The notes under the pieces were generated by a model. That model made no database searches, was not told where the DNA came from, and saw only the letters and a list, made by a program, of their open reading frames with translations. A DNA stretch of 64,000 nt from Gemmatimonadota bacterium (GTDB lineage Bacteria > Gemmatimonadota > Gemmatimonadetes > Gemmatimonadales > GWC2-71-9): the NCBI GenBank assembly GCA_003222195.1, contig QHVB01000027.1, positions 1 through 64,000 on the forward strand, written 5' to 3'. Numbering within the stretch: position 1 is the stretch's first letter; each line of letters begins with the position of its first letter. A program made the translations under genes and the position numbers. Of this stretch, positions 1 through 64,000 are shown one piece after another.

Positions 1-1800
1 GCTCAAGTCGATCTCCACCTGCGGAATCGGATAGAAATCGTTCTTCGACGCGTACGGCAACTGGGCCGCCTTGTAGGCCCGACGCAGGGCTCCCTTTTCG
101 ACGGTGAGGTAGTCCGTCATGACTTGCGTTGCCACAGCGGTGCCGTAGCGATGCAGGTCGAACAACCTCTGGCCCTCCATGCCCAGCTCGAGCCGGCGCT
201 CGATCGCGACCGCGTTGCGCGCATCCGCCTGGGTCGCGAACGCCGGATACGGGTTGACCATGTATGTCGCCCAGCGGATCTTGGGATCGTTGAGCGGCAC
301 CGCCATCCGATCGTCGCCCGCGCATGTCGGATACTTCGCCACGAGCGCGGCATCCGTGCTGCCGTCACCACACCCCTGCGCCGTAACTGCTGCGCGAGCC
401 CTCACCTGATTCACGAGCGTCAGCGCGCCGACGAGGTCGTTGGTCTCGACCTTCGCTTCCGCGTCGAGCAGCAACAGATCGGCGTAGCGGAAGACGTGGA
501 TGTGGACGCCGTTCTCCTGCTCCGGCTGCCATCCGACCTTGCTCACCGCGCCGCTCGCTTTTTCTTGGGCGTTCTTCTTGGGGCTATACGGCCCGCCGTA
601 GCCGGGCGCCCGGATCCAGGACGGGAGATGCATGCCCCAATCCTTGTAGGGCACGGAATCGCGCCCGATCGTCCAGTCCAGCCGCGGATCGACGGTGTCG
701 GCGATGGACGCCTTCCACACCGCATCCCGGCTGTTCCAGGTCGTCGGACTGGTAAACGCTTTGGGCAGTCCCGTCGCATTGTCGACGGCGAACGCGTTGG
801 CCATGTTCTGGGATGGCTGGTGGAAGCCGCAGCATTTGAACGGACTTCCCGAATGCGGGAGATTGAGGCGCTCGCCGTAGTTCGCGTTGTTGCCGTTGGG
901 CTCGCCGTCGTTCACCGAGGCATTGAAGGCGAGAATCGTTTCCTTGCCCCAGTTCGCCTTGAATCCGCTCCACACCTTGTCGAAGCTGGCTTCGAGGGCA
1001 TACGTTCCGCTGGCGATGACGCTGTCGAAGACCACGACGGCGGCCGCGTACTGATGCATGTAGATGAGCACGCGCCCCTTGTAGGCCCGGGCCGTCCACT
1101 TGGTCACGCGACCCGCCTGCCCGTTGCGCGGCGTCGCCGCCAGCAGGCCGATGGCCGTGTTGAGGTCCGCGATGATCTTGGTCCCCACCGCGGTGGTGCC
1201 AGCCGGCGGGCTGGGGTCGTTCGCTTTCCGGAAATCGAGCGTGTCAGTCTCGGCGTAGTACGGGACGTTGCCCCACATCCGCCACAGTTCGAAGTGGAAA
1301 TGCGCGCGGAGGAATATGGCTTCACCCGCGATTCCCGCTGAATCGGTCCGGCTGATTTCACCCGGTTTCGCGGCGCTGACCTTAGCGAGGAGCCGCAAGG
1401 TGGCGTTGGCGCGACTGATGCCTTCGTACATGCTCGCCCACTTGCGGTCCAGATAGTCTTGCGCTTTGTCGCTGCTCCAGGCGTACAGCTCGATGTCGGT
1501 GGCCTGCGGTTGATCGGTCGCCTCCGACCCTTTGTACGCTTCGTCGCTCGTGATGCTGCTGAACGGCCAGTTGCTCGCCGCGCACCCCCAATTGCCGTTG
1601 GTGGCGTTGTTGCAATCGAGCGAGCGGTAGGTTGCGATCAGCGCTCCCTCGACACCGATCTTACTCGTCAACGCGTTCACATCCAACGTGCCTTGCGCCG
1701 GGGTGTCGAGGAAACCTTTGCACGCGTATGCAGCCGCGCCGAGGACAACGACGGCCGCCGCCGCCCCCAGCATCAGCCGAGATCTTAGCGATGTTTTCAT
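1..1800 (-). CDS. SusD/RagB-family outer-membrane lipoprotein (3' end beyond window)
   Basis: An open frame of 600 codons runs from the ATG at 1800 to the left edge without a stop. It is the surface glycan-binding partner of the SusC channel just upstream. The N-terminus (MKTSLRSRLMLGAAAA...AYACKGFLDTPAQG) is a signal peptide with a Cys at about residue 27 followed by GFLDTPAQG, the usual start of mature SusD proteins. The C-terminal part has ERRLELGMEGQRLFDL and ends PIPQVEID, typical of the last SusD residues, so probably only a few codons are missing. The ligand is unknown. It starts 18 bases after the SusC stop, so the two are surely cotranscribed. Confidence 0.9.
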   Translation of the reverse strand, partial: MKTSLRSRLMLGAAAAVVVLGAAAYACKGFLDTPAQGTLDVNALTSKIGVEGALIATYRSLDCNNATNGNWGCAASNWPFSSITSDEAYKGSEATDQPQATDIELYAWSSDKAQDYLDRKWASMYEGISRANATLRLLAKVSAAKPGEISRTDSAGIAGEAIFLRAHFHFELWRMWGNVPYYAETDTLDFRKANDPSPPAGTTAVGTKIIADLNTAIGLLAATPRNGQAGRVTKWTARAYKGRVLIYMHQYAAAVVVFDSVIASGTYALEASFDKVWSGFKANWGKETILAFNASVNDGEPNGNNANYGERLNLPHSGSPFKCCGFHQPSQNMANAFAVDNATGLPKAFTSPTTWNSRDAVWKASIADTVDPRLDWTIGRDSVPYKDWGMHLPSWIRAPGYGGPYSPKKNAQEKASGAVSKVGWQPEQENGVHIHVFRYADLLLLDAEAKVETNDLVGALTLVNQVRARAAVTAQGCGDGSTDAALVAKYPTCAGDDRMAVPLNDPKIRWATYMVNPYPAFATQADARNAVAIERRLELGMEGQRLFDLHRYGTAVATQVMTDYLTVEKGALRRAYKAAQLPYASKNDFYPIPQVEIDLS

Positions 1801-1818
1801 CGTTCCAGGTCCCTTGCC

Positions 1819-4800
1819 TTAGAAGGTGGTGCTGATGCCGACGGTGAACGTTCTATTGCTCGGATAAATCCCGACGTCGACATTGCGGAACTGGTCACGG
1901 ATGTCACCCGATGCGCCGACGAACGCACGCGCGGGCAGCGACGGATCGAGTCCTTCATATCCAGTGATGGTCACGAGGTTTTCCGCCTGCACGTACACGC
2001 GACCCGAGGGCAGCCAATGGATCAGGTTCGGGGGGAGCGTCCACGCGATCTGTAGATTGCGGAGTCTGACGTACGTCCCACTCTCCACGAAGTAGCTGCT
2101 GATCGACCCGCTGGTATTGTCGTTTTGGTTGAGGCGCGGGTACTTGGCATTGGGATCGCCGGGATGCGTGCACCCTTCGTCGCCGGTGACGCAGAACGAG
2201 TTCGTGAGCCGGTCCTTCATGACGTTGGTCGAGAAGTCGCGGAACACGTAGAAGTCTTTCTGCGCGTCGTAAATCTGGGCGCCGAACGAGCCGAAGAGCG
2301 TCGCGCTGAAATCCCACGCCCCAAACCGCAGTCCGAGATCCAGTCCGCCGGTGAAATCGGGGTGCGGGCTGCCGATGATGGTGCGATCCGCGGAGGTGAT
2401 GCGGCCGTTGCCGTCCACGTCCACGAACTTGATGCGGCCAACCTCGGCGCCATCCTGACACGGCGCCGTGGTGCAGGTCCCGCTGACACTCGTGCGGTGC
2501 GCGGCGGCATCGGCCGCGGTCAAGAAGTAGCCGTTCGCGACCAATCCGTAGAAGGAGCCCATCGGCTGGCCGACCTGATTGATGATCGGGTTCCCGATGC
2601 GCGTGATCTGCGGGCCGCCCGGGCCGACGAACGAATTGATCTGGCCGTCGATCCGCAGGATCTTGTTCTTGTAGTGACTGCCGTTGAAGCCCACGCTCCA
2701 CACCTTCCCGCCCGCGATGGTACCGCTGTACGAGGCCGCGAAGTCAAACCCCTTGTTGCTCATCTTGCCGACGTTTTGAATCGCCGGGCTGGCAGCGCCG
2801 GCGGTGGAGGGTGTACGCGGATCGAACAGCAAATCCTCCGTGGTGCGCGAGTATATGTCGAAGGTGAACGTGCCGCGGCCGTGCAAGAACTCGAGATCCG
2901 CGCCGCTGTTCACGGAGCGGTTTGTCTCCCATTTCAGGTTGTTATTGCCCAGTGCAATCTGTCGAAATCCGGCCACGATGCTGGTGCCAGAACCGTTGAT
3001 GTCATAGAACGTGTCGCCGGTGCCGCCGCCGAACTTCGCGACGATGCGTCCGCCCGGAATCTGCTGATTGCCGGTCACGCCGTACCCTACCCGGAGCATC
3101 ACGTTCGAGAAGAATCCGTCCTGCGGGAAGAAGGACTCGCGCGAGAGTCTCCAGCCCACGTTGAACGCGGGGAAGGTCCCCCACCGATTGTCCACGGCGA
3201 ACTTGGAAGAGCCGTCCCGCCGCACCGTCACGCTGGCGTAGTACTTCTCGGCATAGTTGTAGTCGGCCTTCCCAAAGTAGGAGAGCAGCCGGTCGAAGAA
3301 TCCGGTGCTGTTGACGGTCTTGCTGGCCGCCGAACCCAGCGCGTCGTCGATGTAGCGACTCTGGGGAGCGTCGTTCAGCAGTCCCGAGATCCCTCCGGCC
3401 ATGAAGCGCCCGTTGCTGGAATTCGCCTCCTGGCCGATGAGCACCGCGACGCTGTGACGGTTGAACACCTTCCCGTAATTCAGTGTGTTCGTGATCGTCC
3501 AGCTCGTCGTACGGTTATCGTTTTGGGCGATCGAGTTCACCGCGTTCGCCTCGGAGTTTTCGAACGTCGTCGGCGTGAAGCCGGTGAACTGACTCTGGAA
3601 AAGGTTGAAGGAGAACTGGCTGCGGATCGAAAGGGTCGGCATCACGGCGAAGCGGCCAAACACATTGCCGATCCCGCGGTCGTTGGTGTTGCGGTCGAAC
3701 CGGCGCGCCCACGCATACTTGAGGGGATTCGTGTTGTTGCCGAGTCCCGTCGCCTTGCCCGACGCGAAGTTGCCGCCGACGTCGTAGATCGGCACGACGG
3801 GCTGCATCAGGATGTTCTTCCCGACGATGTTGCCCTCGCCGAGGGCGTTGTCGTCGAGACCGCCGTAGCCCTGATCCCGTGACACTGCGATGTTTTCGCC
3901 GAGCGTCAGCTTGTTGATGTTGAACGCCGTGTTGACGCGGAGCGAGCCGCGCTGCAACTGATTGTACGCCGCCGTGCCGTCTTGCCGCAGGTAGTTGAAC
4001 GACACGTTGTAGGAGTTGTCCAAGCCGCCACCCGATACCGACAGATTCGCGTCGGTCGTCTGCGCCGGGCTGAACACCGCTTTCCACCAGTTCGTGCCCG
4101 CGCTGCCGGGCATGATCAACGCGTTGGGATACGAGTACGCCGATTGATCGACGGTCGCCGGACGACCGAACGCGTCGGTCGTGAGGACCGTCACGCTCGG
4201 AGCGACGTAGGTGTATGCCGGGACCGTCGGGTTCGCCGTATCGCCGTAAACCGCGATGACCTCCGGAGGGATCTTGAGTCCGGCATTGTGATAGGCCGCC
4301 GAGATCACGTGGTAATACTGTAACGCATCGGTCATGACGAGATCGTCATAACCACGAGTGGGCGTGGCGACACCCGTGCGCACTTCGAGTGACGCGGTGC
4401 GGCCACCGGGCCGCCCCTTCCTCGTCTCGATGATGACGACGCCGTTGCTCGCCCGCGATCCGTAAATCGACGCCGACGATGCGTCCTTCAGGACTTGGAC
4501 TTCGGCGACATCGTTGGGATTGAGGAAGTTGAGATAGGAGTCCTGCACCGGCGTGCCGTCAATGATGTACAGCGGATCGTTATCATGGAACGAGCTCACG
4601 CCGCGGATGCGGATCGTGGAACGGGAGCCCGGCGAACCGCTCGAATTGACCGTGAGTCCAGGCACCCGCCCGTCGAGCCGTTGCAGCATGCTCGTCGACG
4701 TCTGCCGGTTCGCGCTCTCCAGATTCACGCTGGAGACCGCGCCCGTGATGTCCGCGCGCCGCTGGGCCTGATAGCCGGTGACGACCACCTCTTCCAACAT

Positions 4801-5109
4801 GGTCGGCGCCTGCTCCAATGTGACGTCGATGGTCGATTGGCCGCTGACCGGCTGGTCTTTGCCTCGATAGCCGATCATCGCGTAGGTGAGCACCGCATCG
4901 GACGGCGCGACCAGCGCGTACCGACCTTGCTGATTGGTGACCGTCTGGGTCTGTGTCCCTTTCACGCGTACGGTGGCACCCCACAACTTCTCACCCGTTG
5001 TCGCGGAGGTCACCGTACCTGAGACCTGTGCGCCTTGTGCCGCCGCACTCGCGGCCAGCGCCACAAGGAACACGACGCCCATCCCCATTCCCCGAACTAA
5101 TCTTTGCAT
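1819..5109 (-). CDS. SusC/RagA-family TonB-linked outer-membrane transporter
   Basis: 1096 aa, the usual size for this family. A signal peptide (GVVFLVALAASAAAQ) is followed by a carboxypeptidase-regulatory-like beta-sandwich at about residues 27-100. A TonB-box-like segment EEVVVTGYQ comes next, then a plug domain (RLDGRVPGLTVNSSGSPGS, GRASNGVVIIETRKG) and a 22-stranded-barrel-type C-terminus ending in Phe (TFTVGISTTF). It should import oligosaccharides across the outer membrane using TonB energy, together with SusD. Two ATGs compete: AGGAG at 5119-5123 lies nine bases before the ATG at 5109 but touches the one at 5118, so I chose 5109. The substrate cannot be read from sequence. Confidence 0.94.
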   Translation of the reverse strand: MQRLVRGMGMGVVFLVALAASAAAQGAQVSGTVTSATTGEKLWGATVRVKGTQTQTVTNQQGRYALVAPSDAVLTYAMIGYRGKDQPVSGQSTIDVTLEQAPTMLEEVVVTGYQAQRRADITGAVSSVNLESANRQTSTSMLQRLDGRVPGLTVNSSGSPGSRSTIRIRGVSSFHDNDPLYIIDGTPVQDSYLNFLNPNDVAEVQVLKDASSASIYGSRASNGVVIIETRKGRPGGRTASLEVRTGVATPTRGYDDLVMTDALQYYHVISAAYHNAGLKIPPEVIAVYGDTANPTVPAYTYVAPSVTVLTTDAFGRPATVDQSAYSYPNALIMPGSAGTNWWKAVFSPAQTTDANLSVSGGGLDNSYNVSFNYLRQDGTAAYNQLQRGSLRVNTAFNINKLTLGENIAVSRDQGYGGLDDNALGEGNIVGKNILMQPVVPIYDVGGNFASGKATGLGNNTNPLKYAWARRFDRNTNDRGIGNVFGRFAVMPTLSIRSQFSFNLFQSQFTGFTPTTFENSEANAVNSIAQNDNRTTSWTITNTLNYGKVFNRHSVAVLIGQEANSSNGRFMAGGISGLLNDAPQSRYIDDALGSAASKTVNSTGFFDRLLSYFGKADYNYAEKYYASVTVRRDGSSKFAVDNRWGTFPAFNVGWRLSRESFFPQDGFFSNVMLRVGYGVTGNQQIPGGRIVAKFGGGTGDTFYDINGSGTSIVAGFRQIALGNNNLKWETNRSVNSGADLEFLHGRGTFTFDIYSRTTEDLLFDPRTPSTAGAASPAIQNVGKMSNKGFDFAASYSGTIAGGKVWSVGFNGSHYKNKILRIDGQINSFVGPGGPQITRIGNPIINQVGQPMGSFYGLVANGYFLTAADAAAHRTSVSGTCTTAPCQDGAEVGRIKFVDVDGNGRITSADRTIIGSPHPDFTGGLDLGLRFGAWDFSATLFGSFGAQIYDAQKDFYVFRDFSTNVMKDRLTNSFCVTGDEGCTHPGDPNAKYPRLNQNDNTSGSISSYFVESGTYVRLRNLQIAWTLPPNLIHWLPSGRVYVQAENLVTITGYEGLDPSLPARAFVGASGDIRDQFRNVDVGIYPSNRTFTVGISTTF

Positions 5110-5241
5110 GGAATCCATCTCCTGAGCCTACGGCTCCGCGGAGGGTACGCGCGTAGATACATACGCGGCCAAACCATACACGAGCGGCCTAGCCCGACAA
5201 GACCCCCAGTGCGGGTCACCCGATCAGGCTACACCGTACGA

Positions 5242-5553
5242 CTAGCGACGACTGTTGTGACTGAGGGAAGGACGCTTCGGCAATCCACGGAATTCTGCGA
5301 ACACGCGCACAAGCAGCTCTTCACGACTCTGTACCTGCAGCTTGCGATAGATGCGCCACAGGTAGGTATGGACCGTATGCGGGGACAGTCCCAGTCGTTC
5401 GGCGATCCGCCTCTCCGAGTCGCCGTCGAAGACGCCGCGCACGATGCCACATTCGCGTGGCGAGAGACCGAGACCGGACGAGAGCGAGCGCCACTCCGAT
5501 GGAATGAAGATGGCGTGTCCGGCCACGCGGATCGTTGGGGCGGGCGCGCTCAT
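5242..5553 (-). CDS. Single-domain LuxR-type DNA-binding regulator
   Basis: 103 aa consisting of little more than a LuxR/GerE helix-turn-helix (LSPRECGIVRGVFDG, RRIAERLGLSPHTVHTYLW, IYRKLQVQSREELLVRVF). There is no receiver or ligand-binding domain; about 28 residues precede the HTH. It lies upstream of SusC on the same strand with a 132-base gap, so it is the natural candidate for local control of the SusCD operon. How it senses a signal is not evident; a partner protein or simple dosage control is possible. Confidence 0.8.
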   Translation of the reverse strand: MSAPAPTIRVAGHAIFIPSEWRSLSSGLGLSPRECGIVRGVFDGDSERRIAERLGLSPHTVHTYLWRIYRKLQVQSREELLVRVFAEFRGLPKRPSLSHNSRR

Positions 5554-5591
5554 ACGGGTCGAATATGCCCCGTGGATTAGCGGACGGCTAG

Positions 5592-6155
5592 TTACTCAGG
5601 GCGCCCACTGAGCTGCGGGCTTCGCTCCCACCGCCAGACCGGCCCATCCTCGGGGTCAACGACCTCACCGATCTGCACGAAGCCGCATTTGGTCAGGACG
5701 CGGGTCGACGCGTTCGCTTCCGGCCGGGTGTGCGCGCGGATCAGTCGCACGCGCGGATCATGCCCGGCGAAGTGAATCAGCGCGCGCGCCGCCTCCGTGG
5801 CATATCCCCGGCCTTCGCGAGACGGGACGATCCCGTAGGCAATCTCGACCATACCCGCGGCGTCGGGAGCCCCCTTGAACCCCGCCCCACCGACGATCTG
5901 ACCGGTTTCCTTCTCGACGACCCAGAAGCCATGACGCCAGGCGTTCGGTCCGTGCCCCACGGAGGCGCGCAGCGCGTCGAGCCAGTGCGGCGAGACTTCT
6001 CCGGAAACGTAAAACCCCCGCAGTCCATCCGCGGGGGTGAGGGCGGCGACCTCCTCAAAGCGCTCGGGATGCTCGATCAGCGCCAGCAGCTGCTCCGGGG
6101 TGTACGCGACCAACGTGAGCCGTGGCGTGTCGAGCTCCGTTGTCTCATGTGGCAT
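5592..6155 (-). CDS. GNAT-family N-acetyltransferase (RimJ/RimL-like)
   Basis: 187 aa. The start at ELDTPRLTLVAYTPEQL is typical of the RimJ/RimL group. The acetyl-CoA loop region VPSREGRGYATEAARALI is followed by ANASTRVLTKCGFVQIGE, both hallmarks of GNAT motif A/B. The ATG at 6155 overlaps the stop of the dehydrogenase small subunit by 11 bases, so it belongs to the same transcript. Sequence upstream of this ATG in the same frame is only a shadow of the neighbouring gene. The acceptor substrate is unknown. Confidence 0.85.
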   Translation of the reverse strand: MPHETTELDTPRLTLVAYTPEQLLALIEHPERFEEVAALTPADGLRGFYVSGEVSPHWLDALRASVGHGPNAWRHGFWVVEKETGQIVGGAGFKGAPDAAGMVEIAYGIVPSREGRGYATEAARALIHFAGHDPRVRLIRAHTRPEANASTRVLTKCGFVQIGEVVDPEDGPVWRWERSPQLSGRPE

Positions 6156-6684
6156 CGTAGCCCGCGTACTCCCCCGGCTGAATGACGTTGCCTTTGTACC
6201 GCTGGTCGTCATGAATCCCGATCTTCGAGCTGTAATACGTCCGAATGGTGGCGCCTTTGATCTGCCCGAAGAATTTCTCGGCAGGGGTCTTCGGGTCCGA
6301 TTCCGCGGCGGCGATGCGCGTGAGCAAGGCCAGCCGCTGCTCGGGCGTGGATCCCATGAAGGTCTTGGCATGCATCTCCTGCGACAGCGCTTCCACCGCC
6401 TGGATCCCCGCGCGCCACCGCTGCGGTTCGTCCTTCTCGAACGCCTCCGCGAGACGGCCGTCGATGAACGCCGCCACCCCCGCGGCGCGCGCGCCGCCCG
6501 ACTGCGCGTCGGTCGGGATGATCATGTCGCTCAGCTCATCCACCAGCGCGAATTCGGCGGCGGTGAAAAATTTGGGCTTAGGGGCTTGGGACTCGGGACT
6601 CGGAACGACGTTCGCCAGTGGCAGCGACGCAGCCGCTGCTGCGGCGGCCGTTGCCTGGATCATCTCGCGACGCGAGATCGTCAT
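6145..6684 (-). CDS. Gluconate 2-dehydrogenase subunit 3-family protein, Tat-exported
   Basis: 179 aa. The N-terminus SRREMIQATAAAAAAA is a twin-arginine signal. The rest (FFTAAEFALVDELSDMIIPTDAQSGGARAAGV, FIDGRLAEAF, FFGQIKGATIRTYYSSKIG) is the gluconate 2-dehydrogenase subunit 3 fold. In FAD-dependent sugar dehydrogenases this small subunit carries the export signal and brings the GMC flavoprotein with it. Here the ATG overlaps the GMC stop by four bases (ATGA), so the two are coupled. Just after the signal, residues VPSPESQAPKPK are encoded by a degenerate heptamer array (6572-6606), a tolerated linker insertion. Confidence 0.9.
   Translation of the reverse strand: MTISRREMIQATAAAAAAASLPLANVVPSPESQAPKPKFFTAAEFALVDELSDMIIPTDAQSGGARAAGVAAFIDGRLAEAFEKDEPQRWRAGIQAVEALSQEMHAKTFMGSTPEQRLALLTRIAAAESDPKTPAEKFFGQIKGATIRTYYSSKIGIHDDQRYKGNVIQPGEYAGYDAT
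6572..6606 (-). repeat. Five degenerate heptamers (TTGGGAC type) inside a CDS
   Basis: On the + strand the units read TTGGGCT, TAGGGGC, TTGGGAC, TCGGGAC and TCGGAAC, 35 bases in register. On the coding strand they encode a Pro/Ser-rich linker directly after the Tat signal of the dehydrogenase small subunit. Similar 7-mer arrays occur elsewhere in the window. Confidence 0.75.
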
Positions 6685-8471
6685 ACGTTCCCCCGCTTGA
6701 ACTCGTCCGCCAGATGCTCGCACGACCGCCAGGCCAGCGCCATGATCGTCCACGTCGGGTTCTGGCACGACGCGCTCACGTGACTCGAGCCGTCCACGAC
6801 GAACAGATTCTTGACGTCGTGTGACTGCTGGAACTGGTTCAGCACCGACGTCTTGGGATCGGTGCCCATCCGCGCGGTGCCGAGCTCGTGGATCGACCAG
6901 CCTTCGGTCAGGATGTTCTTGTCCACGCCGACGACTTCGATGCCCGCCGCCTCGAACATCTCCTTGCCGGCGTTCGTCATGTCCTCGCACATCTTTTTCT
7001 CGTTGTCGCTGAACTGATAGTGGAAGCGCAGCACTGGGATCCCCCACGCGTCCTTCACGGCGGGATCGAGGTCGACGTAGTTCTCGTAGCGGGCCAGCAC
7101 CTCACCGAAACCGCCCATACTAATGAAGGCGCCGGCGTGGTCGCGCACCGATTTCTTGAACTGGCCGCCAAACCCGGGGGTGTTCCACGCGCTGTCGGGG
7201 AAGATGGAAAAGCCGGCCCCACCTTCGAAGCCGTAACCACGCACGAAGCCCGGCTGCTTGTCCTGCAGATTGCGGAACCGCGGCACGTAGAAGCCGCCCG
7301 GCTTGCCGTCGTCGAGCGTGGGCTCCGCGCCGACGAGCTCCTTGACGAGGCCCGTCAGCCCCGGGCCCATCACGTGCTCGCAGAAGTTATGACCGACGTG
7401 ACCGCTCGCGTTGCCGATGCCGTTCGGATATTGTCTGGACTTCGACAACAACAACAACCTGGCGCTCTCCAGGGTCGATGCCGCCAGGATCACCACCTTG
7501 GCCTTCGCTTCGTACGTCTTGTGGTTCTGCGCATCGACGAACGAAATCCCGCGCGCCTTCCCCGTGTTCGGATCCACCAGCACTTCGTGCGCGACCGAGT
7601 TGGTCCGCAGCGTGAGATTGCCGGTGTCCATCGCGGGATAGATCAGACCCGTCGGGGAGTCGAACGCGGCGTGAATGTCGCATCCCCCCGGACGCCGGCC
7701 GCACGCGCCACGTCCGAAGCACTTGCTGCGGTAACGGTTCTTCACGCCGTCCGTCGTCACCCCGGCGCGATACGGCGTGAGCGTGCGCCCCATGGTGGCG
7801 AGACTTTTGCGCAACGTCACTTCGGCCGCGGTCAGCTTGTTGGGGCGCTGGAACAGGCTGTCGGGCAGATGCGGCAGGTTCTCCCTGTGGCCGGAGATGC
7901 CGAGGTACAGGTCGACCTTGTCGTAGTACGGCTCGATATCCGCATAGGAGATCGGCCAATCTTCGCCGTAACCGTCGTGCGTCTTCCCCTTGAAGTCGTA
8001 ATCGGAGAGGCGGAGCGCCAGGCGGCCCCAGATGTTCGTCTTGCCGCCCAGCAGTCGGGCGCGCACCCACGCGTAGCGAGTCCCGGTGTAGGGGTGGTCC
8101 TTCTCGTCAACCAGAATGTTCTTGACGTAGTCCGAACCACCCCAGCCGCCGACGTACGAGAACACGTGCTTGAATGCGGATTTCGTCGCATACGGCGGTT
8201 GTCGAACGTTGTACTCGTTGTAGCGGATGGCGTGATAGCCGGGCGGCGCTGCGCCGCGGCGCGGATGGTCGTACGGCCACTCCATCGAGCGCAGCTCTTG
8301 CTCGATCGGGATTTTCTTCCCCGCTTCGAGCAGCAGCACCTTCATCCCCTGCGACGTGAGCACGTGGGCGGCCATGCCGCCCGCCGCGCCGGATCCCACA
8401 ACGACGGCGTCGTACGTCCGGGACAGATCCACATCCTGGTCCTGGGACGCTCTGAATCGAATCACGGTCAT
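6681..8471 (-). CDS. GMC-family FAD-dependent sugar oxidoreductase
   Basis: 596 aa. The FAD-binding motif YDAVVVGSGAAGG lies at residues 20-32, followed by LLLEAG. The C-terminal GMC domain has HELGTARMGTDP and the catalytic-region motif SHVSASCQNPTWTIMALAW. It has no signal peptide of its own; the Tat signal of the overlapping small subunit probably exports the complex. The likely reaction is oxidation of a sugar hydroxyl (for example glucoside C3) with electrons passed to a cytochrome or quinone. I chose the ATG at 8471 because AAGGAAAG precedes it; an in-frame start at 8528 would overlap the upstream gene. Confidence 0.92.
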   Translation of the reverse strand: MTVIRFRASQDQDVDLSRTYDAVVVGSGAAGGMAAHVLTSQGMKVLLLEAGKKIPIEQELRSMEWPYDHPRRGAAPPGYHAIRYNEYNVRQPPYATKSAFKHVFSYVGGWGGSDYVKNILVDEKDHPYTGTRYAWVRARLLGGKTNIWGRLALRLSDYDFKGKTHDGYGEDWPISYADIEPYYDKVDLYLGISGHRENLPHLPDSLFQRPNKLTAAEVTLRKSLATMGRTLTPYRAGVTTDGVKNRYRSKCFGRGACGRRPGGCDIHAAFDSPTGLIYPAMDTGNLTLRTNSVAHEVLVDPNTGKARGISFVDAQNHKTYEAKAKVVILAASTLESARLLLLSKSRQYPNGIGNASGHVGHNFCEHVMGPGLTGLVKELVGAEPTLDDGKPGGFYVPRFRNLQDKQPGFVRGYGFEGGAGFSIFPDSAWNTPGFGGQFKKSVRDHAGAFISMGGFGEVLARYENYVDLDPAVKDAWGIPVLRFHYQFSDNEKKMCEDMTNAGKEMFEAAGIEVVGVDKNILTEGWSIHELGTARMGTDPKTSVLNQFQQSHDVKNLFVVDGSSHVSASCQNPTWTIMALAWRSCEHLADEFKRGNV

Positions 8472-8484
8472 TGCGCTTTCCTTA

Positions 8485-9396
8485 TTAATGCGGCGGTTCG
8501 GTAACATGCACTCTTTCGTACGAAACAAACGCCACGCGGCGGCTATCGGGTGACCAGCTTGGAACGTTGATCGTCCCCTGCCCCCCGAAGAACTCCGGCG
8601 TGAGATCGCGCACCGAGCGATCGCGCAAATCCATCAGCCGCAGCTTCACCTGCCTCCCGAAAGGATGATCCTGGCCCTGGTCCGCGATGAACGACAGGAA
8701 CACGATCCAGCGCCCGTCGGGCGAGGGATGCGGAAACCAATTGGCATACGCGTCGTTGGTCAGCTGCTCGGGCTGGCTGCCGTCGGGCCGCATGCGCCAG
8801 ATCTGCATGCGACCGCTGCAAAACGAGTTGTAGTAGATGAAGGCGCCGTCAGGGGAATAGTCGGGTCCGTCGTCGAGCCCCTTGCACGTCGTGATGCGGC
8901 GTTCGTCGCCGCCCGTCACCGGAATCGTGTAGATGTCGAACTCGCCGTCACGCCGGCCGACGAACGCGAGCGTTTTCCCGTCCGGCGACCAACCATGCCA
9001 AAAGCTGGGCGCCTTCGTCGTAATCTGCTTCGGCGTGCCGCCGGCGATCGGCAGCAGGTACACGCTCGACGTCAGCCAGTCCTCGGTGGGCTCGTGGCTC
9101 ACGACGAGCCAGTTGCCGTCCGGCGAGATGCCGTGATCGTTGTTGATCCGGGGAATCACGAAATCGGTCCGGACTTCCTCGAGCTGGCTCCCACCGACGG
9201 GGAGCCGGTAGAGCCGGCCATCGCTGTTGATCAGGAAGGAGCGTCCGTCGCGTGACCAATTGGGGGCTTCGAAGCGACGGTCGGCGCGATAGACCGTCTC
9301 GATCCGGCTGCTCGAAATCTCGACCGTTTTGAGGACGCTGCGGATCGTGGTGTCCTGCCAAAAACCGGACGCGACGACAACCGCGCAGAGAATCAC
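8485..9396 (-). CDS. TolB-like PD40 beta-propeller protein, exported
   Basis: 303 aa from a GTG start. A short hydrophobic N-terminus ([13 protein letters not shown]) is followed by repeated WD40-like PD40 blades: [73 protein letters not shown]. Six blades are visible. The family lies in the periplasm as a binding or scaffold module. Its place between the TIM-barrel and GMC genes suggests a role with the sugar enzymes. No catalytic residues are recognisable. Confidence 0.85.
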
Positions 9397-9433
9397 GGGA
9401 CGCGTTCCGGGAGCGCGACCACGGTCAACCGCA

Positions 9434-10282
9434 TCAGAACTCTAGCGCGTGCAGGTACTCGAAATTCGCGCGCGCGTCCGCGAGATCGCCTGCGGCATCC
9501 TTGGCGGTCTCCTGCTCGACGTATGCCGGTTTCTGCTCGAGCGCCGGCACGGACGCCAAGAACTTCTTGAAATCGAAGATGCCCTTCCCCAATCCGGTGT
9601 CGTGGGAGCGATCGGGCACCGCGTCCTTCAGATGGAAGAGCCAGAAGCGGTCGGGATACTTCTGCAGATACTGCATGGGGTCGCCGCCGCCCACCAGCAT
9701 GTTGCCGACGTCGAGCTGGAGTCGCGTGACGGACGGATCGAGCCGACTGATGAACACATCGAAGGGAATCTGGCCGTCGATCGGCTTCTGGTGATAGGCC
9801 TCGTTGTGGAAGGCGAGCCAGATGCCCCCCCGCCGCGCGACCGCTCCCGCGGCGTTGAAGCGATCGGCCCACTCCCGCCAGTCGTCGAGGGTTCGCTTGG
9901 TCCAGTCCTCGAAGTCAGGCACGACCAGGTACTCGTGACCGAGCACCTTCGCGATCTCGAGGCTACGCTCCCATCCGACGAAGATGGTCTCGGCGGACAT
10001 GTGACACGACGGAGCGCGCAGTCCTTCGTTCTTGAGCGTCGCGGCCACCTGCGCGGGCGTGCGACCGAAGAGATTGAACGACCACAGCAGCTCGACATCG
10101 GTGTAGCCGATCGCCCGCACCGCCGCGAGGGTGCGCTCCGGATTCTCCGCCATCGCGTGCCGGACGGCGTACGTCTCGAGCCCGATGCGATCCAGCTTCT
10201 TCGCCGCGCTCGATGGTGAGCGGGCAAGGAGGCCACCAGCGGCTGCCGCGCCCATCGTCTGTATGAAGTCGCGTCGTTTCAT
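9434..10282 (-). CDS. Tat-exported sugar phosphate isomerase/epimerase-like TIM barrel
   Basis: 282 aa. The Tat signal is [20 protein letters not shown]. The AP-endonuclease-2/xylose-isomerase-like barrel follows ([58 protein letters not shown]). The E, D and H residues at strand ends are those that bind metal in this superfamily. An exported member next to a GMC oxidase fits a lyase or epimerase acting on 3-keto-glycosides rather than on a sugar phosphate; that is inference. The ATG lies seven bases after a TATTTT box and has no Shine-Dalgarno, so it is probably the leaderless first gene of the minus-strand operon. Confidence 0.9.
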
Positions 10283-10334
10283 GCCCGGTAAAATACCGGT
10301 CGCTGAACATCTCGGCGAGCGATATGATAGCGGT
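10283..10334. promoter_or_regulatory. Divergent promoter pair with a dyad operator candidate
   Basis: Only 52 bases separate the TIM-barrel and GH20 genes. A perfect dyad CCGGTA-AAA-TACCGG at 10285-10299 overlaps the minus-strand box TATTTT (10290-10295), seven bases from that gene's ATG. The plus-strand box TATGAT (10323-10328) lies six bases before the GH20 ATG. The dyad is well placed to be a repressor operator. The -35 elements are weak. Confidence 0.55.
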
Positions 10335-11963
10335 ATGATCACCCTTCTCGCGTGCGTCGCACTCGTCGCCGGTGTCCAGGACACGGCGCTCTCGGTCATC
10401 CCGCGACCGGTCCACCTGACGCGCGGCAGGGGAACATTCGTCCTCACCGCGCGCACCGCGATCGTTACCGATCGCGCCACGCGGGATATCGGGTATCAAC
10501 TGGCCGACTGGATACGACCGGCGACCGGGTATCGGCTGGCCGTGGGCGCAGCGCCGGAGGCAGGAGCCGAGGCGATTTCAATCCGCATCGATCCCACCCT
10601 GGCGCGGCTCGGCGACGAGGGGTACGGGCTGTCGGTCACGCCGGCCCGGATCGCGATTCGCGCATTCCGGCCCGCTGGCGCATTCTACGCGGTCGAAACG
10701 CTACGGCAGCTCTTGCCGCCGGACATCTTTCGCGCCGCTCCCGTGGCGGGTGTCTCCTGGGTCGTGCCGGCCGTGGAGATCGAGGACTGGCCACGATTTT
10801 CGTGGCGCGGCGCGCACCTCGACGTGTCGCGCTCGTTCATGCCCAAGGAATTCGTCAAGAAATACATCGATCTCCTCGCGCTGCATAAGCTGAACCGCTT
10901 CCACTGGCACCTCACCGACGATCAGGGCTGGCGGATCGAGATCAAGAAGTATCCGCTGCTCACGTCGATTGGAGGGTGGCGCCGCCAGTCGCTCGTCGGA
11001 GTGCAGCGTGCCTATCGCGACACGACGCAATGGGTCTACGACAACATTCCGCACGGCGGGTTCTACACGCAGGACGACGTGCGCGAGATCGTCGCGTACG
11101 CGCAGGCGCGCTTCATCACCGTCGTGCCGGAAATCGAGATGCCTGGGCACGCGCAGGCCGCCATCGCGGCCTATCCCTGGCTCGGCAACACCGGCCAGCA
11201 GCTCGAGGTCCTCACACACTGGGGCGTCGACGCCAACATCCTGAACCCTTCGGACTCGGCCATCCATTTCATGCAGGACGTGTTGACCGAGGTGCTGGCG
11301 CTCTTCCCCAGTCACTGGATTCACACCGGTGGCGACGAGGCCGTCAAAGATCAATGGAAGACGAGCCCGCTGGCGCAGACGCGCATCCGCGAGCTCGGCC
11401 TGCGCGACGAGAACCACCTGCAGAGCTGGATGACCGCGCGGATGAGCGAGTGGCTCGCGGCGCACGGCCGCGCGCTGATCGGCTGGGACGAAATCCTCGA
11501 AGGCGGAACCGAAGGGCTGGCGCCGAATGCGGTGGTGATGTCGTGGCGCGGCATCGATGGCGGCGTCGCGGCGGCGCAGGCCGGCCACGACGTGGTCATG
11601 ACCCCGACGTCGAACACGTATTTCGATTATTACCAGTCACAGGACGCCGCGCGCGAGCCGCTCGCGATCGGCGGCTTCCTGCCGCTCGAGACTGTGTACG
11701 GCTACGAGCCGATCCCGCCGGCGCTCGACTCCCTGCAGGCCAGGCACGTGCTCGGCACACAGGGGCAGATTTGGACCGAGTACCAGCGAACGCCCAAGAA
11801 CGTCGAGTTCATGGTGTTTCCACGGCTGGTGGCGCTGGCCGAAGTGGCGTGGACGCCGCGAGAGCAAAAGAATCTCGCCGACTTCAGCACGCGGCTATCG
11901 AAACACCTCAGTCGGCTGGACGTGCTCGACGTCACCTACCGGCGACCGGCGGGGGGGCCCTAA
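10335..11963 (+). CDS. Beta-N-acetylhexosaminidase, glycoside hydrolase family 20
   Basis: 542 aa. The exported N-terminus is MITLLACVALVAGVQ. A GH20b-like domain comes next (about residues 15-140), then the catalytic TIM barrel with FSWRGAHLDVSRSFM, HLTDDQGWRIEIKKYP, PEIEMPGHAQAAIAAYP and the acid/base pair in HTGGDEA (D334, E335). It removes terminal beta-linked GlcNAc or GalNAc by substrate-assisted catalysis in the periplasm or at the outer surface. The start is the ATG six bases after TATGAT. It is divergent from the TIM-barrel operon and suggests the locus handles amino-sugar-containing glycans. Confidence 0.95.
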   Translation: MITLLACVALVAGVQDTALSVIPRPVHLTRGRGTFVLTARTAIVTDRATRDIGYQLADWIRPATGYRLAVGAAPEAGAEAISIRIDPTLARLGDEGYGLSVTPARIAIRAFRPAGAFYAVETLRQLLPPDIFRAAPVAGVSWVVPAVEIEDWPRFSWRGAHLDVSRSFMPKEFVKKYIDLLALHKLNRFHWHLTDDQGWRIEIKKYPLLTSIGGWRRQSLVGVQRAYRDTTQWVYDNIPHGGFYTQDDVREIVAYAQARFITVVPEIEMPGHAQAAIAAYPWLGNTGQQLEVLTHWGVDANILNPSDSAIHFMQDVLTEVLALFPSHWIHTGGDEAVKDQWKTSPLAQTRIRELGLRDENHLQSWMTARMSEWLAAHGRALIGWDEILEGGTEGLAPNAVVMSWRGIDGGVAAAQAGHDVVMTPTSNTYFDYYQSQDAAREPLAIGGFLPLETVYGYEPIPPALDSLQARHVLGTQGQIWTEYQRTPKNVEFMVFPRLVALAEVAWTPREQKNLADFSTRLSKHLSRLDVLDVTYRRPAGGP

Positions 11964-12853
11964 CCTCCCCGTCTAAAGACGCGAACGTAGTCAACCTGCA
12001 TCGTCGCAGGAAAGATGGCGTCCGACTGCGGGTCGTGATCGAAGTTGCCGCCGACGGCGAGATTGAGAATCACGAAGAACTGCTGATTGTACACCCAATT
12101 GCCGTACTGCTGTACGGCGCTCCGCCCGACGAAGTAATGCAGAACGCTATCGACAAAGAAGCTTATACCGAGGGAGTCCCACTCGACCGCGTAGATATGG
12201 AAGTCGGTCGTGCTCCCCGGGGAGAAGTGCTGCACGTGCACGAACGGCGTATTGCCTGAGTATCCCGGTCCGTGCACCGCCGAGCTCATGGATGTCGTGT
12301 CGCTGCCGTGGTTTTCCATGATGTCGAGCTCGCCACAGGTCGGCCAGCCGACGGTGCCGATGTTTTTGCCCAGCATCCAGAACGCGGGCCACAGTCCCTG
12401 CCCCCGCGCAAGCTTGATGCGTGCTTCGATGCGACCTTGATCGGCGAACATCTTGCCATTTGTGGTGATCTTTGCGGACGTGTAGCGGCATGGCCCGTAG
12501 TAACAGGTGAGACCGGCCGGCGCGACGCGGGCGACGATCTGAAGCTGTCCCTGACCGTTCAGCGCGATGTTCGAAGTGTCGGAGCGGTAATACTCCTTCT
12601 CATTGTTCCCCCACCCACAAACGCCTGGGCATCCGTCGCCGATATCGTAGTGCCACTTGGTGGTATCGATGCCGGCGTCGGCCGGTCCGTCAAATTCGTC
12701 GCTCCAGACCTGAACCCACGGCGGCGGCGGCGGGGGTGGCGGTGGGGGAGGCGGAGGGGCAGGAGGCGGGGAAACGGTCGCGGCGCCCGACGCGCACGCC
12801 AGTGCCGCCCCAACAAGCGCGAAAGCCAGCCTCCGTCTAGAGATGGGCGGCAC
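11960..12853 (-). CDS. Glycoside hydrolase family 16 (beta-glucanase type)
   Basis: About 297 aa. A hydrophobic leader (LAFALVGAALACASG) is followed by a long polyproline linker. The GH16 jelly roll has WSDEFDG, WGNNEKEYYRSD, GRIEARIKLARGQGLWPAFWML and the catalytic signature ELDIMEN (E175, D177, E180). It should cut internal beta-1,3 or mixed beta-glucan bonds. Its stop overlaps the GH20 stop by four bases (convergent). The start is uncertain: no ATG lies before the leader, so I chose the GTG at 12853, which overlaps the SGNH gene end by 17 bases. The Cys in ALACASG could make it a lipoprotein. Confidence 0.85.
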   Translation of the reverse strand: MPPISRRRLAFALVGAALACASGAATVSPPPAPPPPPPPPPPPPPWVQVWSDEFDGPADAGIDTTKWHYDIGDGCPGVCGWGNNEKEYYRSDTSNIALNGQGQLQIVARVAPAGLTCYYGPCRYTSAKITTNGKMFADQGRIEARIKLARGQGLWPAFWMLGKNIGTVGWPTCGELDIMENHGSDTTSMSSAVHGPGYSGNTPFVHVQHFSPGSTTDFHIYAVEWDSLGISFFVDSVLHYFVGRSAVQQYGNWVYNQQFFVILNLAVGGNFDHDPQSDAIFPATMQVDYVRVFRRGG

Positions 12854-13577
12854 GACGCCAGTGCTCGGCGATGACCGCGTGTCCCGCCGGCGTGGGATGC
12901 ACGCCGTCGGCAGCCCAGTACGCGGGCGGCGCGGTGCGGATGCGCTGATCGAAGATCGACTGCAACGGCACGAACGTGGCACGGGCATGCGACGCAACCC
13001 GCGCCGCGGCGGCGCGACGCTGATCGAATTCCGGGAACCAGCGCGCGTCTACCGCTCCGGTGCGGAGCACGAACGGCTCGAGCACGATGACCTGGACGCG
13101 GGGCAGCGCACGGCGCGTGTCGTCGAGCAGCGCCGTGTACTGCTGCTCGTAGTCCTGCACCGTGCCCGTGTAGCCGTGCGTGAGCGTGTGCCAGAAGTCG
13201 TTCACACCGATCAGGATGCTCATGACGTCCGGCTTCAGATCGAGCGTATCGGTGATCCAGCGCTGCTGCAGGTCGGGCACTTTGTTGCCGCTGACGCCGC
13301 GATTGTAGAACTGGAGCTCGCGCGTCGCGCGCTCGGCCAGCACCGCGGAGGCGACCAGCAGGGGGTAGCCGCTCCCGAGCCCGCCTGCCGTGTTCGGCTC
13401 TGTCGCCGTGCGATTGCGGCCGCTGTCGGTGATCGAGTCGCCCTGAAACAGCACCACGGTGCCTTTCTTGGCCGGCCCTTGCGGCGGGTCCGTTATCGCA
13501 CCGATGGGCGCTTGCGAAGCCGCCGCGATGAGCGCGGTCGCTGTGAGAAAATCACGCCGGCTGATGTCGTTCGTCAC
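12837..13577 (-). CDS. SGNH/GDSL-family hydrolase, Tat-exported
   Basis: 246 aa from a GTG with a good GGAGG five bases upstream; the GTG overlaps the permease stop (GTGA). The Tat signal is ISRRDFLTATALIAAASQ. Block I is FQGDSITDSG with nucleophile S48; Asn of GVND is in block III and the D-H pair is in DGVHPTPAGH near the C-terminus. Related enzymes de-esterify polysaccharides (acetyl or acyl groups). With GH20 and GH16 nearby, it probably removes acyl decorations from the target glycan. Confidence 0.88.
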   Translation of the reverse strand: MTNDISRRDFLTATALIAAASQAPIGAITDPPQGPAKKGTVVLFQGDSITDSGRNRTATEPNTAGGLGSGYPLLVASAVLAERATRELQFYNRGVSGNKVPDLQQRWITDTLDLKPDVMSILIGVNDFWHTLTHGYTGTVQDYEQQYTALLDDTRRALPRVQVIVLEPFVLRTGAVDARWFPEFDQRRAAAARVASHARATFVPLQSIFDQRIRTAPPAYWAADGVHPTPAGHAVIAEHWRRAAHL

Positions 13578-14947
13578 GATACCTCCGGAACTCGAGCTTC
13601 GAACGGCCAGGTCCTTCCCCGCCACGACCAGGCCGCAAAACAGAGAACTCCGAGCAGCAGCGCACCCAAGCCGAACGCGATGACCGTGGTCGGTGTAGTG
13701 GCAAAAATGAAGATCCAACCGAGAAGCGCAACCAGGCTCGGCAACGGATACAGCCACATGCGATAGGGCCGCGGCATGTCGGGCGCCCGCCGCCGCAGCA
13801 ACGTGACGGCGCCGATCTGCCCGATGAACTGTACCAGAATACGCATCGTGATGAGCGCGTCGATCACGGTGCCGAGGGACACGAACCCCGCGAGAATGGC
13901 GATGACGCCCAGCACGACGAGCGAGACGTACGGGAATCCCTGCGATGGATGCAGGCGGGCGAACACCTGAAAGAAGTAGCCGTCTCGGGCCGCCGCATAC
14001 GGCACACGCGAGTACCCCAGGAGCAGCGCGAAGACGGAGCCAAACGCGGTCCACAGGATCATCGCGGTGAAGACCGTCGCGACCTTCCCGCCGTAGATCC
14101 GCTCCATGAAGATCGAAACGACGAAATTGGACTGGGGATGCGATGCGGCGGGAACGAACTCGCGCCACGGCACGACCCCGATGATCGAGAAATTGATGGC
14201 GACGTAGATCAGCGCGACAAGAGCGGTGCTCAGCAGGATCGACCGCGGGATCACGCGACCGGGATTCTGCACTTCGTCGCCGATGTAGCAGACATCGTAA
14301 TAGCCGAGGTAGTCGTACACGCCAATCCGCGACGCCGCCCCCAGTCCCAGCAAGAAGCCGAGGGAGAAGGTGAACGCACCGGGCGGGAAGTCGAACGCGA
14401 CACGCGGGTCGAAGTGCAGCGCGCCGGTCACGATCACGACGACGACCGTGAGAATCGTGCCGACCCAGAGCGTCAGCGTGATCGCGGCGATGGAGGTGAT
14501 GCGCCGATACAGCAAGACGATATTGACGAGGCCGATTGCCGCGACGACGAGGATCATCTGCCGAGCGGTGATGCCTTTCCAGATGTAGCCGAGGTACTGC
14601 GAGAAGCCGATGTAGCCAGACGCGATTTCGAGCGGGCCGCTCAGCACGAATTGCCAGACGAACAGGAAGCCCATCAGGCGTCCGATCTTCGCGGCGCCAT
14701 AGCCGTGGCGCAGATAGCCGAATGAGCCCCCGGAGCCGGGCAAGGCCGCGCCCAGCTCGCTCCAGACCATGCCGTCGCAGAAGACCACGATGAGGGCCAC
14801 GGCCCAGCCGAGCATCGCCTGTGGGCCGCCGAGCGCGGACATGAGTAGCGGGATCGTGATGAAGGGTCCGATCCCGATCATGTTCGTCATGTTGAGCGCC
14901 GTGGCGTGCAGCAGGCCGAAACGGCGGACCAACGAGGGGGGCGTCAC
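13574..14947 (-). CDS. APC-superfamily amino acid/polyamine permease
   Basis: About 457 aa with around 12 hydrophobic segments. The first helix has NMIGIGPFITIPLLMSALGGP, the unwound motif of APC transporters; a later segment reads YDVCYIGDEVQNPGRVIPRS, matching the family's GEVKNPRRTIPRS-type loop. It moves an amino acid or amine across the inner membrane, substrate unknown. I chose the GTG at 14947, which follows the stop of the broken HhH-GPD frame; an in-frame upstream ATG at 15019 would add residues that look like shadow sequence. Confidence 0.85.
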   Translation of the reverse strand: MTPPSLVRRFGLLHATALNMTNMIGIGPFITIPLLMSALGGPQAMLGWAVALIVVFCDGMVWSELGAALPGSGGSFGYLRHGYGAAKIGRLMGFLFVWQFVLSGPLEIASGYIGFSQYLGYIWKGITARQMILVVAAIGLVNIVLLYRRITSIAAITLTLWVGTILTVVVVIVTGALHFDPRVAFDFPPGAFTFSLGFLLGLGAASRIGVYDYLGYYDVCYIGDEVQNPGRVIPRSILLSTALVALIYVAINFSIIGVVPWREFVPAASHPQSNFVVSIFMERIYGGKVATVFTAMILWTAFGSVFALLLGYSRVPYAAARDGYFFQVFARLHPSQGFPYVSLVVLGVIAILAGFVSLGTVIDALITMRILVQFIGQIGAVTLLRRRAPDMPRPYRMWLYPLPSLVALLGWIFIFATTPTTVIAFGLGALLLGVLCFAAWSWRGRTWPFEARVPEVS

Positions 14948-14949
14948 CC

Positions 14950-15126
14950 CTAACGCCAGAACCGGATCACCACGAACACCACGAGCGTGTCGGGCACCAA
15001 GTAACCGACCTGCTCCCACAGGATAAGATGAAAGGGATCTCGACTGACAGGCGGAGCCGGCTTGCCATACCGCCGCCGCAGCGCCGTGACTACCGGACGC
15101 AGCGAGGCATAGCGGGCTGCTTTCAT
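14950..15126 (-). pseudogene. Truncated HhH-GPD (endonuclease III-like) DNA glycosylase, 5' fragment
   Basis: A 58-aa frame begins at an ATG overlapping the GNAT stop (ATGA) and reads MKAARYASLRPVV... then DPFHLILWEQVGYLVPD. This resembles the N-terminus of bacterial HhH-GPD base-excision-repair proteins. After that the frame changes to a short unrelated hydrophobic tail (TLVVFVVIRFWR) and stops. Full-length family members have roughly 200 residues with a helix-hairpin-helix and catalytic Lys/Asp, none of which is present here in any frame. The 3' part seems to have been lost or displaced at about 14,998. Family assignment rests on a short stretch. Confidence 0.55.
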
Positions 15127-15716
15127 TTGTGGCGTTGGAGCCGCAGCTCGAGATGGCGCCGCACGTCCGGCCACTCAGCCGCGAGAATACTGTACATCAC
15201 GACGTCGCGCGCGCTGCCGTCGCGGCGGATGCCGAAGTGCCGGATCACGCCGTCCTTCTTCGCGCCGAGCGCTTCGATGGCCCGCTGCGACCGGAAGTTG
15301 AAGTTGTCCGTCCGCAGGCCCACCACCTTGCAACCCAGCGTGTCGAACGCGTGACCCAGGAGCACCAGCTTGCACGTGGTGTTGACGTGCGTGCGCTGGC
15401 GACTGCGCCCGTACCACGTATGGCCGATTTCCAATCGATCGATCGCGGGCGCGATGTCGTGATAGCGCGTCGACCCGATGATGTCGCCGCTCGGTACATC
15501 GCGAACGATCCACGGCAGCATGTGCCCGTCGCGCTGGCCCTGCAATGCATCGGCAACGTACGTCCGCATCCCTTCGGGCGGCGGCACTGCCACGAACCAC
15601 AACTCCCACAGCCGCCCGTCACTTGCGGCCGCCACCAGCGCATCGCGATGCGATTCGGTCAACGGTTCGAGGCGTATGCCGTGACCCTCGAGCACGACCG
15701 GTTGCGGAGTAATCAC
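15123..15716 (-). CDS. GNAT-family N-acetyltransferase
   Basis: 197 aa from a GTG at 15716 (no ATG nearby). VLEGHGIRLEPLTESHRDAL is the RimJ/RimL-type start; GSTRYHDIAPAIDRLEIGHTWYG and NTTCKLVLLGHAFDTLGCKVVGLRTD form the core; FRSQRAIEALGAKKDGVIR is motif B. Proteins of this shape include predicted ribosomal-protein or small-molecule acetyltransferases. It ends in an ATGA overlap with the broken HhH-GPD frame. Start choice is moderate. Confidence 0.82.
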   Translation of the reverse strand: MITPQPVVLEGHGIRLEPLTESHRDALVAAASDGRLWELWFVAVPPPEGMRTYVADALQGQRDGHMLPWIVRDVPSGDIIGSTRYHDIAPAIDRLEIGHTWYGRSRQRTHVNTTCKLVLLGHAFDTLGCKVVGLRTDNFNFRSQRAIEALGAKKDGVIRHFGIRRDGSARDVVMYSILAAEWPDVRRHLELRLQRHK

Positions 15717-15726
15717 GGCAAGGAAG

Positions 15727-15903
15727 CTACACCGGCCTAGCGTGAGGGGGCGACATAATCCTGCGCGGCCACAGTACCATAGAGTCGTTGCGCGCCGCCA
15801 CGACATCCGATCCCGCAACGACCGAGTTCAGGACCGCCGTGCGGTCCAACATCTGATCGTTCTCGGTGGAGACAAAGCCGTCGGCCAAGAGCCGCTCGAA
15901 CAC
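15727..15903 (-). CDS. Small unidentified ORF (58 aa)
   Basis: A frame from a GTG at 15903 (MFERLLADGFVSTENDQML...) to a TAG at 15727, with strong GC3 bias and even composition, so it looks coding. It is in the same frame as YjbQ and begins 15 bases after its stop. No family is recognised. It may be a real small protein or the remains of a longer gene; in-frame codons directly after the YjbQ stop (TRDRVV) also look coding, which favours a remnant. Confidence 0.3.
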   Translation of the reverse strand: MFERLLADGFVSTENDQMLDRTAVLNSVVAGSDVVAARNDSMVLWPRRIMSPPHARPV

Positions 15904-15918
15904 GACGCGGTCGCGCGT

Positions 15919-16338
15919 TCACTCCCCCAGAACTTTGATGATGACCCGTTTCTTGCGCTGTCCGTCCCACTCGCCATAAAAGACGCGCTGCCACGGCCCG
16001 AAGTCGAGCTTTCCCGCCGTGATCGGCACGATGACCTCATGCCCGATAGTGAGGCTCCGCAAATGCGCGGCGGCGTTGTCTTCGCCGGTCTCGTTGTGCC
16101 GGTACCGCGGCGGATCCCACGGCGCGATCGTCCCTTCGAGCCACTTCAGGATGTCGTCCCACAACCCGGACTCGTGATCGTTCACGAAGACTGAAGCCGA
16201 GATGTGCATCGCGCTCACGAGGACCAACCCCTCACGGACCTCGCTCGCCTCGACCTGTTTTGAAACCTCGTCGGTGATATCGATGATCTCCTGACGCCGC
16301 TTCGTGTTGAACCAGAGATAGTGGGTGCGCGCCTTCAT
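15919..16338 (-). CDS. YjbQ/UPF0047 family protein (secondary thiamine-phosphate synthase type)
   Basis: 139 aa, the usual length. The family signature is clear: [21 protein letters not shown], a conserved [35 protein letters not shown], and [24 protein letters not shown]. coli YjbQ can replace ThiE weakly; its normal role is unclear. I chose the ATG at 16338 because GGGGGA lies just upstream. It is divergent from the sensor kinase. Confidence 0.9.
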
Positions 16339-16378
16339 CAATCCCCCGTGTCGAATTGTCACAGCCAAACCGACTCCC

Positions 16379-16394
16379 TAAATTGGCCCCAAAT
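16379..16394 (+). promoter_or_regulatory. TAAATT box upstream of the sensor kinase
   Basis: TAAATT at 16379-16384 lies ten bases before the ATG at 16395, and no Shine-Dalgarno is visible. This fits the near-leaderless start pattern seen at several operons in this window. Confidence 0.4.
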
Positions 16395-17593
16395 ATGGCT
16401 CTGCCCTTCAGGCGGCGAATCTTCGTCGTCCTCGTTGTCATGACCGTGGTGCCGACGGTTCTCGCAGTTGCCGGCTGGGTGCTGTCGGTCCGGCGGCTGC
16501 TCCCCGCCGCCGGAGCGCGGGCTTCGACTGAGCGCGTCGCCTCCACGGCGCGCATGCTGCTCGACGGCGTGGACACGCTGCACCTCACGCTCCGCGAGCG
16601 TGCGCTGCTCCGTCACCACTTGAACGAAGTGTCGGCGTCCGTCAGCCTCGCCCGTCGCGCGGAAACGTTCCTGCGCTATTACACGGCCGGCTTCGCGGTG
16701 GTGATCGTCCTGCTCGGTGCTGGCGTCCTGTACGCGTCGGTGAACGTGGCCGGCCACCTGTCCCGCCAGCTCTCCCGTCCGATCGATGAGCTGGTCGGAT
16801 GGACCCAGCTCATCCGTCGCCACGAGCCGCTACCAACCGGGCTTGCGACCCGCGGGGCGCCGGAGTTCGAGGCGCTGCGGCAGGCGCTGCGTGAGCTGGC
16901 CGCAGCGTTGGACGCGGCCCGCGAGCGCGAGCTCGAGGCCGAGCGTCTGCGCGCGTTCCGCGAAGTGGCGCGGCGCGTGGCCCACGAGATCAAGAATCCA
17001 TTGACGTCGATGCGGATCGCGGTGGATCAGATGCGGCGGACCGTCGGTCCCTTGGACAGCCGGACGGAAATTGCGGTCCAGGTTCTCGAGGCCGAGACCG
17101 ACCGGCTCGAGCGGCTCGCGAAAGAGTTCTCCGAGTTCGGCCGACTGCCCGAGGGACCGCAAAGCGAAGTCGATCTGCCCGAGCTGCTCGAAGAGCTGGG
17201 GCGCACAGGCGTTCCGGAAGGAGTCCGGGTCACCGTGTACGCGAACGGCGGGCCGCGCTCGCTGCTGGGCCATTACGAACCACTGCGGCGGGCGTTCGCC
17301 AATCTGTATCGCAACGCCGCTGAGGCGATGAAAGGCCGGGGGGCAATCGACGTGACGGTCACGGGAGACGGCGCCGGCCTGGCGATCACGATCGCCGATC
17401 ACGGGCCCGGCATCCCCGCCGAGCTGCGGCTGCGCGTCTTCGAGCCGTACTTCACGACGAAAGACGACGGCACCGGCCTCGGCCTCGCCCTCGTGCGCGT
17501 CACGCTCGAAGCTCACCGCGGCACGATCTCCGTGAGCGAGACGCCAGGTGGCGGCGCCACATTCGCGATCGTCTTTCCGCCGGCGGGGACGTC

Positions 17594-17597
<4 letters not shown>
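16395..17597 (+). CDS. NtrY-like sensor histidine kinase
   Basis: 400 aa. TM1 is at about 8-30 and TM2 at about 90-112, flanking a short periplasmic loop; then comes a HAMP-like linker and the HisKA H-box FREVARRVAHEIKNPLTSM. The HATPase_c domain has the N-box NLYRNAAEAM, the G1 box DHGPGIP and the G2 box GTGLGLALV. It phosphorylates the sigma-54 regulator whose gene overlaps its stop (ATGA). The periplasmic loop is short, so the signal may be membrane-related rather than a soluble ligand. Confidence 0.92.
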
Positions 17598-18975
<1,378 letters not shown>

Positions 18976-18979
<4 letters not shown>

Positions 18980-20709
18980 TCACACTGCTGTTAGCGCTGG
19001 CCACGGTGCAAGACACCACCATCGTCATCCATGCGGAAAGCTCCAGCGCGACGCTCGAGGCACGCGCGCTGCCGCGAGTCGTGTCCGAGGAAATCATCCG
19101 GTTCTACAATGCGCCCGGAACCACCCGTCTGGTGGGGCGCACGCGGCTGCCGCGCGGCAACGAGTGGCGCGGGAACGTGGCCGTGCGCAACGGGCCGGTG
19201 CTCGTCGCCGGGCGGGTCCAGGGCTCGCTCGTCGTCATCAATGGCGATCTGGTGTTCGATACCGGCGCCGAGGTCACCGGCGACGTGATCGTGGTCGGGG
19301 GAGTCGTGGACGACTCCGCCAAGGCGCGCATCGGGGGCGAGGTGCGCCAGTATCGCGAGCCGCTGCTGTATCGCCTGCGCAAGGACGGTGACGAGCTGGT
19401 GTACGCGCCGAATCTCCGGGTTCGGCTCTGGAATCCCGGCGCGCAAGTCTCCTGGGGGACGGCGGACTCGCGCTCAGCCCTGACGATCGCGACCGGCGGC
19501 ACATTCAACCGGGTCGAGGGACTCCCGGTCGTGTTCGGCCCGCTATTCGACTGGAAGCTCCAGCGGAATTTCCGGATGCGCGTCGACGCGCTGGGCGTGT
19601 TCCGGTCCGCCGGCGACCTGTCCGACCGGCGGAGCGATCTCGGCTACATGTTCCGCAGTGAGCTGCGCGCTGGAGACGTGCGGCCCGTCGGTCTTGCGTT
19701 GCGCGCATTCGACGTCGTCTCGCCGGTCGAAGACTGGGGTCTCCACAGCGCGGAGATCGGCTGGAGCGCGTTCCTCTTCGGGCGCGATTACCGCGATTAC
19801 TACCTGAACAAGGGTTGGGCGGCGCGCGCCTTCGCGCAACCGGAGCGGCAAATCTCGCTGGCCGTCGAGCTGCGACGTGAGTGGCAGACGAGCGTCGCCA
19901 CTCAGGATCCCTGGACGGTGTTTCGCAATTCCGACAAATGGCGCCCGAACCCGCCGATCGACGAGGGGCATTTCACCACGATCGCCACCAGCGCGGTGCT
20001 CGACGCCCGCAACGATCCCGAAGAACCGACGTCGGGGTGGCTGATCCGGGCGTCGCTCGAGAATTCCCGAAGCACCGACGTCGTGCCGAACCCGGGCGTA
20101 CCCACGGCGGTGCGCGATCCGATTCCCAACCGCTATCGGTTCGACCGCGTGTTTGTCGACGTCAGGAATTACTCCCGCATCAGCCCGGGAGGCCGCGTCA
20201 ACGTCCGGTTCACCGGTGGCGGGTGGATCGGCGGCGATCCGCTGCCCGTGCAGCGCCGCCTCTCGCTCGGCGGCCCCGATCCGATGCCCGGCCATCCGTT
20301 CCGCACCGCGGCCTGCAACAACGCGTTCACCGATCCCACGTTCACGGAAGCGAACGTCGCGGCGTGCGATCGCGTGATCGCGCTCCAGACCGAATACCGC
20401 GGTCATGTGAAGCTCAATTGGAGCTACAACCCCTCGAAGGACGACAAGGCCGAGCGCGTGGAAGGCGGCGGACCCTCGTTCTTCTGGCTCGAAGGTCTCG
20501 ACGTCGTGGTCTTCGCGGATGCGGGCCAGGCGTGGCTCGTGGGGAACGGACCGGGACACGTCCCGGCCGGAAAGCTTCCCGCGTTCTCGAGCTGGCTCGT
20601 CGATGCGGGATTGGGGGTGGATTGGGGTGGATTCGGGGTCTACATAGCCAAGGCGGTCACCACCGGCGAACGGCTGCACTTCACGGTCCGGCTCGATCAT
20701 CGGTTCTAG
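18976..20709 (+). CDS. Predicted outer-membrane beta-barrel protein with bactofilin-like N-terminal domain
   Basis: 577 aa starting in an ATGA overlap with the regulator. After a short exported N-terminus (MITLLLALATVQ), residues of about 50-115 (VAVRNGPVLVAGRVQGSLVVINGDLVFDTGAEVTGDVIVVGG) form short beta repeats like polymer-forming (bactofilin) proteins. The remainder is rich in alternating aromatic strands (RNFRMRVDALGVF, HFTTIATSAVLDARN, RGHVKLNWSYN) and ends in a barrel-type terminal strand with Phe (LHFTVRLDHRF). It resembles Omp85/surface-antigen barrels. Function is not known; linkage to NtrYX and DUF4390 suggests envelope maintenance. Confidence 0.7.
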
Positions 20710-20710
20710 A

Positions 20711-21355
20711 GTGCGTCTTCTGCTGCACTCGTGGGCAGGGCTCGGGCTGATCACCCTGGCCATTGCCGCCCGGCCGCAGCTCGGAGCCGCGCAGTCTCCC
20801 ACGCTTACCGTCACCCTGCAGAACAATCTGCCGCGCGTGCGCAGCACGGGGTTACTCGCCGACGGGAAGTTCGTTGGGTTGATGCGCTCGGGTTTTCCGC
20901 TCCGGCTCCACTACCGACTCGAGCTGTGGCGCGAGCGCTCCAGCTGGTTCGATCAATTCGTACGCGAAGTGACGTGGGACGCTGTCGCCCGCAACGACCC
21001 TCTCGCCGACGACTTCGTGCTCATCCGCCAAGGCGGCGCGGTGAGCCGCTACGCCACCCCCGAGCAGCTCGCGGTGGCGCTCGAAATCCCCTACACCGTC
21101 ACGCTGCGCCCGAGCTCGAGCGCGGGTGGACGGTACTACTTCGTCGCGCGGCTCGAGGTGACGACGTTGAACGATACCGATCTGCAGGAGTTGTCGCGCT
21201 GGCTCTCGGGCGACGTAGGGCCCGCGGTATCAGGCGAGGGGAACATCGGTGCGGCGCTGGCGCGTGGAGCGCAACGCGTGCTGGTCCGGCTTGCGGGATT
21301 GCCGCGGCAGCGGCTGGAGGCCCGGAGTCCTACGTTCCGAACTGGCGGTCAATAG
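20711..21355 (+). CDS. DUF4390-like exported protein
   Basis: 214 aa from a GTG right after the barrel gene's TAG. A signal peptide (GLGLITLAIAARPQLGAAQ) leads into LTVTLQNNLPRVRSTG, PLRLHYRLELWRERSSWFD and a C-terminal LTVTLRP/VTTLNDTDLQELSRWL pattern, matching DUF4390 proteins that often sit beside NtrY kinases. It is probably periplasmic; no catalytic residues are known. Its 3' end overlaps the convergent PCYCGC gene by 26 bases. Confidence 0.7.
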   Translation: MRLLLHSWAGLGLITLAIAARPQLGAAQSPTLTVTLQNNLPRVRSTGLLADGKFVGLMRSGFPLRLHYRLELWRERSSWFDQFVREVTWDAVARNDPLADDFVLIRQGGAVSRYATPEQLAVALEIPYTVTLRPSSSAGGRYYFVARLEVTTLNDTDLQELSRWLSGDVGPAVSGEGNIGAALARGAQRVLVRLAGLPRQRLEARSPTFRTGGQ

Positions 21356-21728
21356 CGGCGCGGATGTCCAGCAGCGACTGACCGCGCCCCGCCATTTCGC
21401 TGGCGAGCCGCGCTTCACCCATGCAGATGTCGCAGGAGGCACCGTGATCGGACTCGAAACAGGTCAGCAACGAGCGATGCCCCGCGTGCTTCGAGCAGTC
21501 GCAATGGCAGTACACACCGTCCAGCGTTCCCGGAGCGCGCCGTGCGGCGGCGTACGCCTCCAGCGCACCCGGATTCCTCGGAATCGCAAAGTCGGGAAGG
21601 ATCTTGTCGGCCGTGATGCCCGGCCGCGGGGTCGGATGACCGGACCCTGTGGCCGGCTGGGTGAGAAACACCACCCCGGCGAGCGCGACCGCGGCCGCGC
21701 CCGTCACCACCCATGGGGTCTTCGCCAT
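21330..21728 (-). CDS. PCYCGC-motif cysteine-rich protein, membrane-anchored or exported
   Basis: 132 aa. An N-terminal hydrophobic segment (VVTGAAAVALAGVVFL) is followed by a Cys-rich domain: YCHCDCSKHAGH with C74, C76 and C78, then C90, C99 and C102 (SCDICMGEA), and a helix QSLLDIRAAIDRQFG. This matches the PCYCGC family of small envelope proteins, probably binding a metal. The ATG at 21728 overlaps the HNH gene stop by one base, so the two are cotranscribed. The usual first Pro-Cys of the motif is replaced by Val-Tyr-Cys. Confidence 0.75.
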   Translation of the reverse strand: MAKTPWVVTGAAAVALAGVVFLTQPATGSGHPTPRPGITADKILPDFAIPRNPGALEAYAAARRAPGTLDGVYCHCDCSKHAGHRSLLTCFESDHGASCDICMGEARLASEMAGRGQSLLDIRAAIDRQFGT

Positions 21729-22276
21729 TAGAGGGCCTCGAGAGTCGCCAGCACATCGGCTCCGTAAAAGAGCCGGATGTACTTCGCCTGCGTCCGCGTG
21801 AGGCGGCGCACGGCCCACGAGAGATGCACGAAATGCGGCTCATGGGGGGCGCGGAGCGGATGCATACCGACTTCCTCGGGCAGCAGGTTCCCCTTGCGGG
21901 TGTTGCAGCTCGAGCAGGCGGTGAGGACGTTGGTCCAGGCGTTCGTGCCGCCGCGGGACAGCGGCACGAGATGATCGCGGGTCAGACACTCACGCTGCCG
22001 CAACTCCTGCTGCGAGCGGCCGCAGAACTGGCAGCGGTAGTTATCGCGGGCAAACAGGAATGTGTTGGTGACTTGGCGACGGAAGCGGCGAGGGACGTGG
22101 ACGAATCGAACCAGGCGGATGACGGCAGGTCGTGGTACCGCCAATCGTTCGCTATGGACCGGCGTTCCCTCGGCCTCGACGACCTCGGCCTTGCCGTCGA
22201 TGACCAGCCGCAGCGCCCGGCGCACGGGCACCATCGTGAGCGGCTCGAACGAAGCATTGAGGGCCAGGCAACGCAC
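21728..22276 (-). CDS. HNH endonuclease-family protein
   Basis: 182 aa. The N-terminal part CLALNASFEPLTMVPVRRALRLV is typical of a widespread group of HNH proteins. The nuclease has CQFCGR and CSSCNTRKGN zinc ligands and the catalytic TRDHLVPLSRGG. Two adjacent GTGs (22279 and 22276) are possible; GAGGAG seven bases before the second favours 22276. Upstream sequence on this strand to argH (22277-22414) is a 138-base gap that should hold the promoter (TATAGC and TATATT boxes are visible). The physiological role is unknown. Confidence 0.87.
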   Translation of the reverse strand: MRCLALNASFEPLTMVPVRRALRLVIDGKAEVVEAEGTPVHSERLAVPRPAVIRLVRFVHVPRRFRRQVTNTFLFARDNYRCQFCGRSQQELRQRECLTRDHLVPLSRGGTNAWTNVLTACSSCNTRKGNLLPEEVGMHPLRAPHEPHFVHLSWAVRRLTRTQAKYIRLFYGADVLATLEAL

Positions 22277-22414
22277 CACGCGTCTCCTCGAAAAAAGACC
22301 GTCTCGACTAATATACGAGGCGGCCCCATATGCTATACCGACGGCCAACTTGCGGCAAGTGTTGCGTTTACGGATGCGGAACAGTGGGCGTTCGGCCTCG
22401 GCGTCAACAACGGT

Positions 22415-23806
22415 TCAAGCGGAGTGAAAAAGCGTGCGGAGTTCTTCGACCTGTTCTTCGACTGATTTGCGGGATGCTCCGCCGGGGGTCGCGCGGCTCT
22501 CCACGCTGTCCTCCCAGCTGCCGAGCTGCGCCAAGGCAGGGCCCAAGGCGGGATGGATTGCACTCGCGGTCTGTGCCGGCACCTGGTCGAGCGGCACCCC
22601 CGCCTGTTCGGCGGCGCGGACCAACCTGCCGATCAATCCGTGACTCTCCCGGAAGGGCACGCCGGCCTGGACAAGGAGGTCCGCGAGATCCGTGGCTCGC
22701 ATGGCGGGATCGAGCGCGGCGGCCATGCGATCAGCATTGACGGTGAGCGTCTCGATCGCGCCGGTCACCGCCGGCAACACCGTCGCCAGCGTGTCGCACG
22801 CATCGAATAGCAGCGCCTTGTCCTCCTGCAGGTCCTTCTGATAGCCGGCGGGAATTCCCTTGAGCGTCGTGAGCAGCGCGACAAAATCGCCCAGCAAGCG
22901 TCCTGCCTTGCCGCGCGCGAGCTCGAAGACGTCGGGATTGCGTTTCTGCGGCATCAGGCTCGAGCCGGTGCTGAAGCTATCGGCGAGGGTGACGAATCCG
23001 AACTCGCCGCTGGCGTACGTGATGAGCTCCGCGCCGAGGCGCGAGAGGTGCGCGCCGGTGAGGGCGATCGCGAACAGCACGTCGGCGACGAAGTCGCGAT
23101 CGCCGGTCGCATCGAGTGCGTTCGCCGAGATCGCGCGGAAGCCGAGCGCTTCTTTCAACAGGACGCGGTCGACGGGAAACCCGGAGCCGGCGAGCGCGCC
23201 GGATCCGAGCGGCATCTCCGCTGTGCGGCGCCGCGCGTCAGCCAGGCGTTGGCGATCGCGCACGAGCGGCCAGGCGTGGGCGAGCAGCACATACGCCCAG
23301 CGCACCGGCTGCGCGCGCTGGCCGTGCGTGTAGCCGGGGAGTATCGCAGCGAGGCCGTCTTTCGCTTTCGCGACGAGCGCGCGGCCGAGCGCGGCGATGG
23401 CGGCGTCGAGCTCATCAATCGCGTCGAGGGTCCAGAGCCGAAGATCGGTTGCGACCTGGTCGTTGCGCGAGCGGCCGGTGTGCAGCTTGCCGGCGACCGC
23501 GCCGACCTCGGCATAGAGCAGCCGCTCGACGAGCGTGTGGACGTCTTCATCGGGTGCACCGACGGCGGCGCCGTCGGCGAGCTTGTCGGCGACGCGATCG
23601 AGACCGCTCAGGAGCTGCGCTTCCTCAGCGGCAGTCACAACCCCCGCCTGACAGAGCGCGTGCACCCACGCTTTGCTCGCGGCGACGTCTTGCGGCCAGA
23701 GCCGGTGATCGACGGGAAGGGAGCGGTTTAACGCATCGAGCGCTTCGCTCGGACCTAGCGCGAAGCGCCCACCCCACATTTTATGCGTGTCAGCTTGCCG
23801 GGACAT
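22415..23806 (-). CDS. argH: Argininosuccinate lyase
   Basis: 463 aa, the normal length. It cleaves argininosuccinate to arginine and fumarate. MWGGRFALGPSEAL is the typical start, SRNDQVATDLRLW holds substrate-binding residues, and the fumarase-superfamily signature GSSLMPQKRNPD holds the catalytic Ser. It starts 17 bases inside the end of argG, so translation is coupled. Start chosen at the ATG at 23806; a second ATG nine codons on is possible. Confidence 0.97.
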   Translation of the reverse strand: MSRQADTHKMWGGRFALGPSEALDALNRSLPVDHRLWPQDVAASKAWVHALCQAGVVTAAEEAQLLSGLDRVADKLADGAAVGAPDEDVHTLVERLLYAEVGAVAGKLHTGRSRNDQVATDLRLWTLDAIDELDAAIAALGRALVAKAKDGLAAILPGYTHGQRAQPVRWAYVLLAHAWPLVRDRQRLADARRRTAEMPLGSGALAGSGFPVDRVLLKEALGFRAISANALDATGDRDFVADVLFAIALTGAHLSRLGAELITYASGEFGFVTLADSFSTGSSLMPQKRNPDVFELARGKAGRLLGDFVALLTTLKGIPAGYQKDLQEDKALLFDACDTLATVLPAVTGAIETLTVNADRMAAALDPAMRATDLADLLVQAGVPFRESHGLIGRLVRAAEQAGVPLDQVPAQTASAIHPALGPALAQLGSWEDSVESRATPGGASRKSVEEQVEELRTLFHSA

Positions 23807-25034
23807 CCGTGCGTTCGGCCTGGAGACCCGCGGCGATCCTGCTGGCGAGCCCGTAGAGCCGGATGAAGCCCTCGGCGTCCTTCTGGTTGTAGACGTTGTC
23901 CTTGCCGAATGTCGCGTACGACGGCTGGTACAGCGCGTACGGGCTTTCGCGGCCGGCGACGATCACGTTCCCCTTGAACAGCTTCAACCGTACCGTGCCC
24001 GTGACGTTCTGCTGCGTCGCGGTGACGAGTGCGTCGAGCGCCTCGCGCTCCGGCGTCCACCAGCGGCCGTCGTAGACGAGATCGGCGTAGCGCAGCGCGA
24101 GCTCGTCTTTCATTCTGAGTGTGCGACGATCGAGGACCATCTGCTCCAGCTCGCGGTGCGCGGCATAGAGCACCGTGCCGCCCGGCGTCTCGTACACGCC
24201 GCGCGACTTCATGCCGACGAGACGATCCTCGACGACGTCGGCGCGACCGACGCCGTGCTCGCCCGCGACTTCGTTCAGCTGCTCGAGCAGCTCGACGGGA
24301 CCGAGCGGCACCGCGTCGACGCTGACGGGATTGCCCTCTTCGAACCCGATCGTCACGACGACCGGCTCGTCGGGAGCCTCGAGCGGATTCTTCGTCATGA
24401 CGAAGATGTGCTCGGGCGCCTCCTGCGACGGATCCTCGAGGATGCCGCCCTCGTGCGAGCAGTGCCACAGGTTGCGGTCGGTGGAGTACGGCTTTTCAGC
24501 GGTCGCCTGCACCGGCACGCCCTTCGCGTGCACGTAGGCGATGAGATCCTCACGGCCCTGGAACTTCCATTCGCGCCACGGCGCGATCACCTGCAGCTCG
24601 GGCGCGAGCGCGGCGTAGGTCAGCTCGAAGCGGACTTGATCGTTGCCTTTGCCGGTGCAGCCGTGCGCCACGGCGTCGGCCCCGATGCGCTGTGCCACCG
24701 CGACCTGATGTGCCGCGGTGAGCGGGCGTGCCATCGACGTGCCGAGGAGATAGGTGCGGGCGTAGATCGCACCGGCGCGCAGCGTGGGGAAGACGAAATC
24801 GCGCACGAATGCTTCGCGCAGGTCTTCGATGATGCAGTCTTCGGCGCCCGACCGCTTGGCTTTCGCGATCAGCCCGTCGAGCTCGGCGAGGCCCTGCCCC
24901 ACATCGGCGGCAAAGCACACGACGCGCGCGCCGTACTGCTCGCGCAGCCAGGGAACGATGGCAGAGGTATCGAGCCCACCCGAATAGGCGAGCACCACGA
25001 GCGGGCCGGTTTGGCCGTTGTGTTGTTTATGCAT
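23790..25034 (-). CDS. argG: Argininosuccinate synthase
   Basis: 414 aa. It joins citrulline and aspartate using ATP. The P-loop-like motif is LAYSGGLDTSAIVPWL; other conserved stretches are DVGQGLAELD, AHGCTGKGNDQVRFEL and RNLWHCSHEGG. Together with argH it forms the last two steps of arginine synthesis. An ARG box overlaps the promoter region directly before the ATG, and argR lies about 2.2 kb upstream on the same strand, so arginine repression is very likely. Confidence 0.97.
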   Translation of the reverse strand: MHKQHNGQTGPLVVLAYSGGLDTSAIVPWLREQYGARVVCFAADVGQGLAELDGLIAKAKRSGAEDCIIEDLREAFVRDFVFPTLRAGAIYARTYLLGTSMARPLTAAHQVAVAQRIGADAVAHGCTGKGNDQVRFELTYAALAPELQVIAPWREWKFQGREDLIAYVHAKGVPVQATAEKPYSTDRNLWHCSHEGGILEDPSQEAPEHIFVMTKNPLEAPDEPVVVTIGFEEGNPVSVDAVPLGPVELLEQLNEVAGEHGVGRADVVEDRLVGMKSRGVYETPGGTVLYAAHRELEQMVLDRRTLRMKDELALRYADLVYDGRWWTPEREALDALVTATQQNVTGTVRLKLFKGNVIVAGRESPYALYQPSYATFGKDNVYNQKDAEGFIRLYGLASRIAAGLQAERTDVPAS

Positions 25035-25077
25035 AGGTGTGAATAAAAATACAGGAGGCTGGCATCGGTTCGCAAGG
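25035..25077 (-). promoter_or_regulatory. argG promoter with ARG box
   Basis: On the + strand TGAATAAAAATACA at 25040-25053 matches the ArgR consensus TGAATWWWWATTCA at 13 of 14 positions. On the minus strand a TATTTT box (25046-25051) lies 11 bases before the ATG, with TTGCGA 18 bases further upstream as a -35. ArgR bound here would cover the -10 and start site. No Shine-Dalgarno is seen. Confidence 0.75.
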
Positions 25078-25139
25078 GTAGGTGTCAGGTGTCTGGTTTC
25101 AGGTCAGCCCAGACACCTGGCACCAGACACCTATCCTAC
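25078..25139. repeat. Inverted heptamer-type array forming a large hairpin
   Basis: Units such as AGGTGTC, AGGTGTC and TGGTTTC on the left are answered by CCAGACACC and ACCAGACACC on the right, giving a long imperfect stem of roughly 20 bases. It begins at the stop codon of the Gfo/Idh gene and ends before the argG promoter. It could act as a terminator or mRNA-stabilising hairpin between the two, though there is no U-tract. Confidence 0.65.
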
Positions 25140-26533
25140 CATCCCCATCCAGTGCGATAGCGCGGTTTGACGTACTCCTCCGGGATGCCGGGCGTCAGCA
25201 CCGCGCCCGTCTGCGGATTGACGTCGATTGGCTGCGCCGTCCGCACCGCGAGATTGCCGAGCAGCACCATCTCCGTGAGCGGCCCGGAGTGGTCCGGAAT
25301 GTTCGAGCCTGCCGGCTTCCCACCCTTGCAGGCGGCGATCCACTCGGCGTAGACGCCCTCGGTCCGGGGATACTTTTGTGGCACCGGATGCGCGGTGACT
25401 TCAGCCTGCTTGGCGCTATCCAGGAGCCGCGGATTCTCGCCGTAAATGCCCGCGATCAGTTTGCCCGAATCTCCGATCCACAATTGCCCGCTGCTGTCGA
25501 ACGGCCAGGCGGCCGGATCGGTGATCTCCTTCGGCCGGGGCGGATAGAGGCTGCCGTCGCGCCACACCACGGTCACGGGCGGACGACTGCCCTTCGCCGC
25601 GAATGAGTACGTGATGCGGGAGCAGGCGGGCGCGGTCTCGGGATACAGTTTGGTCGACTCCGCCTCGATGCGCGTCGGGTAGCCGAGATCGAGCGTCCAG
25701 AACGACGCGTCCATCGAGTGGCACGCGATGTCGCCCAACGCGCCGGTGCCGAAATCCCACCAGCCGCGCCATTTGAACGGCGCATAAGCGGGATTGTAGG
25801 GCCGCTCCGGGGCGGGACCGAGCCAGAGATCCCAATCGAGTGTCGGGGGCGTGGAGTACTGCTCGAGCGGGCGGTCGATCGCCTGCGGCCAGATCGGCCG
25901 GTTGGTCCAGAGCTCCACCTCCCGCACTGTCCCGATCAGGCCCGCCTCCACCCATTCGCGAATCAGGCGCGTGCCTTCTTCGGCGTGACCCTGATTGCCC
26001 ATCTGCGTCGCGACCTTCGACTTGCGCGCCATGTCCTCGAGCTGCTTCACTTCCCAGAGCGTGCGGGCCAGCGGCTTCTGGATGCGGGTGTGCTTGCCGA
26101 GCTTCAGCGCCGTCATGCCGGCGACGGTGTGGGTGTGGTCCGGCGTGGAGACAGTGACGGCGTCGATGTTCTTTCCTTCTTTATCGAGCAACACCCGAAA
26201 ATCCTTGAACCGTTTCGCCAGCGGGAACGCCGTGAACGACTGCGCCCCCTGCCGCTCGTCGACGTCGCACAGCGCGTAGATGTTCTCGGTCTTCCCCACG
26301 CCGCGCACGTCGTTCGCGCCCATCCCGCCCACCCCGATGCACGCGATGTTCAGCTTGTCGCTCGGCGCGAGGCGGGTGCGCCCCCGCGCGCCGAGGACGT
26401 GCGGCGGCACGATCGTGAACGCCAATCCGGTGGCGACGTCACCCACAAACTCGCGCCGCGAAATGGGGTGGGAGTGTAGGGGCGCAGCATGCTGCGCCCC
26501 TACTTTTGGGCCTCTGCGGGACTGTTTGCTCAT
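25136..26533 (-). CDS. Gfo/Idh/MocA-family oxidoreductase, Tat-exported
   Basis: 465 aa. The Tat signal is HPISRREFVGDVATGLAF. The Rossmann fold has LNIACIGVGGMGAND, and the family's EKP-type motif appears as KPLARTLWEVKQLEDMA; later parts read WDLWLGPAPERPYNPAYAPFKWRGWWDFGTGALGDIACHSMD, typical of secreted members. Such proteins keep a bound NAD and act on sugars, including 3-keto intermediates. Residues 11-19 (VGAQHAAPL) before the Tat motif are encoded by a 28-bp palindrome also found in ruvC. The ATG overlaps the DUF1080 stop (ATGA). Confidence 0.9.
   Translation of the reverse strand: MSKQSRRGPKVGAQHAAPLHSHPISRREFVGDVATGLAFTIVPPHVLGARGRTRLAPSDKLNIACIGVGGMGANDVRGVGKTENIYALCDVDERQGAQSFTAFPLAKRFKDFRVLLDKEGKNIDAVTVSTPDHTHTVAGMTALKLGKHTRIQKPLARTLWEVKQLEDMARKSKVATQMGNQGHAEEGTRLIREWVEAGLIGTVREVELWTNRPIWPQAIDRPLEQYSTPPTLDWDLWLGPAPERPYNPAYAPFKWRGWWDFGTGALGDIACHSMDASFWTLDLGYPTRIEAESTKLYPETAPACSRITYSFAAKGSRPPVTVVWRDGSLYPPRPKEITDPAAWPFDSSGQLWIGDSGKLIAGIYGENPRLLDSAKQAEVTAHPVPQKYPRTEGVYAEWIAACKGGKPAGSNIPDHSGPLTEMVLLGNLAVRTAQPIDVNPQTGAVLTPGIPEEYVKPRYRTGWGW
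26476..26503. repeat. Perfect 28-bp palindrome, copy 1 (inside Gfo/Idh gene)
   Basis: The sequence is GTAGGGGCGCAGCA followed by its exact reverse complement. It is read in the frame giving VGAQHAAPL within the n-region of a Tat signal. An identical copy is at 47759-47786. Confidence 0.9.
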
Positions 26534-27252
26534 GGCAGCACTCGAATCTTGATGTTCCGGAAGGCGACCAGATTGCCGTGATCCTGCAAGCCGATGTGAC
26601 CCTGTTTGTTTTTTCCAAAGTGCTGGTGCGGTGCAAACTTGCTCGCCGCAACCTTTGCATCCCAGTCGCGGCTGCCGAACGCGTACTCGACCACTTTCAC
26701 GCCGTTGAGCCACTGCTCCACGTGATTCCCGTTCACCACAAGGCGCACGGCATTCCACTCGTTGGCGGGCTTCACAATGCCGGCCGGTGACGGATAGAGA
26801 TCGTAGGCCGCTCCCGCCGCCGTGAGCCGCGACAGCCCGTCCGGATGCTTGGCGTCATCCAGCACTTGCATCTCGGGCGCGTTCCAGTAGATCGCATCGG
26901 TATCTTCGCTGGCGCGATAGAAGATGCCGCTGTTGCCCGCCGGCTCGATCTTCCATTCCAGCGACAGCTCGAAGTTGCCGAACTGGTCGGTCGTGATGAT
27001 GTCGCCCCCGGCGCCGACACGCGTCAGCGCGCCATCCTGCGCTTTCCATCCGTCGGAGATGGCCGGCTTGCCGTAGTTCCGCCACCCGGCGGTGGTCTTG
27101 CCGTCGAACAGCAGACGCCAGCCTGCGGCTTTCTCCGCATTGGTAAGAGTGTTCTGCGGTGAAGCGTTGGGGGAGGATGGTGGAGGTTGTGATTGGGCTT
27201 TGCAGGCGTCCGGGAGAACAAGCACGGCGAGAAGCGTGAGCAACGGTTTCAT
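26530..27252 (-). CDS. DUF1080 protein (3-keto-disaccharide hydrolase family)
   Basis: 240 aa. An exported N-terminus with Cys17 (LLAVLVLPDAC) is followed by the concanavalin-like DUF1080 domain: GWRLLFDGKTTAGWRNYGKP, GGDIITTDQFGNFELSLEWKIEPAGNSGIFYRA, EMQVLDDAKHPDG and GHIGLQDHGNLVAFRNIKI. The Pfam family is named for 3-keto-disaccharide hydrolysis. It is coupled to argR (ATGA at its start) and to the Gfo/Idh gene (ATGA at its end), which implies these three are expressed together. Substrate unknown. Confidence 0.9.
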   Translation of the reverse strand: MKPLLTLLAVLVLPDACKAQSQPPPSSPNASPQNTLTNAEKAAGWRLLFDGKTTAGWRNYGKPAISDGWKAQDGALTRVGAGGDIITTDQFGNFELSLEWKIEPAGNSGIFYRASEDTDAIYWNAPEMQVLDDAKHPDGLSRLTAAGAAYDLYPSPAGIVKPANEWNAVRLVVNGNHVEQWLNGVKVVEYAFGSRDWDAKVAASKFAPHQHFGKNKQGHIGLQDHGNLVAFRNIKIRVLP

Positions 27253-27710
27253 GCGGGGAGTCCTGCGAGCTCCTGCAGCCGTACCTGGACGGCGCGGCGG
27301 CTTCGCTCGCTGCGAGTGATGACCAGAATGGCATCGTCACCAGCGATGGTGCCGATGATTTCATTCCACCCCGCGCCGTCCAGCGCGAGGGCGAGCGCCT
27401 GCGCCCCACCGGTCGTCGTCTTCAACACGAGCAGGGGTCCGACGCCCTCGGCGGAGACGAGCATGGTGGGGAGTAGCTGCTCGAGGTGCGGGCGAACGCC
27501 CGCACCCCCGCCCTCGGGCGCGGCCGCGTAGTGCGAGCCCCCGTCGGGGGCGGCGACCTTCGCCAATCCCAGCTCGCGGATGTCGCGCGACAGCGTCGCC
27601 TGCGTCACGTTGAAGCCTTCCGCCTTGAGACGCTCCCGCAGCTGTTCCTGGCTGCCGACAGTCTCCCCACGCACGATCCGCAAGATGGCCGCGTGACGCT
27701 GCGTTTTCAT
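27249..27710 (-). CDS. argR: Arginine repressor ArgR
   Basis: 153 aa. The N-terminal winged helix has SQEQLRERLKAEGFNVTQATLSRDIRELGLAKV. The C-terminal arginine-binding, hexamerising domain has WNEIIGTIAGDDAILVI with the conserved GT.AGDD loop. It senses arginine and binds ARG boxes, one of which lies before argG. An internal Gly/Pro/Ala-rich stretch (APDGGSHYAAAPEGGGAGV) links the domains. It overlaps the amidohydrolase stop and the DUF1080 start by four bases each. Confidence 0.95.
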   Translation of the reverse strand: MKTQRHAAILRIVRGETVGSQEQLRERLKAEGFNVTQATLSRDIRELGLAKVAAPDGGSHYAAAPEGGGAGVRPHLEQLLPTMLVSAEGVGPLLVLKTTTGGAQALALALDGAGWNEIIGTIAGDDAILVITRSERSRRAVQVRLQELAGLPA

Positions 27711-28936
27711 GTGGCGGAAATCTGATGCACGATCCGGCCGCTGACTACTGTTAACTGAGCGGCGGGGGGCGGCGAGGGGCGGCGAGGGGCGGCGAGGGAA
27801 AAAACCGCGAGATCTGCGGCCTTCCCCATTTCCAGAGAGCCGATCTCGGACTCCCAGCTGAGAGCTCGCGCGCCTTCTATTGTAAGCGCACGAAGCGCGT
27901 CCTCACCTGCCAACCCCGCGGCTTCCGCTTCGGCCCACAAATCGAGATCGCCGACGCTCACCACAGAATCGGTGCCGATGCCGAGCGGCACGCCGGCCTT
28001 GCGGAACAGCTCGAGCGGCATGCGGCCATGGCGATGCGCGCTGTTGGATCGCGGACAGTGGGCAACCGTCGCGCCGACCTCGCGCAACAACTCCACATCC
28101 GCCGGACTCACCTGGACGCAGTGAATGCAGAGAGCGCCACGTTGCAGGACGCCAAGCCCCATGAGATACGCAACCGGCGAGGCGTGCCGGGGCTCGATCG
28201 AGATCCCTCGCGCGCGCAATGCGTCCGCAAACGGACCCTCGGCATTTTGGATCAGGGCCGTCTCTTCCCGGGACTCCGCCACGTGCACCGCGATGGGCAG
28301 GTTTTCCTGACGCGCAAATTCGGCGACCGCTTGGTACAGCGACGGGCTCACCGTGTACGGGGCGTGAGGAGAAGCTCCCAATCGCAGCTGCGCGGTTTCC
28401 AGAGTGCGCAGCCAACCGACAGCGGTCTTCAGCTGAAACATGCTCACGGGGCCCGCTGCCGGATCGGGTCCGAAGACTTCCTGATACACGATGCCCCGTC
28501 CGCCGAGGTCGTGCAGCGCGCGCATCACCGCGCCGGTGCTTCCGGTTTCAGCGATGCACGTGACCCCCCGCGTCCAACAATCGCGGATCCCGGCCACAGC
28601 CGCCTCGTAGAACGCCTCGGCGCTGGTCGTCTCCTTCAGCTCGCGGATGCGCCGGATCCACTGGACGAACTCCGGCTCGGCGTGCTGGGCGCCGCCGCCC
28701 AGATGCGTCAGCTCGAGGTGGGTGTGACAGTTGACGAGCCCCGGCGTGAGCTCGGCATCCGGGAAATGCAGCGCGCGTACTGCGCGCGGCGCCGGCACTT
28801 CGGCGTTCCGGCCGATGGCGGATATTCGTCCGGCCGCATCAGTAAGAACGGCGCCGTCCTCGAAGGACGGCGCCGTGACCGGATGCACTCGACCAGCTCG
28901 AATGCGGAGCAAGGCCTTAGGGAGTGACTCCGACAC
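27707..28936 (-). CDS. Amidohydrolase-superfamily deaminase/hydrolase
   Basis: About 409 aa. Metal ligands are in NCHTHLELTH, HVAES (His) and IGTDS (Asp); the general shape is that of TRZ/ATZ or aminofutalosine-type deaminases, which act on cyclic amino-nitrogen compounds. SPHAPYTVSP and CPRSNSAH fit that group. The start is unclear: GTG at 28936 overlaps the PBP1A end by 20 bases, while TTG at 28912 follows its stop. The C-terminal APRRPSPPPA is encoded by a 10-bp tandem repeat. The exact substrate cannot be told. Confidence 0.8.
   Translation of the reverse strand: MSESLPKALLRIRAGRVHPVTAPSFEDGAVLTDAAGRISAIGRNAEVPAPRAVRALHFPDAELTPGLVNCHTHLELTHLGGGAQHAEPEFVQWIRRIRELKETTSAEAFYEAAVAGIRDCWTRGVTCIAETGSTGAVMRALHDLGGRGIVYQEVFGPDPAAGPVSMFQLKTAVGWLRTLETAQLRLGASPHAPYTVSPSLYQAVAEFARQENLPIAVHVAESREETALIQNAEGPFADALRARGISIEPRHASPVAYLMGLGVLQRGALCIHCVQVSPADVELLREVGATVAHCPRSNSAHRHGRMPLELFRKAGVPLGIGTDSVVSVGDLDLWAEAEAAGLAGEDALRALTIEGARALSWESEIGSLEMGKAADLAVFSLAAPRRPSPPPAAQLTVVSGRIVHQISAT
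27761..27798. repeat. Tandem 10-bp repeat (GGCGAGGGGC) in amidohydrolase 3' end
   Basis: About three and a half copies of GGCGAGGGGC in register within the coding region. It encodes a Pro/Arg/Ser-rich loop near the C-terminus, so copy-number change would shift the frame unless balanced. Confidence 0.7.
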
Positions 28937-31124
28937 CGAAGGGTGAGTGGACCTGGCACACCTGCGTGGGCTCGGTCCCCGGATAGAACCATTCCCAGCG
29001 CCGCACTTCGAGCGGACAGAACGGCGTCGCCAGGAAACCGTTGGACCAGTCGACCTCGCGCGTGACGAGCGCATCCGGCCGGCCCCAGTCGCCGGGGGAC
29101 GGGCGGCGCTCGTACACGTCGCGCATGAACTTCGTCCACGCCGGCGCGACGATGCGGCCGCCGCCGGCGTTGTTCATGATGCGCCGCTGCAGATCGTAGC
29201 CGACCCAGATACCCGTGACGATTTCCGGCGTGAAGCCGACAAACCATGCGTCGGTATAATCGTCCGTCGTCCCGGTCTTGCCGGCCATTGGGATGCGCAG
29301 CCCGCCGACGGCGCCCGCCGCCGTGCCGCAGCGATGCGGACCGGTGCCCGGCTGGCAACGCATGACGTCGCGCATCATGTCGAGCATCAGCCAGTTGTGC
29401 TCGGGGTCGAGCACCGCTTCGCGCTTGACCGTGGACTGGTAGAGGATGTTGCCTTGCTTGTCTTCGATCCGCTGGATCCCGATCGGCTCGACGCGGGTCC
29501 CGTTATTCGCGAACGCGGTGTACGCGGCGATCAGCTCCATCGGGACCGCCTCGCGCGCGCCGATGTGAATCGACGGATAGGGCGGCAGCGGCGTGGTGAT
29601 GCCGTAGCGCCGTGCTTCCCCGATCACCGTCTGCTCGCCCAGGGCCATGCCGAGCTTGATGGTGGACAGGTTGCGCGAGAGGTACAGCGACTGCCGCATC
29701 GGGACCAGGCCGAGCGTGGTGTCGTCGTAGTCCTTGGGCTGCCACAGCGAGCTGTCGAGCTGAATCACCGGCGGATTGAGCGGTGTATCGTCGAGCATCT
29801 CCGTGACGGGATGTCCCGCGCGAATCGCCGCCGAGTACACGAACGGCTTGAACGTGGACCCCGGCGGCCGCCGGGACTGGGTGACGTGATTCCACTTCGA
29901 GTCGACGAAGTCGCGGCCGCCCACCATCGCGAGGATGTTGCCGGTCCTGGCGTCGAGCGCGAGCAGCGCGCCCTGCAGATACTGCGCGTACGGGTTCTGC
30001 TCGTCGGGCGTCGCCCGGCCCTGCTCGATGTATTCGCGGTACGGCGTCCCCTCGAACTTCCCGTTGGAATAGACGCCAGACTCGATCTCGTCGAGCTGCG
30101 ACTCGAGCGCCTGCTCGGCCGCTTCCTGCATGTCGAGGTCGAGCGTCGTGTAGATCCGCAGCCCCTTGTCGTAGAGATCGCGCCCGAAGCGCGGCTCGAG
30201 GAACGACGTCCGCAGCCATTCGACGAAATAGGGGGCGACGTCGCCGTAGCTCGTCCGGCGGGTGGTGAGCACGAGCGGATACGCTTTCCAGTATTCCGCG
30301 TCCTCCTCGCTGATGAATCCCTGGTCGCGCATCAGCGACAGGACGGCGTTGCGACGGCGGACCGCGCGATCGGGATGCGTGCGCGGGTTGTACGTGCCGG
30401 GGGCCTTGGGCAGCGCGGCGAGGGTCGCCGCCTCCGCGACGTTCAAATCGCGCGCCGATTTTCCGAAGAACACTTGCGAGGCCGCTTCGACGCCCGCGAC
30501 GTTGGGGCCGAGGCTGATCTGATTGAGGTAGAGCTCGAGGATCGTGTCCTTGGGAAAATTGCGCTCCAGCTCCACCGCGACGCGCGCTTCGCGCAATTTG
30601 CGCGTGAGCCGCTTCTCGCGCCCCAGGTGCTCCGGGAACACGTTGCGCGCGAGCTGCATCGTGATGGTGGAGAATCCTTGCGCCCAGGACAGGGACATCA
30701 CGTCCGCTTTGATCGCGCCCAGAATGCGCCAGTAGTCGATCCCGTGGTGCGCGTAGAATCGCTTGTCCTCCACGGCGATGAACGCCTGGCGTACGTACAG
30801 GGGGATCTGTTCGAGCGGCAGCACGGTGCGGCGCTCGATGCCCAGCTCGGTGATCAGCCGGCCATCGGCGGCGTACACCTTGGAGGTCTGGAGCTGGACA
30901 TTGTGCCCCGTATGGGGATCGATCCGGGTGATACTGGGGCAGCGCTCGGCGGCGCACACGCGCGTCCACGAGCCGTAGGCCAGGCCACTGGCGTAGAGCA
31001 GCGCTAGTACGGTCGCGATGATCACGCGCCGCCGCTGGACGGGATCGTACCACCAGCGCGTGAAAAACGGGCGGCGTGATACGGCGGCGGTGGAGGGCGG
31101 CGAAACGAGCGTCAATGCGGCCAT
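28917..31124 (-). CDS. Penicillin-binding protein 1A (bifunctional class A)
   Basis: 735 aa. One TM (VIIATVLALLYASGLAYG) anchors it in the inner membrane. The GT51 glycosyltransferase has the catalytic EDKRFYAHHGID, FSTITMQLARN and KLREARVAVELE. The transpeptidase has SxxK (PGSTFKPF), SRN, and KTGTT. It builds and cross-links peptidoglycan. A TAGCTT box lies nine bases before the ATG and no Shine-Dalgarno is seen. It is divergent from tyrS with 37 bases between. Confidence 0.96.
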   Translation of the reverse strand: MAALTLVSPPSTAAVSRRPFFTRWWYDPVQRRRVIIATVLALLYASGLAYGSWTRVCAAERCPSITRIDPHTGHNVQLQTSKVYAADGRLITELGIERRTVLPLEQIPLYVRQAFIAVEDKRFYAHHGIDYWRILGAIKADVMSLSWAQGFSTITMQLARNVFPEHLGREKRLTRKLREARVAVELERNFPKDTILELYLNQISLGPNVAGVEAASQVFFGKSARDLNVAEAATLAALPKAPGTYNPRTHPDRAVRRRNAVLSLMRDQGFISEEDAEYWKAYPLVLTTRRTSYGDVAPYFVEWLRTSFLEPRFGRDLYDKGLRIYTTLDLDMQEAAEQALESQLDEIESGVYSNGKFEGTPYREYIEQGRATPDEQNPYAQYLQGALLALDARTGNILAMVGGRDFVDSKWNHVTQSRRPPGSTFKPFVYSAAIRAGHPVTEMLDDTPLNPPVIQLDSSLWQPKDYDDTTLGLVPMRQSLYLSRNLSTIKLGMALGEQTVIGEARRYGITTPLPPYPSIHIGAREAVPMELIAAYTAFANNGTRVEPIGIQRIEDKQGNILYQSTVKREAVLDPEHNWLMLDMMRDVMRCQPGTGPHRCGTAAGAVGGLRIPMAGKTGTTDDYTDAWFVGFTPEIVTGIWVGYDLQRRIMNNAGGGRIVAPAWTKFMRDVYERRPSPGDWGRPDALVTREVDWSNGFLATPFCPLEVRRWEWFYPGTEPTQVCQVHSPFGVGVTP

Positions 31125-31161
31125 CTGTGTTACAAGCTAGTAAGGCGATAGATTCGCCGCC
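31125..31161. promoter_or_regulatory. Compact divergent promoters, PBP1A / tyrS
   Basis: Within 37 bases, the minus strand has TAGCTT (31134-31139) nine bases from the PBP1A ATG, and the plus strand has TAGATT (31149-31154) seven bases from the tyrS ATG. Neither gene has a visible Shine-Dalgarno, so both mRNAs would be leaderless or nearly so. Confidence 0.5.
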
Positions 31162-32427
31162 ATGACGACGTCTAACGTGTTGCAGGAACTCGACTGGCGC
31201 GGCTTCGTGCAGCAGGCGACGCCCGGACTCGCCGCACACTTCGCCAAGGGGCCGGTGACCGCGTACTGCGGCTTCGATCCCACCGCCCCGTCACTGCAGC
31301 TCGGCAATCTCATGCCGTTGATGTTGCTCGCCAATCTGCAACGCGCGGGCCATCGACCCATCGTGTTGATGGGCGGCGGCACGGGTCTGATCGGCGATCC
31401 GTCCGGGAAATCGAGCGAGCGACCGCTCCTCTCCAAGGAGCAGATCCGCGAGAACGTCCGTCGCCAGCGCGACCAATCGGCGCGCTTCCTGGATTTTGGC
31501 ACGGGCCCAACCGCCGCCCTCCTACTCGACAACGCCAAGTGGCTGGGGGAGCAGCGGCTGATCGATTTTCTCCGCGACGTCGGGAAGCACTTCACGGTCA
31601 ATGTCATGATGCAGAAGGAGTCAGTAAAGACGCGGATGGAGAGTGGGCTGTCGTTCACGGAATTCAGCTACATGCTGCTCCAGGCCTACGACTTCTTGCA
31701 CCTGTATCGCGAGCGCCAGTGCACGCTCCAGGTCGCCGGCAGCGACCAGTGGGGGAACATCACCGCCGGGGTGGAGCTGATCCGCCGCGTCGAGAATGCC
31801 GAGGTGCACGCACTCGTCGCGCCTCTGGTCACCCGGGCATCAGGCCAGAAATTCGGCAAGACCGAATCGGGCGCCGTCTATCTCGATCCGGAAATGACGT
31901 CGCCGTACAAGTTCTACCAGTTCTGGATCAACGTGGACGACCGTGACGTCGAGAATTACCTGAAGCTGTTCACGTTGAAGTCACGGCAGGAGATCGACGG
32001 GCTCATCGCCGAGCAGACGCGCAATCCCGCGACGCGACCGGCGCAGCGTGCCCTCGCCGCCGACGTCACGACGCGCGTCCACGGCGCCGAGGTGCTTTCC
32101 GGAGTTCAGGCGGCCTCGGCGATTCTGTTCGGGGAGGAGCAGGCGGAAGTGCACCCCCAGGTGTTCGACATCCTGGCGGGCGAGATCCCCACGATTGTCG
32201 AAAACGGATCCGAGAATATCACGTTGGTCGATCTCGTCGTGCGAGCTGGCCTCGCGAAGTCCAAGAGCGAGGCACGGCGGAGCATCGAGCAGGGGGGGAT
32301 CTATGTGAACCAACAGCGGATCGACGACGTCGGCCGAACCATCGCTTCCCACGACTGGATCGCCGGCCGCAGTCTCCTGCTGCGCAAAGGTAAGAAGGAA
32401 TACGCGCTGCTGAGACGCGAGGGCTGA
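31162..32427 (+). CDS. tyrS: Tyrosyl-tRNA synthetase
   Basis: 421 aa. The class I motifs are YCGFDPTAPSLQLGNLMPL (HIGH region) and KFGKTESG (KMSKS region); the tyrosine pocket has QAYDFLHLY and GSDQWGNI. The C-terminal S4 RNA-binding domain holds LVDLVVRAGLAKSKSEARR. It charges tRNA-Tyr. The length and motifs match bacterial TyrRS. Confidence 0.97.
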   Translation: MTTSNVLQELDWRGFVQQATPGLAAHFAKGPVTAYCGFDPTAPSLQLGNLMPLMLLANLQRAGHRPIVLMGGGTGLIGDPSGKSSERPLLSKEQIRENVRRQRDQSARFLDFGTGPTAALLLDNAKWLGEQRLIDFLRDVGKHFTVNVMMQKESVKTRMESGLSFTEFSYMLLQAYDFLHLYRERQCTLQVAGSDQWGNITAGVELIRRVENAEVHALVAPLVTRASGQKFGKTESGAVYLDPEMTSPYKFYQFWINVDDRDVENYLKLFTLKSRQEIDGLIAEQTRNPATRPAQRALAADVTTRVHGAEVLSGVQAASAILFGEEQAEVHPQVFDILAGEIPTIVENGSENITLVDLVVRAGLAKSKSEARRSIEQGGIYVNQQRIDDVGRTIASHDWIAGRSLLLRKGKKEYALLRREG

Positions 32428-32442
32428 CCCGTCGACGCGCGC

Positions 32443-32907
32443 GTGCGGCTATTGCTCGAGGTCTTCGATCAGGCCTACACCGCCCCCTCCTGGCACGGCA
32501 CGCCGCTCAAAGGCACGATCCGCGGCGTCAGCGCGCGGCAGGCGCTGTGGCGGCCTGGGCCGCGGCGGCATTGCATCTGGGACCTCATCCTGCACACCGC
32601 CTACTGGAAATGCATGGTGCGGCGTCGCCTGCTGCGCGACCCCGGCATTGCCTTTCCGCGGGACGGCGCGAATTGGCCGGCGCTCCCGGACGAGAAGAGC
32701 AACGCTGCCTGGCAGCGTGATCGCGCGTTGTTGAGCCAACAGCACCGGTTGCTCCGCCGTGCGATCGCGGGGTTGCAACCCATCGAGCTCGGTCGTCGCG
32801 CCTGGCACTCGAAGTGGCCGATCCAAGCCGAGGTGTACGGCATCGCGTCACACGATCTCTATCACGCGGGGCAGGTCCAGATTCTCAAACGCCTCATGAG
32901 GAGATAG
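32443..32907 (+). CDS. DinB-like four-helix-bundle protein
   Basis: 154 aa from a GTG, 15 bases after tyrS. A DinB-type pattern is visible: WHGTPLKGTIRGVSARQALWRPGPRRHCIWDLILHTAYWKCMV with His in DLILHTAYW, and a later SHDLYHAGQVQILKRL, whose His residues form the metal site. DinB proteins are metal-binding and often thiol-transferases or stress-linked. Substrate not known. Confidence 0.8.
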   Translation: MRLLLEVFDQAYTAPSWHGTPLKGTIRGVSARQALWRPGPRRHCIWDLILHTAYWKCMVRRRLLRDPGIAFPRDGANWPALPDEKSNAAWQRDRALLSQQHRLLRRAIAGLQPIELGRRAWHSKWPIQAEVYGIASHDLYHAGQVQILKRLMRR

Positions 32908-32912
32908 CCGAA

Positions 32913-33584
32913 ATGTTCATCGGCCATTACGCGTTGGCTTTGGCGGCGAAGCGTGCCGCGCCGCGCACGAGCCTCGGTACGCTGTTCGTCGCGCCGACGC
33001 TCGCGGATCTGCTGTGGCCCGTGTTCCTCCTGCTCGGCTGGGAGCGCGCGCACGTGGTTCCCGGACCCAATCCGTTCCTGACGCTCTGGCTCGACGACTA
33101 CCCGTACTCACACAGCCTGCTCGCGCTTGTCGTTTGGGGAGCGCTGTTCGGCTACCTCTACAAGACAAAGACAGGAGACAAGCGCGCGGCGCTCGTGATC
33201 GGGTTGCTGGTGGTGAGCCATTGGGTACTCGACTTCGTCACGCATCGGCCCGACATCCAGCTCTATCCTGGCGGAGCGAAGCTTGGACTCGGACTGTGGA
33301 ATTCCCCGGCGGCGACCGTGATCGTCGAGAGCGTGATGCTCATCGCCGGCGTCGCGATCTACGCGCGGGTCACACGCGCGCGGGACGGCATCGGCCGCTG
33401 GGGACTGTGGGGACTGGTCGTGCTGCTCGCTGGCTCGTACTACAGCACGCTGTTCACGCCGGCGCCGACCGACATGCGTGCGACGGCCATTTTCGGCATC
33501 ATCTTCGAGTGGCTGTTCGTCCTGATGGCGTGGTGGGTGGATCGGCACCGCGACATCACATCAGGTCATCCAGCACCTCTATAA
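32913..33584 (+). CDS. Multi-pass membrane protein (YdjM-like metal-dependent hydrolase type)
   Basis: 223 aa with GAGGAGA nine bases before the ATG. Conserved His residues occur in MFIGHYALALAAKR, YSHSLLALVVWGAL and VSHWVLDFVTHRPD, as in YdjM-type membrane proteins. About six TM segments are visible. Function is unknown. The end overlaps the convergent aminotransferase by 29 bases. Confidence 0.65.
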   Translation: MFIGHYALALAAKRAAPRTSLGTLFVAPTLADLLWPVFLLLGWERAHVVPGPNPFLTLWLDDYPYSHSLLALVVWGALFGYLYKTKTGDKRAALVIGLLVVSHWVLDFVTHRPDIQLYPGGAKLGLGLWNSPAATVIVESVMLIAGVAIYARVTRARDGIGRWGLWGLVVLLAGSYYSTLFTPAPTDMRATAIFGIIFEWLFVLMAWWVDRHRDITSGHPAPL

Positions 33585-34743
33585 CCTTCTCCATCTCTTC
33601 GACCGTGTTGTAGCAATGCGGCGAGAGCCGGATCGAGCCTTCCCGCAAGCTGCATACGACCCGCGCGCGCTTCATGCCGTGATAGGCTTCGACCGGCTTC
33701 GACGGCGCGATGCAGAGTATGGCGGAACGGTGGCCGTTCTCGGTCGGCGATGTGATCCGCACACCATTCTCTTGCGCCCACCGCACGACGGGCTCGTGAG
33801 TCGCCCGCGTGACTTCGGCAACATCGCGGACCCCGACCTCGAGCAACAGTTGCAGCGACGCCGTCATTCCGACGAAGTCCTGGTAGGGGAGCGTGATCAT
33901 CTCAAAGCGGCGGGCGTCGGAGCGAAACGTCGGGTTGTACTCGGTGAGCCGCGAGAAGTCGTCCGTCCCCTCGAACGCCATCCAGCTCGTGATCGCGGGC
34001 TCGAGTTGGGGGATCAGCTCCTTCCGCACGTACACGAATCCCGACCCCCACGGCGACAACAGCCACTTCTGACCACCGCACGCCAGGATATCGACGGGGG
34101 TCTGGGTCACGTCGAGCACCGAATTGCCGATGCCTTGAATCCCGTCCACGACGAGGTACGTGCCGTTGGCCCGGCAGGCGGCGCTCAATTTCTGCAGATC
34201 GGCGCGATAGCCGTTGGAAAACTGCACGAACGACACGGCGAGCACCCGGACCCGGGGATCGCTCAGCCGCTGCAGCAGGTACTCTTCGTCGGGCCACCCT
34301 TCGGGGCGGCAGCGCGCGATCTCGACCGTGATCCCCTGATCCCGCAGGAGCAACCACGGGTACACGTTGGCCGGGAATTCCTTGTCGGAGAGCAGCACCA
34401 CATCGCCCGGCTTCAGCGGCAGCGCGCGCGCCGCGAGGTTGAGCCCATAGCCGGTGTTGGTTGCGAGCGCGACCTCGGACGGGTCACAGTTGATGAGCTG
34501 CGCAATTCCGAGACGGGCGGCGGCAAGTCCGGCGAACAGCTCACGATCCGGGAGCAGGTGCGGGGCGGTGCGTTTGGCGGTGAATTCGTCGAGTGCGCGA
34601 CGAGTCCGCTCCGGGATCGGCCCGATCGAGGCGTTGTTCAGGTAGATGGTATCGGCCGTCCACGGGAATTCCGCCGTGCGCAGCGCCTTGAACGTCTCGC
34701 GCAGCGCACGTACGTGGGTCGGGTGATAGGCGATTTCCGTCAT
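33556..34743 (-). CDS. Class V aminotransferase / cysteine desulfurase-like PLP enzyme
   Basis: 395 aa. YLNNASIGPIPERTRRAL is the typical start; VVDGIQGIGNSVLDV holds the PLP-binding Asp; CGGQKWLLSPWGSGFVYV holds the PLP-lysine (QKW). The family includes isopenicillin-N epimerase-like and selenocysteine-lyase-like enzymes, and the exact reaction cannot be told. The ATG overlaps the ABC permease stop (ATGA). Confidence 0.88.
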   Translation of the reverse strand: MTEIAYHPTHVRALRETFKALRTAEFPWTADTIYLNNASIGPIPERTRRALDEFTAKRTAPHLLPDRELFAGLAAARLGIAQLINCDPSEVALATNTGYGLNLAARALPLKPGDVVLLSDKEFPANVYPWLLLRDQGITVEIARCRPEGWPDEEYLLQRLSDPRVRVLAVSFVQFSNGYRADLQKLSAACRANGTYLVVDGIQGIGNSVLDVTQTPVDILACGGQKWLLSPWGSGFVYVRKELIPQLEPAITSWMAFEGTDDFSRLTEYNPTFRSDARRFEMITLPYQDFVGMTASLQLLLEVGVRDVAEVTRATHEPVVRWAQENGVRITSPTENGHRSAILCIAPSKPVEAYHGMKRARVVCSLREGSIRLSPHCYNTVEEMEKVIEVLDDLM

Positions 34744-35585
34744 GCGGGGCGGCCCAATCCGTGCACATCGAGGGCGTCACGCAGGCCGTCGCCGAGGAGG
34801 TTGAGTCCCAACACCGCGAGTCCGATCGCCACACCGGGTGCAATCGACACCCACGGGGCGACGCGCAGCAGGTCGCGGCCCTCGGCGACCATCGCGCCCC
34901 ACGACGGGGTCGGCGGCTGCGCGCCGAGTCCGATGAACGACAGCGCCGCCTCGGCCATGATCGCGCCGCCGACGCCGAGGGTGGCCGCAACAATCACCGG
35001 CGCGATCACGTTGGGCAGCAGATGCCGCGTGATGATCCGCGTATCCGACGCGCCGAGCGCCCGCGCCGCCTGCACATATTCGAGCCCGCGTGCGAGCAGA
35101 ACCTGGCCGCGAACGATGCGGGCCATGCCGGCCCAGCCGACGATGCCGATGACCACGAACACGACTGGTAGCGACGGCTTTACGGCGGCGGCGATGGCGA
35201 TCAACAGCAGGAGTGAAGGAAAGGCGAGGGTGACGTCGGCGACGCGCATGATCACCCCGTCGATCCAGCGGCCGTAGAAACCGGCGATGAGGCCGAGCGT
35301 CAGGCCGAGCAGCAGCGCGATGCTCTGGCTGATGAGCCCAACGGCGAGCGACAGCCGGGCGCCATAGAGGACGCGTGACAGCACGTCACGGCCTTGCGCA
35401 TCACTTCCAAACAGAAAGGTATGAGATGGGGGACGGAGACTCGCGGCGAGATCGCCGCGAAAGGGATCGCCCGGCGCGAGCGCGGGGGCCAGTAACGCGA
35501 GTACGGCGAGGATTCCCACGACCCCCAGGCCGAAGCGGGCCCAGGGATCCCGCGCGAGTCGAGTCCAAAAGAGTGGCGCCGGCAT
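34740..35585 (-). CDS. Peptide/nickel-type ABC transporter permease (DppC-like)
   Basis: 281 aa, one TM near the N-terminus and five later, as in DppC/OppC. The start LFWTRLARDPWARFGLGVVGILAVLAL, HTFLFGSDAQGRDVLSRVLYGAR, and the EAA loop QAARALGASDTRIITRHLLPN fit the family. It is odd that no DppB, ATPase or binding protein lies beside it; the partners must be elsewhere, or this is an orphan. Followed directly by the aminotransferase. Confidence 0.9.
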   Translation of the reverse strand: MPAPLFWTRLARDPWARFGLGVVGILAVLALLAPALAPGDPFRGDLAASLRPPSHTFLFGSDAQGRDVLSRVLYGARLSLAVGLISQSIALLLGLTLGLIAGFYGRWIDGVIMRVADVTLAFPSLLLLIAIAAAVKPSLPVVFVVIGIVGWAGMARIVRGQVLLARGLEYVQAARALGASDTRIITRHLLPNVIAPVIVAATLGVGGAIMAEAALSFIGLGAQPPTPSWGAMVAEGRDLLRVAPWVSIAPGVAIGLAVLGLNLLGDGLRDALDVHGLGRPA

Positions 35586-35640
35586 GGGGGTCTCGACTAC
35601 GTTACTCGGGACTCAACCCCCCGGGCAAGCGGATAAGGCT

Positions 35641-36723
35641 GTGAAACGCGATACACCGTTCACCCTCGTACTGGGCGGCGGCGGGATGAAGGGGCTCGCC
35701 CATATCGGCGTGATTCAAGCGCTCCTCGAGCGCGGCCATCGCCCCACCCGGATCGTCGGGTCGAGCGTGGGCGCGCTCGTCGGCGCGGCCTGGGCAGGCG
35801 GGATGGGGATCGCCAAGCTGCGCGAGATCGCCCTCGGCCTGAGGCGCAAAGACGTGTTTGCCGTCGCGCACGCCGACATGGCCTTCAAGCGCATGCGCTC
35901 GCCCGCCCTGTTCCGGCGCGAGCCGCTCGAGCAGCTCATCGCCCGCACCGTCGGCGATCTCACGTTCCAGCAGCTCGATCCGCCCGTCATCGTGAACACG
36001 GTTGATTTGAACTCCGGGATGGAGGTGTTCTGGGGGCTGCCCGGCCTCGACGACATCCGCGTGGCGGACGCCGTCTTCGCCTCTTGCGCGCTGCCCGGCT
36101 ATTTCCCGCCGCACGAGATCGGCGGCCGCTTCTACGTCGACGGCGCGGTCGTGGCGAACGTCCCATTCGACGCCGCCCGCGCCTTGGGCCCCGAGCTGAT
36201 CGTTGCGGTGGACGTCTCCGCCTCGAGCGTGCTGACCGCCGACGCGCAGGACGAAGGCTTCGCGGAGGTGTTCGCGCGCGCGACCGAGATCCTGATGACG
36301 ACACTGCTCGAGCAACGCGTGCGCACCTGGACCACGCCGCCGGTCTACTATATCCAACCGCGCGTCGAGCATGTGACGATGTTTTCGTTCGATCACCTCC
36401 GCGAGGAAGTCGAGGAGGGCTATCGCGCGACGAGCGCGGCGCTCGACCGCGCCGACGAATGGCCCGAGCCCGGCGACGTGGGGATTTTCCCCAAGCGGCG
36501 CGTGATCGTGCGGGTGGAGCGGGAGCGTTGCATCGGCTGTGGGGCGTGCCTGGTGCACGGCCCACAGGGAATGTTCGTGCTGGACTCGGATCGCAAGGCG
36601 GTGGTGACGCAGCCGGATCAGGAATGGTCGCCGATGGACGGCGGCTACATCCGGCACTGCCCGACTTACGCGATCATCGCGCGGCCGGCGGGTCAGGCAA
36701 AAGAGATGCGGAGATCAGGCTGA
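35641..36723 (+). CDS. Patatin-like phospholipase with C-terminal ferredoxin-like cluster
   Basis: 360 aa. The oxyanion motif GGGGMKGLAHIG (residues 12-23) and nucleophile motif GSSVG (S42) precede VDGAVVANVPFDAARALG, the catalytic Asp. At about residue 294 the lipase ends and a ferredoxin-like tail begins: C297, C300, C303 (CIGCGAC) and C340 with Pro (HCP), a complete CxxCxxC...CP pattern for one iron-sulfur cluster. I chose the GTG at 35641; an ATG at 35584 in frame would overlap the divergent permease start. The fusion is unusual. Confidence 0.88.
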   Translation: MKRDTPFTLVLGGGGMKGLAHIGVIQALLERGHRPTRIVGSSVGALVGAAWAGGMGIAKLREIALGLRRKDVFAVAHADMAFKRMRSPALFRREPLEQLIARTVGDLTFQQLDPPVIVNTVDLNSGMEVFWGLPGLDDIRVADAVFASCALPGYFPPHEIGGRFYVDGAVVANVPFDAARALGPELIVAVDVSASSVLTADAQDEGFAEVFARATEILMTTLLEQRVRTWTTPPVYYIQPRVEHVTMFSFDHLREEVEEGYRATSAALDRADEWPEPGDVGIFPKRRVIVRVERERCIGCGACLVHGPQGMFVLDSDRKAVVTQPDQEWSPMDGGYIRHCPTYAIIARPAGQAKEMRRSG

Positions 36724-36734
36724 GCGATTGAAGG

Positions 36735-37913
36735 CTAAGAGGAGACTTGTGATTCGATGTCCCGCAGGTCGCGGATCACACGGTCCCAGTTGTAATAGGT
36801 CTCGATTGCCTTGCGGCCCGCCTGGCCGAGCCGGCGTGCGAACAGCTGATCGCCGAACAAGCGTTTGAGCGCCGCCACGACCGCGACGGGCTCATCAGGA
36901 TCGACGACGAGCCCCGTTTCCCCGTCGTTCACCGCCTCGGCCAGGCCCCCGGATTGACCCGCGATTACCGGCAGCCCGCACGCGCTGGCCTCGGCGAGCG
37001 CGACGCCGAAGCCCTCCACGCGCGAACCGTCGGCGCGGCGCGATACGCCGACGTAGACATTGGCGATGTTGAAGACCGCGGGCAGCTCCGCCTCCGGCAC
37101 GTTCCCGACAAAACGGACGTGGTTGCCAAGGTTCAGCTCTGCGGCGAGCCGCTGATACTCTTTGCGTTTCTTGCCGTTGCCTACCACCAGATAGTTCACG
37201 TCCATTCCATCGTTGCGGCATTGCGCCACCGCGCGGAGGGCGGTGTCGACACCCTTGTACGGTTCGAGTCGAGCGACGGTGAGCGCCCACGTTCCGCCGT
37301 TCACGCCATAGCGCTCCCGCACTGCGTGCGTGTCGATCCCAGGCCGGAACTGCTCGGGATCGGTGCCGAGCGGCACGAGTCGCACGCGCTCGGCGAGGGG
37401 ATCGAGTCCCAACTCGCGCAACACCTTCTGCGCCTGCTCACGGGTCCATTGGCTGTTTGCGACTACGGCGTCGGCGGAGCCCAACAGGGCCTTTGCGGTC
37501 TTCCGCGCGAAGCGCGAGTGATGGATCGCATGCAGCTCCTTCAGCAGATCACCGCCGTGCACGAACACGCCGTACTTCGTCCCGACGCGTTCGTGCATCC
37601 ATTTCGCGGGATACGTGCAGGGGCGGATCGAGTCGCACCAGGCGAAGCGCGGCTTGTGCTGCCGCGCGAGCGAGGCGACCCGCCGCGACCAGAACAACAG
37701 CCCCGCGAGATTGCGCAGCGCCTTGCTCGGCACCGGGAGCCGGTCCACAACCGCGCCGCTGAAGCGCACATCCGAGTCCTGTGAGTCCCGATGCTGGCCG
37801 GTGGAGACGAGCAACTCACCGCGCGGATAGCGGCGCGTGACTTCGCCCATCATCCGCGCGATGCCGGTCGGCATCGGGGGGAACTCGGCCGTCAGTAAGA
37901 AAGTCCTAGCCAT
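36735..37913 (-). CDS. Glycosyltransferase family 4
   Basis: 392 aa, GT-B fold. The N-terminal start LLTAEFPPMPTGIARMMGEV is typical. The sugar-nucleotide domain has WALTVARLEPYKGVDTALRA, HVRFVGNVPEAELPAVFNIA and the E-x7-E motif EGFGVALAEASACGLPVIAGQSGG. It transfers a sugar in envelope glycan synthesis; donor and acceptor unknown. It is separated by 125 bases from the plus-strand GT4 genes. Confidence 0.9.
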   Translation of the reverse strand: MARTFLLTAEFPPMPTGIARMMGEVTRRYPRGELLVSTGQHRDSQDSDVRFSGAVVDRLPVPSKALRNLAGLLFWSRRVASLARQHKPRFAWCDSIRPCTYPAKWMHERVGTKYGVFVHGGDLLKELHAIHHSRFARKTAKALLGSADAVVANSQWTREQAQKVLRELGLDPLAERVRLVPLGTDPEQFRPGIDTHAVRERYGVNGGTWALTVARLEPYKGVDTALRAVAQCRNDGMDVNYLVVGNGKKRKEYQRLAAELNLGNHVRFVGNVPEAELPAVFNIANVYVGVSRRADGSRVEGFGVALAEASACGLPVIAGQSGGLAEAVNDGETGLVVDPDEPVAVVAALKRLFGDQLFARRLGQAGRKAIETYYNWDRVIRDLRDIESQVSS

Positions 37914-38038
37914 CGGCTGTGTGTTGGAGCGGAGTCACCGCGGTCACCGGAGGGGGCATGTTCGAATGTTAACGAAACGGTTCCCCGCTGAGCAATCGCT
38001 CGGCGCCATAAAGCGAAGCTAGTTATACTGGGACTTCG
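37914..38038. promoter_or_regulatory. Divergent intergenic region of the glycan cluster
   Basis: 125 bases. On the plus strand TATACT at 38024-38029 lies nine bases before the next ATG with no Shine-Dalgarno. No clear box is seen for the minus-strand GT4. Confidence 0.45.
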
Positions 38039-38995
38039 ATGCACGTCGTGGTCGCATCCCATCACCGGCTTCCGGTCGAAGGCTATGGCGGACCGCAACG
38101 CGTCGTCGTGGCGCTGGTCCAGGCGCTGGCGGCACTGGGGCATCGCGTGACCGTACTCGCCCAGCCGGGCACCAAACTCCCCGCAGCCTCGCGCGTCGTC
38201 GAAGTCCCGCCTCGAGCCCTGAAGAGCAACGGCGGAGGCGCCGATCTCACACCGTTTCTGCCCGACAATGCCGACATTCTGCACGCTCATTTTCCCTTGA
38301 AGCAGGGCCCGAAATCCGTCCCCTTCGTGCAGACATTGCATGGCAACTGGAAGCCCGGAACGACTTTGCCCCCGCATACGATTTTTCTGTCGCGCGATCA
38401 TGCCCGGCGCCACGGCAGCGACACCTTCGTCTACAACGGGCTCGATCCCGCGGACTTCATCTTCCGGCCGCGCAAGGAGCAGTGGGATCTCTTTCTCGGC
38501 AAGCTGCACAGCGATCGCGGCTACCACTGGGCGATCGAAGCGGCGAAACGCACCGGCCGCCGGCTGATCGTCGCCGGCGGCTGGCGGCCGAGCTTCACCG
38601 GCGACATCAAGTACGTCGGCGAGGTGGGGGGCAAGCGCAAGGCGGTGCTGCTCGCGCGCGCGCGGTGTCTCTGGATGCCGGCGCAATGGGACGAGCCCTT
38701 CGGGTTGCCCACGATCGAGGCGTTGTTCTCGGGAACGCCCGTGCTCGGCACCAAACGCGGCGCGCTGCCCGAAATCCTCACGCCGGACGTCGGTGCAGTG
38801 TGCGGCACACTCGACGAGATGATCGCAGCGGCGCAAAACATCGGCACGCGTGATCCCCGGGCCTGCCGCGCGCACGCGGAGCGCTGGTTCACCCATCTCG
38901 AGATGGCGGCCGAATACGTGCGGATGTATCAGGCCTTGATCGCCACTGGGTCGCTGCCGGGCGGCCGAGTGACACAGGCGACGGGAGGTCGCTAG
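38039..38995 (+). CDS. Glycosyltransferase family 4 (tandem paralogue 1)
   Basis: 318 aa, shorter than normal GT4. MHVVVASHHRLPVEGYGGPQRVVVALVQ begins the N-domain, and AQWDEPFGLPTIEALFSGTPVLGTKRGALPE is the sugar-nucleotide signature. Strong resemblance to the next gene along its length shows a tandem duplication. A TATACT box nine bases before the ATG suggests near-leaderless transcription. Confidence 0.88.
   Translation: MHVVVASHHRLPVEGYGGPQRVVVALVQALAALGHRVTVLAQPGTKLPAASRVVEVPPRALKSNGGGADLTPFLPDNADILHAHFPLKQGPKSVPFVQTLHGNWKPGTTLPPHTIFLSRDHARRHGSDTFVYNGLDPADFIFRPRKEQWDLFLGKLHSDRGYHWAIEAAKRTGRRLIVAGGWRPSFTGDIKYVGEVGGKRKAVLLARARCLWMPAQWDEPFGLPTIEALFSGTPVLGTKRGALPEILTPDVGAVCGTLDEMIAAAQNIGTRDPRACRAHAERWFTHLEMAAEYVRMYQALIATGSLPGGRVTQATGGR
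38983..38988 (+). promoter_or_regulatory. Shine-Dalgarno for the CTG-started GT4
   Basis: GGGAGG lies nine bases before the CTG at 38998, at good spacing, inside the end of the preceding gene. It supports initiation at that CTG rather than the downstream GTG. Confidence 0.55.
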
Positions 38996-38997
38996 TC

Positions 38998-39942
38998 CTG
39001 CACGTCGCGCTGCTGTCCCACCATCGCCTGCCGGTGCGGGGATATGGCGGGACAGAGCGCGTGGTCGCGGCGCTCGTGCAGGGACTTGCCGAGCTCGGTC
39101 ATCGCGTGAGCCTGCTCGCGCCCGCGCAGACCAATCTCGCGGGCGCGACATGCATCGCAGTTCCGGAGAAGACGCTGCTCGGGCCGATGCCTGCACTCAT
39201 GGCGTATCTGCCGAGCGGTGTCGACGTGGTACACGGGCACTACTCCATTGCACGTCCGCCCGACACGGTGCCGTTTCTACAGACGCTTCATGGAAATCAT
39301 CGCTCCGGTGACTCACCGCCCCCGCACACCGTCTGTCTTTCATTCGATCATGCGCGGCGGCATGGCGTCACGAGCTTCGTGTACAACGGGCTCGAGCCGA
39401 ACAGCTTCACGTTCCAGTCTAAAAAGGAGGACTACGATCTGTTCGTGGGTCGCCTGCACAGCGCGAAAGGATATCGCTGGGCGATAGCGGCGGCGAAGCG
39501 TACGGGACGCCGCTTGCTCGTTGCGGGTGGGTGGCGGCCCAGCTTTCGGCGCACGGTCCGCTATGTGGGCGAAGTGGACGGCGCGAGGAAGCGCGATCTG
39601 TTCGCCGGCGCCCGCTGTCTCTGGATGCCGGCGTTGTGGGACGAGCCGTTCGGCCTGACGCTGATCGAGGCTCTCTTTTCGGGAACGCCGGTGCTGGGTA
39701 CCACGCGCGGCGCGTTGCCGGAGATCATCACGCCGGAGGTCGGGGCGTTGCGTGATAGCCTGGAGGACCTGATCGAAGCGTCGAGCACGATCGAGACGCG
39801 CTCACCCGAAGCGTGTCGCGCGCATGCTGCCCGGTACTTCTCGCACGTGGTCATGGCCGAAGAATACGTGCGCGTCTACCGGCATCTCCTCGCGCGCGGG
39901 GAGCTCCCGCCCGGCCGGCCGACGCCCTACACGACGACGTAG
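38998..39942 (+). CDS. Glycosyltransferase family 4 (tandem paralogue 2), CTG start
   Basis: 314 aa when begun at CTG 38998. The first residues then read (M)HVALLSHHRLPVRGYGGTERVVAALVQ, aligning directly with MHVVVASHHRLPVEGYGG of the paralogue. The signature is LWDEPFGLTLIEALFSGTPVLGTTRGALPE. The alternative start, GTG at 39034, would remove the first beta strand. The end overlaps the convergent GT2 by 16 bases. Role: envelope glycan synthesis; substrate unknown. Confidence 0.85.
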   Translation: MHVALLSHHRLPVRGYGGTERVVAALVQGLAELGHRVSLLAPAQTNLAGATCIAVPEKTLLGPMPALMAYLPSGVDVVHGHYSIARPPDTVPFLQTLHGNHRSGDSPPPHTVCLSFDHARRHGVTSFVYNGLEPNSFTFQSKKEDYDLFVGRLHSAKGYRWAIAAAKRTGRRLLVAGGWRPSFRRTVRYVGEVDGARKRDLFAGARCLWMPALWDEPFGLTLIEALFSGTPVLGTTRGALPEIITPEVGALRDSLEDLIEASSTIETRSPEACRAHAARYFSHVVMAEEYVRVYRHLLARGELPPGRPTPYTTT

Positions 39943-40790
39943 TTGCGAAACTCGAAGACGCGCGCGCCGGTCAACCGCTCGATCCAGTCAGAGATGTAGT
40001 AGCGCAAGTGCGCCGGCTTGAACCGCGGCGGGGCGACCTCGATCGGCGGCTGCTGCGCGCACGCCGCGATCCACTCGCGGGCGGCGGCCGGATGACTTCC
40101 CGTAAACGGCCGCAGTAAGGGGATCCATTCGAGGGTGTCTCGTTGCCGCTTGCGCTCCAGGCGCTCCGCGGCCCAGGGATACATGTTTTGGGTGATCTGA
40201 AACTTCTCGTTCATGTCGCGCGCCGGTCGAGCCCAGCCGTAGTGAAACATCTGCGCATCGGTCGGACGCGCCCGGACCTTCCGAAGCCCCGGACCCACGC
40301 GGAATCCTTGCGCGCCCTCGAAGGGAAGGATGTTCTTGCCGAGGCGGATGCAGCGCACTTCGCGACGATACCAGCGCCGGTTCGTCGCGACGCGGTCGAA
40401 GCCGCCGTAGAAATGCAGATAGTTCACGAGCAGTCCCTCAACGCGCTCGTCCCGATCCCATTCGGCCACCTTCTCCTTCAGGACGCGCGCTCCCGTTTCG
40501 TGCAGCACTTCATCGGCCTGGATGTAGATCCCCCACGAGCCGCGGCAGGCATCCATCGCGCGCTGCGTTTCGAGCGCCAGCGTGTCGTCCCCTTTGCTCA
40601 TGTCCCACACGCTGTCGACGATGCGGACTCGCGGGTCGTCGATCCCGGCAACGACGTCGCGCGTAGCGTCGTCCGATTTCCCGACGTTCACGACGACTTC
40701 GTCGCACACCTCGAGCACCGAGCGAACGGTCGCCACGATGGGGAAGTTGAGGTTGATGGCGTTGCGAACGAGGGTGAACCCAGACAGCAA
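39927..40790 (-). CDS. Glycosyltransferase family 2
   Basis: 287 aa, GT-A fold. SGFTLVRNAINLNFPIVATVRSVL opens the domain, CDEVVVNVGKSDD is the nucleotide region, and IYIQADEVLHE has the D-x-D-like metal/donor motif. The start is TTG at 40790, one base after the ABC exporter stop; GGAG lies five bases before it, and no ATG is available. The substrate is not known. Confidence 0.85.
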   Translation of the reverse strand: MLSGFTLVRNAINLNFPIVATVRSVLEVCDEVVVNVGKSDDATRDVVAGIDDPRVRIVDSVWDMSKGDDTLALETQRAMDACRGSWGIYIQADEVLHETGARVLKEKVAEWDRDERVEGLLVNYLHFYGGFDRVATNRRWYRREVRCIRLGKNILPFEGAQGFRVGPGLRKVRARPTDAQMFHYGWARPARDMNEKFQITQNMYPWAAERLERKRQRDTLEWIPLLRPFTGSHPAAAREWIAACAQQPPIEVAPPRFKPAHLRYYISDWIERLTGARVFEFRNYVVV

Positions 40791-40791
40791 G

Positions 40792-42624
40792 TCAGCTCCG
40801 GAACTGCAGGTTATACAATCGGCGGTACAACCCGTCGGCGGAGAGCAAATCGGCATGCGTGCCGCGCTCCACGATCCGCCCTTCGGCGAGCACGACGATG
40901 AAGTCCGCGTGCTGCACCGTGGCGAGCCGGTGCGCGATGACGAAGACCGTGCGGTGCGCCATCAGTCGGTCGATCGCCTCCTGGACCAGCCGCTCGGATT
41001 CGGTGTCGAGCGCGCTGGTCGCCTCGTCGAGAATCAGGATGGGCGGATCGCGCAGCAGCGCGCGCGCGATCGCGATCCGCTGCCGCTGGCCGCCGCTCAG
41101 CCGCGTGCCGCGCTCGCCGAGCAGCGTGCCGTAGCCCTCCGGCAGTCGCATGATGAAGTCGTCCGCATTCGCCGCCCGCGCCGCGGCCCGCACCTGCTCC
41201 AGCGGCATGTCCTTCAAGCCGTAGGCGATGTTCGCGAGCACGCTGTCGTTGAGCAGCACCGTCTCCTGCGACACGATACCCATCAGCCGCCGCAAGGACC
41301 TGCGGGTGTAGGTCGTGAGCGGCACGCCGTCCATCAGGATCTCACCCCGCGTCGGCTCGTAGAAGCGCGGCAGCAGATCGACCAGCGTGGTTTTGCCGGC
41401 GCCCGACGGGCCGACGATCGCGACGACCTGGCCGCGCTGCACTTCGAGATCGACGTCGCGCAGGACCGACTCGGACGGCTCGTACTCGAACGACACGCCG
41501 CGGAATTCGATGCGCTCGCTGAACTCGGCCGTGGTCTCGCCGGGCCGGTCGCCTTCGGCCGACGGCAGGTCGAGGACTTCGTAGACGCGCTCCGCCGACG
41601 CGACGGCGCTCGCCATCACGGTCGGGTAATTCGAGACCGATTTGATCGGAGACATCAGCCGCAGGCTCACCGCCAGGAACGTGATCAGGACAGCGGGATC
41701 GAGGGTCGCCCCGAGCGCCAGCCGCGTTCCGACGACGAGGATCAGCACGATCATGAAGCCGCCGAACACCTCGCTGACCGGACTCGTGAGACTGGAGTAG
41801 CGCTGCGCCCGCAGCACGCGTTTGCGGTAGCGCTCGGCCAGCTCCGTGAACCGCGCCAGCTCGAACGCCTCGGCGACGTAGGCGCGCACCAGCTTCGCCG
41901 ACGCGATCATCTCGCCCACCTGGCTCGTCACCTCGCCGCGCTCGGCCGCCAGCTCACGCGAGCGGCGCCGGAGGCGATTGATCATCGGCCGGATGATGAG
42001 CAACAGGACTGGCGCGAGCAGCAGGGACAGCAGCGTCAGTTTGACGGACAGGCCGAACAGAATGACGACGTAGACGAGGATGACCACGACGTTTTGCAGG
42101 AGCGACGCGAGCGCCGCGCTCACCGCCGTCTTGACCTGATCGGTGTCGCTGATGACGCGCGCGATGGTTTGACCAGCGCGGGTGCGCTGGAAGTAGCCGA
42201 GCGGCAGCGTCTGGAGGTGGTCGAACAGCCGGACGCGCAGGTCGCGCACCACCCCTTCCTGAATCGCCACGCTCCCCACCGACGCGAGGTACGACGTGAG
42301 ATTCTTCAGGAGCAGCGCGACCAGCAGGATGATGACGACGTTGCGCAGCGCAATTTCCGGGGATCCGGCCTGCAGGAAGGGCCCCGCGATCTTGTTGAGC
42401 ACCGCCTCGACCTTCGTACCACCTTCCGTCGGGAGTGCCGCGTTGCCGAACAGCGTTCGGAGGAACGGGATCAAGAGCACGAACGTGAAGCCGTCGAGCA
42501 CAGACGAGATCACGGTCGCGACGATCGTCGCGCCGAATTGCAGCGAGTACGGCCGCAGCAGCCCGAGCAGCCGCCGCGACCGAGGCGGAGCGGGAGGGGG
42601 AGGAGTGGGAGGAGCGGAACTCAT
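40792..42624 (-). CDS. MsbA-like ABC exporter (fused TM and ATPase)
   Basis: 610 aa. The six-TM domain occupies residues 15-330; the ATPase has Walker A GPSGAGKTT, Q-loop GIVSQETVLLNDS, signature LSGGQRQRIAIARALL, Walker B ILILDEATSALD and the H-loop IAHRLATV. It is probably a lipid-A-core or other lipid-linked glycan flippase, in keeping with its GT neighbours. Translation is coupled by a TGATG overlap with the PorX-like gene. The N-terminus has a Pro-rich stretch. Confidence 0.93.
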   Translation of the reverse strand: MSSAPPTPPPPAPPRSRRLLGLLRPYSLQFGATIVATVISSVLDGFTFVLLIPFLRTLFGNAALPTEGGTKVEAVLNKIAGPFLQAGSPEIALRNVVIILLVALLLKNLTSYLASVGSVAIQEGVVRDLRVRLFDHLQTLPLGYFQRTRAGQTIARVISDTDQVKTAVSAALASLLQNVVVILVYVVILFGLSVKLTLLSLLLAPVLLLIIRPMINRLRRRSRELAAERGEVTSQVGEMIASAKLVRAYVAEAFELARFTELAERYRKRVLRAQRYSSLTSPVSEVFGGFMIVLILVVGTRLALGATLDPAVLITFLAVSLRLMSPIKSVSNYPTVMASAVASAERVYEVLDLPSAEGDRPGETTAEFSERIEFRGVSFEYEPSESVLRDVDLEVQRGQVVAIVGPSGAGKTTLVDLLPRFYEPTRGEILMDGVPLTTYTRRSLRRLMGIVSQETVLLNDSVLANIAYGLKDMPLEQVRAAARAANADDFIMRLPEGYGTLLGERGTRLSGGQRQRIAIARALLRDPPILILDEATSALDTESERLVQEAIDRLMAHRTVFVIAHRLATVQHADFIVVLAEGRIVERGTHADLLSADGLYRRLYNLQFRS

Positions 42625-44195
42625 CACCGCGAGCGACGCGGTGTGAGCAGCGCCACCGGCAGGATCATCTCTTCAGGCGTCGCGCCGCCGTGCAGGAATG
42701 CGCCGCGATAGCGAGCCTGATATTCCCGCAGCTTGGTCGGATACACGAAGAAGCGGTCGCCGGTGGCGAGCAGCAGGCGGACACCCAGTCCTTTCGCGGG
42801 AAGACCGTAGGACTTGAGGTCCTCGACCATGATCGCGGCTTCTGGATCTTCGGCCCGCAGGTCCTCGCCGAACTTGTAGCGCAGGTTTGCGGTCGCATCG
42901 CGTTTGGCGAAGACCGTCGCGGGCGTATCGCAGTGAATCGCGCCGTGATCGGTCGTCAGCAGGACCGGGACATTGCGGCGCTCGGCCTCCTCGAGCGCGG
43001 CGAGCACGGGCGAGCGCTCGAACCACGTCTTCGTCAAGCCGCGCAACGCGTCGGCGTCACGCGCCACCTCGTAGAGGATCGCGTTCTCCGAGCGGCCGTG
43101 CGTCAGCTGATCGATGAAGTTGAACACCAGCGCCGTCACGCCCGACTGCGCGAGGTGCGCGGGCAAGCGGCGCAGGAGATCCGTGCCATCGGCCGCCGTG
43201 AACAACTTCTCGTAGCGCACCGGAATGGGCTCACCCACCAGCTCGCGCAGCTGCTCCGCCAGGAGCTCCGGCTCGTGGGCGTTGAGGCTCTCCTCGTCGG
43301 TCGGCGCGCCCCACCACTCCGGATGCCGGGCCGCGATTTCCATCGGAAACAGGCCGCTGAATATCGCATTGCGGGAGAACGGCGTGGCCGTGGGCAGAAT
43401 GCTGTAGTAGTGCGACTCCTCGACGTCGAACAGCGGTGTGACCAAGTCGCGCAGCACTTCCCACTGGTCGAGTCGCAGGCAGTCGATCACGATGAACACG
43501 ACGCGACCCGTGCGCTTCAGGGCGGGGACCAGGAATTCGGCGCCGACATCGACGGAGAGCGGCGGGCGGTCCCGTTCCGGATCGGCGAGCCAGCGGGGGT
43601 AGTTCCGGGTGATGAATCCCTGGAAGTCCTTGCGCAGGCTTTCCTGCAGCGTCCGCAACGCCTCGGAGAGGCCCGGCTCGGCGGCCGCGGCGAGCCGCAC
43701 TTCCCAGCGCGCCAATTCGGCGACCAGCTCGCTCCATTCGCGCCACGCGAGCGCGGCCCCGCGCCTGCCTTCCAGCTCGCGAAACCGCGTGACGAAGTCG
43801 CGCGCCAGCCGCTGCTGGCGAATGCGGTCGCCCTCGAGGAGGCGCGTGACGACGGAGAGCACCTGCCGCGGGTGGACCGGCTTGACGAGATAGTCGTCGA
43901 TCTCGATGCCGATGGCGTCGCGCAGCAGACCGTCATCTTCACTCTGCGTCACCATCACCACGGCCATGGCCGGGTCGATCGCGCGGATCTCCGGAATCAG
44001 CTCGATGCCGCGCCGTCCCGGCATCTGCTCGTCGAGCAACACGACGCTGTAGGGCTGGCGCCGCAACATCGCGAGGGCGTCATCGCCGTGCGCGGCCTGC
44101 GCCACCGCGAATCCTTGCTGCTCGAGAAAGCGGCGGTGCGCGGCCAGGCCGTCGACTTCGTCGTCAACCCAGAGAATGCTCTTCGGACGCGGCAT
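42624..44195 (-). CDS. PorX-like response regulator with PglZ phosphatase/phosphodiesterase domain
   Basis: 523 aa. The receiver domain (VDDE at 10-13, phospho-Asp D55 in VVLLDEQMPG, Lys in DDYLVKPVHP) is followed by a helical linker at 120-200 and a PglZ alkaline-phosphatase-superfamily domain. That domain has FIVIDCLRLDQWEVL, NFIDQLTHG, TTDHGAIHCDTPATVFAKRD and FLHGGATPEE metal-site segments. PorX of Bacteroidota has this architecture and controls the type IX secretion system. Here it heads the envelope-glycan operon. Start chosen at ATG 44195, with a TAGCTT box ten bases before it. Confidence 0.9.
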   Translation of the reverse strand: MPRPKSILWVDDEVDGLAAHRRFLEQQGFAVAQAAHGDDALAMLRRQPYSVVLLDEQMPGRRGIELIPEIRAIDPAMAVVMVTQSEDDGLLRDAIGIEIDDYLVKPVHPRQVLSVVTRLLEGDRIRQQRLARDFVTRFRELEGRRGAALAWREWSELVAELARWEVRLAAAAEPGLSEALRTLQESLRKDFQGFITRNYPRWLADPERDRPPLSVDVGAEFLVPALKRTGRVVFIVIDCLRLDQWEVLRDLVTPLFDVEESHYYSILPTATPFSRNAIFSGLFPMEIAARHPEWWGAPTDEESLNAHEPELLAEQLRELVGEPIPVRYEKLFTAADGTDLLRRLPAHLAQSGVTALVFNFIDQLTHGRSENAILYEVARDADALRGLTKTWFERSPVLAALEEAERRNVPVLLTTDHGAIHCDTPATVFAKRDATANLRYKFGEDLRAEDPEAAIMVEDLKSYGLPAKGLGVRLLLATGDRFFVYPTKLREYQARYRGAFLHGGATPEEMILPVALLTPRRSR

Positions 44196-44254
44196 CTTCC
44201 GTGACAAGCTAGTCCCGCTGGCGAAGCCGGGCAACGCGCGACTACATTGGCCGC
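44196..44254. promoter_or_regulatory. Divergent promoters, PorX-like / GT9
   Basis: Minus strand: TAGCTT (44206-44211) ten bases from the PorX-like ATG, sharing ACTAGCTTGT with the PBP1A promoter. Plus strand: TACATT (44243-44248) six bases from the GT9 GTG. A GGAAG touches the PorX-like ATG and is too close to be a normal ribosome binding site. Confidence 0.45.
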
Positions 44255-45244
44255 GTGTTGCGTATTCTGTGCGTCCGGTTCAGCTCCATCGGCGACGTCC
44301 TCCTCACCACTCCCCTCGTGCGCGCACTGCACCGGCGCCATCCCGACGCCGAGCTGTACTTCGTGACGAAGCTGGCCATGGCGCCGCTGGTCGTCGAGAA
44401 CCCGCACCTGACCCAGGTGATCGAGCTGGGAGCGAAGGAGCGCATCGCGGATCTCGCGCGCCGGCTCCGGGTCTTACGGCCGACGCACGCGCTCGATCTG
44501 CACGGCAGCCTCCGCAGCACTGCCTTACGTTGGCTCGTGCCCTGCCAGTGGTCGGGATACTCGAAACGCAAGTTTGCTCGCACGACGCTGATTGCGACGA
44601 AGATCAACGTTTACGGCAAGCCCGTGCCGGTGCCCGAGCGCTACTTCGAGGCCGCGCGGGATCTCGATGTGCAACCGGACGGCGGCCCGCCCGAGTTTTT
44701 TCTCGCGCCCGCGGCGCGCGCGCACATGACGCACTGGCTGGCTGAGGTCGGACTCGATCCCAAACCCTTTGCCGTGATCGCGCCGGGCGCCGCGCACGCG
44801 ACCAAGCGCTGGCCGATCCCTCATTGGCAGGCGTTGACCGACCGATTGCGGCAGCTCGGGTACCGCGTCGTCGCCGTCGGCAGCCCGCAGGATCGGGAGC
44901 TGGTGGACGCGCTCGGCACCCGCGTGATCAATGTCGCCGGCGAATTCACCCTGCAAGAGACCGGTGCATGTCTCGCCCGCGCCGCCGTGCTCGTGTCCGG
45001 GGACACGGGCGTGATGCACATGGCGACCGGCGTGGGCACCCCGGTGGTCGCGCTGTTCGGTCCCACGGTCGAGCCGTTCGGATTCTTTCCGTACACGAAA
45101 CGCGCGACGGTGCTGGAGCGGGATCTGAGCTGCCGGCCCTGTTCGGCGATGGGCACGGAACGCTGCCCACTCGGACACCACCGCTGCCTCGAGGACATTT
45201 TGCCGGATCAGGTGGCCGATGCGGTCCAGCGACTCGTGGCATGA
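44255..45244 (+). CDS. Glycosyltransferase family 9 (heptosyltransferase type)
   Basis: 329 aa from a GTG. RILCVRFSSIGDVLLTTPLVRALHRRHPDAEL is the family's start; LDLHGSLRSTALRWL, IAPGAAHATKRWP, VSGDTGVMHMATGVGTPVVALFGPT form the donor site. It should add heptose or a similar sugar to the LPS core. It is followed by a small ORF with overlapping start. Confidence 0.92.
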   Translation: MLRILCVRFSSIGDVLLTTPLVRALHRRHPDAELYFVTKLAMAPLVVENPHLTQVIELGAKERIADLARRLRVLRPTHALDLHGSLRSTALRWLVPCQWSGYSKRKFARTTLIATKINVYGKPVPVPERYFEAARDLDVQPDGGPPEFFLAPAARAHMTHWLAEVGLDPKPFAVIAPGAAHATKRWPIPHWQALTDRLRQLGYRVVAVGSPQDRELVDALGTRVINVAGEFTLQETGACLARAAVLVSGDTGVMHMATGVGTPVVALFGPTVEPFGFFPYTKRATVLERDLSCRPCSAMGTERCPLGHHRCLEDILPDQVADAVQRLVA

Positions 45245-45612
45245 TGAGCACCCCGGCGGAGGAGCGGCTCGTGACGCTCATCGCCGAGTCGGCACGCGGC
45301 CCACGGCGGGAGGGGCTATTCGCGCTCTGGCTCGTGGTCCGCGCGGCGGAGGCGCTGCTGCCTCCCGCACCGGTGAGCGCGAAGAATCACCGCCGGCGCC
45401 TGCAGGCGCTCGAGACGCGGCTCGGCAGCCTGGCGTTGCCCGCGCCGCTCAAGCGGGCGCTCGCCGCCGCCCGGCAGCATCTCGAGACCGCCACGCCCAA
45501 CGCCGCGGCCCTGGTGCTCAGCCAGCTCACCGCACCGGCGCGCGACGTGCTCGGCGCCGAGGCCGCCGACGCCGTCACCGTTGCCGCGCGCACCGCCAGA
45601 TTGCATCTATAG
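45241..45612 (+). CDS. Hypothetical helical protein
   Basis: 123 aa, starting in an ATGATG overlap with the GT9 stop (45241 or 45244). It is Ala/Leu/Arg-rich and helical (EERLVTLIAESARGPRREGLFALWLVVRAAEALLPP) with no signal peptide or known motif. Coding bias matches neighbours and it fills the gap to the DnaB-like gene exactly, so it is probably a real gene. Function unknown. Confidence 0.65.
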   Translation: MMSTPAEERLVTLIAESARGPRREGLFALWLVVRAAEALLPPAPVSAKNHRRRLQALETRLGSLALPAPLKRALAAARQHLETATPNAAALVLSQLTAPARDVLGAEAADAVTVAARTARLHL

Positions 45613-45615
45613 ACC

Positions 45616-46488
45616 ATGCCATCTTCCGCACGCCGCTTCGAAAAACACCCGTCGCTGGACAACCTCGTCGAGCGCGTGGACGCGCAGCGGCCCGGCGAAA
45701 TCACCGGCGACACCATCCCAACGGGATTTGGGTCGCTCGACAAACTCCTCGGTGGCGGGTTCCGCCGCCGCGACCTGATTCTCCTGGGCGGCGATATCGG
45801 CAGCGGGAAGTCCGCCCTCGCGCTCGGCATTGCGCTGCGCGTGGCGCAGCAATCGCTCGGCGTCGCCTATATGTCCGGTGAGATGAATGAAGAGCGCTTG
45901 ATGGAGCGCGCCTTGGCCATCGAGGGGAAGGTCGCCGTGGACGAGCTTCGCGCCGCGAAGCTGAGCGATCACACGCGTGCGGGCGTTGGCGCGGCCGCCG
46001 TGCGCTTGCGCGGTTTTCCGCTTTCTCTCCTGCCGCTTGCAGGCGACGACTTTGAAACGGTCTTCGAGCGTCTCGATCCGCTGCGCCAGGTCGGTCTGGT
46101 CGTCGTGGATTATCTCCAGCTCGTGTCGCCTCCCAAGGCGCGCACGACTCAGGACGAGGACACGGCGCTGGTGCTGCGCCATCTCAAAGCCCTCGCGCTG
46201 GCGCGCCAGGTGGCGCTCCTCGTCGTCGCGCAGCTCCCCGGCTTTCAATCGGGGCGGGACGCCAAGCGGCCGACGCTCGACGACTACGGCGTGATGGGAG
46301 CGCCGAAACAGCACGCCGATGTCGTGCTCTCGATTTTCCGCGAGGAGATGTACAACCCGGGCGGCGGCGTGGACGGGGCCACCGAGCTGATCGTCGCCAA
46401 GAACCGGAACGGTCCAACCGGTTTCGTGGATCTGTATTTTTATCGACGCTGGATGCGGTTCGAGGATATGCTCGACCCGGACAGATGA
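45616..46488 (+). CDS. Orphan DnaB-type RecA-fold ATPase (no N-terminal domain)
   Basis: 290 aa. TGFGSLDKLLGGGFRRRDLILLGG, Walker A GGDIGSGKS, GVAYMSGEMN, and Walker B VGLVVVDYLQLVSPP are those of the replicative helicase C-terminal domain; VAKNRNGPTGFVDLYFYRRWMRFED is the DnaB end. Normal DnaB has about 450 residues with an N-terminal collar that is missing here. It may be an accessory ATPase in recombination, as it precedes yebC-ruvCAB; that is inference. Confidence 0.85.
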   Translation: MPSSARRFEKHPSLDNLVERVDAQRPGEITGDTIPTGFGSLDKLLGGGFRRRDLILLGGDIGSGKSALALGIALRVAQQSLGVAYMSGEMNEERLMERALAIEGKVAVDELRAAKLSDHTRAGVGAAAVRLRGFPLSLLPLAGDDFETVFERLDPLRQVGLVVVDYLQLVSPPKARTTQDEDTALVLRHLKALALARQVALLVVAQLPGFQSGRDAKRPTLDDYGVMGAPKQHADVVLSIFREEMYNPGGGVDGATELIVAKNRNGPTGFVDLYFYRRWMRFEDMLDPDR

Positions 46489-46512
46489 TGTAAGTTGCAG
46501 TGTGGAGGGAGT

Positions 46513-47259
46513 ATGGCTGGTCACAGTAAGTGGAAGCAGATCAAACGGAAGAAAGCAGTCACCGATCAAAAGCGCGGCGCCGTCTTCACGCGCCTGATTC
46601 GCGAAATCACGATCGCGGCCAAGGCCGGCGGCGGCGATCCCGGCGGCAATCCGCGCCTGCGCACCGCGATCGACGCCGCCAAGGCCGAGAACATGCCGGC
46701 CGACAACATCGATCGCGCCATCAAGAAGGGCACCGGCGAACTCGAGGGCGTGATCTACGAAGAGGTCACGTATGAAGGATACGGTCCGGGCGGGGCCGCG
46801 CTGCTGATCCAGGTGACCACGGACAACGCCAACCGCACGGTTGCCGAGATCCGGAACGTGTTTCAGCGCCACGGCGCCAACCTGGCCGCGACCAACGCCG
46901 TCGCCTGGATGTTCGATCGCAAGGGTCAGATCGTGATCGACGCCAAGGCCAACGAGGACGCGACGATGGAAGCGGCGCTCGACGCCGGTGCGGACGACAT
47001 GGAGAAAGAGGGCGACATCTACCTGATCACGACGCCGCCCGCTCAGCTCCACGCGATCGATCAGGCACTCCGCGCCAAGAAGGTGCCGGTGCAGAGCGCC
47101 GAGATTGCGATGGTCCCCAAGAACACGGTGAAGGTCGAGGGCAGCGATGCCAAGCGTCTGCTGCAGCTCGTCGAAAGCCTCGAGGAGATGGACGACGTCG
47201 CGAAGGTCTTTTCCAACTTCGACATCGACGCCGAGGCGATGGCGGCGGTGACGGGATGA
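46513..47259 (+). CDS. yebC: YebC/PmpR-family protein
   Basis: 248 aa, start ATG after GGAGGGAG. MAGHSKWKQIKRKKAVTDQKR is the standard start; YEGYGPGGAALLIQVTTDNANRTV and MVPKNTVKV are conserved. YebC-family proteins act as transcription regulators or, as recent work shows, as ribosome-stall helpers at proline runs. It sits before ruvC, a very common arrangement. Confidence 0.95.
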   Translation: MAGHSKWKQIKRKKAVTDQKRGAVFTRLIREITIAAKAGGGDPGGNPRLRTAIDAAKAENMPADNIDRAIKKGTGELEGVIYEEVTYEGYGPGGAALLIQVTTDNANRTVAEIRNVFQRHGANLAATNAVAWMFDRKGQIVIDAKANEDATMEAALDAGADDMEKEGDIYLITTPPAQLHAIDQALRAKKVPVQSAEIAMVPKNTVKVEGSDAKRLLQLVESLEEMDDVAKVFSNFDIDAEAMAAVTG

Positions 47260-47260
47260 C

Positions 47261-47803
47261 GTGAAGGTCCTGGGCGTCGACCCCGGTACCGCGATCACCG
47301 GCTACGGCGTGATCGAAACGGGGGGGGGGAACGGCACTCCCGGTCTGGGCCGACTCATCGAATGCGGAGTCTTTCGCTTCGGACGCACCAATTCCCTGCC
47401 TCATCGGCTCGCCGAGCTCCACCACGCAATCGCACAGCTCATCAAGCGCCACCAACCCTCGGTGCTCGCGCTCGAGGATGCCTTCTATCATAAGAACGTG
47501 CGTACGACGCTCGTCCTCGGCCATGCACGAGGAGTCATCCTGCTGGCGGCGCAGCAGGCGAAGCTCGACATCGCCCAGTACGCTCCAGCGATGATCAAAA
47601 AGACCGTCGTCGGTGCCGGCGGAGCGAAGAAGAACCAGGTCGGCGCGATGGTGGCGCATCTGCTGCGGCTGAAGCATGCCCCGAAACCGGCTGATGCGGC
47701 CGATGGTGTAGCGGCCGCGTTGACCTTTATTCTGCGGTCATCACCCAGGATGGTACGTGTAGGGGCGCAGCATGCTGCGCCCCTACGCCGATTGACAATA
47801 TGA
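47261..47803 (+). CDS. ruvC: Holliday junction resolvase RuvC
   Basis: 180 aa from a GTG. Acid residues D7 (LGVDPG), E72 (LALEDAFY), D145 and D148 (PADAADG) form the RNase-H-like active site. It cuts Holliday junctions with RuvAB. Two oddities: residues 21-30 (GGGNGTPGLG) include a run of ten G (47320-47329), and residues 167-175 (VGAQHAAPL) come from the 28-bp palindrome. Both are extra to the family's normal pattern but leave the core intact. Confidence 0.95.
   Translation: MKVLGVDPGTAITGYGVIETGGGNGTPGLGRLIECGVFRFGRTNSLPHRLAELHHAIAQLIKRHQPSVLALEDAFYHKNVRTTLVLGHARGVILLAAQQAKLDIAQYAPAMIKKTVVGAGGAKKNQVGAMVAHLLRLKHAPKPADAADGVAAALTFILRSSPRMVRVGAQHAAPLRRLTI
47759..47786. repeat. Perfect 28-bp palindrome, copy 2 (inside ruvC 3' end)
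   Basis: Identical to the copy at 26476-26503: half-site GTAGGGGCGCAGCA plus its reverse complement. Read in the same frame, it adds VGAQHAAPL to the RuvC tail. Confidence 0.9.
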
Positions 47804-48387
47804 TCGCACATGTGAAGGGGCGTTTGGCCTCCAAATCCGCCGATCGCGTCGTCGTCGAGACGCCCGGCGGCGTCGGCTACGAAGTCGTCGTGCCGCTCGG
47901 TGTGATGGAGCGGCTGCCGACGGCGGGCGCCGACATCACGCTCGCGACCGAGCTGGTCGTGCGGGAGGACGGCTGGGCCCTGTACGGATTCCTCGACGAA
48001 GCCGAGCGGCGTTTTTTCCAACGGCTGACGAGTGTGACCGGCGTCGGGCCCAAGATCGGCATCGCACTCCTCTCGGCGCTCGGCGTCGAGCGTGGCGCAC
48101 GGGCGCTCCGTGAGAAAAACATCGCGCTGCTGTCGTCCGTAAACGGGATCGGTAAGAAGACCGCCGAGCGCCTCGCGCTCGAATTGGGAGAGAAGGTCGA
48201 AGACTTCGCGGATGCGCCGTCCGTCAGCGTCCCCGAGGGCGCGGAAGCCGCCCTCAAAGCGCTCGAACGCCTGGGGTATGGGATCGCCGAAGCCGATCGG
48301 GCCGTTCGCCAGGTGCTCGCGGGGAACGGCAACGAGGAAACCGAAGCACTCGTACGACGGGCCCTCCAGATTCTCACAACACGATGA
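47800..48387 (+). CDS. ruvA: Holliday junction helicase subunit RuvA
   Basis: 195 aa. Domain I starts MIAHVKGRLASKSADRVVVETPGGVGYEVVVP; the helix-hairpin-helix motifs are LTSVTGVGPKIGIALLS and NGIGKKTAERLALELG; domain III (residues 145-195) contacts RuvB. It binds four-way junctions and loads RuvB. ATGA overlaps join it to ruvC and the zinc-ribbon gene. Confidence 0.96.
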   Translation: MIAHVKGRLASKSADRVVVETPGGVGYEVVVPLGVMERLPTAGADITLATELVVREDGWALYGFLDEAERRFFQRLTSVTGVGPKIGIALLSALGVERGARALREKNIALLSSVNGIGKKTAERLALELGEKVEDFADAPSVSVPEGAEAALKALERLGYGIAEADRAVRQVLAGNGNEETEALVRRALQILTTR

Positions 48388-48569
48388 CCGCCCTCCCCGC
48401 CGAAATCACCGCCGAATGGATCTGCACGCGCTGCGGATCGACGAACCGTCGTCTCGTGCCCGCCGGTGTCACACGCGCCGAGGATGTGTGCCTGCGCTGT
48501 CACACGCCGCACGAGATCGAGGCTGACAAGCGGCCGGTGCGCTGGCTCGCCCGAGCGAAGCGGAAGTAA
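48384..48569 (+). CDS. Small zinc-ribbon protein between ruvA and ruvB
   Basis: 61 aa. Two CxxC knuckles, C14/C17 (ICTRCGS) and C36/C39 (VCLRCHT), spaced 18 apart, form a likely zinc ribbon, followed by a basic tail (RWLARAKRK). It overlaps ruvA by four bases and ruvB by one, so it is translated with them. No family name is recognised. It could modify RuvAB or simply share the operon. Confidence 0.75.
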
Positions 48570-49599
48570 TGGCACGCAGCGAGATCACCACGCCCGAAGC
48601 CCTCGACAACGAGCGGCTGACCGACGCGGCGCTCCGGCCGTCCCGGCTCGATGAATTCGTCGGCCAGGCGAAAGTCAAAGAGTCCCTGCAGATCGCGATC
48701 GATGCGGCGAAGCAGCGCAGGGAGCCGCTCGATCACGCGCTCTTCTTCGGCCCGCCCGGACTCGGCAAAACCACGCTGGCGTTGCTGATGGCCAAAGAGC
48801 TCGACGTGAACATCCGCACGACGTCCGGCCCGGTGCTCGAGCGCCCGGGCGATCTCGTCGGCATGCTCACCGCGCTCAAAGAGGGCGATATCCTCTTTAT
48901 AGATGAAGTGCACCGCCTGCGGCCCGCGCTCGAAGAGTTCCTCTATCCCGCGATGGAGGAGTTTCGTGTGGACGTGCGGATCGCCAACGGCCCGCACGCG
49001 CAAACGCTGCCGATGCAGCTCGAACGCTTCACCCTGATTGGGGCCACGACACGCTTTGGGTTGTTGACGCCCCCGCTGCGCGCGCGCTTCGGCCTGGTCG
49101 AGCGGCTCCACTACTATCCGCCCGACGATCTCGTCCAGATCATCACGCGCTCGGCCGGGATCCTGGGCGTTGCCGCCGATGCCGCCGGCGTCGCCGAAAT
49201 CGCGCGCCGCAGCCGCGGCACCCCGCGCGTCGCGAACCGGCTGCTGAAACGCGTGCGCGACTACGCGCAGGTCCGCGCCGGCGGCAAGATCACCGCGGCG
49301 GTCGCGGCCGAGGCGCTGAAGCGCCTCGATGTGGACGAGTTCGGACTCGACGACATGGACGCCCGCATTCTCAAAGCCATCATCGAGATGTTCGATGGCG
49401 GTCCGGTCGGGGTGCAGACGGTTGCCGCCGCGGTCGGCGAAGATCCCGGGACGCTCGAGGAGGTGTACGAGCCGTTCCTCATGCAGCAAGGCTTCCTCGC
49501 GCGCACGCCGCGGGGACGGGTGGCGACCCCTGCGGCGTATCGACACTTCGGTTTTGTGCCACCCAAATCGGCGGAGCAGGCGACTATCTTCGACCGCTA

Positions 49600-49600
<1 letters not shown>
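48569..49600 (+). CDS. ruvB: Holliday junction branch-migration helicase RuvB
   Basis: 343 aa. AAA+ ATPase with [11 protein letters not shown], Walker [10 protein letters not shown], Walker [11 protein letters not shown], sensor [21 protein letters not shown] and C-terminal winged helix ending in DRLP-type [13 protein letters not shown]. It drives branch migration with RuvA. One base overlap at each end with neighbours. Confidence 0.98.
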
Positions 49601-52125
<2,525 letters not shown>

Positions 52126-52129
<4 letters not shown>

Positions 52130-52674
52130 CGGTTCGGACGTTGCACTTGCTCGGCTCGCCTTTGCTGCGGCAGCAAGCGGCGCCGGCCGCGCGGGTGGAT
52201 GACGCCGTACAGCAACTGGTCGACGATCTCCTCGAAACGATGCGCGCCGCGAAGGGGGTGGGCCTCGCGGCCAATCAGATCGGCGTCGCCCGGCGGGTCG
52301 CAGTCGTCGACATCGGCGAGGAGGACCCACCGCCGCTCGTGCTGATCAATCCCGCCATCCTGGAACGCAGCGACGAGCAGGAAACCGCGGAGGAGGGCTG
52401 CCTTTCCATCCCGGAGATCTTTGGGGACGTCGAACGGCATGCTCGGGTGGTTGTAGAGGCGTTGGACCGCGATGGGAAGAAGTTTCGCGCCGAGGCGCAG
52501 GGGTACAAGGCGCGAGCGATTCAACACGAGATCGATCACCTCGACGGCATTCTGTTCCTGGACCATCTCAGCGCGGTGAAGCGCAGCCTGCTGCTCGCCA
52601 AATGGAAGAAATCCCGCAAGGGTCAGACGGGTTATCTCAAGGAGGTCACGCCGGAGCCGGCGGGTGAGCTGTAA
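52126..52674 (+). CDS. def: Peptide deformylase
   Basis: 182 aa from a GTG. Metal motifs are GVGLAANQIGVARR, EEGCLSIP (Cys ligand) and QHEIDHLDGILF (HExxH). It removes the formyl group from new proteins. fmt follows directly, forming the usual def-fmt pair. Confidence 0.97.
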
Positions 52675-53640
52675 GTGCGTGTGGTCTTCTTTGGGACACC
52701 TGAATTCGCCGTGCCGTCGCTGCGCGCGCTGGTGGGAGAAGGATTCGACGTCGTCGCCGTCGTCACACAACCCGACGCAGCGCAAGGCCGCTCGCGCTCG
52801 AGGCTGATTCCGCCACCCGTGAAGGTCGCCGCCGAAGCAGAAGACCTGCTCGTCCTGCAGCCGCAGAAGCCAACCGATCCGGCGTTTCTCACGCAGTTGC
52901 GAGACCTGAAGCCCGACATCGGCGTCGTCGTGGCGTACGGCCACATCCTGAAGCCGGAGTTGCTGGCGCTGCCGCGGCGCGGCATGGTGAATGTGCATCC
53001 GTCTCTCTTGCCCGGACTGCGTGGCGCCGCCCCCGTGGAGTGGTCCATCATCCGCGGTCACACGACGACCGGCGTGACCATCATGCAGCTCGATGCCGGA
53101 ATGGATTCCGGGCCGATCCTGCACCAGATCCCGCATCGCATCGGCGCCGAAGTGACGGGTGGCGAGTTATCGGCGCATCTCGCCGAGATGGGCGCGCAGG
53201 CGCTGGTGGAGACGCTCACGATGCTGGAGCAGAGCGACCCGCCGCCACAACCCGTACCGCAGAATGAGGATCGCGCGACGTACGCACCGAAGCTGACGCG
53301 CGAGATTGCGCGCATCGACTGGACGAAAGACGCGCGCGCGATCGCCTGCCTGATTCGCGGCCTGGACCCACGGCCTGGTGCGTGGACCGAGCAGAACGGC
53401 GTCGAAATCAAACTCTTCAATCCCAAAGTGATCGAACCGCCTCCCCCGTTTAAAGGCACCGGTGCGCCCGGAGAAGTGCTCTCGGCGGACGGCTCCCTGG
53501 TGATCGCGACTGGTCCGTTCAAAGACGCCGCCGTTGGTACGGTCGAAGTTTTCGAGGTGCAACCCGCCGGCAAGGCACGAATGACGACGGGCGACTGGCT
53601 GCACGGCGCGCGCATCGCCGCGGGCGCCAGGTTCACGTGA
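52675..53640 (+). CDS. fmt: Methionyl-tRNA formyltransferase
   Basis: 321 aa from a GTG. RVVFFGTPEFAVPSLRAL opens the formyltransferase domain; NVHPSLLPGLRGAAPVEWSIIRGHTTTGVTIMQLD holds the SLLP motif and catalytic Asn/His/Asp. The C-terminal OB-like domain is at about 205-321. It formylates initiator Met-tRNA. Confidence 0.97.
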   Translation: MRVVFFGTPEFAVPSLRALVGEGFDVVAVVTQPDAAQGRSRSRLIPPPVKVAAEAEDLLVLQPQKPTDPAFLTQLRDLKPDIGVVVAYGHILKPELLALPRRGMVNVHPSLLPGLRGAAPVEWSIIRGHTTTGVTIMQLDAGMDSGPILHQIPHRIGAEVTGGELSAHLAEMGAQALVETLTMLEQSDPPPQPVPQNEDRATYAPKLTREIARIDWTKDARAIACLIRGLDPRPGAWTEQNGVEIKLFNPKVIEPPPPFKGTGAPGEVLSADGSLVIATGPFKDAAVGTVEVFEVQPAGKARMTTGDWLHGARIAAGARFT

Positions 53641-54254
53641 GGCCCGCACTGCCGCGGCTGCACGCGATCACCGACGAGCGCATCGCGCGGCGCGCGGATC
53701 TGCCGGAAATCGCCCGCGAGTTGGCAAAGGGAGGCGGATCGCAGCTCGCGTTTCACGCCCGTGGAAGGGCACTCAGCGGCCGCGAGCATTACGACCTAGC
53801 CGCCCGATTGTCCGACAGTCCGACCGCTCGCCTGTTCGTGAACGATCGTCTCGACATTGCGCTCGCGGTTCCCACGGCCGGAGTCCAGCTCGGCAATGGC
53901 AGTCTGCCCGTCAGCGCCGCCCGCGCACTCAATCCCCTCTGGTGGATCGGTAGGTCGGTGCATGACTTGGCGGAGGCGGAGGCCGCAAGGACGGAAGGGG
54001 CCGACTATCTTGTTGTAGGGCCCGTGTTCGCGACAGCGTCGCATCCCGGCCGCTCACCCCTGGGCCTCGCGAAGTTGCAGCAGATCGTGGCGGCGGCCGG
54101 TGATCTCCCCGTCATCGCCATTGGCGGTATAACCGCCGAGCGCGTGCGGGAGGTGCGGAGTAGTGGAGCGTACGGCGTGGCCGCGATTCGGGCCTTCTGG
54201 GACGATGTCGAGCCGGCGGACGCCGCGCGGAGGATGCGAGAATGGATGTCGTAA
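53637..54254 (+). CDS. ThiE/TenI-family protein
   Basis: 205 aa from a GTG. TIM-barrel strands are LHAITDERIA, LFVNDRLDIALAVPTAGVQLG, SVHDLAEAEAA, YLVVGPVFATASHPGRSPLG and PVIAIGGITAERV. ThiE joins HMP-PP and thiazole phosphate. The usual ThiE GVHLGQ.D motif is changed (GVQLGNGSLP) and the phosphate loop reads ASHPGRSPLG, as in TenI, so either synthase or TenI-type isomerase is possible. The next genes are thiS and thiG. An octamer pair lies in the gene. Confidence 0.85.
   Translation: MRPALPRLHAITDERIARRADLPEIARELAKGGGSQLAFHARGRALSGREHYDLAARLSDSPTARLFVNDRLDIALAVPTAGVQLGNGSLPVSAARALNPLWWIGRSVHDLAEAEAARTEGADYLVVGPVFATASHPGRSPLGLAKLQQIVAAAGDLPVIAIGGITAERVREVRSSGAYGVAAIRAFWDDVEPADAARRMREWMS
53810..53825 (+). 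repeat. Octamer pair (GTCCGACA/GTCCGACC) inside the ThiE-like gene
   Basis: Two units of the same octamer family seen in tgt, encoding the SDSPTARL region. Confidence 0.5.
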
Positions 54255-54439
54255 TCAATGGCGAGCACAAACACATCAGAGGTGGCACGCTGCTCGAGGT
54301 GCTCGCAGAGTTAGAGCTCGACCCGCGCGCCGTCGTTGTCGAACACAATCGGAAAATCGTGCGCCGGCCCGCCTTGAGCGACGTGACGGTTTCTGCGGGA
54401 GACGCCATCGAAGTCGTGCATTTTGTGGGAGGCGGATGA
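54242..54439 (+). CDS. thiS: Sulfur carrier protein ThiS
   Basis: 65 aa ubiquitin-like protein ending in the Gly-Gly needed for thiocarboxylation (VVHFVGGG). It donates sulfur for the thiazole ring. GGAGGA at 54229-54235 lies before the ATG; the start overlaps the ThiE-like gene by 13 bases and the end overlaps thiG by four (ATGA). Confidence 0.93.
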   Translation: MDVVINGEHKHIRGGTLLEVLAELELDPRAVVVEHNRKIVRRPALSDVTVSAGDAIEVVHFVGGG

Positions 54440-55233
54440 CTACTGCGGTCGAAACGATTCGCGATGAGCCGCTGACGATCGGCGGGCGCACGTTCCAGTC
54501 GCGCCTCATGGTGGGAACCGGGAAATATCCCGACATGGACACGATGGTGCGCGCGATCGAAGCGTCCGGCGCCGAGGTCGTGACCGTTGCCGTGCGCCGC
54601 GTGAATCTCGACCGCTCGAAGGAATCGAGCGTGCTGCACTTCCTCGATCCCAAAAGGATTTTCCTGCTCGCCAACACCGCCGGCTGCTACACGGCCGCCG
54701 ACGCGATTCGGTACGCGCGACTGGCGCGCGAGGCAGGCTTCAATGACTTCGTCAAGCTCGAGGTCATCGGCGACGAAGAGACGTTGCTGCCCGACGTGGC
54801 GGGACTGCTCGAGGCAGCGAAAGTGCTGGTGCAGGAAGGCTTCAAGGTGCTCGCCTACACGAACGAGGATCTCGTGACGGCGCTGCGGCTCGAGGACGCG
54901 GGCTGCGCCGCCGTCATGCCCCTCGCCTCACCGATCGGCAGCGGGCTCGGCCTGCTCAATCCGTTCAGCGTCCGCACGATCAAGCGGCGGTTGCACGTGC
55001 CGGTGATCGTCGATGCCGGCGTGGGCACCGCGTCCGATGCGTGCGTGACCATGGAGCAGGGCGTGGACGGAATTCTGATGAACACGGCGATCGCGGCCGC
55101 GCAGGATCCGGTGGCGATGGCGCACGCGATGCGCCTGGCGACGATCGCGGGTCGCGCCGCTTTTCTGGCGGGCCGCATGCAGCGCCGCGAAGTCGCGATG
55201 CCGTCATCTCCGACCAAGGGGATGCTGGATTAA
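54436..55233 (+). CDS. thiG: Thiazole synthase
   Basis: 265 aa. RLMVGTGKYPDMDTMVRAIEASGAEVVTVAVRR, LLANTAGCYTAADAI, KLEVIGDEETLLPD, MPLASPIGSGLG and VIVDAGVGTASDA are conserved; the K of the Schiff base is in the VKLEVI strand. It builds the thiazole phosphate from deoxyxylulose-5-phosphate using ThiS sulfur. The real start is the ATG at 54436; upstream in-frame sequence is a shadow. Confidence 0.96.
   Translation: MTTAVETIRDEPLTIGGRTFQSRLMVGTGKYPDMDTMVRAIEASGAEVVTVAVRRVNLDRSKESSVLHFLDPKRIFLLANTAGCYTAADAIRYARLAREAGFNDFVKLEVIGDEETLLPDVAGLLEAAKVLVQEGFKVLAYTNEDLVTALRLEDAGCAAVMPLASPIGSGLGLLNPFSVRTIKRRLHVPVIVDAGVGTASDACVTMEQGVDGILMNTAIAAAQDPVAMAHAMRLATIAGRAAFLAGRMQRREVAMPSSPTKGMLD
55216..55221 (+). 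promoter_or_regulatory. Shine-Dalgarno for the ATT-started rsmB
   Basis: AAGGGG within the end of thiG, seven bases before the ATT at 55229. It supports rsmB initiation at that ATT. Confidence 0.5.
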
Positions 55234-56515
55234 GGCTGCCCGCCCAACCGCCGCGCGTCGCGCGGCCCTCGAGATTCTCCGCGAAGTTCGCGCCGGCACA
55301 CCACTCGCCGACGCGCGTGATCGTCACCTCCAGGGACTGGCCGAACGCGATCGCCGCCTCGCCTACGAGCTGTCCGCGGGCGTGCTGCGCCGCCAGCGCG
55401 AGCTGGACAGCACACTCGAGCTCGACCGCGCCGATCCCCGTCTCCACGACGTGCTGCGCCTCGGCGCTTATCAGTTGCGCTGGTTGACGAGAGTACCGTC
55501 GCATGCGGCGGTATCGACGTCAGTTGAGCTGGCCCGTGAGGCCGTGGGCGAGGGGAGCACGGGGTATGTCAACCGAGCTCTGCGGCACCTACATCGGGAC
55601 GGGGGACGAGGGACGGGGGACGGGGCGGCGACACATCCGGATTGGCTCGTCAAACGTTGGACTGGCCGCTATGGAGAGCTCGAGACGCAGCAGCTCATCA
55701 CCTGGAACGACACGCGGCCGCCATTGATCGTTCAACCAGCGCGCTGGAGCCTCGAACGTCTCGAACAGGAGTTGCAGAGCGTTGGGGTCGAGACGATGCG
55801 AGCACGTTTCGGCTCTGGACTTGAGGTCCTCGCCACCCGTCCCCCGTCCCGCGTCCCCCATCCCGCGAGCTTACCAGGTTACGAGGAGGGCGGGTTCGTC
55901 GTTCAGGACCCCGCCCACGCGCTCGTCGCGCGCTTCGCCGCGATCCCGTCGGGCGAACAGGTGTACGATGCCTGCGCCGCGCCCGGAGGCAAAGCCGTCG
56001 CCCTCGAAGCCGCCGGGGCGCGAGTCCTGGCCGGTGACACCCGCCACGAACGCATCGGTCGGCTCGCCGACACGACGCGCCGCGCGGGAGTGGCGATTCG
56101 GAGCGTCGCGGCCAATCTTGAGGCGGCGCCGCTGCGCCCGGCGAGTGTCGCCGCGGTGCTCGTCGACGCGCCCTGCACCGCGACCGGCACGATGCGACGC
56201 CATCCCGACGCGCGCTGGCGCTTGAATGCGACTGTTTTCGCGCGCATGGCCGAAAGACAAGAGCGGCTGCTCGCGGCGGCGGCACCGCTCGTACGGCCGG
56301 GCGGACTGCTCATCTACGCCACGTGCTCGCTCGAGCCGGAGGAGAACGAACAAGTCGTGGAGAGTTTTTTGAGCCGGCATCCCCAATTCTCGCGGACAGC
56401 GCCGAGTGAGGCGCTACCCGCCGAGCTGCTCACCAACGCGGGCGACTTTCAATCGCTGCCGCAGCGCCACGGCATCGACGGCGCCTACGCGGCACGCCTG
56501 ATGCGAGCTCGCTGA
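55229..56515 (+). CDS. rsmB: 16S rRNA m5C967 methyltransferase RsmB, apparent ATT start
   Basis: 428 aa if started at ATT 55229, matching the usual length of about 430. The N-terminal NusB-like domain (RRAALEILREVRAGTPLADARD, RLAYELSAGVLRRQRELD) lies before the first GTG (55382), so the start must be upstream; no ATG/GTG/TTG fits. SAM motifs are YDACAAPGGKA and AGDTRHERIGRL; catalytic Cys are in DAPCTATGTMRRHPD and YATCSLEPEENE. Two heptamer arrays encode loops (HRDGGRGTGDG and PPSRVPHPAS). Confidence 0.9.
   Translation: MKAARPTAARRAALEILREVRAGTPLADARDRHLQGLAERDRRLAYELSAGVLRRQRELDSTLELDRADPRLHDVLRLGAYQLRWLTRVPSHAAVSTSVELAREAVGEGSTGYVNRALRHLHRDGGRGTGDGAATHPDWLVKRWTGRYGELETQQLITWNDTRPPLIVQPARWSLERLEQELQSVGVETMRARFGSGLEVLATRPPSRVPHPASLPGYEEGGFVVQDPAHALVARFAAIPSGEQVYDACAAPGGKAVALEAAGARVLAGDTRHERIGRLADTTRRAGVAIRSVAANLEAAPLRPASVAAVLVDAPCTATGTMRRHPDARWRLNATVFARMAERQERLLAAAAPLVRPGGLLIYATCSLEPEENEQVVESFLSRHPQFSRTAPSEALPAELLTNAGDFQSLPQRHGIDGAYAARLMRAR
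55596..55623 (+). repeat. Four heptamers (GGGACGG) inside rsmB, array 1
   Basis: Units GGGACGG, GGGACGA, GGGACGG, GGGACGG. Encodes a Gly/Arg/Thr/Asp loop in the linker between the RNA-binding and methyltransferase parts. Confidence 0.8.
55837..55864 (-). repeat. Four heptamers inside rsmB, array 2, inverted
   Basis: Units CCGTCCC, CCGTCCC, GCGTCCC, CCATCCC on the + strand, the reverse complement of array 1 type. The two 28-base arrays face each other about 240 bases apart and could pair in the mRNA. Confidence 0.8.
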
Positions 56516-57276
56516 TGCGTATTCGCCGGCGTTTCGAGCCGTCGTTGGAGGATCTGAAGATCGACCGTCGCATGTGGAGATGGGTCGCCATTGGCGTCGG
56601 CGTGGTGCTCGCGGGCTATCTCACGGCGTATCTCGTCCTCTTCCCCGCACCCTTTCTGCCCGGCCACCAGGCGGTGCCTCGCGTACTCGGACTGACCGTC
56701 GCCGAGGCGCAAGCGGAGATCCAGAAAGCAAAGCTGCAGGTCACCGAGGGCGGCGCAGAGCCGCACCCGACCGCTGCGCAGGGCGTCGTGATCTGGCAGG
56801 ATCCCCCGCCCGACGTCATCGCCGCCGAAGGCACGAAGGTCACCCTGGTGTCGAGCGCGGGGCCGCCCAAGATTCCAGTGCCGGATGTCGCGGGTCTCGA
56901 CGCGTCGCTGGCGCAATCGATGGTCGCCGCAGCGGGCCTGGTGGTGAGCCAGGTCGAATCGGTGCAGGCCGCCGCGCCCACGGGGCTCGCGATGATGACC
57001 CGGCCGCCCGCGGGGACCGCGCTGGCAGCGGGTGCCGGCCTGACCGTCGTCGTCAGCCGTGGCGCGCCGACGATCCCGGTTCCCGACCTCCTCGGCATGG
57101 CGTCGGCGGACGCACGGACCAGACTCGAGACCGAAGGGCTGCAGCTCGGCACGGTCACTCGGCGGCGAACGACCGAGGGTTCGCCCGGAACTGTGGTGGC
57201 GCAGAGCCCCGCGGCTGGAACGCTGGCAGCGCCCGGCACAGTCGTCGATATCGTGGTGGCGCGGAGTCCGCAATGA
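56515..57276 (+). CDS. PASTA-domain membrane protein
   Basis: 253 aa. One TM (VAIGVGVVLAGYLTAYLVLF) is followed by three PASTA repeats: VPRVLGLTVAEAQAEIQKAKLQV, VPDVAGLDASLAQSMVAAAGLVV and VPDLLGMASADARTRLETEGLQL, each ending in PPP/PAAGT..V..V. PASTA modules bind peptidoglycan fragments. No kinase or PBP domain is fused. TGATG overlap with rsmB. Confidence 0.92.
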   Translation: MRIRRRFEPSLEDLKIDRRMWRWVAIGVGVVLAGYLTAYLVLFPAPFLPGHQAVPRVLGLTVAEAQAEIQKAKLQVTEGGAEPHPTAAQGVVIWQDPPPDVIAAEGTKVTLVSSAGPPKIPVPDVAGLDASLAQSMVAAAGLVVSQVESVQAAAPTGLAMMTRPPAGTALAAGAGLTVVVSRGAPTIPVPDLLGMASADARTRLETEGLQLGTVTRRRTTEGSPGTVVAQSPAAGTLAAPGTVVDIVVARSPQ

Positions 57277-57944
57277 CGAACGGCATACGCATCGCCCCAA
57301 GCGTGCTGTCCGCCGACCTGGCGCGCTTGACGGACCAAGTGGCCCAGGTCCTCGAGGCGGGAGCCGATTGGCTGCATGTCGACGTGATGGACGGGCGCTT
57401 CGTCCCGAACATCACGTTCGGCGCCAGCATGATCGAGACGCTGCGCAAGCTCACCGACAAGCCGATCGACGTGCACCTGATGGTCGTCGAGCCGGAGCAC
57501 TACATCGAATCCTTCGCCGGCGCGGGTGCGTCGGTGTTCACTTTGCATCCCGAGGCCACGATACACGTGCAACGCCAGCTCGACACCGTAAAAAAGCTGG
57601 GGATGATGGCGGGCCTGGCCCTGAATCCGGCCACACCGCTCGCCCATGCGGAAGAGGTGGTGCGCGATCTCGATTTGCTGCTCATTATGACCGTGAATCC
57701 GGGCTTCGGCGGGCAGAATTACCTTCCCGGATCAAGTGAGAAGATTCAGCGCGCCCGCGCACTGCTCACCGCGCACCGCGCCCAATGTTTTCTCGAGGTC
57801 GATGGCGGAATCAGTAGACAGACGATCGCGGCCGCGCATCAAGCGGGAGCCGACACGTTCGTGGCCGGAAATGCGATTTTCGCCAGCGCCAATCCCGGGC
57901 GCGAGGTGCAGGAGCTGCGCCGGCGCTGCATGGTGACGGTATGA
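57273..57944 (+). CDS. rpe: Ribulose-phosphate 3-epimerase
   Basis: 223 aa. IAPSVLSADLARL, WLHVDVMDGRFVPNITFG, DVHLMVVEPEHYI, LIMTVNPGFGGQ and LEVDGGIS are family motifs; the two catalytic Asp are in DVMDG and EVDGGI. It interconverts Ru5P and Xu5P. ATGA overlaps both sides. Confidence 0.96.
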   Translation: MTNGIRIAPSVLSADLARLTDQVAQVLEAGADWLHVDVMDGRFVPNITFGASMIETLRKLTDKPIDVHLMVVEPEHYIESFAGAGASVFTLHPEATIHVQRQLDTVKKLGMMAGLALNPATPLAHAEEVVRDLDLLLIMTVNPGFGGQNYLPGSSEKIQRARALLTAHRAQCFLEVDGGISRQTIAAAHQAGADTFVAGNAIFASANPGREVQELRRRCMVTV

Positions 57945-58501
57945 CGAACCGGCAACAGTGGACGCTGATTGCGGGGGTGGTGACGACCGCCGTGTTTGGC
58001 ATCGCGCTCGCCATCAAGCTGCGGCCGCAGATCGATCTCCTCGAGATCGGATCGCAGGCGCCCACATTCAACGCCACGGATCTGCGGACCAACCGGCCGG
58101 CCGGCATCGCGGACTATCGCGGCAAGGTCGTCCTGCTCAACATTTGGGCGACGTGGTGCCCGCCGTGCCGCGCGGAAATGCCGTCCATGGAGCGGTTGCA
58201 CAAGAAGCTCGCGGGGACCGATTTCCGCATTGCGGCGGTCAGTGTCGACGGTGATGCATTCTACAGCCAGGAACAGGCCGGGCCCAAGGAAATCATGGCA
58301 TTTGCGAGCAACCTCGGCCTGACGTTCGACATCTTGCACGACCCGACCGGGGCCATCAGAAAGTCCTACGACATCTTCGGCGTGCCGGAGAGCTATCTCA
58401 TCGATCGCGATGGGGTGATCGTGAAGCGCGTCATCGGCGCGGCCGACTGGGAGGACCCCGTCAACGAAATGCTGATTCGGCGGCTCCTGAATGCGCAGTA
58501 G
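57941..58501 (+). CDS. TlpA/ResA-type thioredoxin-like protein
   Basis: 186 aa. A TM anchor (TLIAGVVTTAVFGIALAI) precedes the thioredoxin fold with NIWATWCPPCRAEMPS (active CPPC), VSVDGDAFYSQE and GVPESYLIDRDG. It reduces periplasmic disulfides, for example in cytochrome c maturation. Overlaps rpe and the YbbR gene. Confidence 0.93.
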   Translation: MTNRQQWTLIAGVVTTAVFGIALAIKLRPQIDLLEIGSQAPTFNATDLRTNRPAGIADYRGKVVLLNIWATWCPPCRAEMPSMERLHKKLAGTDFRIAAVSVDGDAFYSQEQAGPKEIMAFASNLGLTFDILHDPTGAIRKSYDIFGVPESYLIDRDGVIVKRVIGAADWEDPVNEMLIRRLLNAQ

Positions 58502-59447
58502 CCTGGTGCAGCTGATCACCCGCAACTGGCCCATCAAGGGCGCGGCGCTGTTTCTCGCGCTGATGCTCTACGTCGCCGTGCAGCTGCAGCAGCCGGTCAC
58601 GACCAGTTTCGATGTGACTCTCACCGTGCTGCTGCCACCCGGCCGCGCGCTGCTCCAGAAGCCACCCAAGGTGCGTGTGCAGATTTCGGGCAAGGGCAGT
58701 CAGATTCTCAAGCTCCGCTCGCTCGCCGGTGACATCACGCGCCGCGTGCCCGACACGCTGACCGCAACCAACTGGGCGATCCGTCTCGATCCCGACGAAG
58801 TCGAGCTCTCGCTCCCCAAGGGCGCCGATGTCCGCGTCATGGAGGTGCGGCCGAGCGAGATCACGCTGGCGCTGGACAGTGTGGCCCGTAAAGAGGTGCG
58901 GATCGTCTCGCTCGTGAGCGTGACCCCCGATTCCGGCCAGGTGCTGCACGGCGGCCTGTCGATGACGCCGACCAAGGTGCGGCTGGTCGGTCCCGAGAAG
59001 AGCCTCGCCGCGATCGACTCGGTGACAACCGTGCCGATGGAGATCACGAATGTGTCCGGCGAGTTTACTCGCACGGTGCCGATCGACACGATGCCGCTCG
59101 GGATCGTGCGCCTGTCGCCGAAGCAGGTGACCGTCACCGGCGATATGGGGCGCATCGCCGAGCGCTCGTTCGGCGGGATTCCGGTGGAGACGGGGGCCGG
59201 CGCGATCACGAGCTTCATCGTCACGCCCGCGCGTGTCTCGGTGGCGGTCCGTGGGCCGGAGGAGCGGGTGCAGGCGCTGACGCGCGACTCGCTGCGCGTC
59301 GTCGCGCATATCACCGGCTCCAGCGCCTCGGGCAGCGTCGCGCGGATCACGGTCATCGCGCCGCGCGGCATCACGGCCCGCGCGATTCCCGACTCGGTGA
59401 CGTTGCGGCGCCGCACCACGCCCCCCGCCCCGCGCCGGCGTGGCTGA
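58491..59447 (+). CDS. YbbR-like domain protein (CdaR type)
   Basis: 318 aa. One TM (KGAALFLALMLYVAVQL) leads to three or so YbbR beta repeats (PPKVRVQISGKGSQILKL, PTKVRLVGPEKSLAAIDSV, PARVSVAVRGPEERVQAL). In Firmicutes CdaR regulates the c-di-AMP cyclase CdaA; no cyclase gene is here, so its role is uncertain. Start overlaps TlpA by 11 bases. Confidence 0.85.
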   Translation: MRSSLVQLITRNWPIKGAALFLALMLYVAVQLQQPVTTSFDVTLTVLLPPGRALLQKPPKVRVQISGKGSQILKLRSLAGDITRRVPDTLTATNWAIRLDPDEVELSLPKGADVRVMEVRPSEITLALDSVARKEVRIVSLVSVTPDSGQVLHGGLSMTPTKVRLVGPEKSLAAIDSVTTVPMEITNVSGEFTRTVPIDTMPLGIVRLSPKQVTVTGDMGRIAERSFGGIPVETGAGAITSFIVTPARVSVAVRGPEERVQALTRDSLRVVAHITGSSASGSVARITVIAPRGITARAIPDSVTLRRRTTPPAPRRRG

Positions 59448-60483
59448 CGCCGTCCTCGGCATCGAGACGTCGTGTGACGAAACATCGGCTGCCGTGCTGG
59501 TCGGTGGTGAGCTCGCCAGTCTCGTCATCCTCTCCCAGGACATTCACAAAGTCTTCGGTGGCGTCGTCCCCGAGCTGGCGAGCCGCGCGCATCTCACCGC
59601 GTTGCCCGCGGTCGTCGATCGCGCGCTCGCGGAAGCCGGTCTCGCGCCGAAGGCGATCGACGCCGTGGCGGTCACGGCCGGACCGGGGCTCGCGGGCGCA
59701 TTGCTCGTGGGGGTCGTCTACGCCAAGGCGTTCGCCTTTGCCGGCGATCGTGCCCTCATCGGCGTGCACCACATGGAGGGCCACCTCTTCGCACCGGCGC
59801 TCGAGGATCGCGATCTCGCGCCGCCGTTCGTGGCGCTGCTCGTGTCGGGCGGGCACACCCTGTTGCTCGACGTCCCAGCCTGGGGTCGGTACCGCCTGCT
59901 CGGCGAAACCCGCGACGACGCGGCGGGCGAGGCGTTCGATAAAGTTGCCACGCTGCTCGGGCTGGGATATCCCGGCGGCCCCGCGATCGAAACGCTCGCC
60001 CGCGAAGGCGACCCGGCCCGCTTCAACTTTCCGCGTCCCATGATCCATGACGGATTCGAGTTTTCCTTCTCCGGACTGAAGACCGCGGTGCTGCATGCGG
60101 TGCGCGCGTCCGACGACCTGGATCGCGATCGCGGGTCGCTGGCGCGTGGATTCCAGGATGCCGTAATCGACGTGCTCGTCACCAAACTGGAGCGCGCCGT
60201 GCGCGCCACCGGCTACCCGACCGCCGTCCTCGGCGGCGGTGTCGCGTGCAGTAAGGCACTGGCGGCGCGTGCCGCCGATCAGCTCCAGGGACTCGCACGC
60301 GTAGCGGTCGCGAGTCCGCGTCTCAACGCCGACAACGCCGCGATGATCGCGCGCGCCGGCTGGCATCGTTTACGCCTCGGCGAGCGCAGCGACTGGACAC
60401 TCGATGCCCGCGCCGACCTGCCCCTCCCCGGACTAGAGGTCGTCGAAACCACGCACGACGCACGACGCACGGACTTCCCATGA
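59440..60483 (+). CDS. tsaD: tRNA N6-adenosine threonylcarbamoyltransferase TsaD
   Basis: 347 aa from a GTG. ADAVLGIETSCDETSAAVL, HHMEGHLFAP (metal His pair), LLVSGGHTLL, DDAAGEAFDKVA, FSFSGLKTAV and AVLGGGVACSKAL are conserved. It makes t6A37 in tRNA. The tail VETTHDARRTDFP is encoded by a heptamer array. Confidence 0.97.
   Translation: MADAVLGIETSCDETSAAVLVGGELASLVILSQDIHKVFGGVVPELASRAHLTALPAVVDRALAEAGLAPKAIDAVAVTAGPGLAGALLVGVVYAKAFAFAGDRALIGVHHMEGHLFAPALEDRDLAPPFVALLVSGGHTLLLDVPAWGRYRLLGETRDDAAGEAFDKVATLLGLGYPGGPAIETLAREGDPARFNFPRPMIHDGFEFSFSGLKTAVLHAVRASDDLDRDRGSLARGFQDAVIDVLVTKLERAVRATGYPTAVLGGGVACSKALAARAADQLQGLARVAVASPRLNADNAAMIARAGWHRLRLGERSDWTLDARADLPLPGLEVVETTHDARRTDFP
60451..60471 (+). 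repeat. Three heptamers (ACGCACG) at the tsaD 3' end
   Basis: Three exact ACGCACG units just before the tsaD stop and the lgt start (60480). Lies at a coding boundary, so copy change would alter the tsaD tail and the spacing to lgt. Confidence 0.7.
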
Positions 60484-61325
60484 CCGTTTATCCGTTCACG
60501 ATTCACCTCGGGCCCCTGGAGCTCACCGGCTACGGGCTGATGATGATGGTCGCATTCCTGATGGCGGGATGGGCCATACAGCTCGACGTGCGCGACCGCG
60601 GGCTCGACGAGGACTACGCCGCCGACATCATCATCGCGGGCGTCGTCGGCGGATTGGTGGGGGCCAAGCTCTGGTACGTGTTCCTGACGGGCGAAGCCGA
60701 CGCGCTCTTCCGCCGCGGGGGATTCGTCTGGTACGGCGGCTTCCTCGGCGCGACGGCCGCCATCCTGCTGAACGGCTGGCGCCGCCGTGTCCCGGCGCGC
60801 TTCACGGCCGAGATCTGCGCCGCCCCGCTCGCGCTCGGATACGGACTGGGACGCGTGGGGTGTTTCCTGGTCAACGATGACTACGGCGTTCCGACCAGCC
60901 TACCGTGGGGAATGAAATTCCCGAACGGCCTGCCGCCTACCACTGTACAGAATCTGCAGACGATGGGAGTCCACTTTCCCGCCGGCGCCAATCCCACGGA
61001 GGTCGTGGCGGTGCATCCGACCCAGATTTACGAGACGGTCCTCATGCTGCTCGTGTTCTGGTGGCTGTGGCGGCGGCGCAATCACGGCCACGCGATCGGC
61101 TGGCTGTTCGCCTGGTACCTCGTGTTTGCGGGAGCGGAACGGTTTCTCATCGAAATCGTCCGCGCCAAGGACGACCGGTTGCTGGGGCCGTTTACGCTGG
61201 CCCAGGCGACGAGCGTGCTGCTGGTGGTGGTGGGTGGGGCGTTGCTCTACAAGTGGCGCCAGCCGGCCGGGCCGCAGCCGCTGCCCGAATCACTGCGACC
61301 GAAGCAGGTCGCGCTCCGCACCTGA
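60480..61325 (+). CDS. lgt: Prolipoprotein diacylglyceryl transferase
   Basis: 281 aa, seven TM. The Lgt signature region is LALGYGLGRVGCFLVNDDYG followed by PWGMKFP; HPTQIYETVLMLLVFWWLW is conserved. It adds diacylglycerol to the lipobox Cys of prelipoproteins such as the SusD in this window. ATGA overlap with tsaD; its end overlaps the convergent iron permease by 36 bases. Confidence 0.95.
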   Translation: MTVYPFTIHLGPLELTGYGLMMMVAFLMAGWAIQLDVRDRGLDEDYAADIIIAGVVGGLVGAKLWYVFLTGEADALFRRGGFVWYGGFLGATAAILLNGWRRRVPARFTAEICAAPLALGYGLGRVGCFLVNDDYGVPTSLPWGMKFPNGLPPTTVQNLQTMGVHFPAGANPTEVVAVHPTQIYETVLMLLVFWWLWRRRNHGHAIGWLFAWYLVFAGAERFLIEIVRAKDDRLLGPFTLAQATSVLLVVVGGALLYKWRQPAGPQPLPESLRPKQVALRT

Positions 61326-63065
61326 GGGTCTGACTTTCGGGCGCATGCCCCAGATCGCGGCCGCCACCGCCAGCGCCAAGAGGAGACCCTGGACCAGTAA
61401 CGACTCGAGCGTCGGATAGATGCCGAGCACCGGGATGCGCGGCGCGCCCTCGATCACGGTCAGCGGGATGAGCTGCGCGCCCTGCAGCTCCGCGATTCCC
61501 TTCCCCGCGAAGACGAATGCCATGTAATACAGCATCGCGCCCGTGACGGCGAAGAACGGCTTCATCGCCACCCGCAGCCCCAGCTGATTGATGAGCACAT
61601 ACACCGCGACCAGCCCCACCGCACCGGCTGCGATGCCGGCCACCACCGAAACCCCGCTGGACCCCGCTGACGTGAACAACGCCTTGTAGAACAGGATCGT
61701 CTCGAATCCCTCGCGATAGACGGCCAGGAATGCAACGGCGCTCAGCGCGGCGCCGGAGCCCGACGACAGCGCGCTCTGCATCTTGCCGTGTACGAACGCC
61801 GTCCATTTCGCGGCTTCGATCTTGGACAGCAGCCAGTAGCTGACATAGAACAGCACGGCGGCAGCGAGCAGCATCGTGACGCCTTCCATCACCTCGCGCT
61901 GACCGGGCGTCACCTGAAGCAACAGCTCCACGAGCACCCAGGTGAGCAGACTCGCTGCAACGGCGATCCATGCGCCGCGCGCGACGTCGCGCCGCCGTTC
62001 CGGCGCGCCTGCCTTCGCGAGGAAGGTCATGAGGGCGGCCACGATCAGGATCGCCTCGAATCCCTCACGAATCAGCAGGAAGAACGAATTGACGAACAGG
62101 CTGGCCCCGGACGGGCGATCCGCGACGACCCGCTCCGCGCGCTCCAGGTCCGCAAGCAGCCGCTCGCGAATGGTATGCCGTTCCGCGTCATCGGCCTTGA
62201 GGGCGCGCGTCCGGAGCCAGGCGAAATTCCCTTCGACCTCGCTGGCGAGCCCGGGATTCTTGGCGCGAATCGCGGTCTCGACCTGCTCGAATGTCATGTA
62301 AGCATCGACGGCGATCTTGTCGGAGCGCTCCGCTAGTGCGGAATCGATCTGATGCCGGACGGCCGCGAAAATGGCGGCCGTTGCCGAGCCGCCGTACTGC
62401 ATCGCCGCGACATACGACGCCGCCGCCCAGCGGTCTTCGGCGGAGAGGTCCTCGGCGAATTCCGGCATCGCGGTACCGGGAGTGCCGACGGCAATGCGAC
62501 GGAAGATGTCGAGCAGCGACTTGTTGCCCATCACCGCCGGATCGGTCAGGTTCGCGGGCGGGGGGCCCTTCACCGATTTCGCTTTCGGTCCGTCACCGCG
62601 CCCCGATTCCCCGTGGCATGCCGCGCACCGCTCACGGTAAACAACGGCGCCGCGTTCGAGCGACGGAGGCTGGGTGGGCAACGGTTCAACGACCTTGGGG
62701 CCACCCGCCGCGGCGGTGATGAACGCGACCAGGCTATCGGTAACGCGGTTTACAGAATCCGGAGGGGCGAGCGAATCGAGGAGCTGCGCGATGCGCGTCA
62801 GAGTCTGTCGCGACCTGGCACGCGCGGCGTGCGGCAGCCCCGGAACATCGAACTGCGCCTGTTGAACGAAGAGCCTAGCCTCGTCCACTTCCTCCGGCTG
62901 GGTGATCTGACCGCCGGCCGGGACTACCCCGAGGGCGTACTCCTTGGCGGCGAGGGAGGCGGCGGCCACGACCCGCCGCGCCAGGGCCAAAGAATCAGTC
63001 GCCTGCCCCGCGAGTGGCTGAGCAAGGCAGGCGCTGAGAACCAGGGAGATGCTGCCGAACCGCAC
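61290..63065 (-). CDS. FTR1-family iron permease with N-terminal cytochrome c domain
   Basis: 591 aa. After the leader, residues 130-240 form a c-type cytochrome: C147, C150 and H151 (RCAACHGESGRGDG) with Met in GTAMPEF. A coiled helical part follows, then the seven-TM FTR1 domain with two REGFE iron motifs (IREGFEAILIV, YREGFETILFYKAL). It imports Fe coupled to redox steps. The start is GTG 63065, six bases after a TACTTT box, with no Shine-Dalgarno. Confidence 0.9.
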   Translation of the reverse strand: MRFGSISLVLSACLAQPLAGQATDSLALARRVVAAASLAAKEYALGVVPAGGQITQPEEVDEARLFVQQAQFDVPGLPHAARARSRQTLTRIAQLLDSLAPPDSVNRVTDSLVAFITAAAGGPKVVEPLPTQPPSLERGAVVYRERCAACHGESGRGDGPKAKSVKGPPPANLTDPAVMGNKSLLDIFRRIAVGTPGTAMPEFAEDLSAEDRWAAASYVAAMQYGGSATAAIFAAVRHQIDSALAERSDKIAVDAYMTFEQVETAIRAKNPGLASEVEGNFAWLRTRALKADDAERHTIRERLLADLERAERVVADRPSGASLFVNSFFLLIREGFEAILIVAALMTFLAKAGAPERRRDVARGAWIAVAASLLTWVLVELLLQVTPGQREVMEGVTMLLAAAVLFYVSYWLLSKIEAAKWTAFVHGKMQSALSSGSGAALSAVAFLAVYREGFETILFYKALFTSAGSSGVSVVAGIAAGAVGLVAVYVLINQLGLRVAMKPFFAVTGAMLYYMAFVFAGKGIAELQGAQLIPLTVIEGAPRIPVLGIYPTLESLLVQGLLLALAVAAAIWGMRPKVRPSGAERDLLRSQ

Positions 63066-63096
63066 GGGAGGAAAGTAGAGTAATTTTGTCGGGAAT
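63066..63096 (-). promoter_or_regulatory. TACTTT box for the iron permease
   Basis: TACTTT at 63072-63077 lies six bases before the GTG. No Fur box is recognised in the short gap to acpS. Confidence 0.4.
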
Positions 63097-63483
63097 TCAA
63101 TCTGTTGACAGTACAGCGATTGCGATGGCCGCCTCGTGGGTATGGGAAAGGGACAGAAGGACACGTTTCACCCGGAGCTCCCGGGCACGATTGGCGGCCA
63201 GTCCGGTGAGCTCCACGTCCGGACGACCGTCGGGCGCCCGCGTCACCTCGATATCGCGCCAGCCAATCCCCCGGGCGGCATCACTGCCCTGTAGCGCCTT
63301 ATAGACCGCTTCTTTGGCGGCGAGCCGCACGGCGACATGCTCGGCGGGATCGGGGCGTGAGCGGCAGTACTCGGCTTCCGCCGGCGTGAGCAATCGGTCG
63401 AAGACGTGCGCGCCCTTGTCGGCGAGCATCGCGCGAGCGCGCGACACCTCGACCAGATCGACGCCGACGCCGATCGCGCTCAG
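63097..63483 (-). CDS. acpS: Holo-[acyl-carrier-protein] synthase, apparent CTG start
   Basis: 128 aa when begun at CTG 63483. IGVGVDLVEVSRARAML has the catalytic Asp, RLLTPAEAEYC and RLAAKEAVYKAL the Lys/Glu site, and LSLSHTHEAAIAIAVL the end. It attaches phosphopantetheine to ACP. No ATG/GTG/TTG lies between the upstream gene and the essential GVDLVE, so CTG at 63483, overlapping the upstream stop as CTGA, is the best start; GAGG lies eight bases before it. Confidence 0.93.
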   Translation of the reverse strand: MSAIGVGVDLVEVSRARAMLADKGAHVFDRLLTPAEAEYCRSRPDPAEHVAVRLAAKEAVYKALQGSDAARGIGWRDIEVTRAPDGRPDVELTGLAANRARELRVKRVLLSLSHTHEAAIAIAVLSTD

Positions 63484-63827
63484 GGCGCCGGCCTCGCGAC
63501 GAAGAGGCGGCGTCGGTAGCGGTGCCCAGCGACATCCACGACGATGATGTAGACGCCGTTCACGACCCTCCGCGATCCTCCGAGCATGAGATCCCAAACA
63601 TATTCGTTGGTCGACGCGGGCACCGTCGTTGTGAACAGCTGCTCGCCGGTAAAGCTGAATACGAAGACCCGAGCGCTGCCCGTGGCCGCGGGCCAGGAGA
63701 TTACGACCTGATTGCTGCGCACCGGGTTCTCAGAGACCTCCGCTCCCGCCCCCGGTGAGGCCTGCGCGGCTGCGGCGGACAAGCCGCAGAGCAACAGCAC
63801 TAGAACCCCAGCTGCGCCGCGAGCCAT
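63480..63827 (-). CDS. Small exported protein with sorting-tail-like Ig domain
   Basis: 115 aa. A signal peptide (GVLVLLLCGLSAAAAQ) is followed by a single beta domain: ENPVRSNQVVISWPAATGSARVFVFSFTGE, NEYVWDLMLGGSRRVVNGVYIIVVDVAGHRYRRRLFVARP. This resembles T9SS type A sorting tails or FlgD Ig-like domains. It has almost nothing else. The ATG overlaps the next gene by 28 bases. Role unknown. Confidence 0.65.
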   Translation of the reverse strand: MARGAAGVLVLLLCGLSAAAAQASPGAGAEVSENPVRSNQVVISWPAATGSARVFVFSFTGEQLFTTTVPASTNEYVWDLMLGGSRRVVNGVYIIVVDVAGHRYRRRLFVARPAP

Positions 63828-64000
63828 GCGGGAGCGGGGAGATACCCGCCGAGGATCAGGCCGAGCCAGATGAGGAGCATCGCGAACGGCGTCCAGATCA
63901 CGAAGATCGGCCACAGCGAAGGGCGCCACGCGGCGAGCGCATCGATCTCCGGCGTCCAGCGCGCGCGTTCCTCGTCCACCTCGGCCTCGAGCGCGAGCCA
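63800..64000 (-). CDS. Membrane protein, C-terminal fragment (cut by window edge)
   Basis: 66 aa open to the right edge. It has one strong TM (PIFVIWTPFAMLLIWLGLILGGYLP) and an N-side acidic helix (LEAEVDEERARWTPEIDALA), ending AAQLGF. Function not identifiable from this part. Confidence 0.6.
   Translation of the reverse strand, partial: WLALEAEVDEERARWTPEIDALAAWRPSLWPIFVIWTPFAMLLIWLGLILGGYLPAPAWLAAQLGF

Follow-up and report, generated by a model that had tools for sequence, protein, structure and literature searches.

A patatin-like acyl hydrolase joined to a single-cluster ferredoxin domain and conserved across the Gemmatimonadales

A gene that joins a patatin-like acyl hydrolase to a ferredoxin-like domain lies on the forward strand of the window, by which we mean the whole 64,000-nt stretch of DNA that was analysed (Table 1). 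The GTG at 35641 is the start of the gene, and nearly all orthologues start at the same aligned position. The gene stands alone: the permease and aminotransferase genes run divergently from it on one side, and the glycosyltransferase gene converges on it from the other. Fused orthologues were found in three families of Gemmatimonadales (here f1, f2 and f3), and the class-V PLP enzyme is kept close to the fused patatin in f1, f3 and part of f2. This neighbour was also considered as a SufS, which would place a direct Fe-S link in the window, and was rejected (106.9 bits with the sufS model, against a cut-off of 475.1). The SUF operon of the window genome lies on a different contig from the fusion gene. 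By its relatives, this genome is judged to be a MAG of a soil Gemmatimonadota bacterium.

Table 1. Coordinates of the fusion gene, its parts and neighbours, and of the loci of sister families in which a patatin adjoins a SUF operon.
Feature	Position	Strand	Basis or remark
Fusion gene	35641..36723	+	360 aa, GTG start to stop
Patatin-like acyl hydrolase domain, residues 1-275	35641..36465	+	PF01734; PlpD 5fya fold match
Oxyanion-hole glycines G12-G15	35674..35685	+	G13, G14 and G15 invariant in 38 aligned orthologues
Catalytic Ser42 in GSSVG (G40-x-S42-x-G44), predicted	35764..35766	+	Invariant in fused family and tail-less sisters
Catalytic Asp167 in DGA, predicted	36139..36141	+	Invariant in fused family and tail-less sisters
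Linker, residues 276-287, conserved G281 and P284	36466..36501	+	pLDDT > 90; near-invariant residues
Single-cluster ferredoxin domain, residues 288-350	36502..36690	+	Fer4_15 over cut-off; 1vjw fold; dN/dS 0.03-0.26
Cluster ligand Cys297	36529..36531	+	Orthologue conservation
Cluster ligand Cys300	36538..36540	+	Orthologue conservation
Cluster ligand Cys303	36547..36549	+	Orthologue conservation
Cluster ligand Cys340, then Pro341	36658..36660	+	Orthologue conservation
OppC/DppC-type permease, divergent neighbour	34740..35585	-	PF00528, PF12911
Class-V (PLP) aminotransferase, conserved neighbour	33556..34743	-	PF00266
GT4 glycosyltransferase, convergent neighbour	36735..37913	-	PF00534
Tail-less patatin and SUF operon, families f4-f6	L133-L144, L146, e.g. 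L141:6004-12762		Patatin divergent from sufC-sufB-sufD-Rieske-sufS-sufU

The N-terminal part of the protein was matched by Pfam Patatin (PF01734) with 128.7 bits against a cut-off of 27.7 (E 4e-37). An AlphaFold2 model was built from 38 orthologues, and its patatin half was superimposed on PlpD (5fya) with Z 31.1 and an rmsd of 2.7 over 249 aligned residues (29% identity); fold comparison of the predicted model with potato patatin (4pkb) gave Z 24.9. The GGGG stretch is the oxyanion loop of the patatin domain, and Ser42 and Asp167, as read from the sequence, would form its catalytic dyad. The lipase motifs, S42 included, had been described in the earlier note as intact, and so they proved to be: G12-G15 and G40-x-S42-x-G44 stand as numbered, and S42 and D167 are both invariant. 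Acyl hydrolase activity of the window protein is very likely. One further Cys is invariant in the fused family: C149 in ASCALPG (36085-36087), which lies in the lipase domain, does not belong to the cluster set and is a possible second redox-sensitive site.

The tail of the window protein scored 24.0 bits with Fer4_15, over the Pfam cut-off of 22.4; in relatives the same model gave 33.3 and 33.9 bits, and 17.3 bits in one distant relative. Residues 291-345 were aligned with the single-cluster ferredoxin I 1dwl (phmmer against PDB, E 7e-5), and the tail matched the Thermotoga maritima [4Fe-4S] ferredoxin 1vjw with Z 9.1 and an rmsd of 1.4 over 56 residues (41% identity). Other near folds were P450-type ferredoxins, including M. 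tuberculosis Fdx and the CYP194A4-associated ferredoxin. Two tail residues that are not ligands, W329 and P331, are conserved as well, in a W329-S-P stretch. The complete set of four Cys ascribed to the tail (297, 300, 303 and 340-Pro) was found at just those positions, and the wider reading of the earlier note, that a patatin is joined to a one-cluster ferredoxin-like tail, was borne out, both domains being over curated cut-offs and their folds matching. The AlphaFold2 model had a mean pLDDT of 91.2, a pTM of 0.89 and a linker pLDDT above 90; the high pTM and linker pLDDT suggest that the two domains are held in a fixed relative orientation. The nearest ferredoxin of the window genome is a separate Fer4_15-like protein (L003; G000:C1:10974-11126, reverse strand), in which CVGFGDC replaces CxxCxxC and the second ligand Cys is absent, as in [3Fe-4S] types. 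Compared with this protein, the fused domain is the more complete cluster type.

That the Cys might not be conserved among orthologues, a prospect raised at the outset, was examined and did not hold: all four are present in 114 of the 118 distinct uncut orthologues from the three families, and the fused orthologues diverge to about 41% overall identity. The exceptions are L086 and L087 (tail deletion), L088 (broken end) and L030 (assembly split at an N-run). The dN/dS of the ferredoxin region was similar to or below that of the lipase region in nearly all comparisons (range in Table 1), and the last ten residues of the fusion protein were under relaxed selection. Because the four Cys are conserved and the ferredoxin region shows these dN/dS values, the tail is read as selected and not as decoration. 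A chance fusion, or one produced as an artefact of MAG assembly, was ruled out by the conservation, the dN/dS and the many independent assemblies. A ferredoxin-like tail that carries no Fe-S cluster in the cell, being either apo or occupied by another metal, is very improbable, given that four Cys with ferredoxin spacing are kept despite such divergence and that Fer4_15 is over its cut-off. In all probability the tail binds an Fe-S cluster.

Patatin matches were obtained in all 101 family-level genomes, mostly as full-length fusions. In a sample of 395 genomes of the phylum, all those among the matches listed that run through the tail belong to the same order (f1, f2 and f3). In the other families sampled from the class, the best matches were 30-43% identical and ended at residues 251-287, before the tail; no Fer4 motif was found downstream of the patatins of these sampled families. 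The distribution scans covered Gemmatimonadota, and the contig scan, which used a single-sequence query, reached close relatives only. A mobile or phage origin was rejected, the fused form being absent from plasmids (of 72 records, none covers 80% of the query), phages and IMG/VR. Genomes carrying the fusion include G112 (locus L150) and G161 (locus L148). The fusion is confirmed as real and conserved order-wide in Gemmatimonadales.

In the patatin-domain tree, the fused proteins of all three families (f1-f3) form one group with moderate support (90/81). The tail-less L086 and L087 nest inside the fused clade and are for that reason read as a secondary loss of the tail. The tail-less sister group (99/99) consists of the second patatin of Gemmatimonadales and of patatins from other families. 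L086 and L087 represent one genus of two species, in which the tail deletion is clean (L086:3411-4253; L087:4971-5813) and S42 and D167 are intact; no Fer4 motif was found elsewhere in the fetched loci of either. This genus is a natural control for the function of the tail. Since it dropped the tail within the fused clade and kept the catalytic residues, the tail is best regarded as an accessory, an add-on to the hydrolase. The residues specific to the fused clade were only those at positions 73, 80, 84, 141, 153, 173, 207 and 208; their use as an interface map was abandoned as uninformative, because all eight are also kept in the genus that lost the tail.

These observations bear on whether the Fe-S domain has a purely structural part, as a stabiliser of the protein or as an interface for a dimer or a partner, with no sensing. 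Structural clusters of this kind occur in some DNA glycosylases and amidotransferases. The sister patatins, about 40% identical, have no tail, nor does one genus of the fused clade, and a labile cluster would be a poor mere staple where ordinary tail-less patatins are also used; a purely structural cluster is accordingly rather improbable, even though the predicted fixed docking, the strong purifying selection and the conservation of W329 and P331, neither of them a ligand, would all agree with it.

In sister families f4-f6, all 13 genomes sampled have the tail-less patatin paired divergently with a SUF operon, the 5' ends of the two lying 152-385 bp apart. The sufB, sufC, sufS and sufU genes of this operon were confirmed against curated cut-offs. 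A palindrome around AGAATCATTCT is shared by the patatin/SUF intergenic regions (L133-L146, e.g. L141:7013-7022) and lies directly downstream of a TTGAC/TACGTT-like promoter that reads toward sufC. From its resemblance we take this palindrome to be a putative Fur-type operator. The palindrome core was absent from the fetched fused-gene loci, with no close form in the window, and no Fur-like box was found within the 64,000 nt. A literature search for a patatin linked divergently to a SUF operon found none. The tree places the SUF-paired patatins beside the second, tail-less patatin of Gemmatimonadales and not with the fused clade, to which their association with SUF may therefore not extend. 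Of 17 f2 loci, 14 (L149-L151, L153-L162 and L166) have the fused gene upstream of, and on the same strand as, the aconitase gene (acnA), at a distance of 100-349 nt in seven of them. Aconitase is a [4Fe-4S] enzyme, and this arrangement was counted in favour of Fe-S control. Neither SUF nor aconitase was found in the fetched flanks of the f1 and f3 fused genes.

The protein would be an intracellular patatin-type acyl hydrolase (phospholipase, lysophospholipase or acylesterase) against which a C-terminal [4Fe-4S] ferredoxin domain is docked. An intact cluster would keep the enzyme in one state; if the cluster were lost or altered (through O2, ROS, NO or iron shortage), the activity, membrane access or lifetime of the enzyme would shift, and lipid turnover would thereby be tied to Fe-S status. 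Since electrons play no part in patatin hydrolysis, a catalytic role for the cluster is unlikely. An element of control or stability fits best, because the domains appear docked, the ligands are invariant and loss of the tail spares the catalytic site. Our tentative reading, at somewhat less than even chances, is that the cluster is not a catalytic cofactor and that it makes the control or stability of an intracellular acyl hydrolase dependent on iron, O2 or redox state. A redox or Fe-S switch, one of the two roles put forward in the earlier note, is indirectly supported by the confidently predicted, high-pLDDT linker, the loss of the tail with intact catalytic residues and the SUF pairing of the sister patatins. 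Points against this reading are the tree position of the SUF-paired patatins, the separate contig of SUF in the window genome, the lack of a Fur-like box in the window and the full CxxCxxC...CP set of the tail, which is that of electron-transfer ferredoxins.

The ferredoxin domain could instead be a tether for electron transfer, the other role put forward in the note, and carry single electrons for a separate enzyme (an oxygenase, desaturase or reductase) that works on the acyl product or the lipid substrate, with the patatin supplying the substrate or the contact with lipid. Electron-transfer ferredoxins are among the nearest folds, some of them P450-linked (M. tuberculosis Fdx, CYP194A4-associated), and the full CxxCxxC...CP set that is typical of such ferredoxins is kept, with four Cys and the CP. 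However, the conserved neighbours seen in the three fused families (f1-f3) include no oxygenase, desaturase, P450 or ferredoxin reductase, the linker is short and predicted to be rigid rather than flexible, and the fused enzyme's own reaction has no need of electrons. We consider such a tether unlikely.

The control reading may be extended to a lipid acyl hydrolase gated by its own [4Fe-4S] cluster and, more widely, to an axis between patatins and SUF, where the tail-less sisters would be co-regulated with Fe-S assembly from the shared intergenic region; this extended proposal is possible but doubtful. A conserved Fe-S-gated lipase, if true, would be a direct link of lipid turnover to iron and oxygen status. 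The idea is open to test, since the fusion is spread over the Gemmatimonadales and is present in at least one finished genome, apparently of a cultured type strain, and the SUF pairing of the sister enzymes is an independent handle on the role of widespread, functionally obscure bacterial patatins.

By the features tested, the window protein is a true patatin with a true single-cluster ferredoxin domain, and is not RssA, CapV or PlpD. The closest solved patatin fold is the patatin passenger of PlpD from Pseudomonas aeruginosa (5fqu, 5fya), which has the same catalytic dyad. PlpD is secreted as a type Vd autotransporter and has POTRA and barrel domains; in the window protein no signal peptide is visible by eye, and there is a ferredoxin tail instead. 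A secreted patatin of the PlpD type was rejected, as the window protein opens with the first strand of the patatin domain, stops after the ferredoxin domain and lacks a POTRA/beta-barrel. The best NCBIfam relatives are the RssA-type patatins (NF007623, COG1752), which have a single cytoplasmic patatin domain; identity as RssA was rejected at 91.7 bits against an equivalog cut-off of 272, and RssA has no Fe-S domain. The CBASS effector CapV (NF041079) was rejected at 65.2 against 200 bits, with no cyclase among the annotated neighbours. The SUF-paired patatin of f4-f6 has a patatin domain about 40% identical to that of the fused protein and the same catalytic residues, but it has no Fe-S tail, adjoins SUF and stands nearer in the tree to the second patatin of Gemmatimonadales.

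Patatin-like hydrolases are switched by nucleotides, partner proteins and ubiquitin; an Fe-S cluster built into such an enzyme is not known to us. No description of a patatin combined with a ferredoxin or Fe-S domain was found in the open literature, that on redox switches of lipases included. As a precedent, in the Bacillus-type glutamine PRPP amidotransferase, whose chemistry needs no electrons, an O2-labile, non-redox [4Fe-4S] cluster controls the lifetime of the enzyme. A cluster has been described in a plant homologue of this amidotransferase (PMC7056826). Its fold is unrelated to that of the window protein, and the comparison is one of analogy only. The single-cluster [4Fe-4S] ferredoxins (1vjw; Desulfovibrio Fd I 1dwl; Fer4_15, Fer4_13) share the CxxCxxC...CP motif and the whole fold with residues 288-347. 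Those ferredoxins are free electron carriers, whereas the domain in the window protein is linked to a hydrolase by a covalent and apparently rigid connection and bears the conserved W329-S-P.
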